From a virus: a stretch of 25,330 bases of DNA. A program made the translations under genes and the position numbers. Where the stretch lies: the IMG/VR virus record IMGVR_UViG_3300024262_000219, positions 1 to 25,330 of that record; one strand, given 5' to 3'. The first letter of the stretch is position 1. The number at the start of each line of letters is the position of its first letter. Positions 1 to 25,330 of the stretch are shown here, piece by piece. The notes under the pieces are model-generated. The model did no database searches and was not told where the DNA came from. It saw nothing but the letters and a program-made list of their open reading frames with translations.

Positions 1-127
1 GTTGTGGGCGATTGGCTTGTGTTGTCTTAGACAGTCTTAGACGACGAAGTTAGTCGATATTTGTGACAGTTGCAAGTTATTATGTTAAGTAGGATTGTAA
101 GTAATTGATTAGCATTGTATTAATATA

Positions 128-212
128 CGACATTAAACGACTACATTCGGATAGGTGTATTAGAATGGTGTTATCCGACTACAAACGACTACAAACGATT
201 ACATACGAATAG
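128..212. repeat. Two arrays of 10-bp iteron-like repeats
   Basis: Decamers run back to back: CGACATTAAA (128-137), CGACTACATT (138-147), then CGGATAG; and CGACTACAAA (176-185), CGACTACAAA (186-195), CGATTACATA (196-205), then CGAATAG. CGGATA at 148-153 is also an inverted repeat of TATCCG at 172-177. A period of about one helical turn suits a protein bound repeatedly on one face of the DNA, as with iterons or operators. The function is inferred. Confidence 0.55.
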
Positions 213-377
213 AGTATAAGACATAAGTTCTTTTAGGCTATTTGATTATTAATTTAATCATTGCAGGTAATAGTTGAAATAAAACTATGTACGTCTGTAT
301 CTAACGAGTAACGGTTAGATAGTAGTTATATAACACAGTACAACGTAGGTTATGATACGTAGTTTATTTCATAATTA

Positions 378-419
378 AAGTGATTGTGCATCAGACGTGA
401 TGTATGGCCAAAATCACTT
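378..419. other. Nested hairpin in the 5' non-coding region
   Basis: AAGTGATT (378-385) pairs with AATCACTT (412-419), and inside it CATCA (389-393) pairs with TGATG (398-402). The nested arrangement suggests a structured RNA or a cruciform rather than a chance palindrome. A 19-codon ATG frame at 400-459 runs through the 3' half and is probably meaningless. Confidence 0.45.
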
Positions 420-534
420 GTTAGTACAGAGCAAAGCTAACCATCTCGAAATGATGTAAACGGAATCCGATTTGTAGACGTAAACTACGCACAGGAGGGG
501 GGATTGGAATAATTCAATTCTATGCCATTGTTTA

Positions 535-594
535 TCAAGGAGTGTAAGCCTTGATTGAGTACTGATAACGATTAGTCGTGTGTTATCGCAGTAC
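535..594. other. Two consecutive hairpins
   Basis: TCAAGG (535-540) pairs with CCTTGA (549-554) around an 8-nt loop. Immediately after, GTACT (559-563) plus GATAAC (564-569) pair with GTTATC (582-587) and AGTAC (590-594), leaving a 2-nt bulge. With the hairpin at 378-419 they make this stretch look like a folded RNA. Confidence 0.45.
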
Positions 595-661
595 AATAAT
601 AAACACACGATATGTTAGCCACATAATGTTGGTTGCATTTGATAATTAATGAGTAATTATC

Positions 662-683
662 CAAAGAGCTTTATTGCTCTTTG
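662..683 (+). repeat. Intergenic hairpin element, copy 1
   Basis: CAAAGAGC, loop TTTATT, GCTCTTTG: a perfect 8-bp stem with a 6-nt loop, followed by ATTATTAATTAAAACTATAAATT and an ATG at 707. This is the reference copy of a family of about 15 plus-strand elements located between a stop codon (or the non-coding region) and the next start. There is no U-tract, so a classical intrinsic terminator is less likely than an mRNA processing, stability or translation element. Confidence 0.75.
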
Positions 684-706
684 ATTATTAATTAAAACTA
701 TAAATT

Positions 707-943
707 ATGATTTATTATGCTTTAGAAAAAGACCATCATGTTGACCTATATTTTATTAGTCCTAATCTTAATGATTTAATTAATCATTATATTGAATTCT
801 TTTTTGAATTATATCCTGAACATGTTATTAGTACTAATATAATTCAAGAAGAATATGGGCACAAAGAAATTATATTCTTATTAGAATTTCCTAACGATAC
901 ATTTGAAGAACAAAGAACTATTGTTGAATTTAAACTATTGTAG
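707..943 (+). CDS. Small protein of unknown function (78 aa)
   Basis: I do not recognise a family. The product is acidic, starts MIYYALEKDHHVDLYF and is rich in aromatic and aliphatic residues with no clear membrane segment, so a small soluble alpha/beta protein is likely. The ATG at 707 lies 23 nt after the first hairpin element and follows the AAAACTATAAATT-type leader used throughout this element, which supports the start. It is the first gene after the long non-coding region, so it is probably an early gene of a short monocistronic unit; another hairpin follows the stop at 959-978. Confidence 0.75.
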   Translation: MIYYALEKDHHVDLYFISPNLNDLINHYIEFFFELYPEHVISTNIIQEEYGHKEIIFLLEFPNDTFEEQRTIVEFKLL

Positions 944-958
944 GTTTTATAAATATCT

Positions 959-978
959 AAGAGTTCTTTTGGGCTCTT
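959..978 (+). repeat. Intergenic hairpin element, copy 2
   Basis: AAGAGTTC, loop TTTT, GGGCTCTT, including two G-U pairs. If the closing C-G pair is left open the loop is six nucleotides, as in most other copies. The leader after it is short, with ATG at 988. Confidence 0.6.
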
Positions 979-987
979 TGTTATTTA

Positions 988-1092
988 ATGTTGAATAACA
1001 TAAACTTCATACCAATGGAAGATATAGCAAGACAACAGTATTTATTAGATTGTGATTTAACTATTAACGAGTTAGAGATACTATTTGGATAG
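988..1092 (+). CDS. Very small ORF (34 aa), unknown
   Basis: It reads MLNNINFIPMEDIARQQYLL and continues to an FG C-terminus. It was located from context: the ATG comes right after a hairpin element and the ORF is followed by another, so it fills a gene-sized slot between two copies. An in-frame ATG at 1015 would give a 25-aa version. No motif is visible. The acidic C-terminal half (TINELEIL) could form a helix. Expression is inferred from position only. Confidence 0.4.
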   Translation: MLNNINFIPMEDIARQQYLLDCDLTINELEILFG

Positions 1093-1097
1093 TAAAT

Positions 1098-1133
1098 AAA
1101 TAGTCATAAAGCGATTGTGCTTTGTGGCTATTT
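1098..1133 (+). repeat. Intergenic hairpin element, copy 3 (long form)
   Basis: AAATAGTCATAAAGC pairs with GCTTTGTGGCTATTT over 15 bp (a few G-U pairs) around the 6-nt loop GATTGT. It has the same architecture as the copy at 14016-14051, with compensating differences in the stem (AAATAG/CTATTT here, AAAGGG/CTCTTT there). Confidence 0.75.
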
Positions 1134-1162
1134 GAATTTATTATAAACTAATATAAAATACA

Positions 1163-1807
1163 ATGAAAGATTTAAATGCATTTTTTTCTGGAGCAGGAGC
1201 ATTAGCTAACACTTCAGACACAACTAAAGTATCTATGCCAAATGGTTTAGCAACAATTAAAGCAGTAGTGCCTCATTTATCTAAGAAAGGTAATGATTGT
1301 GCATTAATTAGCTTCCAAAGTAAAGCTAAACCAAATGATGAATCTTATGGTCATAATGAATACGTGAGTATGTCAGAGGGAGCAAGATTTTTAAGAGTAT
1401 TTGGTAAAATCGTTTACATAGCTAAACATTCTAAAAATGAACAAGCTAAAGCATTATTTATGCAATTAGGTAATCCTGTTGAATATGTTGCACAACCTGT
1501 AGCAGATGAAAATGGAGTTGCTTTAATGAATGCAGACGGTACACCAATGTTAGCACCTATTGAATTTACAACTAACGAACAATTAGCAGTAATTAGAGCT
1601 AATTATGGAGATGATGTAACATTTATTTGGGCTGATGATGATAACAATACTCGTGTTGCTATCAGATTTGTTAATCCTAAAGAATACATTACCAATTTAA
1701 TAACTGCATTGCAGGGATTTGTTGGAGAAACATTCTATTTAGAAACAAAAATGGATACCACTCGTGGTTTTCAACAACTTGTTTCTATTAACGAGCCTAA
1801 ACTTTAA
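1163..1807 (+). CDS. Unknown protein, 214 aa, own terminator
   Basis: No family is recognised. The protein is soluble, with a Gly/Ala/Ser-rich N-terminus (FFSGAGALANTSD) and a body of mixed hydrophobic and charged segments. The start at 1163 follows the long hairpin at 1098-1133 and a typical A/T leader. It is flanked by that hairpin and a strong intrinsic terminator at 1814-1849, so it looks like a monocistronic and possibly abundant early product. A DNA-binding or host-takeover role would suit the position but no motif shows it. Confidence 0.85.
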   Translation: MKDLNAFFSGAGALANTSDTTKVSMPNGLATIKAVVPHLSKKGNDCALISFQSKAKPNDESYGHNEYVSMSEGARFLRVFGKIVYIAKHSKNEQAKALFMQLGNPVEYVAQPVADENGVALMNADGTPMLAPIEFTTNEQLAVIRANYGDDVTFIWADDDNNTRVAIRFVNPKEYITNLITALQGFVGETFYLETKMDTTRGFQQLVSINEPKL

Positions 1808-1813
1808 TAACAC

Positions 1814-1849
1814 AAACGAGCCTACTACAACTTAGTAGGCTCGTTTTTT
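1814..1849 (+). terminator. Rho-independent terminator
   Basis: AAACGAGCCTACTA (1814-1827) pairs with TAGTAGGCTCGTTT (1833-1846) around a 5-nt loop and is followed by further Ts. It begins six bases after the stop codon of the 214-aa gene. It is much longer, more G+C-rich and more T-tailed than the recurring intergenic hairpins, which shows that true terminators here look different from those elements. Confidence 0.9.
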
Positions 1850-1925
1850 AATTAGGGTATGTTGGTTTAAAGTAGTTAAGCCAAAGGAAAGACTGAAATC
1901 AATTATTTACTTAAAGAATTAAAAG

Positions 1926-2210
1926 ATGGTAGAGTTTACAATAGTGTTAGTTGTGTTGTTATTTACAATACTAAGAGTAGGTTATGTTAATGGACTTGCA
2001 GATGATTGGAATATCCAGTTAGCTATCTACATTAAAAGGCTTGAGAACAATCCGGGAGTAAGTTTAGAAACAATAGACTGGATGAAAAAGCACAAAATAA
2101 AAAGATGGAAATATTATTTAAGATTAAATGTTTGGAATATTAAAGATATTATTAGTGATCCATTTTTAATTCAAGAAATACATAGGCAAGTACAGAATAG
2201 GTATTTGTGA
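1926..2210 (+). CDS. Small membrane-anchored protein, unknown (94 aa)
   Basis: The N-terminus (MVEFTIVLVVLLFTILRVGYV, about residues 4-21) is one hydrophobic helix, followed by a basic, Trp/Tyr/Lys-rich segment around residues 52-70 that would be cytoplasmic or membrane-interfacial. No family is recognised. There is no hairpin element upstream, only 76 nt of spacer after the terminator at 1814-1849. A small phage membrane protein such as a superinfection-exclusion or host-membrane effector is possible but unproven. Confidence 0.65.
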   Translation: MVEFTIVLVVLLFTILRVGYVNGLADDWNIQLAIYIKRLENNPGVSLETIDWMKKHKIKRWKYYLRLNVWNIKDIISDPFLIQEIHRQVQNRYL

Positions 2211-2277
2211 TAGTATTATTATATACATCTTTTGTAAGAATCGTGAGAGGGAAATTATTAACTTAAAACTATGGACA

Positions 2278-2613
2278 ATGAGCAAATTAATGGAATTACT
2301 CGAAGAAAACAGCCTAAAATGTGTGGAATCGGTTAAAATAAAAAGCCGTAAACCAACGATTGGAAGTGAATTAATGAATAACCTACTCTATAGGGTAAAT
2401 CGTAGAGGTAATGCAATGGTAGAGATGCAAGGGCATTATATCAAGAGAGTTAGAATACAATTAGCATCAAATTTCTTTGCACCCAAAGAAAAGAATTTTA
2501 GCGTATGGGTTAAACCATTTGTTAGAGATAAGTATTTAATGTTTAGTTACAATGGAATTGTATTGAGAGCTTCAGATATATTTGGAGATGGAATCAATTC
2601 GGTTAAACTATAG
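2278..2613 (+). CDS. Unknown protein, 111 aa
   Basis: It begins MSKLMELLEENSLKCVESVK and is basic in the middle (RRGNAMVEMQGHYIKRVRIQLASN) with a beta-rich C-terminus. No family is recognised. The start is not certain: another ATG at 2271, which matches the usual TTATTAACTTAAAACT leader exactly, opens a different frame that stops after 21 codons (2271-2336). The downstream ATG at 2278 may therefore be reached by reinitiation or leaky scanning over a short leader ORF, or the start is unusual. Confidence 0.6.
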   Translation: MSKLMELLEENSLKCVESVKIKSRKPTIGSELMNNLLYRVNRRGNAMVEMQGHYIKRVRIQLASNFFAPKEKNFSVWVKPFVRDKYLMFSYNGIVLRASDIFGDGINSVKL

Positions 2614-2658
2614 GAACATACTTGAGATATTTATATCAAAGAGTCACTGCTTTCATTT

Positions 2659-2680
2659 CAAAGGGCTTCATTGCTCTTTG
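2659..2680 (+). repeat. Intergenic hairpin element, copy 4
   Basis: CAAAGGGC, loop TTCATT, GCTCTTTG: an 8-bp stem with one G-U pair and a 6-nt loop. An incomplete second 5' arm (CAAAGAGTCACTGC) lies just upstream at about 2638-2651, as if the element had been partly duplicated. Confidence 0.7.
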
Positions 2681-2709
2681 AATTTATTATTAACTTAAAT
2701 CATTTAATT

Positions 2710-3150
2710 ATGAAAGTAAAAAATGCAATGGCAATATTTGCCGTATTATTAATTTTTGGAGCAGTCTTAGTAGGCAGTTGCTCAGCCCAATCAAGTAATG
2801 ATTACCTTAAAATTAAAGGTAATATAGTAAATGACCATAATGCAGACATCACTGTTTATAGTCAAGATGATAGTTCTGATGATTGGACCAAAGTAGATAC
2901 CAAGAAAATATCTACTAAATACCGAATGCGATTGGCCACTAATCTTAACTATCAAATAGTATTTGTTAGTGATGAAGGAAAGACTAAGGTTATTCATATT
3001 AAATCGGGAGATCCTGGAGCATATCTTGAATATGTTGATATAGATTTCGATGGCAGTAAAGAGAGAAATGCTTGTATGTATCAAAATGAAGAGGGCGATT
3101 ATACCTTTCAGACTAAGATTGAATACAATAGTACAGCCAGTATTGAATAG
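2710..3150 (+). CDS. Secreted or lipoprotein with beta-sandwich-like domain
   Basis: The ATG at 2710 is preferred over an in-frame upstream codon because it follows the hairpin and standard leader and gives a clean signal sequence: KVK, then a hydrophobic stretch of about 20 residues, then LVGSC, a reasonable lipobox with Cys about residue 24. The mature part (about 120 aa) starts with LKIKGNIVNDHNADITVY, which resembles the start of the carboxypeptidase-regulatory-like beta domains common in Bacteroidetes surface proteins, and is rich in Asp, Ser and Tyr. In a phage, an exported lipoprotein could alter the host envelope, for example by blocking superinfection; that is inference. SPase I cleavage at CSA-Q is the alternative. 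Confidence 0.7.
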   Translation: MKVKNAMAIFAVLLIFGAVLVGSCSAQSSNDYLKIKGNIVNDHNADITVYSQDDSSDDWTKVDTKKISTKYRMRLATNLNYQIVFVSDEGKTKVIHIKSGDPGAYLEYVDIDFDGSKERNACMYQNEEGDYTFQTKIEYNSTASIE

Positions 3151-3157
3151 ATAATAA

Positions 3158-3186
3158 CTAAAGAGCGACACTTTGTGGCTCTTTAG
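3158..3186 (+). repeat. Intergenic hairpin element, copy 5
   Basis: CTAAAGAG (3158-3165) plus C pairs with GGCTCTTTAG (3177-3186) around GACACTTTGT. It directly follows the stop of the lipoprotein gene, and the next gene is 250 bp away, so this copy sits at a gene end rather than next to a start. Confidence 0.65.
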
Positions 3187-3434
3187 TATTAAATATTCTA
3201 CTGAGAAGGTATAACTTGTATTACCGAATTGGCTGGAATTAACTGCATCATAAGGAGAAGGGATAAAAACACATTGGAAATAAACCCCCTTATGAATCAG
3301 TTATTTTAGACTATAAACATACGACAGTGAGCACACATAAGTGCTTTGGGGCCAATAGAATATTTATACTTAATTTTAATACAGAGCAACCTACTTTTAG
3401 ATGCTCTTTTTATTAACCACCTAAATAATATAAA
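3187..3434. other. Non-coding gap
   Basis: No ORF longer than a few codons is seen on the plus strand. It contains a weak hairpin (AGCAC 3330-3334 with GTGCT 3341-3345) and ends with the hairpin element at 3383-3407. It could hold a promoter for the JAB operon, but I see no clear TAnnTTTG -7 box. Confidence 0.45.
3383..3410 (+). repeat. Intergenic hairpin element, copy 6 (divergent)
   Basis: AGAGCA (3383-3388) pairs with TGCTCT (3402-3407) around a 13-nt loop, followed by TTT and a TATTAACC leader to the ATG at 3435. Placement is as in the other copies, but the loop is longer. Confidence 0.55.
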
Positions 3435-3587
3435 ATGATAAAAACATTTAGTAAAGCAAGAGAAGATTTCTATATGATTTCTCATTATTTAAACATTATG
3501 TTAAATAGAATGCACAATCGTTCTCAAGTAAATCGTATTAGAATCGATATGAATAATAAGGTTGAGGACTTAATTAAAGACTTATGA
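3435..3587 (+). CDS. Small basic protein, unknown (50 aa)
   Basis: It reads MIKTFSKAREDFYMISHYLN and ends NNKVEDLIKDL. It is a predicted all-helical small protein with several His, Met and Arg residues. The start follows a hairpin element and leader, and the stop overlaps the next start in an ATGA junction at 3584-3587, so it heads a translationally coupled operon leading to the JAB gene. No family is recognised. Confidence 0.6.
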   Translation: MIKTFSKAREDFYMISHYLNIMLNRMHNRSQVNRIRIDMNNKVEDLIKDL

Positions 3588-3838
3588 GTAAAGACGTATA
3601 TTGGACAACCAAAGACGGTAAAAAAATGAATGTAGATGATATGGATGATAACCACGTCCGCAATGCATTCAAGATGGTACTCCGCAACATTGAAACAGCT
3701 AAAGCTAATGCCGAAAAGATACGCTTGCAAGAATTTCTTCAACCAAGAGGAGACATAGCCCAAATGATGCACGATGAGATGGATTTTCGTGATGCATTTG
3801 ATGATATGGAACCTTGGGACTGGAGACAAGAATCATAA
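3584..3838 (+). CDS. Conserved-type phage small protein (84 aa)
   Basis: The N-terminal part VYWTTKDGKKMNVDDMDDNH followed by VRNAFKMVLRNIE matches my memory of a widespread phage hypothetical pattern (W-x-T-K-D-G-K-x-I/M-x-V/I-x-D/E-M-x-D-x-H-hydrophobic-x-N), usually a beta-hairpin plus helix. The C-terminus is acidic and ends with DMEPWDWRQES. Function is unknown; such proteins travel with phage replication or early regions. It is coupled to the 50-aa ORF upstream by ATGA. Confidence 0.7.
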   Translation: MSKDVYWTTKDGKKMNVDDMDDNHVRNAFKMVLRNIETAKANAEKIRLQEFLQPRGDIAQMMHDEMDFRDAFDDMEPWDWRQES

Positions 3839-3859
3839 AATGATTAAAACTTAAATAAT

Positions 3860-4066
3860 ATGACAAATAAATCTATAGTAATAGGACCTGATGGTATGCC
3901 AATAGAAGTTCTAAAGCAATACGAAAACAAGGAAGAAGCTGAACAAGCTATTCGTATGTTCGTAGATAAATATAGGGCTCAAGGATATTACTACAAAGAG
4001 GTAGTTATTAGAACAAAAATATCTATTGATGATTTAGCTGATGAATGTAGAATCGTTGAACTATGA
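3860..4066 (+). CDS. Small unknown protein (68 aa)
   Basis: It starts MTNKSIVIGPDGMPIEVLKQ, continues with a helix (KEEAEQAIRMFVDKYRAQG) and ends with the strand-like EVVIRTKISIDDLADECRIVEL. The leader TTAAAACTTAAATAAT before the ATG is typical, but there is no hairpin. The stop overlaps the JAB gene start (ATGA at 4063), so it is translated together with it and may act with it. No recognised domain. Confidence 0.65.
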   Translation: MTNKSIVIGPDGMPIEVLKQYENKEEAEQAIRMFVDKYRAQGYYYKEVVIRTKISIDDLADECRIVEL

Positions 4067-4512
4067 CTTTACTTAAAAGTAAATTACCGGAAATAACATT
4101 AAAATATAAATCAGGTGAAACCCAAAGAGTTAAAATATCAGACTCCAGAACTTCATATGATTTATTGAAAAAACTTTATGATGCTGATACCATTGAATAT
4201 TGTGAAAGCGCTATAGTTCTATTTTTAAATAGAGTGAATAATACTATTGGTTGGTTTAAAGTTAGCCAAGGTGGTATTACAGGAACCATAATTGATAAAA
4301 GAATGGTATTAGTAACAGCTTTAAATACTGGAGCTACATCAATCATTATATCACACAATCATCCAAGCGGAAATCTCAATCCAAGTAATATGGATATTTC
4401 TATAACAAAAGAGCTTAAAGCTGGTTGTCACGCAATTGGAATTGATTTGTTGGACCATATTATTGTAACTGCAGATAAGTTTTATTCATTTACAGACGAA
4501 GGAATATTATGA
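4063..4512 (+). CDS. RadC-like JAB/MPN+ domain protein
   Basis: A 149-aa stand-alone JAB domain of the RadC type. The metal site is visible: ISHNHPSG (His98 and His100 of HxH, then P-S-G) and Asp111 in PSNMD, with a conserved acidic residue upstream (E50 in CESAIVLFLN) and the RadC-like stretch SQGGITGTIIDKR before it and LLDHIIVT after it. Bacterial RadC carries an N-terminal helix-hairpin-helix part that is absent here. JAB folds include Zn-dependent isopeptidases that remove ubiquitin-like tags; in PRTRC cassettes a JAB-type protein is expected, and the canonical PRTRC A gene is not seen in this window, so this gene may fill that role. That link is inferred from 1.2-kb proximity. It overlaps genes on both sides by ATGA. 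Confidence 0.85.
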   Translation: MTLLKSKLPEITLKYKSGETQRVKISDSRTSYDLLKKLYDADTIEYCESAIVLFLNRVNNTIGWFKVSQGGITGTIIDKRMVLVTALNTGATSIIISHNHPSGNLNPSNMDISITKELKAGCHAIGIDLLDHIIVTADKFYSFTDEGIL

Positions 4513-4871
4513 TTATCAATTGGGAATTATATACTCACGAATTAACAGACCAAGAAAAGAAAATTGTTCCAAGAGTAATACAAGGAATAGTTAAAAGAGT
4601 TGGTAAACAGAACGCAATTAAAAATGCAAAAATGTGTCAGCAACTAAGAATTGAAGGACATTTAATATCTGGACCTCGATTGAGAAAGATATTGAATTTT
4701 ATTAGATCAACAGGAATCATTAGAAATATTGTGGCAACTTCAGATGGCTATTTTATAGCTACGACACAAAAAGACTTAGATGATTATAGAGAAAGCATCA
4801 ATGCGAGAGTAAATGCTATCAGTAGGAATCTAAATGGAATTGACACAATATTGGGTGGAGGAACCTCTTAA
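4509..4871 (+). CDS. Winged-helix-like phage protein (120 aa)
   Basis: INWELYTHELTDQEKKIVPR, then a central segment with RIEGHLISGPRLRKILNFIR and a wing-like GYFIATTQKDLDDY, matches a common phage and mobile-element protein pattern with a winged helix (recognition helix at about residues 54-70, SGPRLRKIL). It probably binds DNA, as a regulator or replication accessory. It overlaps the RadC-like gene by ATGA and ends the operon; a hairpin element follows. Confidence 0.65.
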   Translation: MIINWELYTHELTDQEKKIVPRVIQGIVKRVGKQNAIKNAKMCQQLRIEGHLISGPRLRKILNFIRSTGIIRNIVATSDGYFIATTQKDLDDYRESINARVNAISRNLNGIDTILGGGTS

Positions 4872-4924
4872 CAAAAGAGGATAACTTAGGGTACTAAAGA
4901 ACTTCGTTCTTTGGTGCTCTTTGT
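4872..4924 (+). repeat. Intergenic hairpin element, copy 7 (nested)
   Basis: The inner stem ACTAAAGAAC (4893-4902) pairs with GTTCTTTGGT (4906-4915) around TTC. An outer pairing AAAGAG (4874-4879) with CTCTTT (4918-4923) recovers the family motif. The TTGTATTAACTAAAACCC-type leader then leads to the ATG at 4954. Confidence 0.6.
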
Positions 4925-4953
4925 TTAAATTTGTATTAACTAAAACCCAATAA

Positions 4954-5619
4954 ATGATGGTAGAAAATATGTTTAACAAAGAGCTTTCAGACATTGCATT
5001 TGATGTAGAATCATTAGATGAATGGAAAGCAACAGCAAAAGAATTAGGAATGGAAGGTCAATTAGGACTCTCAACAGGAGATAATAGTCCAATACCCTAT
5101 CCATACATGAACGAAGGAATGGAAAGAGTATATGAAACCCTATGTCCAAATAAGACTAATTTTAAAGATTATAAGAATACAGCTATTCCATTAGAAGTAT
5201 TAAAACAAATTGCATTCTCAGTAAAAGAGAAACACTTTAATAGAATAATGATTTGGGCTGATGATAAGCAACCAGATCCTATTGTTGTAGGAATTACTTC
5301 TCAGTATTACAACAATTCTAAAAATGAGGATAATTCTACAAGGTATTTCGATACTAAAGAAGAATGTAAGGCTCAGCCTGAAAATGATGGCATTGCTTAT
5401 GAAACTAACGTAAAGCGATATGTTGTTGCACGTTGGGGGGATGAATTAAGAGATTTCACTGAATTGAAAGCCTTGGCATTAGCAAGAGTTATTGATGAAG
5501 TAGGTGGAGAGTTAGCTAAGTCTATAGCTACTAAAACTGAAAGGTTAAAACTCATTAAAGAAAATGCTAAATGTTATATCAATGGAAGCATGGCTAAATA
5601 TGAATTAGAAGGTAGATAG
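4954..5619 (+). CDS. Unknown protein, 221 aa
   Basis: The start could be M1 or M2 (4954 or 4957). The product is acidic and soluble, with a helical N-terminal third (residues 1-35), a central region rich in Pro, Tyr and Asn (NSPIPYPYMNEGM) and an Ala/Lys-rich C-terminal helical region (LKALALARVIDEVGGELAKS). No motif I can name. It is monocistronic between two hairpin elements, directly before the PRTRC-type cassette, so a functional link to the cassette is possible but not shown. Confidence 0.75.
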   Translation: MMVENMFNKELSDIAFDVESLDEWKATAKELGMEGQLGLSTGDNSPIPYPYMNEGMERVYETLCPNKTNFKDYKNTAIPLEVLKQIAFSVKEKHFNRIMIWADDKQPDPIVVGITSQYYNNSKNEDNSTRYFDTKEECKAQPENDGIAYETNVKRYVVARWGDELRDFTELKALALARVIDEVGGELAKSIATKTERLKLIKENAKCYINGSMAKYELEGR

Positions 5620-5621
5620 AA

Positions 5622-5645
5622 TACCTTACTAAGTACCTTACTAAG
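5622..5645 (+). repeat. 12-bp tandem repeat (two units)
   Basis: TACCTTACTAAG at 5622-5633 is repeated at 5634-5645. The second unit provides the 5' arm of the hairpin at 5641-5666, so the unit may have arisen by slippage. Confidence 0.8.
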
Positions 5646-5666
5646 GAGCCCATTGTGGCTCTTTAG
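5641..5666 (+). repeat. Intergenic hairpin element, copy 8
   Basis: CTAAGGAGCC pairs with GGCTCTTTAG around the loop CATTGT: a 10-bp stem with one G-U pair and a 6-nt loop. Followed by a 25-nt leader to the PRTRC E start. Confidence 0.75.
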
Positions 5667-5691
5667 TTATTATACACCTAAAATTATAAAT

Positions 5692-6831
5692 ATGTTTTTT
5701 AAAAGTATTGAACAACACTTAGTCGGTATGAATTTAAATATCGTAATCAGTAAAAATGAAACAGGATTGGTAGTATCTGTGTTTCCTCAACTTACTTGTA
5801 AGGATGAAGCGAAAGGTAATATTACTCCTATTTTATTAAAAGGTACGGCTGAAGAATTAGATGCACAGTTTGCAGGAATAATTCAACAACCGTTACAAAA
5901 AGTATCAGGAATATCTACAAATCTTATTCAATTTGAAAGAGCAGTAGAAAAAACAGAAGCAGATAATGCTATTACTAAGGCTAAGAAAGATGAATCTAAG
6001 AAACTTACTGATAAAGCAGATAAATTCTTAGATGAAGCAGACAAGCTAATTAAAGAAGATAAGATTCCTGCAGCAGTATTGAAAATTGAGGCAGCATTGA
6101 AAATTGCACCAGAGTACAAAAAGGCTCTTGATTTATTAGCTAAACATAAGGCAGAAACTGCTCCTGATATATTTGCAGTAGTTGAAGAAGTAAAGGCTGA
6201 TCCAATTATTGAAAAAGCTCAAGAAGAATTAGTTAAAACTGGTGAACCTCAAATAATTGATGAGGCCAATATATTAGTTCAAACAAATCAAGGTCCAGCA
6301 TTGGCAACTCCTGAAACTATTTCTCCTGAAAAACAAGAGAAAGTTGAAGCATTTGTTGCTCCTGTTGATGTTGTGGTTGCTCCAGTTGTTGTTCCCGTTG
6401 TTGCAGATATTATTCCAGAAGTTAAGCTTTACGATAACAATCCTGAAGGTATGAAGCCTACAATAGTAGAAAATATTGTAGTAGCGCCTCAAGTTAGTCA
6501 AATAACTTCAGATAATAAACCTGTTAGTTTAGCTGGAACTCCTAAGCCTACAAGAATGGATATGGAGCCTATGGAAGAATACATTATAAGATTAAACTCT
6601 TGGTTAGTATTCAATCCAGAAACTATAGCAGATAATCCTGCAGCAACTCAGCCAAGTGCTACTCCTATTGAAGAACCTAAATCGGATATGCAAGAAATGG
6701 CTGAGGAAGAACAAGTACAAAAGGAGATGAGGCATCAAGAAATGTTGCAACGTGAAAAGGATTTTAATGCAGAAGTTAAAGCTGAAGCTCCAATAGCTCC
6801 AGCAAGTAATAATATTGAAATATTAGGATAA
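5692..6831 (+). CDS. PRTRC system protein E
   Basis: 379 aa from the ATG at 5692; an in-frame upstream codon at 5653 lies inside the hairpin loop and is rejected. The N-terminus (MFFKSIEQHLVGMNLNIVIS, then VVSVFPQLT and LLKGTAEELDAQF) matches the PRTRC protein E start as I know it. Residues about 105-155 (DEADKLIKEDKIPAAVLKIE, AALKIAPEYKKALDLLAKHK) resemble a TPR-type helix pair. The middle is Pro/Val/Ala-rich (APVDVVVAPVVVPVVADIIP) and likely disordered; the C-terminus has a second helical patch (TRMDMEPMEEYIIRLNSWL) and an acidic coiled region. Family members are associated with PRTRC plasmid cassettes of unknown function. It is first in the operon and ends one base before the protein C start. 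Confidence 0.85.
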   Translation: MFFKSIEQHLVGMNLNIVISKNETGLVVSVFPQLTCKDEAKGNITPILLKGTAEELDAQFAGIIQQPLQKVSGISTNLIQFERAVEKTEADNAITKAKKDESKKLTDKADKFLDEADKLIKEDKIPAAVLKIEAALKIAPEYKKALDLLAKHKAETAPDIFAVVEEVKADPIIEKAQEELVKTGEPQIIDEANILVQTNQGPALATPETISPEKQEKVEAFVAPVDVVVAPVVVPVVADIIPEVKLYDNNPEGMKPTIVENIVVAPQVSQITSDNKPVSLAGTPKPTRMDMEPMEEYIIRLNSWLVFNPETIADNPAATQPSATPIEEPKSDMQEMAEEEQVQKEMRHQEMLQREKDFNAEVKAEAPIAPASNNIEILG

Positions 6832-6832
6832 G

Positions 6833-7036
6833 ATGGAGGTAACAGAACTAAAAAGAGTATTTAAACATAAAGATGTTGTATTGGAGGATCCAAATGAAAG
6901 TATATCGAAAGACGATGTGCTTGATTTTTATTCTAATCAATATCCAGAGCTAACAAATGCTCACGTAACAGGACCAACTGTTGTAAATGATGCATTACAA
7001 TATGAATTTACTACATCAGTAGGAACAAAAGGATAA
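6833..7036 (+). CDS. PRTRC system protein C (prokaryotic ubiquitin-like)
   Basis: 67 aa, MEVTELKRVFKHKDVVLEDP then SISKDDVLDFYSNQYPELTN, with a C-terminus ending SVGTKG. This is a close match to the PRTRC protein C pattern (V-x-x-L-x-R-V-F, L-x-D-P, DFYxxQYPELTNA, VGTKG). The family is assigned a beta-grasp ubiquitin-like fold. The tail is Gly-terminated (GTKG) but not di-glycine, so whether it is conjugated, adenylated or acts non-covalently is open. It starts one base after protein E stops. Of all genes in the cassette this identification is the most secure. Confidence 0.93.
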   Translation: MEVTELKRVFKHKDVVLEDPNESISKDDVLDFYSNQYPELTNAHVTGPTVVNDALQYEFTTSVGTKG

Positions 7037-7038
7037 AT

Positions 7039-7200
7039 ATGTGGCTAACTATTTTAGATTATCAAAACGGAGAAGTAATAGTAGAAGAAGTTTTAGATGA
7101 ACCTCAAAATGGATGGGAAGATTATGTTCGTGAAAAAATTGGACATAGTTCTGAATGCCATATGGTACAAGATTATCTAAACTTAAAAATTAATGAATAA
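7039..7200 (+). CDS. Small PRTRC-linked protein (53 aa)
   Basis: MWLTILDYQNGEVIVEEVLD, then ECHMVQDYLNLKINE. It is acidic, with one beta hairpin and a helix likely. It starts two bases after the protein C stop, and its TAA overlaps the next ATG (TAATG at 7198-7202), so it is embedded in the operon. I do not recognise a family name; the tight coupling suggests a stoichiometric partner of the ubiquitin-like protein. Confidence 0.7.
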   Translation: MWLTILDYQNGEVIVEEVLDEPQNGWEDYVREKIGHSSECHMVQDYLNLKINE

Positions 7201-7394
7201 TGAATGCTAACCAATTTTACGATTTCATATGCAAACAGAAACCCGCAAAAAGAAAAAACAAGATAGACAAAGCATTTCACAGTTCAATAGTATCAATAAT
7301 TCTCGAAGAAACCAAAAGCAACCTATCACAAGGAATAGGAGAGCAAAAGGAAAGAGTATTACCTATGTCAATTTTCTTACAACCAATAGTATAA
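7200..7394 (+). CDS. Short ORF overlapping the large PRTRC ORF (64 aa)
   Basis: MNANQFYDFICKQKPAKRKN and ending PMSIFLQPIV. The start is coupled to the previous stop (TAATG). Its composition (amphipathic, LEETKSNLSQGIGEQKERVL) looks like real coding sequence, better than the -1 frame over the same bases, which is Lys/Arg/Asn/Gln-heavy. Either it is a separate small protein or it is the N-terminus of the 7229-8341 product joined by a -1 frameshift; an A AAA AAC heptamer in this frame at 7253-7259 would permit that. A sequencing error is the third possibility. Confidence 0.55.
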   Translation: MNANQFYDFICKQKPAKRKNKIDKAFHSSIVSIILEETKSNLSQGIGEQKERVLPMSIFLQPIV

Positions 7395-8341
7395 GAGATA
7401 TAAAGTCTTTAAAATTGGATTACTTAAATGAAAAAGGTTTGTTCCAAAATGGAGTAAGTCCTATTGATTTGATTAAAAAGTTATATCCAATAATGAAAGA
7501 TGATATATCTATATTCCTACACTCTAAATCATTTAATGAGAATACAGATCCAATAGATTTCCTTGACTGGATGTTCCGTTGTTATGAAGAAATTCATAGC
7601 GAAGCAATATGGTCAATAGAAGATGAGGGTATTCAAAGAATGTATGATTATCAGATAGCAGAAGGAGGACATTCTGTAGGTATAGATTTCTATCCTACAA
7701 TTAAAGAAGAAAATCCTATGCTGTATGATTTAATGGTAGGAATAATAGGTCTTTTACATGGTCAATTTAATGTTCCTTGTTTTTGGAATGCTGATAATGA
7801 TTATACAGACGAAATGGTTGAAGAAGAGTTGAGAGAAATGCTTGAAATGAAAGGTGCGGATAGAGATAAAAAAGCTATTAGAATTTACAAGGATTATATA
7901 AAGGAATATAAAACTGGTAATTACAAAATAGTTGAGAATGATATTAAAGGCTCATCTTTTAATATGAAGCTTTATAAACTATTCAAGCCTAAAAACAACA
8001 AAGAAAAATCTTGTAAAGAATTTATTGAAAATGCTTTAAAGTTACTTGCTAAATATCCTGAAACTAAATTTTGGGATTTTTACCACGCTACTGAAGAAGA
8101 ATTTAATGATGGATGTCCAGTAATGCCCTCAGATTATTGTGCTATTGGATGGAGATATGAGGATGATGATGACCCTTATTCTCGGTACGATAGTCAGAAT
8201 ACTCAAATAAATTGGGAAAACTATGGAGCACTACCGTTTAGATGGATAGAAATGAATGAAGAAGATAAAGAAGAATCTTATTTTCCTTATGAATGGATAT
8301 ACCTATTGAATAATTTACAAGAAGTTGCAAGACTATATTGA
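7229..8341 (+). CDS. Large PRTRC-linked protein, position of protein F
   Basis: Up to 370 aa, in the place where PRTRC cassettes carry their F-type or another large protein; I cannot match it to protein F by sequence. Residues beyond about 60 look like an ordinary soluble, acidic protein (LDYLNEKGLFQNGVSPIDLI, FLDWMFRCYEEIHSEAIWSI, HGQFNVPCFW, PLPFRW-like ALPFRWIEMNEED). The N-terminal 55 codons overlap the 7200-7394 ORF in the -1 frame and are poor in composition, so the true start is uncertain: ATG 7229, an internal ATG near 7487, or frameshifting from the ATG at 7200. No hairpin separates it from protein C; one follows its stop at 8344-8367. Confidence 0.7.
   Translation: MQTETRKKKKQDRQSISQFNSINNSRRNQKQPITRNRRAKGKSITYVNFLTTNSIRDIKSLKLDYLNEKGLFQNGVSPIDLIKKLYPIMKDDISIFLHSKSFNENTDPIDFLDWMFRCYEEIHSEAIWSIEDEGIQRMYDYQIAEGGHSVGIDFYPTIKEENPMLYDLMVGIIGLLHGQFNVPCFWNADNDYTDEMVEEELREMLEMKGADRDKKAIRIYKDYIKEYKTGNYKIVENDIKGSSFNMKLYKLFKPKNNKEKSCKEFIENALKLLAKYPETKFWDFYHATEEEFNDGCPVMPSDYCAIGWRYEDDDDPYSRYDSQNTQINWENYGALPFRWIEMNEEDKEESYFPYEWIYLLNNLQEVARLY
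7253..7259 (+). promoter_or_regulatory. Candidate -1 frameshift heptamer A AAA AAC
   Basis: In the 7200 frame the codons read AGA AAA AAC AAG, giving A AAA AAC, a canonical X XXY YYZ slippery site. Slipping by -1 enters the 7229-8341 frame, which is open from 7211. No strong downstream pseudoknot or hairpin is obvious by eye, and A-rich heptamers are common in DNA this A+T-rich. Confidence 0.25.
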
Positions 8342-8343
8342 TA

Positions 8344-8367
8344 CAGAGAGCCCTTAGTGGCTCTTTG
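8344..8367 (+). repeat. Intergenic hairpin element, copy 9
   Basis: CAGAGAGCC, loop CTTAGT, GGCTCTTTG: a 9-bp stem with one G-U pair, starting three bases after the stop of the large PRTRC ORF and followed by a 21-nt leader. Confidence 0.75.
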
Positions 8368-8388
8368 TTATTAATAAAACTACACCCT

Positions 8389-8853
8389 ATGAGAAAAATT
8401 GAATGGGAAAATCCCAATAAAATGAAAATTAATACAGGTCATAAAACCTTTGATAAACAGACTAATATTATTAGTACTGGAAACATTGTAGCTAACACAT
8501 TAAATGGAGCCTGTATTAGAGCTTATACTGATAATCATAATGGATTTGAAGATAGGCCATTAGGATATTTACAGAATTGGGATTTAACTAAAAATTTCAA
8601 TGAAAATATTCCTACTTGTATGAGAGATCATGTTTCAATGGCTGACAGAGAATCAAAACATATTCTTTATAAAGTAAGACATTTTAATAGAGATAGAGAA
8701 ATTATTCATGGTTATATTCTTACTAAAGGTAGGGATAATGATTATGAGCACGTTAAAACTTACTGTTCAAGAGCTGGATATGATAGCTCTTATGAAATAT
8801 TATTTACAGTAAGAGATTATTTATGTAAAAACCAACCACATGTTCGGAATTGA
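8389..8853 (+). CDS. Unknown protein within the PRTRC operon (154 aa)
   Basis: The ATG at 8389 is preferred over an in-frame codon at 8338, since it follows the hairpin and leader. The product (MRKIEWENPNKMKINTGHKT, NTLNGACIRAYTDNHNGFED, HVKTYCSRAGYDSSYEILFT) is soluble, basic and Tyr/His-rich, with Cys at CIRAY, TCMRD, YCSRA and LCKN that could bind metal but form no clean CxxC pairs. I know no family. Its C-terminal 14 bases overlap the next gene, so it belongs to the E-C-B-ThiF operon. Confidence 0.65.
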   Translation: MRKIEWENPNKMKINTGHKTFDKQTNIISTGNIVANTLNGACIRAYTDNHNGFEDRPLGYLQNWDLTKNFNENIPTCMRDHVSMADRESKHILYKVRHFNRDREIIHGYILTKGRDNDYEHVKTYCSRAGYDSSYEILFTVRDYLCKNQPHVRN

Positions 8854-9100
8854 AGAAGTAAAATTAACAGGTAAACAAAGCAAGACTTACCATATTGGAG
8901 AGTGTTGCTATTATGGTACAGTAAAAGTAACTGTACACAAGAATCAAGTATTAAAAGTAGTTCTTTGTGATTATAAGACTACCAATGAAAGAGAAGTAAA
9001 AATATTTGATAAAAACGAGAGGCGTGAAATGAAGAACTATCTTGAAGAAAGTTCAACATTTTATTATGCTGATAAAATAATGAAAGATTTTTATGAATAA
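8840..9100 (+). CDS. Unknown small protein before PRTRC B (86 aa)
   Basis: MFGIEEVKLTGKQSKTYHIG, then a beta-rich core (YYGTVKVTVHKNQVLKVVLC) and a helical C-terminus (NERREMKNYLEESSTFYYAD). It overlaps the upstream gene by 14 bases and the PRTRC B gene by 8. No family is recognised; a compact beta domain with a helix could be a protein-protein adaptor. Confidence 0.65.
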   Translation: MFGIEEVKLTGKQSKTYHIGECCYYGTVKVTVHKNQVLKVVLCDYKTTNEREVKIFDKNERREMKNYLEESSTFYYADKIMKDFYE

Positions 9101-9782
9101 TATTATAAAAGAAGACTTTGTTCCTGCAGCTGCGATTATTGTTTACCAACAAGGTGATTCTAATCAAAATTACTTGGAATCAAGGAAAATAAAGAAAAGT
9201 AGTAATGGCTATCAAATGTTAGAGGGAGTTCCTCTGACTAAAAAACTATTGGCAGAATTATTAGAGAAGATAGATCCAGTAGCATTAGAAAAAACATATT
9301 GCAAAGGTTTACTTCCTAAAAACTTATTAGCATTTAATAATGAAAATGCAGAACCTACAGTAATATGGTATATTAAAGCATCTGAAAGGAATTTATCTTT
9401 TACTAAGGGATTATGTAAAGATGGCTTAATGAAGCTACCAGCATTGGTATTTAGGTTAAAAGGAACAAATCTATCAGTTTGGGCTATTAAAACTAATAAT
9501 CCTAATGAAGATACTATACTATATGATGCACCATTTCATAATGTTTATGGTGGTGGAAAGGTATGTATGGGAAATGCTAAAGTTAATAATTCAAAAGAAG
9601 TAAGTAAAATAATGAAAACTTGGGAAGATGCGTTCTTTCAATCTAAATTCTCTCACTTAAATAGAGAGAGTCCGATTGTAGGAAATCTTACCACTTTCAT
9701 TAATCGTCAAATCAAAGGTAAGCTACCATTCGATAAGAATGTATTGATAGCTACTAATAAAACTATAGGGGATTTAATATGA
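9093..9782 (+). CDS. PRTRC system protein B (E2-like, prokaryotic E2 family D)
   Basis: 229 aa. The order of blocks matches PRTRC protein B: an N-terminal FVPAAAIIVYQQGD strand, a middle GLLPKNLLAF and TVIWYIKASERNLSF, a hydrophobic LPALVFRLKGTNLSVWAIK, then LYDAPFHNVYGGGKVCMGNA (residues 143-162), where Cys158 in the conserved N-x-x-x-x-G-x-V-C-M-G context is the E2-like cysteine. The family is grouped with E2 ubiquitin-conjugating enzymes; the reaction has not been shown experimentally as far as I know. It is translationally coupled to genes on both sides. Confidence 0.9.
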   Translation: MNNIIKEDFVPAAAIIVYQQGDSNQNYLESRKIKKSSNGYQMLEGVPLTKKLLAELLEKIDPVALEKTYCKGLLPKNLLAFNNENAEPTVIWYIKASERNLSFTKGLCKDGLMKLPALVFRLKGTNLSVWAIKTNNPNEDTILYDAPFHNVYGGGKVCMGNAKVNNSKEVSKIMKTWEDAFFQSKFSHLNRESPIVGNLTTFINRQIKGKLPFDKNVLIATNKTIGDLI

Positions 9783-9919
9783 ATTATCAAGAATGTTTAG
9801 ATTTAATATCACAAAATAATGATTGGGCTGATTTTAATGATGTATTACGTAATCATGAATTAATGATAACTGTAATTTCTATTATGAAGGAAGCTGCTGA
9901 ATTATATAAAGTACAATGA
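9779..9919 (+). CDS. Tiny ORF between PRTRC B and ThiF (46 aa)
   Basis: MNYQECLDLISQNNDWADFN, ending MKEAAELYKVQ; acidic and helical. It is joined to PRTRC B by ATGA (9779-9782) and to the ThiF-like gene by ATGA (9916-9919), which is strong evidence of translation. No family is recognised. Confidence 0.7.
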   Translation: MNYQECLDLISQNNDWADFNDVLRNHELMITVISIMKEAAELYKVQ

Positions 9920-10668
9920 TTAATTATCACTATGCACCACAATATTTTATGGAACCTCTACATCCTATTACTGTTACAGTAGTAGGTGTAGGTGGTAACG
10001 GAACGCAAGTCTTAAACGACTTAGCAAAAATACATTGTAGTTTGCAACAATTAAATCATCCTGGTCTAATGGTGTACGCTATTGATGATGATAAGATTGA
10101 ACAAACTAATATTGGTAGGCAAAAGTTCTCTCAAGCTGATTTAGGACAATATAAATCTGTAGTAGCCATTACAAGGCTAAATAGATTTTATGGTTTAGAT
10201 TGGAGAGCTGTAACTGAAAAATTCCATAAAAGAGTATGGAAAGGCACTAATATTGTTATTTCTTGTGTTGATAATGTAAAAGCAAGAAAGGAAATAAAAA
10301 TTGCAGCTATTGGAGTTTTTTCATTATCTGATTTTAATACTCCCTATTATTGGTTAGACTTTGGTAATGGTAGAGATTTTGGACAGTTTGTATTAGGATC
10401 TAATTATATTGAACAACCTAAGCCAAGCAACGTAGATTTCTTAAAAAATGTTCTCCAAATGTTTTCAGATATGGAGAAAAATGAGGATATTGATGCACCA
10501 AGTTGTAGTACCAGGGAAGCATTATTAAAGCAAGATTTATTTATTAATTCAGTTTTGGTAAGTACCGGAATGAACCTTATTTGGACATTATTGACCAAAT
10601 ATCGAATAACTCATCAAGGTGGATATGTGAATCTATCAACTTGTATTACAAAACCAATAAAAATATAG
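9916..10668 (+). CDS. PRTRC system ThiF-family protein (E1-like)
   Basis: 250 aa Rossmann-type E1-like adenylating enzyme. Motifs seen: the nucleotide-binding loop VVGVGGNGT (residues 22-30), IDDDKIEQTNIGRQKF (56-71) with Asp and the N-x-x-R-Q residues that contact ATP, and SCVDNVKAR (116-124) with the metal-binding Asp119. A Cys in PSCSTREALL (Cys197) is in the part where PRTRC ThiF proteins are conserved and could be the thioester cysteine. The likely role is activation of the ubiquitin-like protein C or another beta-grasp partner and transfer toward protein B. It is last in the operon; a hairpin follows. Confidence 0.92.
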   Translation: MINYHYAPQYFMEPLHPITVTVVGVGGNGTQVLNDLAKIHCSLQQLNHPGLMVYAIDDDKIEQTNIGRQKFSQADLGQYKSVVAITRLNRFYGLDWRAVTEKFHKRVWKGTNIVISCVDNVKARKEIKIAAIGVFSLSDFNTPYYWLDFGNGRDFGQFVLGSNYIEQPKPSNVDFLKNVLQMFSDMEKNEDIDAPSCSTREALLKQDLFINSVLVSTGMNLIWTLLTKYRITHQGGYVNLSTCITKPIKI

Positions 10669-10670
10669 TA

Positions 10671-10696
10671 TTCGGAGAGCTTTGTTGCTCTCTGAA
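10671..10696 (+). repeat. Intergenic hairpin element, copy 10
   Basis: TTCGGAGAGC, loop TTTGTT, GCTCTCTGAA: a 10-bp stem with one G-U pair. The stem carries GAGAGC/GCTCTC where other copies carry AAGAGC/GCTCTT, a compensated change. The ATG at 10712 follows 15 nt later. Confidence 0.75.
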
Positions 10697-10711
10697 TTTA
10701 AAATCAAAATT

Positions 10712-11116
10712 ATGTTAGGATTTAGTATTTATACGTGTTATGACCTTGAAGTATACTTCTTTAAATTAAGTATTTATACTGATTCAGAAGAATATCTTGA
10801 GCTTTCTCAAAAAAAGAAAATAAGAATAGATAGAGAAATCTTAGATATTGGAACATCTCTTAGTGTTTTAAGAAGATTTACAGTTACACCTAAGAGGGAA
10901 AAAGCTGTTGTAGCTACAAGTGTTGAAGCTAATGGAAGAGTATTTAAATTTAGTTCTATAGCTGTAGCTAAAAGAGTACTTGAAGTAAGTGGCTCTAATA
11001 TTCAGCGCTGTTGTAAAGGAGAAAGAAAACATTCTGGAGGCTATATATTTAAGTATGAAGAAGATTATGTAGAAATAGTAAACAAACAAACAAAGTGGTA
11101 TGACCACGATTTTTAA
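10712..11116 (+). CDS. NUMOD1-like DNA-binding protein without a nuclease domain
   Basis: 134 aa from the ATG at 10712. The C-terminal part (ANGRVFKFSSIAVAKRVLEV, then NIQRCCKGERKHSGGYIFKY) has the NUMOD1 pattern (G-x-x-x-F-x-S-x-x-x-A, helix, N-I-x-x-C-C-K-G, GGY-aromatic) that in homing endonucleases binds DNA. No HNH or GIY-YIG catalytic motif is present. The N-terminal half is unrecognised. It may be a remnant of a homing endonuclease or a DNA-binding regulator. It is first in the ArdC unit, following a hairpin. Confidence 0.6.
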   Translation: MLGFSIYTCYDLEVYFFKLSIYTDSEEYLELSQKKKIRIDREILDIGTSLSVLRRFTVTPKREKAVVATSVEANGRVFKFSSIAVAKRVLEVSGSNIQRCCKGERKHSGGYIFKYEEDYVEIVNKQTKWYDHDF

Positions 11117-11133
11117 TAATTAAAATTAATGAT

Positions 11134-11283
11134 ATGGCAGTAGATTTAAGATGCCCCGATTGTGGGGATAATTTCGGTAAGGACAAAGAAAATCCAACTA
11201 TCGTTTATTGTGAATGCGGATATAAAATTCATAATCCAGCAGGACATGATGATGATGAAGATGATGATGAAGATGAAGATTGA
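11134..11283 (+). CDS. Zinc-ribbon protein with poly-Asp/Glu tail (49 aa)
   Basis: MAVDLRCPDCGDNFGKDKEN, then VYCECGYKI and a tail of alternating Asp and Glu runs (residues 39-49). Cys7 and Cys10 with Cys26 and Cys28 form a small zinc ribbon (CPxC, CxC). The very acidic tail resembles nucleic-acid-mimic or histone-like-binding tails. The start follows a TTAAAATTAATGAT leader. It overlaps the ArdC-like start by 11 bases, so the two are translated together. Confidence 0.65.
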   Translation: MAVDLRCPDCGDNFGKDKENPTIVYCECGYKIHNPAGHDDDEDDDEDED

Positions 11284-12175
11284 AACATTTAAAAAGAAAG
11301 CTAAAATTGACGTATATCAACAGCTAACTGACAAGATAGTAGAAAAATTAGAACAAGGGGAAATCCCTTGGAAAAAACCTTGGAAATCCGTTCAATTCGG
11401 TTATCCTCAAAATTTTATAAGTAAGAAAGTATATAAAGGTTGTAACTTCTTTGAGGCATTACTTGAAGATAGAGCTACACCGTATTGGCTTACTTATAAT
11501 CAAGCTAAAGAACTTGGTGGAAATGTTAAGAAAGGAGAACGTGGTATTCCTATTGTCTATTTTCAATTCATTGAAAAGAAAGATAATAACGGAAACGATG
11601 TTAAATTTCCTATGATAAAGAAATCTACCGTATTCAATTTAGAACAGATTGAGGGTATTGTGAATCCCTTTGATGAAGAAAAGAAAAAGTTTGAAGAAGA
11701 AAATCTTATTGACTTCAATCCTATTGAGAGTTGTGAGGAACTATTATCTACATTTACAGATAAGGTAGCCTCATATTCTCATGATAATGGACAGAGAGCT
11801 TTTTATATGCCAGGAGCAGATACTATTACAATGCCCAATAAAGAATACTTTCATAAACCTGAAGGTTACTATTGTACATTGTTTCACGAAATGGCTCATT
11901 CAACTGGACATACAAGTAGATTAGATAGAGATGGAATCATTGGACATCATAAAAAAGGCAGTAAAGGATATGCTCGTGAAGAATTAGTAGCAGAGCTTAC
12001 CTCAGCATTCTTATGTAGTAAAGCAGGAATTGAAAATGATGTTGTAGATAACAATGTGGCTTATATTCAATCTTGGCTTGGAGCATTAAAGAATGATAAA
12101 ATGATAGTTTATGATGCAATGAAAGATGCATTTAAAGCTATTGAATATTTAGGAATCTTAAATGAAGCAGCATGA
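11273..12175 (+). CDS. ArdC-like antirestriction protein with metallopeptidase domain
   Basis: 300 aa from the ATG at 11273. An in-frame extension to 11162 is rejected because its residues are the shadow of the acidic zinc-ribbon tail (Met runs). The N-terminal ArdC-type domain shows DVYQQLTDKIVEKLEQGEIP followed by WKKPWK, TYNQAKELGGNVKKGERG and KSTVFNLEQIE. The C-terminal domain has HEMAH (205-209) in YCTLFHEMAHSTGHTSRLDR and a downstream Glu in REELVAELTS (about 236-243), a zincin-type site. ArdC proteins bind single-stranded DNA and protect entering DNA from restriction, which suits a phage early gene beside a methyltransferase. Overlaps at both ends by ATGA or similar. Confidence 0.88.
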   Translation: MKIETFKKKAKIDVYQQLTDKIVEKLEQGEIPWKKPWKSVQFGYPQNFISKKVYKGCNFFEALLEDRATPYWLTYNQAKELGGNVKKGERGIPIVYFQFIEKKDNNGNDVKFPMIKKSTVFNLEQIEGIVNPFDEEKKKFEEENLIDFNPIESCEELLSTFTDKVASYSHDNGQRAFYMPGADTITMPNKEYFHKPEGYYCTLFHEMAHSTGHTSRLDRDGIIGHHKKGSKGYAREELVAELTSAFLCSKAGIENDVVDNNVAYIQSWLGALKNDKMIVYDAMKDAFKAIEYLGILNEAA

Positions 12176-12357
12176 GTAGAATAAAATATACAATAGAAAT
12201 AGAAATAACTTGTGAAGATGTTGAAATAAACGACTCGGGCTTTGAACTTTCATTAGACCAAGTGTTTCAAAAACTAAAAGAAGGCTACCACATGGGTAGA
12301 GATGGAAATGAAGATGAAGAATATTCATTTGCAATAACAAAAAAGGAGGACGTATGA
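12172..12357 (+). CDS. Small acidic protein, unknown (61 aa)
   Basis: MSRIKYTIEIEITCEDVEIN, a beta-strand start, then a helix (LSLDQVFQKLKEGYHMGRDG) and an acidic EDEEYSF segment. It is coupled to the ArdC-like gene by ATGA and to the next gene by ATGA. A role as partner or regulator of the antirestriction unit is possible; no family is recognised. Confidence 0.6.
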   Translation: MSRIKYTIEIEITCEDVEINDSGFELSLDQVFQKLKEGYHMGRDGNEDEEYSFAITKKEDV

Positions 12358-12590
12358 TATACTTAGTATATAAAACAGACATCCATCACAGCTATGCATC
12401 AAGAGATATTATTGGCGTAGCAGATTGTGAGGTGCATGCAATACATATTTGTCAAACTCAAGTAAAAAGAGACAATGAAGAACTTTCTGAAGACCAATTA
12501 TTCAATCTAAGAAATATCAAACAAACACAAGGATATTCTGGAGAGGGAGAGTTTCAGTTCGAGGGTGTTCAAGAAAATACATTATTGTAA
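12354..12590 (+). CDS. Small protein, unknown (78 aa)
   Basis: MIYLVYKTDIHHSYASRDII, DCEVHAIHICQTQVKRDNEE, ending ENTLL. Contains several His and two Cys with no clear metal motif. ATGA-coupled to the previous gene and followed by a hairpin at 12595-12615. Unrecognised; it may have the small alpha/beta fold of other phage early proteins that begin M-x-Y-L-V-Y. Confidence 0.6.
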   Translation: MIYLVYKTDIHHSYASRDIIGVADCEVHAIHICQTQVKRDNEELSEDQLFNLRNIKQTQGYSGEGEFQFEGVQENTLL

Positions 12591-12594
12591 TAAT

Positions 12595-12615
12595 ATAGGG
12601 CCTTTATGGCTCTAT
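12595..12615 (+). repeat. Intergenic hairpin element, copy 11
   Basis: ATAGGGCC, loop TTTAT, GGCTCTAT. Here the outer stem is ATAG/CTAT where most copies have AAAG/CTTT, so both arms changed together, which supports selection for the paired structure. Confidence 0.75.
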
Positions 12616-12638
12616 GTTATTAACTTAAAATTTAAATT

Positions 12639-13001
12639 ATGAATAAAGATTATCCAAGAGTAATGCCAAGAGACTTATTCAACGAGTCTAAACTACTAAA
12701 ATGCATGGGGAGATTAATGTTGCTTATCCATGATGATTTAACGCCTAAAGGTGTTAAAATGGGATATGACGAACGTTATGAAGAACCATTTGAAATAGCT
12801 TTGATGGATGAAGGAGCTCTTACAATTACCAATCTTAAAATTAGTGTTCATAAAAGAATTATCACATTTAAAACAATTTATAATCGAAAGGATTTATACC
12901 CCTTATTTGCGGAATACGATTATGTTGATTATACAGTCTTTGATGATAATGGTAATTGGCACGAAGAATTTCTTGAATTATGTAATTTGCTTAAAAAGTA
13001 A
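12639..13001 (+). CDS. Conserved-type phage/mobile element protein (120 aa)
   Basis: MNKDYPRVMPRDLFNESKLL then KCMGRLMLLIHDDLTP, and a C-terminus with YDYVDYTVFDDNGNWHEEF. The MPRDLFNExKLLKCxGRLxLLIHD pattern is one I associate with a widely distributed, uncharacterised family in Bacteroidetes phages and plasmids. Function unknown. Its TAA overlaps the methyltransferase ATG (TAATG at 12999), so the two are coupled. Confidence 0.7.
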   Translation: MNKDYPRVMPRDLFNESKLLKCMGRLMLLIHDDLTPKGVKMGYDERYEEPFEIALMDEGALTITNLKISVHKRIITFKTIYNRKDLYPLFAEYDYVDYTVFDDNGNWHEEFLELCNLLKK

Positions 13002-14014
13002 TGGGTAAGATTTCCAAAGAAGCCATGAAACGCCATAGTAAGGCTATGGAAATAATAGAACAAGATGAATTATCTTATGATGATAAAATTTATGTTCTCG
13101 AAAACTATCATGAAGGAGCTACAAATATGAACAACTTAGTTAGTGCACACTTTACGCCAATGGAAATAGCAAGAAGCGTAGAGCAATGTGCAAGAAGTGA
13201 AAACTTTGTTGATTTATGTGCTGGTATTGGAGTATTATCTTGGTGCTTTCTTAGAATGCATCAATTTCAAAGTAATGAAATGAATATTACAGGAGTTTGT
13301 ATTGAGAATTGTGCCGAATATTATAGAATTGGTAAAAAGTTAATGCCAGAATTTCATTGGATAAATGGAGATATCTTTGACCCTCAAATTATTCAGCAAG
13401 TAAAGGATCTGATGAAAGGAAAAATATTTTCTATTATCTCAAATCCACCTTATGGAAAACAAGTAAAAACTGATACCAAAGAACTTCTTCAGTATAAAGG
13501 TCCTGAATTTGAATTTAAAGCTATCGAATTGGGTTATCTTCTTGGTGCTTATGATGGAGCATTTCTTATTCCTCAAGGCTCGTGTAACTTTAAAATGACT
13601 ACCGAGAGTAGGCATAATGAGTTTAATGTTCCTTGTGCTAAATATGAGAAGTTCTATAAAGAAACAGGTCTTGAAATGAGTCCTAATATGGGATATTCTA
13701 CGGAAGTACATGATGAAAACGGATGGAAAGATGTTTCTATCATTACTGAAATAGCAGTATTTGAATATGAAAAAATGAGAGATAATACTCCTGAAATCAT
13801 TAGTGATGAAGATTTTGAAACAGAAGAAGAGCGACTGTACAAAGAAAAGCATTTAGTGTGCAAAGCTGAACCTGGCTCTTTACAGGAAAAAGAAAATAAA
13901 TCTCAGATGAAGCATGATTTAATGTGGGAAAAACGACTACTTAAACTAAAAGAAGAAGTTAAAGCTGAAGAAGAGGCAGAAGACAATGAAGAAGGACAAT
14001 TAAGTTTATTCTAA
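13001..14014 (+). CDS. Solitary DNA adenine-type methyltransferase
   Basis: 337 aa. The SAM-binding motif I region FVDLCAGIGVLSW (residues 69-81) and the catalytic motif SNPPYGK (147-153) are clear, the NPPY form typical of N6-adenine or N4-cytosine methyltransferases. A helical N-terminus precedes HFTPMEIARSVEQC, another typical block (T-P, Q-x-C). The C-terminus is an acidic coiled region (KLKEEVKAEEEAEDNEE). No restriction endonuclease is adjacent, so it more likely protects phage DNA or controls expression. The N-terminal half is contiguous in one frame. Confidence 0.85.
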   Translation: MGKISKEAMKRHSKAMEIIEQDELSYDDKIYVLENYHEGATNMNNLVSAHFTPMEIARSVEQCARSENFVDLCAGIGVLSWCFLRMHQFQSNEMNITGVCIENCAEYYRIGKKLMPEFHWINGDIFDPQIIQQVKDLMKGKIFSIISNPPYGKQVKTDTKELLQYKGPEFEFKAIELGYLLGAYDGAFLIPQGSCNFKMTTESRHNEFNVPCAKYEKFYKETGLEMSPNMGYSTEVHDENGWKDVSIITEIAVFEYEKMRDNTPEIISDEDFETEEERLYKEKHLVCKAEPGSLQEKENKSQMKHDLMWEKRLLKLKEEVKAEEEAEDNEEGQLSLF

Positions 14015-14015
14015 T

Positions 14016-14051
14016 AAAGGGTTACAAGGCGTTTGTGCTTTGTGGCTCTTT
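14016..14051 (+). repeat. Intergenic hairpin element, copy 12 (long form)
   Basis: AAAGGGTTACAAGGC pairs with GCTTTGTGGCTCTTT over 15 bp (several G-U pairs) around loop GTTTGT. It has the same fold and the same 3' arm as the copy at 1098-1133, but its 5' arm differs at four positions that mostly keep pairing. Confidence 0.75.
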
Positions 14052-14069
14052 GTTTTAAAAATATAAAAT

Positions 14070-15485
14070 ATGAGAAATAACCTACAGTTGCACTTAATGA
14101 GTGCCAGTAATTTTATTGGTAAATCTAATTTAGATTTAGAAGAGATAGTATTAGCTACACTTGCAAATTATCCAGAATCTTACTTTAAAGTTGCAGCTCA
14201 ATTGAGTATTAGAGAGTTTTCAGAAACTTATACAAAATATATCTATTTAGCTATTAAAGAACTTTCCGAAGTTTCTGTAATAGATTTAGCTACAATTACC
14301 GATAAACTTATTCAAAAGAAATATACTGATGTTATATTTTCTCAAACAAAAGGTTTTGATGTAATTGTCTATTTAAATGATATATGTAGTAGAGTGGACT
14401 CTGATGCTCATCTTGAACAGCACGTAAGTATCTTACATGGTTATGCAAAGCGTAGAGAATTAACATTATTGGCCGAAGAGATTAATGTTGACTGTAATGA
14501 TATGGTTGATCCTCAAGAAGTAATTAATAAGATTAATTCCAAAATTGTTGATATACAAGAAATGGGAGATGTAGCAGAATTTGATTTGCTACAAGCTAAT
14601 AAAGATGTATACGCAAGTTTAGAGCCTAAAAAGGCGGGAGATACCATTGTTCAAACCTATGTAACAGAAGTTGATAAGTTCATCTACTGTTTAGAACCTA
14701 CAGAATTAATAATTATTGCAGCAGCTCCTTCAATGGGAAAAACTGCATTTGTATTAACTCTGTTTAAGAATTGGATATTGAATGATATTATTTGTGCATT
14801 TTTTAGTTTAGAAATGGGAACTACGCAGTTATTGAATAGAATGTACGCTGTTGAGTCTGATATTGATTTAAGTCAAATGAGAACAAGATTGTTATCAAGA
14901 GAAGATCGTAGTCGTTTAGATAAAACTATTGGGAATTTTGAAGATAAAACATTCTTTATTGACGATAAGAGTAGGAATTTATCACACATATGTAATAAAA
15001 TAAGAAAGTTTGTTATTAGGCATAAGGCCAAAATAGTAATCATTGATTATTTACAATTAGCAACTTGTGATATTGGAAATACTGGAAATCGAGAACAAGA
15101 AGTGGCTACTATTACAAGAACTCTTAAGAATCTTGCTTTAGAACTTAGAATACCCATAATAGCACTATCTCAAATTAATAGAGCTATTCATGCAAGAGCA
15201 AACAAAAGACCAACTCTTGGAGATTTAAGGGAGTCTGGAGCTATTGAGCAAGATGCTGATATGGTTATATTTGTACATAGACCAGCATACTTTATCGTAG
15301 AGCAAGATTTACCTAATACCGAATATGCTGAATTAATCTTTGCAAAAGGTCGTTCAACAGGTATTGGGAAGGTTGAGGTTGCATTTCAATCAAGCAAAGC
15401 TAAATTTATTAATAATAGCTATGAAGAGATGAAACAACTAAAATTAAATCAATTAGGAGCTCTACCATTAGGAGATGAATTTTAA
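14070..15485 (+). CDS. dnaB: Replicative DNA helicase, DnaB family
   Basis: 471 aa, the usual DnaB length. N-terminal helical domain (about 20-165, DLEEIVLATLANYPESYFK), a linker, then a RecA-type ATPase: Walker A APSMGKTA (219-226), SLEMG (246-250), Walker B IVIIDYLQL (322-330), ALSQINR (365-371), and the DnaB signature LGDLRESGAIEQDADMVIF (383-401) plus FAKGRSTG toward the end. It loads as a hexamer and unwinds the fork. No primase is visible in the window. It heads the replication module, after a hairpin, and is followed at 3 nt by an HU-like gene. Confidence 0.96.
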   Translation: MRNNLQLHLMSASNFIGKSNLDLEEIVLATLANYPESYFKVAAQLSIREFSETYTKYIYLAIKELSEVSVIDLATITDKLIQKKYTDVIFSQTKGFDVIVYLNDICSRVDSDAHLEQHVSILHGYAKRRELTLLAEEINVDCNDMVDPQEVINKINSKIVDIQEMGDVAEFDLLQANKDVYASLEPKKAGDTIVQTYVTEVDKFIYCLEPTELIIIAAAPSMGKTAFVLTLFKNWILNDIICAFFSLEMGTTQLLNRMYAVESDIDLSQMRTRLLSREDRSRLDKTIGNFEDKTFFIDDKSRNLSHICNKIRKFVIRHKAKIVIIDYLQLATCDIGNTGNREQEVATITRTLKNLALELRIPIIALSQINRAIHARANKRPTLGDLRESGAIEQDADMVIFVHRPAYFIVEQDLPNTEYAELIFAKGRSTGIGKVEVAFQSSKAKFINNSYEEMKQLKLNQLGALPLGDEF

Positions 15486-15487
15486 TA

Positions 15488-15754
15488 ATGAGAAAGTATA
15501 GGCATAGTCTAATAGTCAATAAAATATCCAAAGAAACAGGATTAGACCGTAGGGTTGTACATTTAATCATTAGAAAATTCTATGATGGATTAAGAAAACT
15601 TATGATGCGTAATGAAGAGATTAATATAAAAGGGTTATTTACCCTTAAATTAAGCTCTCACTATAAACGTAAAGTTGAAAAAGAAGGTAAAGATGTTAAT
15701 CTTAGAAAGCGTAAAAATCAAAAATACACTTACATTAAAAAAGGGAAGAGCTAA
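15488..15754 (+). CDS. HU/IHF-like DNA-binding protein
   Basis: 88 aa, strongly basic (C-terminus KGKDVNLRKRKNQKYTYIKK). KYRHSLIVNKISKETGLDRR then VVHLIIRKFYDGLRKLMMRN and EEINIKGLFTLKL fit the helix-turn-helix start and the I-x-I-x-G-L/F-F segment of HU family proteins, though the usual GRNP arm motif is not clear. It would bend or compact DNA during replication. Starts three bases after the helicase stop, so it is in the same operon. Confidence 0.7.
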   Translation: MRKYRHSLIVNKISKETGLDRRVVHLIIRKFYDGLRKLMMRNEEINIKGLFTLKLSSHYKRKVEKEGKDVNLRKRKNQKYTYIKKGKS

Positions 15755-15755
15755 G

Positions 15756-15786
15756 TTGCTTTTCTTGTGTATTTTTTGTACATTTA
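15756..15786 (+). promoter_or_regulatory. Candidate Bacteroidetes-type promoter
   Basis: TTG at 15756-15758 and TACATTTA at 15779-15786 are spaced 20 nt, close to the -33 TTG and -7 TAnnTTTG elements of Bacteroidetes sigma-ABfr promoters (last G replaced by A). Transcription would begin near the ATG at 15794, giving a nearly leaderless message. This is the only clear promoter candidate seen by eye in the plus-strand block. Confidence 0.4.
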
Positions 15787-15793
15787 CATTGTT

Positions 15794-16054
15794 ATGAGTA
15801 GAGCTAAAACACGTATAACTTTAACCGCAAAAGATGTAAGTCAAAAAGATTATATATCATTTATCAAGGGTTTGAACCGGACAATTGATATGATCGATGA
15901 TGATATTACAGTACAATTGGCTTGTGAACAAGTCTTATTGAAAAAAACACGAATACAAAATTTTAAAGGTAAGTCCAAGAGGGTGTATTATGATGCTGTC
16001 GTTGATAGCATAAAAGACCAAACTGGCACAAATTTTTTCATTTATTACAATTAA
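15794..16054 (+). CDS. Small protein before the Sak4-like gene (86 aa)
   Basis: MSRAKTRITLTAKDVSQKDY then ISFIKGLNRTIDMIDDDITV and a basic stretch ending NFFIYYN. The ATG at 15794 is preferred over an in-frame GTG at 15767, which lies inside the promoter-like sequence. A basic, mixed alpha/beta protein with no recognised family; it probably belongs to the recombination unit as it ends three bases before it. Confidence 0.6.
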   Translation: MSRAKTRITLTAKDVSQKDYISFIKGLNRTIDMIDDDITVQLACEQVLLKKTRIQNFKGKSKRVYYDAVVDSIKDQTGTNFFIYYN

Positions 16055-16057
16055 ATT

Positions 16058-16756
16058 ATGAAACCAAACATTTTTATAGTTGGGCCATCAGGCTCAGGTA
16101 AATCTTCATCTCTAAGAAATTTAAATCCAGAGAGAACAATTATTTTAAATACCGAACAGAAAGCACTTCCGTTTAGAGGGAGTAATAAGTTCAAGCTTAA
16201 TGTACCAATAGCTAATATGGAGGATTTTCATGTAGCTTTTGAAAAAGCAATAATATCAGAAATAGCTGATACGATAGTGATTGAATCATTTACTTCAATG
16301 ATAGAACAACAGTTCTTAGCTTCAGGAAGAAGTTATAGTGGATTTGATTTATGGGCTGATTATCAAGCTGAAATAAGAAGAATCTTAAGTAGATCTAAAA
16401 GCACAAATAAGTATATTATATTCTTAGGAATTGACCATATTTTTGAAGGTGTTAATGGAGTTGAAGAAAGATGTATAGCAGTACAAGGAGCATTAAAAAA
16501 ACAAATTGAAAAAGAATTTGTTATTGTTTTATTTACTGATATGATTACCAATGCCGAAGGAGTAGCGGAGTATCGTTTTATAACCAATAAACAAAAAGGT
16601 TATGAGCATACAGGTGTTAAATCTCCAATGGAAATGTTACCGCCAACAATGGGTAATGATTTAAAAGAGGTTATTGCTCTTTGTGAAAAATATTATAATG
16701 AAGAAGAAGTAATAATAACTGAAACAGCCCCAGTAGTTGTTTCGCCTATACAATAA
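16058..16756 (+). CDS. Sak4-like P-loop ATPase (phage recombinase)
   Basis: 232 aa. Walker A is VGPSGSGKSSS at residues 8-18 right at the N-terminus, Walker B-like TIVIES at 72-77, then WADYQAEIRRIL and a C-terminal region with ITNKQKGYEHTG. This is the layout of the Sak4-type AAA/RecA-like ATPases that promote single-strand annealing or exchange together with a phage SSB. Here it is followed at 28 nt by an SSB-like gene with the SSB tail, which strengthens the call. The start at 16058 is three bases after the previous stop, inside a TTAAATT leader. Confidence 0.85.
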   Translation: MKPNIFIVGPSGSGKSSSLRNLNPERTIILNTEQKALPFRGSNKFKLNVPIANMEDFHVAFEKAIISEIADTIVIESFTSMIEQQFLASGRSYSGFDLWADYQAEIRRILSRSKSTNKYIIFLGIDHIFEGVNGVEERCIAVQGALKKQIEKEFVIVLFTDMITNAEGVAEYRFITNKQKGYEHTGVKSPMEMLPPTMGNDLKEVIALCEKYYNEEEVIITETAPVVVSPIQ

Positions 16757-16784
16757 ATTTAATTATTAATCTAAAAATAAAATT

Positions 16785-17414
16785 ATGTCGTTAGAAGATG
16801 AAATGAATGATATTGCAAATGCTGAAACAAGTGGTAAATATCTAAGTAAGCCTTGTGTTGAGGTTGTTACAATTAAAAGTTACAAAATGTCTCCAACTAC
16901 TGCAGATTTTAAGGGATGTCCTTATATTGAATTTGTATTTGAAACAAAAGGAGAAAATAAAGAGAGCAATTCTACAAGATTGTATCGAGTAAGAGAAGGA
17001 GATACTCCCGATACGAAAGAATTCAAAAATAGAAAAATCAAAGAATTGTTAACTCATGCTGGAGCAGATTTCACATTAGGTGGAGAAAAAGTAATAATTA
17101 GCGCTATTGGAAAAGAAGTTAAAGCATTATTTAAGGAAGTAGAATATCCAGGTGTAGATGCTGCGCTTAACAATAAGCCTAACATTAAAACTAAAATTGA
17201 TTATTCTTTTAGTACGTTTCCTGATAAGGATATAAAAGGAAATCAATCTTATCTTTTTACACCACTAAATCCAAAGGATAAAGCAAAGTTTGATGGCGAT
17301 TTAGCAAAATGGGAAAGAGATAATCCTGCAGGAGGAGCAAACACTCCGATAGTTTCAGCAGATCCACCACCAGTTGCAAATGCTGATGGAGTAGTAGATG
17401 ATTTACCATTTTAA
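16785..17414 (+). CDS. ssb: Single-stranded DNA-binding protein, phage type
   Basis: 209 aa, starting MSLEDEMNDIANAETSGKYL and ending ADGVVDDLPF. The last residues DDLPF are the acidic SSB C-terminal tip that recruits replication and repair proteins, preceded by a Pro/Ala/Gly-rich flexible linker (ANTPIVSADPPPVANADG). The folded part has the beta-rich composition of an OB fold (VEVVTIKSYKMSPTTADF, IEFVFETKG). It is not similar to bacterial SSB by eye, so I call it by tail, size and context. Its partner is likely the Sak4-like ATPase upstream. Leader without a hairpin; one follows at 17420. Confidence 0.8.
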   Translation: MSLEDEMNDIANAETSGKYLSKPCVEVVTIKSYKMSPTTADFKGCPYIEFVFETKGENKESNSTRLYRVREGDTPDTKEFKNRKIKELLTHAGADFTLGGEKVIISAIGKEVKALFKEVEYPGVDAALNNKPNIKTKIDYSFSTFPDKDIKGNQSYLFTPLNPKDKAKFDGDLAKWERDNPAGGANTPIVSADPPPVANADGVVDDLPF

Positions 17415-17419
17415 AAAAA

Positions 17420-17447
17420 TACAGAGAGTCCTTATGGGCTCTCTGTA
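17420..17447 (+). repeat. Intergenic hairpin element, copy 13
   Basis: TACAGAGAGTCC, loop TTAT, GGGCTCTCTGTA: a 12-bp stem with one G-U pair. The stem is extended with AGAGAG/CTCTCT, another compensated variant of AAAGAG/CTCTTT. Confidence 0.8.
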
Positions 17448-17462
17448 ATTTAAAATAATATT

Positions 17463-17810
17463 ATGCAAAAAACATTAGACATTATTACCCAAATCATTGT
17501 AGATTACAATTCTACTAATAATCATAATCCTGAAGGATTGGTTAATATGGGAAGAAATTTATCATCAAATCTCTTTTTCTTAGAAAAACACAGAGCAGAA
17601 AAACAAAAAGCATTTGAAGCCTGTATTTATTCATTAAGACAACAAGGAGAAAAAGTTAATGCAGCAACCAATGAAGCTAATGTGAAGCATCCAGAGTTGT
17701 ATATGTTACGTAGGTTTATGGAGGCTTCAGAAAAAGTTCATATTCAAATTAGTGTTGAATTAAGTTGGATGAAAGCAGAAATGATGGCAACAGCTCGAGA
17801 AAATGCTTGA
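17463..17810 (+). CDS. Helical protein, unknown (115 aa)
   Basis: MQKTLDIITQIIVDYNSTNN, then helices (FFLEKHRAEKQKAFEACIYS, MLRRFMEASEKVHIQISVEL). Predicted almost entirely alpha helical, likely a helical bundle or coiled coil. The ATG sits 15 nt after the hairpin. It resembles small helical proteins often found beside phage recombination genes, which is a weak similarity only. The next short ORF starts inside its last codons. Confidence 0.7.
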   Translation: MQKTLDIITQIIVDYNSTNNHNPEGLVNMGRNLSSNLFFLEKHRAEKQKAFEACIYSLRQQGEKVNAATNEANVKHPELYMLRRFMEASEKVHIQISVELSWMKAEMMATARENA

Positions 17811-17919
17811 TAACGAGATAGAAGATATTATTGAGGCGGGATGCCTTGAGATAGAGTTATTGTTTATTGATTTTGAGTATAAACTAAACCAACTATTTAT
17901 TATTGACCAACTAAACTAA
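17803..17919 (+). CDS. Short acidic ORF in frame with the next gene (38 aa)
   Basis: MLDNEIEDIIEAGCLEIELL, ending FIIDQLN then TAA. It overlaps the end of the previous gene by 8 bases. After the TAA, the same frame remains open (NKEQLNRYIITLNHFELQDV) into the ATG at 17989 of the next gene, so the two may once have been a single gene of about 175 residues, now split by one stop codon, or are two genes by chance in the same frame. Confidence 0.5.
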   Translation: MLDNEIEDIIEAGCLEIELLFIDFEYKLNQLFIIDQLN

Positions 17920-17988
17920 AACAAAGAACAACTAAATAGATATATTATAACGTTAAATCATTTTGAATTACAAGATGTAAAAGAGAAA

Positions 17989-18330
17989 ATGGGAAGCGTT
18001 GACAAAATGTATATTAATTGGGGTAAATCATTAGCCGAATCACAATCAAAAAGGATTGAGGAACTTGAGGCAAAATGTATAAATAAAGAATATTATAGAA
18101 AAAAAGCATTAGAAAACAAAGAACAAAACACCCTATTAACCCAACAACTAAAAGAGAAGGAAAAACAAGGTGGTCGTTGGTATGATAAATTTCAAACTCA
18201 AAAATTAATAACAAGTGAGTTAAAAGAACGTGTAAAAGAGTTAGAAAAAATAATTAAAGAAGCTATAAACCTACCAAAAGGAATAGAGCCTCATAGTTAT
18301 TCGGATTATAAAACAAATAAAACTAAATAG
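17989..18330 (+). CDS. Coiled-coil protein (113 aa)
   Basis: MGSVDKMYINWGKSLAESQS, then a long helical coiled region with Glu/Lys/Leu heptads (KRIEELEAKCINKEYYRKKA, ELKERVKELEKIIKEAINLP). Lysine-rich overall. The frame extends upstream to 17920 without a start, and to 17803 through one TAA. An alternative start is ATG 18007. No family is recognised; coiled-coil proteins near recombination genes may be scaffolding or regulatory. Confidence 0.65.
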   Translation: MGSVDKMYINWGKSLAESQSKRIEELEAKCINKEYYRKKALENKEQNTLLTQQLKEKEKQGGRWYDKFQTQKLITSELKERVKELEKIIKEAINLPKGIEPHSYSDYKTNKTK

Positions 18331-18333
18331 ATT

Positions 18334-18810
18334 ATGTTAGAAGCAGAACAAAAGGCAAAGGAATTAATAAGTATGACAGACTACGTATTGCAACAAGGAT
18401 TGCATACAACCTTAATGGCAGAGGCAGGAATGTATCATTGTCATAAGTACGCCAACTTTCTAAAGAAGACTTTAACACTTGGAATGTTTATACCTTGTGA
18501 TTTAGAGGGAAATGTATTACCTGATACTAATGATTTTTGTGGTTGCGACAATCAAGGATTAGAAGAAGATAAAGAATGTAGGGTGGTTTGTAATGAAAAA
18601 ATTAACCAATTCAATGAAGCAAAGAGTAGGTTGTTGTTTGATTACAAAGACTTTAATAGAAAAGGACTGTATTACCACAAAGGTATTAAATCAATTTGCG
18701 AATGGCTTACTGATAAACCATACGAAATTATTGAGGATTTAGTAAATGATGGATGGACATTAACCCTAACAGAATCAGCTTTAAAACAAATAGGAATAAA
18801 CAATAATTAA
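18334..18810 (+). CDS. Unknown protein with Cys-rich patch (158 aa)
   Basis: MLEAEQKAKELISMTDYVLQ, GMYHCHKYANFLKKTLTLGM, then a Cys patch DFCGCDNQGLEEDKECRVVC (C-x-C ... C-x-x-x-C, about residues 69-86) that could bind a metal. The C-terminus is helical (AKSRLLFDYKDFNRKGLYYH). No family is recognised. It starts three bases after the coiled-coil gene stop, so it is in the same operon. Confidence 0.65.
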   Translation: MLEAEQKAKELISMTDYVLQQGLHTTLMAEAGMYHCHKYANFLKKTLTLGMFIPCDLEGNVLPDTNDFCGCDNQGLEEDKECRVVCNEKINQFNEAKSRLLFDYKDFNRKGLYYHKGIKSICEWLTDKPYEIIEDLVNDGWTLTLTESALKQIGINNN

Positions 18811-18821
18811 AATAGATAGTA

Positions 18822-18926
18822 ATGAAAGAAATATTTTTAAAAGATAAGTTTGATAAAAACGGAAGATTAATATTTAAAGGTGGTTTACATTTTAGATTAA
18901 TTAATAAACCCTTTGAAAAGAAATGA
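18822..18926 (+). CDS. Tiny basic ORF (34 aa)
   Basis: MKEIFLKDKFDKNGRLIFKG, ending INKPFEKK. It lies in the 11-bp gap after the previous gene and just before the ASCH gene. The Shine-Dalgarno-poor leader is ordinary and the lysine-rich composition is plausible, but a chance ORF is possible. No motif is recognised. Confidence 0.4.
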   Translation: MKEIFLKDKFDKNGRLIFKGGLHFRLINKPFEKK

Positions 18927-18927
18927 T

Positions 18928-19275
18928 ATGGAAAGGGCTTTAATAATAAAAAAGGATTGGTTGAATAAAATATTTGATGATGGTAAGGTTTGGGAAATGC
19001 GAACAACTAAAACTAAAATTAGGGGTGTTATAGGATTAATCGAATCGGGAAGCGGTTTAATCGTTGGAGAGGCTAACTTAATTGGATGCTCCCATATACC
19101 AATAAAGCCAAACGACAAATATTTTGATAGGCACAAGGTTGAAGATACCGAACTGCTTAAAAAATGGAAATACCCTTGGATGTTATCAGAAGCCAAACGG
19201 TATGATAAACCGATACCATATAAACATCCAAAAGGAGCTGTAATATGGGTTAAATTAAATTCAGAAACAACCTAA
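18928..19275 (+). CDS. ASCH-domain protein
   Basis: 115 aa from the ATG at 18928; an in-frame TTG at 18913 is rejected. MERALIIKKDWLNKIFDDGK, VWEMRTTKTKIRGVIGLIES and GSGLIVGEANLIG match the ASCH (PUA-like) beta-barrel: hydrophobic strand, K-x-W/K-x-x-G-K-x-W-E-x-R, then R-G-x-I-x-L-I and V-G-x-A. ASCH domains bind RNA or modified nucleotides and are common in phage accessory regions; the substrate is unknown. The start overlaps with the end of the tiny ORF region at 18923-18926. Confidence 0.75.
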   Translation: MERALIIKKDWLNKIFDDGKVWEMRTTKTKIRGVIGLIESGSGLIVGEANLIGCSHIPIKPNDKYFDRHKVEDTELLKKWKYPWMLSEAKRYDKPIPYKHPKGAVIWVKLNSETT

Positions 19276-19288
19276 CAAATAAGATTTA

Positions 19289-19310
19289 AAAGAGTCCTTT
19301 GTGGCTCTTT
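19289..19310 (+). repeat. Intergenic hairpin element, copy 14
   Basis: AAAGAGTC, loop CTTTGT, GGCTCTTT: an 8-bp stem with one G-U pair. Followed by an 18-nt leader to the ATG at 19330. Confidence 0.75.
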
Positions 19311-19329
19311 GAATTTAAAACTTATAGAT

Positions 19330-19497
19330 ATGAAAAAAGTATTAGTAACATTGAATTATGATGGGAATAAGCAAATAACATTACAAGTTCCTAAATCTTG
19401 GACTAAACCCCAAATAAATGCAGCATTAATCAAGAAATACGGTATCTATGATATTAAAACTTGGATAGTGTTAGAAGAAGAACCAGTAACAACATAA
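19330..19497 (+). CDS. Small protein, unknown (55 aa)
   Basis: MKKVLVTLNYDGNKQITLQV, then SWTKPQINAALIKKYGIYDI and KTWIVLEEEPVTT. The ATG at 19330 is preferred over the in-frame TTG at 19309 inside the hairpin arm. A two-strand hairpin, helix, strand order is predicted, as in tiny phage adaptor proteins. No family is recognised. Heads the endonuclease-exonuclease unit. Confidence 0.6.
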   Translation: MKKVLVTLNYDGNKQITLQVPKSWTKPQINAALIKKYGIYDIKTWIVLEEEPVTT

Positions 19498-19510
19498 ATA
19501 CATTACGGAT

Positions 19511-20074
19511 ATGAAAAATAACTTTGACAGTAGTGAGGAATTGTATTTCTCTTGGTATTTAGAACAATTAAAAGCAAGTAGGTATATCAACCACTGGGAA
19601 CGAATTGAAACATCCTACTTGCTTACTAAAGGATTGGAACATGAATATATCAAGCCAATGAAAAAGGTAGAGGATAAAGCCTTAAAACAGACAATACTTG
19701 CGCCAAGTTCTTACACACCTGATTTTAAAATATATTGGGAACCTAAAGCTATTGGAATATTCGTTTCTGAATTATACAATACTAAAGAGAAGATTAATAC
19801 ACCTTTTATTTGTCAAAATCCCGAAATGGTATCTATTATAGAAACTAAAGGTATGTTTGATATGGGTAATATGACAAGATTAGCCAATAACAACATCAAG
19901 TTTGTTTATGAAACATACAATGTTTATATAAATATGATTAAGATCCCGGATATCTTTAATAAAACGTTTACACCAGACCGTTTCCTAATGACAGATAAGA
20001 CATTTCAACCACGTAAACTTAAATATAAAAATGTCAGAACTTTACGAGAATTTACTGAATCGATACAGAAATAG
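19511..20074 (+). CDS. PD-(D/E)XK endonuclease (TnsA/T7-endo I-like)
   Basis: 187 aa. The fold signature reads: Glu in DSSEELYFSWYLEQL (residue 9 or 10), a Pro-Asp in YTPDFKIYW (Asp71), then SIIETKG (Glu111 and Lys113, the E-x-K), followed by NNIKFVYETYN. This is the E...D...ExK order of PD-(D/E)XK nucleases of the TnsA and DUF1064-like phage type, acting on branched or modified DNA. It likely resolves recombination or replication intermediates; the strand-exchange and exonuclease genes are its neighbours. The next gene overlaps its end by 44 bases. Confidence 0.65.
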   Translation: MKNNFDSSEELYFSWYLEQLKASRYINHWERIETSYLLTKGLEHEYIKPMKKVEDKALKQTILAPSSYTPDFKIYWEPKAIGIFVSELYNTKEKINTPFICQNPEMVSIIETKGMFDMGNMTRLANNNIKFVYETYNVYINMIKIPDIFNKTFTPDRFLMTDKTFQPRKLKYKNVRTLREFTESIQK

Positions 20075-20390
20075 AAGCTATTGGATTGATGATTATGGTA
20101 TTATGGGTGTTATCTTATTTAATGAAGATGAATTTACCATTAAGAAATTATGGGTTAAATTTAAGTATTCTAAGTTATGTTTAATCGAATCAATAGACCA
20201 AGAAACATTAGGTCTTAACGGAAAGCATTTTACTTATAAAAAGAATACCTATAAAATAAACATAATCGATTTTGTCAAATACGCTTTAACGAGAGGCTAT
20301 GATTGGAAACTATTTGGGAAACCCGAATGGGAAGCAATAGAGCCTGAAAAGAAAAAAAAATTTATGAAACCTAAAACATATAGAAAATGA
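20031..20390 (+). CDS. Basic protein, unknown (119 aa)
   Basis: MSELYENLLNRYRNRSYWID, IKKLWVKFKYSKLCLIESID, ending KKKKFMKPKTYRK. A basic protein with many Tyr, Trp and Lys residues. It overlaps the endonuclease gene by 44 bases in another frame and the exonuclease gene by ATGA, so it is probably translationally linked to both. No family is recognised; a DNA-binding partner is possible. Confidence 0.6.
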   Translation: MSELYENLLNRYRNRSYWIDDYGIMGVILFNEDEFTIKKLWVKFKYSKLCLIESIDQETLGLNGKHFTYKKNTYKINIIDFVKYALTRGYDWKLFGKPEWEAIEPEKKKKFMKPKTYRK

Positions 20391-21268
20391 GTCAATTAAT
20401 ACCAAGTGATGAAGCAAAAGACTTTATCAAACATCAAGAAAATTATGACAAAAACGCAAGCCATATCATTGAAAAAGATGATAATTGGTATTACGCTGAC
20501 CAAAAGAATGTAACAAATTCGCATTTAGGGCAGATATTAAAAGGTGGGCCTCAAACCTTAAAAGCATATTATCAAAAAGGTCAAAAAGATACCGATACAT
20601 TTATATTTGGTAGAGCAGCACATTGTTTATTATTAGAGCCTGATGCTTTTAATGGTAGATTTTATGGTATTGATGATACTGAAATATGTATTGAAGCATC
20701 TGGTAGTGATTGGAAAGAGAAAAATAAAAGTCCAAGAGCTACTAAAATCTACAAAGAATGGTTAGGCAAGATTGTCGAAGAAAACAAACATAGACAAATG
20801 TTGTCTTTAGAAGACATTACAGCTATTACTGATATGGTTGATAAAGCTATGGGGTATAAGCAAGTTAGAGAGCTTGTTGAATCAGCTAATAAGCGTGAAA
20901 TCATTTATGCTAAGAAAATGTTAGGTGTAGATTGTAAAATCAAAGTTGATGCTATTAACACAAGTAATTTCATCTTAGATTATAAAACATCGAAGGATCC
21001 AGCAACTTTATTTAATTTTAAGAAATCAGTTAATAATTATTCTTATGATAGACAAGGAGCATTTTATAGAGATGTAGCTGGAGTATCTTCATTTTGGTTT
21101 TTAGTTCAAGAGAAAACATATCCATACACAGTATGTTTAGCTGAAATGTCACCTAATACCTATGAAGAAGGTCAAAAGAAGTACCAAATGGGATTAGAGA
21201 TGTATAAAAAGCATTTCATTGAAAATCCTAAATTAATTGATAGTTTCCTTGAAATGGGAAGTATCTAA
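20387..21268 (+). CDS. RecE/Cas4-type exonuclease (DUF3799-like)
   Basis: 293 aa. FIFGRAAHCLLLEPDAF (residues 72-88), a conserved GRAxHxLxLEP block; KIKVDAIN (185-191) with Asp188; ILDYKTSKD (196-204) with Asp198 and Lys200; and YDRQGAFYRD (220-229) with the Q-x-x-x-Y motif of the RecB-like nuclease group. These are the catalytic motifs of RecE C-terminal and PDDEXK exonucleases that resect DNA ends. With the Sak4-like ATPase and SSB it forms a phage recombination set. The start is coupled by ATGA to the upstream gene. Confidence 0.88.
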   Translation: MSQLIPSDEAKDFIKHQENYDKNASHIIEKDDNWYYADQKNVTNSHLGQILKGGPQTLKAYYQKGQKDTDTFIFGRAAHCLLLEPDAFNGRFYGIDDTEICIEASGSDWKEKNKSPRATKIYKEWLGKIVEENKHRQMLSLEDITAITDMVDKAMGYKQVRELVESANKREIIYAKKMLGVDCKIKVDAINTSNFILDYKTSKDPATLFNFKKSVNNYSYDRQGAFYRDVAGVSSFWFLVQEKTYPYTVCLAEMSPNTYEEGQKKYQMGLEMYKKHFIENPKLIDSFLEMGSI

Positions 21269-21409
21269 GAAAGTTGGCTCAGTGATAATTACGCCAACAC
21301 AAGTAAAGATTATCCGTTGTGCTTACGCAAATGTTAGAGAGGTGCGCTCATACTCACCAGTAGATTTCAAAGAGTCATTCGTGGCTCTTTGTTATTTAAA
21401 AACTATATT
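21269..21409. other. Intergenic region with two hairpins
   Basis: GTTGGC (21273-21278) pairs with GCCAAC (21293-21298) around 14 nt just after the exonuclease stop, and the family hairpin lies at 21368-21391. No ORF of note; a candidate end-of-operon and re-start site. Confidence 0.5.
21368..21391 (+). repeat. Intergenic hairpin element, copy 15
   Basis: CAAAGAGTC, loop ATTCGT, GGCTCTTTG: a 9-bp stem with a 6-nt loop, and the ATG at 21410 follows after TTATTTAAAAACTATATT. Confidence 0.8.
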
Positions 21410-21415
21410 ATGAAA
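21395..21415 (+). repeat. 21-bp leader/start direct repeat (copy at 21562-21582)
   Basis: TTTAAAAACTATATTATGAA plus A at 21395-21415 is repeated exactly at 21562-21582, each centred on a start codon (21410 and 21577). In the second copy the same bases also encode the C-terminus of the upstream gene (KTIL then stop). Suggests duplication of a translation-start block. Confidence 0.85.
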
Positions 21416-21580
21416 TTTAGTGAATTACCTACATCTTGGGTTGAAGAGAAAAAGTTTACACCAAAAGAACTTCTTGACTTTTTAGTTAATAGAAATTATA
21501 TATCTATTAACAACTATCTTAAAGCGTGTGAAATGGAAACTTGGGAAGAAAGAAAGAAATTTTTAAAAACTATATTATGA
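21410..21580 (+). CDS. Small protein, unknown (56 aa)
   Basis: MKFSELPTSWVEEKKFTPKE then LLDFLVNRNYISINNYLKAC. The ATG at 21410 is preferred over an in-frame TTG at 21389 within the hairpin arm. Predicted helical. It ends in an ATGA overlap with the following gene (21577-21580). No family is recognised. Confidence 0.6.
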   Translation: MKFSELPTSWVEEKKFTPKELLDFLVNRNYISINNYLKACEMETWEERKKFLKTIL

Positions 21581-22086
21581 AAGATTTAGTAAACTTATTC
21601 CTATATTTTGAAGAGCTATCAATAGCAATGGATAAAATCTATCCAGAAAAATTAACTTGGGATAATCTTGAGAAGTACAGCTTTGACCTTGATTATAAAC
21701 ATCCTCAATGGGTGCAAGACCAATTTCCTTTAATAATGATTTATTATAAAGAGAAAGCTGGAGCATTGAGAGATTCTAAAAGCATAAATATTATGTATCA
21801 AAACAATCAAAACATAATGACACAACTTGTTATGACTGCTGATTGTTTCGGAATGTATCATAGAAAGAATAAGCATAAAGGTTATAAAGATATTATTGCG
21901 GCAATAACAGCTACAAAAGATGATTTAGATGATTGTTATTATGATAGACAAAAGCCTTTAAAATATAAAAACTTTATTGAATTTGCACAAGTATTTAACC
22001 CGTCTGATGAAAAGCTAAGGATAGCTTGTGAAGTAATGCAAGAACACTATCCTTGTGATTCAGTAGGACAAATAAGATTATTTTAA
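21577..22086 (+). CDS. Unknown protein, 169 aa
   Basis: MKDLVNLFLYFEELSIAMDK, YKHPQWVQDQFPLIMIYYKE, ending EHYPCDSVGQIRLF. The ATG at 21577 is chosen because it sits in the repeated leader block; the frame extends to 21541 without a leader. Helical, with several Tyr, Met and Trp. Unrecognised; it lies at the end of the plus-strand block with two other unknown genes. Confidence 0.65.
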   Translation: MKDLVNLFLYFEELSIAMDKIYPEKLTWDNLEKYSFDLDYKHPQWVQDQFPLIMIYYKEKAGALRDSKSINIMYQNNQNIMTQLVMTADCFGMYHRKNKHKGYKDIIAAITATKDDLDDCYYDRQKPLKYKNFIEFAQVFNPSDEKLRIACEVMQEHYPCDSVGQIRLF

Positions 22087-22088
22087 TT

Positions 22089-22466
22089 ATGGAATGTAAA
22101 GAAACAATACCATACAAAGGATTGAGAATGAGATTTGGAGAGTTTATTATTCAAAAAATTAGAACAACCTCCAGAATAAATTCTCTATCGCATCAAATGG
22201 TTAATGGACAATTATTTAATAATTGGGTAAAAGCAACCTACACACCTATCCTTATGGAATGGTGGGAATTTGTAGCAAGACTTAAAATAGAAAGAGAACT
22301 ACCTAATCAATTATATCGAATAGGGAGTGGAAGATATGTAGCAACCACAGGTAAACGTGGTTACATTGAATTTGAAATAGCTCTGCAGAAAGAAGAAAGA
22401 AAATTTTGTAATCAGGAGATGCTTGATGCATTAGATGAAAAACTTAAATCAATTAAATACGAATGA
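22089..22466 (+). CDS. Unknown basic protein, 125 aa
   Basis: MECKETIPYKGLRMRFGEFI, then WVKATYTPILMEWWEFVARL and QEMLDALDEKLKSIKYE. A basic N-terminal half with a conserved-looking Trp-Trp and a helical C-terminus. No family is recognised. ATGA-coupled to the next gene. Confidence 0.6.
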   Translation: MECKETIPYKGLRMRFGEFIIQKIRTTSRINSLSHQMVNGQLFNNWVKATYTPILMEWWEFVARLKIERELPNQLYRIGSGRYVATTGKRGYIEFEIALQKEERKFCNQEMLDALDEKLKSIKYE

Positions 22467-22702
22467 TTCAAGTTTATGCCTATAACGATACAGAAGACGG
22501 AACCTTTACTGCTCACTATGAGGACAGTCAAGGATATATGACTCATTTTATTGGTCATAAATCCTTTAAAACCTTAAATCGTAGTATTAAAGAAAACATG
22601 GAGTTTAGAAAAGTTTCAATGTATGCCGTAATGAAGACTTGGGAAACTACATTAATAATGTGGGATTGTTTTGGTCAAAAAAGAATAATCAAAAAAGAGT
22701 AA
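22463..22702 (+). CDS. Unknown protein, 79 aa
   Basis: MIQVYAYNDTEDGTFTAHYE, then IGHKSFKTLNRSIKENMEFR and a Trp-rich end (TWETTLIMWDCFGQKRIIKK). A small alpha/beta protein is predicted. Last gene of the plus-strand block: its stop codon lies inside the bidirectional terminator stem. Confidence 0.6.
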   Translation: MIQVYAYNDTEDGTFTAHYEDSQGYMTHFIGHKSFKTLNRSIKENMEFRKVSMYAVMKTWETTLIMWDCFGQKRIIKKE

Positions 22703-22724
22703 CCTATTACGGGTTACTCTTTTT
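22692..22724. terminator. Bidirectional terminator between converging genes
   Basis: AAAAAGAGTAACC (22692-22704) pairs with GGTTACTCTTTTT (22712-22724), 13 bp around a 7-nt loop, with A-rich and T-rich flanks on both sides. The plus-strand gene ends inside it and the minus-strand cluster begins just beyond, so it can stop transcription from both. Confidence 0.85.
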
Positions 22725-22753
22725 CTTTGACTTACACCAGGGAAGGTTGAAAG

Positions 22754-22990
22754 TTATTTTTTTGACTCTTTTAATTCTTTTATCTTAGCTTTAAATACAT
22801 CGTAAGAACAATTAACGTGAATTGCCTTAACGGATCCTACCAAATAAACCATAGTTTGTAATTTACCTTTTCCCTCAGTTGGAGAATCAACATATGCTCT
22901 ATAATAACTAATATTTGCAAGGTTAAATGTAAATGGATTTAACTTTTCATCATAACCTATTGTATCTATTTCAAATTCTTCGTAGCTCAT
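22754..22990 (-). CDS. Unknown soluble protein, end of minus operon (78 aa)
   Basis: MSYEEFEIDTIGYDEKLNPF, NLANISYYRAYVDSPTEGKG, ending KIKELKESKK. No membrane segment. An AAAGGAAA stretch just upstream of the ATG is one of the few Shine-Dalgarno-like sites in the window. Last gene of the minus operon, ending at the bidirectional terminator. Family not recognised. Confidence 0.65.
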   Translation of the reverse strand: MSYEEFEIDTIGYDEKLNPFTFNLANISYYRAYVDSPTEGKGKLQTMVYLVGSVKAIHVNCSYDVFKAKIKELKESKK

Positions 22991-22996
22991 TTTCCT

Positions 22997-23380
22997 TTAT
23001 TTTAATAATAATACAGCAACAGCACCAATGACCACGCCCCCCACACCAAATAACTTAATATTGCGAACAGCACTAAACAATCTAAGGTTAATTTCTTGAT
23101 TTTCATCTTCAAGTTTAGCAATAGTGATTTCATCATCTTTAAGAATAGTGTCTTGGTTTTTAATAACAGTCTTAAAATTAAATATTTGAAGACCATAATT
23201 CGATATTATACTATCTTTAGTAGCTTGTGCTCTAATGCATGTAATGGCTTTAATGTCCATTGCATCTGTATAACAGATACAACTATCTGAATGTTGCTGC
23301 CCTAATGCTATCTCTGTAGTTCCTACTTGTATTAGCAATAAAAACACTATCAGCCGGAATACCTTTTTTAAGTCTTTCAT
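22997..23380 (-). CDS. Exported protein with C-terminal TM (spanin-like topology)
   Basis: 127 aa. The N-terminus (KKVFRLIVFLLLIQVGTTEI, residues 5-24) is a signal sequence, the middle is helical and charged (LKDDEITIAKLEDENQEINL), and the C-terminus LFGVGGVVIGAVAVLLLK is a membrane helix. Cys pair at SCICYTD. This is the layout of unimolecular spanins (secreted N-terminus, periplasmic helix, inner-membrane C-terminal TM), but no clear lipobox is seen, so it is not a standard u-spanin. It overlaps the next gene by 98 bases in another frame. A tail or envelope protein is the alternative. Confidence 0.55.
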   Translation of the reverse strand: MKDLKKVFRLIVFLLLIQVGTTEIALGQQHSDSCICYTDAMDIKAITCIRAQATKDSIISNYGLQIFNFKTVIKNQDTILKDDEITIAKLEDENQEINLRLFSAVRNIKLFGVGGVVIGAVAVLLLK

Positions 23381-23609
23381 TATCTTTTTCTATTACTTCA
23401 TTATCTATTAATAAATCTTTATTCTCTTGCTTTAACCTATCATGCTTTATCATCATTTGCACCGCTTCGAGGCTATACGTTTTTTCTGCAGGAAAGAATG
23501 TGTCTTTAACATTCTTGAATACACTCGATAAAGAAACTAATGATAGTAACCCTATTACGATATATATTAAAACCTTACTCTGGAGCATCTTTCTTTTTAA
23601 ATATTCCAC
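23283..23609 (-). CDS. Membrane-anchored coiled coil (i-spanin-like)
   Basis: 108 aa: KSKVLIYIVIGLLSLVSLSS-type N-terminal TM (residues about 11-30), then coiled-coil heptads in IKHDRLKQENKDLLIDNEVI and EKDNERLKKG. This is the usual layout of inner-membrane spanins (Rz-like). It overlaps the downstream secreted gene (22997-23380) by 98 bases in a different frame, which is also how Rz/Rz1 pairs are arranged, and the upstream holin-like gene by 35 bases. Function inferred from topology and context. Confidence 0.55.
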   Translation of the reverse strand: MEYLKRKMLQSKVLIYIVIGLLSLVSLSSVFKNVKDTFFPAEKTYSLEAVQMMIKHDRLKQENKDLLIDNEVIEKDNERLKKGIPADSVFIANTSRNYRDSIRAATFR

Positions 23610-23805
23610 TTACAACTCTAAGCCCAAGTAATGTACATCCAGCTATAAGCATTGAATTAAACAAATTTTCATTTGCAGTATAAAATGCTATACCATCTAA
23701 CACGAATGTAATACACACTAAAAACATAATGATAAACCCCCAAAATTTCTTTGAGGAATATTTACCACCAGTCTTATCTCTAAATTGATCACTCCAAAAT
23801 CCCAT
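23575..23805 (-). CDS. Holin-like two-TM protein (76 aa)
   Basis: MGFWSDQFRDKTGGKYSSKK, then two hydrophobic helices (FWGFIIMFLVCITFVLDGIA and FNSMLIAGCTLLGLRVVSGI) and a charged C-terminus FKKKDAPE. Two TM helices, short loops and a basic tail fit a class II holin. It lies next to spanin-like genes, which supports a lysis cassette; no endolysin is visible nearby. Confidence 0.6.
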   Translation of the reverse strand: MGFWSDQFRDKTGGKYSSKKFWGFIIMFLVCITFVLDGIAFYTANENLFNSMLIAGCTLLGLRVVSGIFKKKDAPE

Positions 23806-23807
23806 AA

Positions 23808-23975
23808 TTAAAAAGTATTTCTATAAGTAGGTTTTGATTTCTTAACCTTAATAGCTTTAGTCGCTTTAGCTTTGTTTTTTACAGTAGGCTTAGCTTTTGC
23901 TTTAGCAATAGCTTTATCCGCAGTTTTAACACGCTTAGAAGCTGGAGTAGTCTTTTTAGTTGTTCCGTAAACCAT
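23808..23975 (-). CDS. Lys/Ala-rich histone H1-like small protein (55 aa)
   Basis: MVYGTTKKTTPASKRVKTAD, then KAIAKAKAKPTVKNKAKATK, ending KPTYRNTF. Almost half Lys and Ala with KAKAKP-type repeats like the tails of histone H1-like bacterial proteins, so probably a DNA- or RNA-binding, disordered protein. Read directly from the complementary strand: CAT at 23973-23975 and TTA at 23808-23810. Its stop is two bases from the next start, so it is in the same operon. Confidence 0.7.
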   Translation of the reverse strand: MVYGTTKKTTPASKRVKTADKAIAKAKAKPTVKNKAKATKAIKVKKSKPTYRNTF

Positions 23976-23977
23976 AA

Positions 23978-24211
23978 CTATTTAGTTTTAAAAACTCTAT
24001 GAGTACCACCAGAAATAGCCTTAGCTTTAGAAGTTCCTGAAGGAGAAAAAGATTTCTTATCAGCAGTTGCATAGCTCTTCTCTTGCTTTCTATTAGCAGC
24101 AATAGAATTACCTTTTAATTGACGAGCTCTATCAGAAGCAACATCAGGACCTTGACCAGTTTTACTTCTACCTTTAGCAGCTCTTGATTTATTATTGTTG
24201 CCTGTAGTCAT
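23978..24211 (-). CDS. Small basic disordered protein (77 aa)
   Basis: MTTGNNNKSRAAKGRSKTGQ, ARQLKGNSIAANRKQEKSYA, ending GGTHRVFKTK. Basic and rich in Gly, Ser, Asn and Lys with no hydrophobic core, so disordered. It starts two bases upstream of the start of a similar basic gene and is the second of three basic genes in a row. Confidence 0.65.
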   Translation of the reverse strand: MTTGNNNKSRAAKGRSKTGQGPDVASDRARQLKGNSIAANRKQEKSYATADKKSFSPSGTSKAKAISGGTHRVFKTK

Positions 24212-24213
24212 AA

Positions 24214-24405
24214 TTAGTTAGATTGAGGTCTGTAATTAGTTGAATTACTTCTTGAACTCTTATTAGTTGACTCTAACGGTGGAGTAACTGGAGTTCTTTT
24301 GTTTGTACTCATTACTTTAGGAGTACCACTTGATTTAGCTTTTTTCCCCATTTGACTTGAAAACATTTTTGGATTTTTCATTTTATTTACTTTTAAGTTA
24401 TTCAA
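24214..24405 (-). CDS. Small basic Ser/Thr/Pro-rich protein (63 or 55 aa)
   Basis: Read from M1 it starts MNNLKVNKMKNPKMFSSQMG; the second Met (24381) is also a good start. Basic, with KRTPVTPPLE and a Ser/Asn-rich tail (SNSTNYRPQSN). No fold is predicted. Third of the consecutive basic genes, two bases before the next. Possible nucleic-acid-binding or virion-internal protein; unproven. Confidence 0.55.
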   Translation of the reverse strand: MNNLKVNKMKNPKMFSSQMGKKAKSSGTPKVMSTNKRTPVTPPLESTNKSSRSNSTNYRPQSN

Positions 24406-24415
24406 ATATAGTTAA

Positions 24416-24826
24416 TTATTTCTTTTGTTGAGCCTCAAGCATTCCTACAATCTTATTCAGATTACTATTAATTTCTTTGAACTCACTTTGTACTACTGAT
24501 TTATGTTCCTTAATATCATCTTGTGTTTTATCTATTCTAAGGTTTGCAACATCAAATTTTTCACCTACCAAGTGTATCAATTCTTTTTTAATTGCATGCC
24601 TACCCATTTTAGATGAGGTATTCTCTATTTTAAGGATCTCTAATTCTTTATCAAATTCTTTCTGCATATTTTCAAATTTTACTTGAGTTGAATCTTTATG
24701 AGCATTAAAGGAAAACTTTAAGGTCAAATAAGCAGTAGCAAGAGATACAATTCCACCAACCAACATAATAGTGTCTTTTACATTAAAGACCACATCCATC
24801 CCATTAACAACGTCAAGTAACACCAT
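24416..24826 (-). CDS. Membrane protein with coiled coil (136 aa)
   Basis: N-terminal TM in DTIMLVGGIVSLATAYLTLK (residues about 18-37), then long heptad-rich helical regions (KFENMQKEFDKELEILKIEN, KSVVQSEFKEINSNLNKIVG) to the end. The layout fits a holin-associated or XhlA-like membrane protein, or an inner-membrane spanin. It lies upstream of the basic genes in the minus operon. Confidence 0.55.
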   Translation of the reverse strand: MVLLDVVNGMDVVFNVKDTIMLVGGIVSLATAYLTLKFSFNAHKDSTQVKFENMQKEFDKELEILKIENTSSKMGRHAIKKELIHLVGEKFDVANLRIDKTQDDIKEHKSVVQSEFKEINSNLNKIVGMLEAQQKK

Positions 24827-24831
24827 ATTTA

Positions 24832-25137
24832 TTACATCTTAAGTTTATCTAAATATTCATCAAAAGCAACAATATCCTTATGCATCATTGTCCAGTTTAT
24901 AATTCTACAATCATAAGCTACAGTAAATTCAGCATCCTCTAATTCAACTGTCTTTCCTAATTTAACTTTTTCAATCTTTGCTATTACATTAAATCTCTCT
25001 TTCATTTGAGCTGTAGTCCAACCTTCTTTTGGTGGAGCATTCAGTCCTAATAACAATAAGTCAACATAACCCATTTTTACTTTTTTCGCATCTACTAATT
25101 TTGTTAATTCTGTTTCTTTGTTCTCTAACTTTTTCAT
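24832..25137 (-). CDS. Unknown soluble protein (101 aa)
   Basis: MKKLENKETELTKLVDAKKV, GYVDLLLLGLNAPPKEGWTT, AQMKERFNVIAKIEKVKLGK, ending VAFDEYLDKLKM. A small helical protein whose N-terminal segment contains a PKEGWTTAQMKERF block typical of small DNA- or protein-binding folds. It begins 11 bases after the end of the partial upstream gene and ends five bases before the coiled-coil gene. Confidence 0.65.
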   Translation of the reverse strand: MKKLENKETELTKLVDAKKVKMGYVDLLLLGLNAPPKEGWTTAQMKERFNVIAKIEKVKLGKTVELEDAEFTVAYDCRIINWTMMHKDIVAFDEYLDKLKM

Positions 25138-25148
25138 TTTCTTTTTCT

Positions 25149-25330
25149 TTAGTTATAATTATAAAATTTCTTTCCAAATATACGAACTGCTATGAAATAA
25201 ATAAAGGCCCAAAACTGAAAATATACCCTTCTAAACCATCCTGTTAGATTCATAGTGTCTTTCAGCATCATTATCAGGAACTTACCGTCACACTCAAATC
25301 TTTTCGCTTCATCTCCTCCTAACTCGTACC
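25149..25330 (-). CDS. Partial gene: C-terminus of a membrane-like protein
   Basis: An open frame runs from the right edge to a stop at 25149-25151. The visible residues YELGGDEAKRFECDGKFLIM and MNLTGWFRRVYFQFWAF, then IYFIAVRIFGKKFYNYN, make a hydrophobic, Arg/Lys-flanked C-terminal helix. Its start is outside the window. A TATATTTG on the same strand at 25175-25182 falls inside this frame, so it should not be read as a promoter without other evidence. Confidence 0.6.
   Translation of the reverse strand, partial: YELGGDEAKRFECDGKFLIMMLKDTMNLTGWFRRVYFQFWAFIYFIAVRIFGKKFYNYN

Follow-up and report, generated by a model that had tools for sequence, protein, structure and literature searches.

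What might three consecutive, very basic reading frames contribute to a phage when they lie beside its presumed lysis genes? The window analysed here covers all 25,330 bases of a virus record (IMG/VR IMGVR_UViG_3300024262_000219), itself probably a fragment, since one gene is cut at the right-hand end. The original prediction placed the three frames at nt 23808–23975, 23978–24211 and 24214–24405, separated by two-base gaps, and described them as a tandem set of disordered, histone H1-like proteins. All three are present at these positions, on the minus strand. The third (P0003) is transcribed first, followed by the second (P0002) and the first (P0001), and another two-base gap separates P0001 from the next gene (Table 1).

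Genome setting and the putative lysis cassette

The plus strand of the window carries a replication module specifying a DnaB-like helicase, Sak4-like and exonuclease VIII-like proteins, an anti-restriction protein and a DNA methyltransferase. The last two (PHROG 7245 and PHROG 3820) are encoded close to each other, at nt 11162–12175 and 13001–14014 (plus strand). An HU-like DNA-binding protein (nt 15488–15754, plus strand; PF00216, 27.1 bits against a cut-off of 22.4) is specified directly after the DnaB gene. The N-terminal part of a 392 aa protein (nt 5653–6831, plus strand) matches PRTRC system protein E (PF19556, E = 2.7e-30). PRTRC genes are known from plasmids and chromosomes, and a phage copy of a gene of this type deserves attention. 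Scans of the window for Rfam families and tRNAs both came back empty.

A run of minus-strand genes (nt 25330 to 22754) converges with this module, and the stem-loop at the junction is likely to be a bidirectional terminator between the replication and late modules. The order of transcription is a truncated phospholipase A2-like gene, a 101 aa gene, a 136 aa gene with a transmembrane (TM) segment and coil, P0003, P0002, P0001, a 76 aa gene with two TM segments, a 108 aa gene with one, a 127 aa gene that overlaps it by 98 bases, and a 78 aa gene. Stop-codon recoding has been reported for late genes of crAss-like phages (PMC10136315) and was considered here since P0002 ends in TAG. Among the 47 open reading frames that we took to be likely genes of the window, TAA is used 28 times, TGA 10 times and TAG nine times; the standard code therefore fits.

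Table 1. Features of the late operon and its junction with the replication module (window coordinates).
Feature	Position (nt)	Strand	Description
Stem-loop	22691–22725		14 pairs, T runs on both strands; replication/late module junction
Overlapping partner	22997–23380	-	127 aa; signal-like N-terminus, C-terminal TM; 98-base overlap; 44% identical to L002 counterpart
i-Spanin-like gene	23283–23609	-	108 aa; one N-terminal TM (13–31), charged tail
Holin-like gene	23575–23805	-	76 aa; two TM segments; named from topology and synteny
P0001	23808–23975	-	55 aa; Lys/Ala-rich; C-terminal TYRNTF; modelled as two helices
P0002	23978–24211	-	77 aa; Lys/Arg/Ser/Gly-rich; no homologue detected
P0003	24214–24381	-	55 aa; Lys/Ser/Thr-rich with an RPQ motif at the C-terminus; transcribed before the other two basic genes
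TM-coil gene	24416–24826	-	136 aa; N-terminal TM segment, charged coil-like tail
Late-operon protein	24832–25137	-	101 aa; conserved
Cut gene, 3' part	25149–25328	-	At contig end; homologous to L002:6720–7004

Related loci were collected through the 76 aa neighbour (11 loci) and through its alignment (one, L021), giving 12 distinct contigs. Two of these (L012 and L021) are cut at the 76 aa-type gene and thus uninformative, leaving ten. The locus L002, part of a 71 kb record (G001), appears to be a true syntenic relative of the window, with 61% identity in the exonuclease VIII-like protein, 58% in the Sak4-like protein, 34% in the TM-coil protein and 44% in the 127 aa protein. The window itself lacks a structural module. 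Signature structural proteins of the Crassvirales were seen instead in G001, where the late module encodes a terminase and a portal protein of PHROG families 6681 and 6547 and a match to Pfam CrAss_Ring_2 (E = 3.5e-27). The G001 terminase matches 108 phage records; the 30 matches listed show 22–25% identity and include ProJPt-Bp1, cr130_1 and cr115_1, assigned by their records to the Crassvirales, and FpV4, assigned to Fipvunavirus. Because its syntenic relative carries these terminase, portal and ring protein matches, the window phage is taken, through that relative, to be distantly crAss-like. A host among the Bacteroidota is presumed from this kinship only; the holin-like and i-spanin-like alignments, used in two scans of genome contigs, turned up no relative.

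Family matches of the holin-like and spanin-like genes are weak or sub-threshold only, and it is the gene content of the relatives that points to lysis. Five of the ten informative relatives have, immediately ahead of the 76 aa-type gene, one that encodes a DUF5675 protein (L003) or a protein of Peptidase M15 type (L004, L006, L007 and L008, the match in L007 being below Pfam's cut-off). L010 has a different ORF there and a peptidoglycan-binding amidase gene after the 76 aa-type gene, and by eye L009 and L011 have no clear same-strand gene before it. A further locus (L032), found through the 108 aa gene, combines a TM-coil gene, a 58 aa ORF, a Peptidase M15 gene, an i-spanin-like gene and its partner, with no basic gene. 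The TM-coil protein of L032 is 44% identical to that of the window, and L005 has a 94 aa ORF at this position. Since sister phages carry Peptidase M15-type or DUF5675 genes at this place, the operon containing the basic genes is assigned by synteny as a lysis cassette, which supports the earlier placement of the three frames next to lysis genes. No o-spanin lipobox was found in the cassettes of the window, L002 or L005 with a limited pattern, which missed an LFSC site seen by eye in L004 and was applied to some short stretches.

A small late gene with a C-x-x-HD motif is found at the end of the window (nt 25149–25328) and in three other loci (L002:6720–7004, L005:873–1235 and L025:9160–9588). 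The motif of the L002 protein is one that we take to be phospholipase A2-like. That protein matches PHROG 6098 (E = 1.7e-10) and, below the cut-off, prokaryotic phospholipase A2 (E = 0.023); the L005 protein weakly matches PHROG 6098 (E = 0.011) and the L025 protein DUF1353 (E = 0.0005, below the cut-off). An envelope enzyme encoded near the lysis genes is a possible reading of this gene.

Conservation and distribution of the basic genes

Short, low-complexity frames with no database match might be chance frames and not genes, above all P0002. First-order Markov simulations of the window (n = 300) were searched in six frames for ATG-initiated ORFs of 40–120 aa under the same composition cut; they contained a mean of 0.003 such ORFs each, and none of the 300 reached three. 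The observation of three basic ORFs is right and better than chance. P0003 was listed from a TTG at nt 24405 (63 aa), and by eye the ATG at nt 24381, which has an A-rich leader and gives 55 aa, is the more likely start.

Basic ORFs directly precede the 76 aa-type gene in two of the ten informative relatives, L002 and L005 (the latter in the 10.6 kb record G004), and none was seen in the other eight. L002 has one P0003-type gene (L002:7865–7999), and L005 has a P0003-type gene (L005:1568–1696) followed by a P0001-type gene (L005:1698–1886). Profile searches recover their own input rows by construction, so the independent proof of homology is a comparison with composition-keeping shuffles: z-scores were 8.3 (P0003 with L005), 5.8 (P0003 with L002) and 6.5 (P0001 with L005), each reached by 0 of 2000 shuffles. 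The three aligned P0003-family proteins share 11 invariant residues, every one in the second half, and the C-terminal tails of the two families (RPQ-x-x and TY-K/R-N-x-F) are conserved. In the window, L002 and L005 alike, the basic genes and the holin-like gene are spaced by one to two bases, and the order P0003-type, P0001-type, holin-like is identical in window and L005, as is the position. By these alignments, P0001 and P0003 are shown as families conserved in syntenic relatives, P0003 in the two closest and P0001 in one. Intact frames at syntenic positions (for P0001 and P0003), the regular spacing and the simulations all speak against chance frames, which we regard as very improbable; the three look like genuine genes belonging to a small lineage of phages.

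P0002, called a gene from position and composition alone, is an orphan in this analysis: it matched only itself in 17 records and had no match in 50,697 phage records (BLAST low-complexity filter on). Nothing was found in the same 50,697 records for P0003 or the 76 aa and 101 aa proteins. When viral contigs were scanned directly, P0002, P0003 and the P0003- and P0001-family alignments yielded nothing confirmed; the scans with P0003 and the two alignments missed even the L002 and L005 homologues, probably because tblastn confirmation fails on short biased proteins, and so do not show absence.

The frames are adjacent in tandem, as first described, but no kinship between them was detected: pairwise scores among P0001, P0002 and P0003 were within those of shuffles (reached by 315 to 1022 of 2000). 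A common T-Y/H-R look of their C-termini, noticed by eye, was likewise unsupported in this test. There are three basic genes in the window, one in L002 and two in L005, representing two conserved families and one orphan. Since the relatives carry only one or two, the triplet is not a conserved unit.

The composition cut was applied to ten records (the window, G001–G007, G012 and L032) and returned seven ORFs, three in the window and two each in G004 and G001; the other seven records had none. The pair in G001 consists of the P0003-type gene and a 49 aa ORF. This very basic ORF (G001:66559–66708, minus strand; also L036:6559–6708) lies two genes upstream of the terminase gene. A slightly looser cut was used on six named genomes, FpV4, crAss001 (minus the last 2.7 kb), ProJPt-Bp1, cr130_1, cr115_1 and phi14:2 (minus 418 bases), and on four loci (L009, L011, L025 and L027). 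It gave four ORFs of 30–42 aa, three of which overlap larger annotated genes, the remaining one being an annotated small gene away from lysis genes. The idea that basic pairs or triplets recur in other phages thus found no example in the six crAss-like or related genomes, two of them slightly incomplete, and in this sample they are not a general crAss-like feature. Literature searches on crAss-like lysis cassettes, crAss001 virion proteins, disruptins and phage proteins that are small and basic, disordered, histone-like or protamine-like gave, among the matches listed, no description of such genes in a lysis cassette, and the main text of the crAss001 structure paper (PMC10172136) does not mention 'disordered', 'basic' or 'positively charged'.

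Composition, models and family searches

Lysine and arginine make up 33% of P0001, 23% of P0002 and 20% of P0003, the strongly hydrophobic residues (V, I, L, M, F, W and C) 15%, 10% and 15%, and the net charges are +17, +14 and +10. Relative to the Uversky boundary all three are on the unfolded side, and for charge-driven disorder they rank 1–3 among the 47 likely genes. They had been described as uniformly Lys/Ser/Thr-rich and disordered. Both terms suit P0003, the AlphaFold2 model of which (pTM 0.14, from three sequences) is free of secondary structure. P0001 is Lys/Ala/Thr-rich instead, and disorder is doubtful for it, as it is modelled as two helices (block pLDDT 76–89, pTM 0.49, two sequences only); the alignments behind both models are very shallow. 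The hydrophobic moments of the P0001 helices (0.34 and 0.10) were reached by 22% and 90% of shuffles, and their mean hydrophobicity is negative. Neither model contains an amphipathic helix. The best 18-mer of P0002 has a moment of 0.39, calculated from sequence.

Profiles of P0001 and P0003 matched no solved structure, and a Foldseek search of the PDB with the P0001 model returned 24 matches, the best at E = 0.79 and none at 0.001. Seven basic proteins from the window and related phages had no Pfam match at E up to 10, six had no NCBIfam histone match at the same limit, and five had no match to PHROGs; HMMER filters may discard very weak matches in such searches. The sole NCBIfam match among the six was of L005:1698–1886 to carboxysome protein CsoS2 (E = 0.12, sub-threshold). 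The likeness to histone H1 is thus one of composition only, with no histone or Hc1 family match, and as a statement of family membership the label is unsupported by these searches. Packaging with DNA, or its condensation late in infection, as first suggested, would be possible functions.

Possible functions and comparison with known systems

Our preferred reading, held tentatively, is that P0001–P0003 are lineage-specific late polycations that bind a polyanion, most plausibly nucleic acid. They would be accessory genes of the lysis operon of an environmental, distantly crAss-like phage, placed just before the holin-like gene and expressed late along with the operon, and their products would act by charge. 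The likeliest target would be RNA or the DNA of host or phage, bound at a late stage of infection, whether or not the proteins enter the virion. Polycations that lack an apolar face most simply bind polyanions, and the modelled P0001 helices, having no amphipathic face, would suit nucleic-acid binding better than membrane insertion; we thus consider nucleic acid a more likely target than the outer membrane. Consistent with this reading are the two-base-gap tandem within a single minus-strand run that ends at a terminator-like stem-loop, the same-position homologues in L002 and L005, the high charge combined with few strongly hydrophobic residues, and the further 49 aa basic ORF of G001 near the terminase gene. 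Against it, no family or solved-structure match ties the basic proteins to nucleic-acid binding, the HU-like gene already offers a conventional DNA-binding protein, and the position of the basic genes, taken up in five sisters by a Peptidase M15-type or DUF5675 gene, points equally to lysis.

That position would suit lysis factors, cationic proteins that would be freed once the holin-like protein had breached the inner membrane and would then, like disruptins, destabilise the outer membrane with its negative charge. Cationic peptides serve some phages that lack recognisable spanins (PMC12819732), and the window, L002 and L005 yielded no o-spanin with a lipobox by the limited pattern. The disruptin archetype (PhiKT) is described as an amphipathic helix (PMC12819732), and a disruptin-like role is weakened because the P0001 helices are not amphipathic, with moments no better than shuffles, and P0003 is modelled free of helix. 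An i-spanin-like gene is also present, and eight cassettes in which the limited pattern detected no lipobox protein (L004, L006–L011 and L032) have no basic genes either, so these genes do not track a missing o-spanin. We consider this role unlikely. A rather more elaborate form of it, in which a crAss-like lineage without a recognisable o-spanin lipoprotein finishes lysis with a variable set of polycations, unrelated to each other and non-amphipathic, whose genes lie just before that of the holin, is a long shot. Such proteins would strip cations from the outer membrane, or would condense or free nucleic acid at lysis. We know of no described counterpart to a multi-component lysis accessory of that sort.

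The confinement of the 11 invariant P0003-family residues to the second half, and the running on of the operon from the structural module in G001, would suit flexible basic peptides whose conserved C-terminal tails attach them to a component of the capsid or tail. We doubt that the proteins are minor virion or assembly components of this kind, given that their genes lie beyond the structural genes, within the lysis cassette, and that no ORF of this type emerged from the composition survey in crAss001 or in phi14:2, the record of which marks proteins detected by MS/MS. About equally doubtful is a reading as accessory genes of rapid turnover that came by chance to occupy an insertion site and serve some other purpose, such as host takeover or effects on superinfection or translation. 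The varying copy number (three, one and two), the orphan status of P0002 and the lack of such genes in the other eight informative relatives fit that idea, but the position and order kept in the window and L005 argue for a linked role.

P0001–P0003 would, as polycations, be small new families of a familiar kind. In our judgement, the outer-membrane step of lysis has been little studied, and if active in lysis the three would name new players in it. As virion components they would represent a new DNA-associated cargo, and if neither, they are ordinary fast-evolving accessory genes. The contrast at one position, where three phages have basic genes and five sisters have Peptidase M15-type or DUF5675 genes, would let the question be put to the test by gene deletion in a relative that is in culture.

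Among known systems, four moraphages are reported to encode an Hc1-type protein (PF07432; PMC12619734). P0001–P0003 resemble histone H1 and Hc1-type proteins in being small, Lys-rich (P0001 Lys/Ala-rich) and poor in hydrophobic residues, but match no linker histone, Hc1 or HC2 family (E up to 10), and the window phage has a separate HU-like gene. With disruptins they share short length, cationic character, a location in a likely lysis region and a host presumed to be Gram-negative; they differ in the lack of an amphipathic helix in the P0001 and P0003 models and in the i-spanin-like gene of their cassette. Two-component spanins comprise an o-spanin, an outer-membrane lipoprotein with a lipobox, and an i-spanin with an N-terminal TM segment, and overlap of the i-spanin gene with its partner is one of three described architectures (PMC6139136). 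The 108 aa gene of the window, with its single N-terminal TM segment and 98-base overlap, is of this form, but its partner has no lipobox by the limited pattern. With the partner's C-terminal TM segment, the pair at nt 22997–23609 is unlike the two spanin types set out in the part of PMC6139136 consulted. Finally, the six named genomes have no such basic ORFs by their lysis genes, in contrast to the window, and the likeness to the Crassvirales and Flavobacterium phage FpV4 lies in the terminase, portal and ring protein 2 matches of its relative G001.
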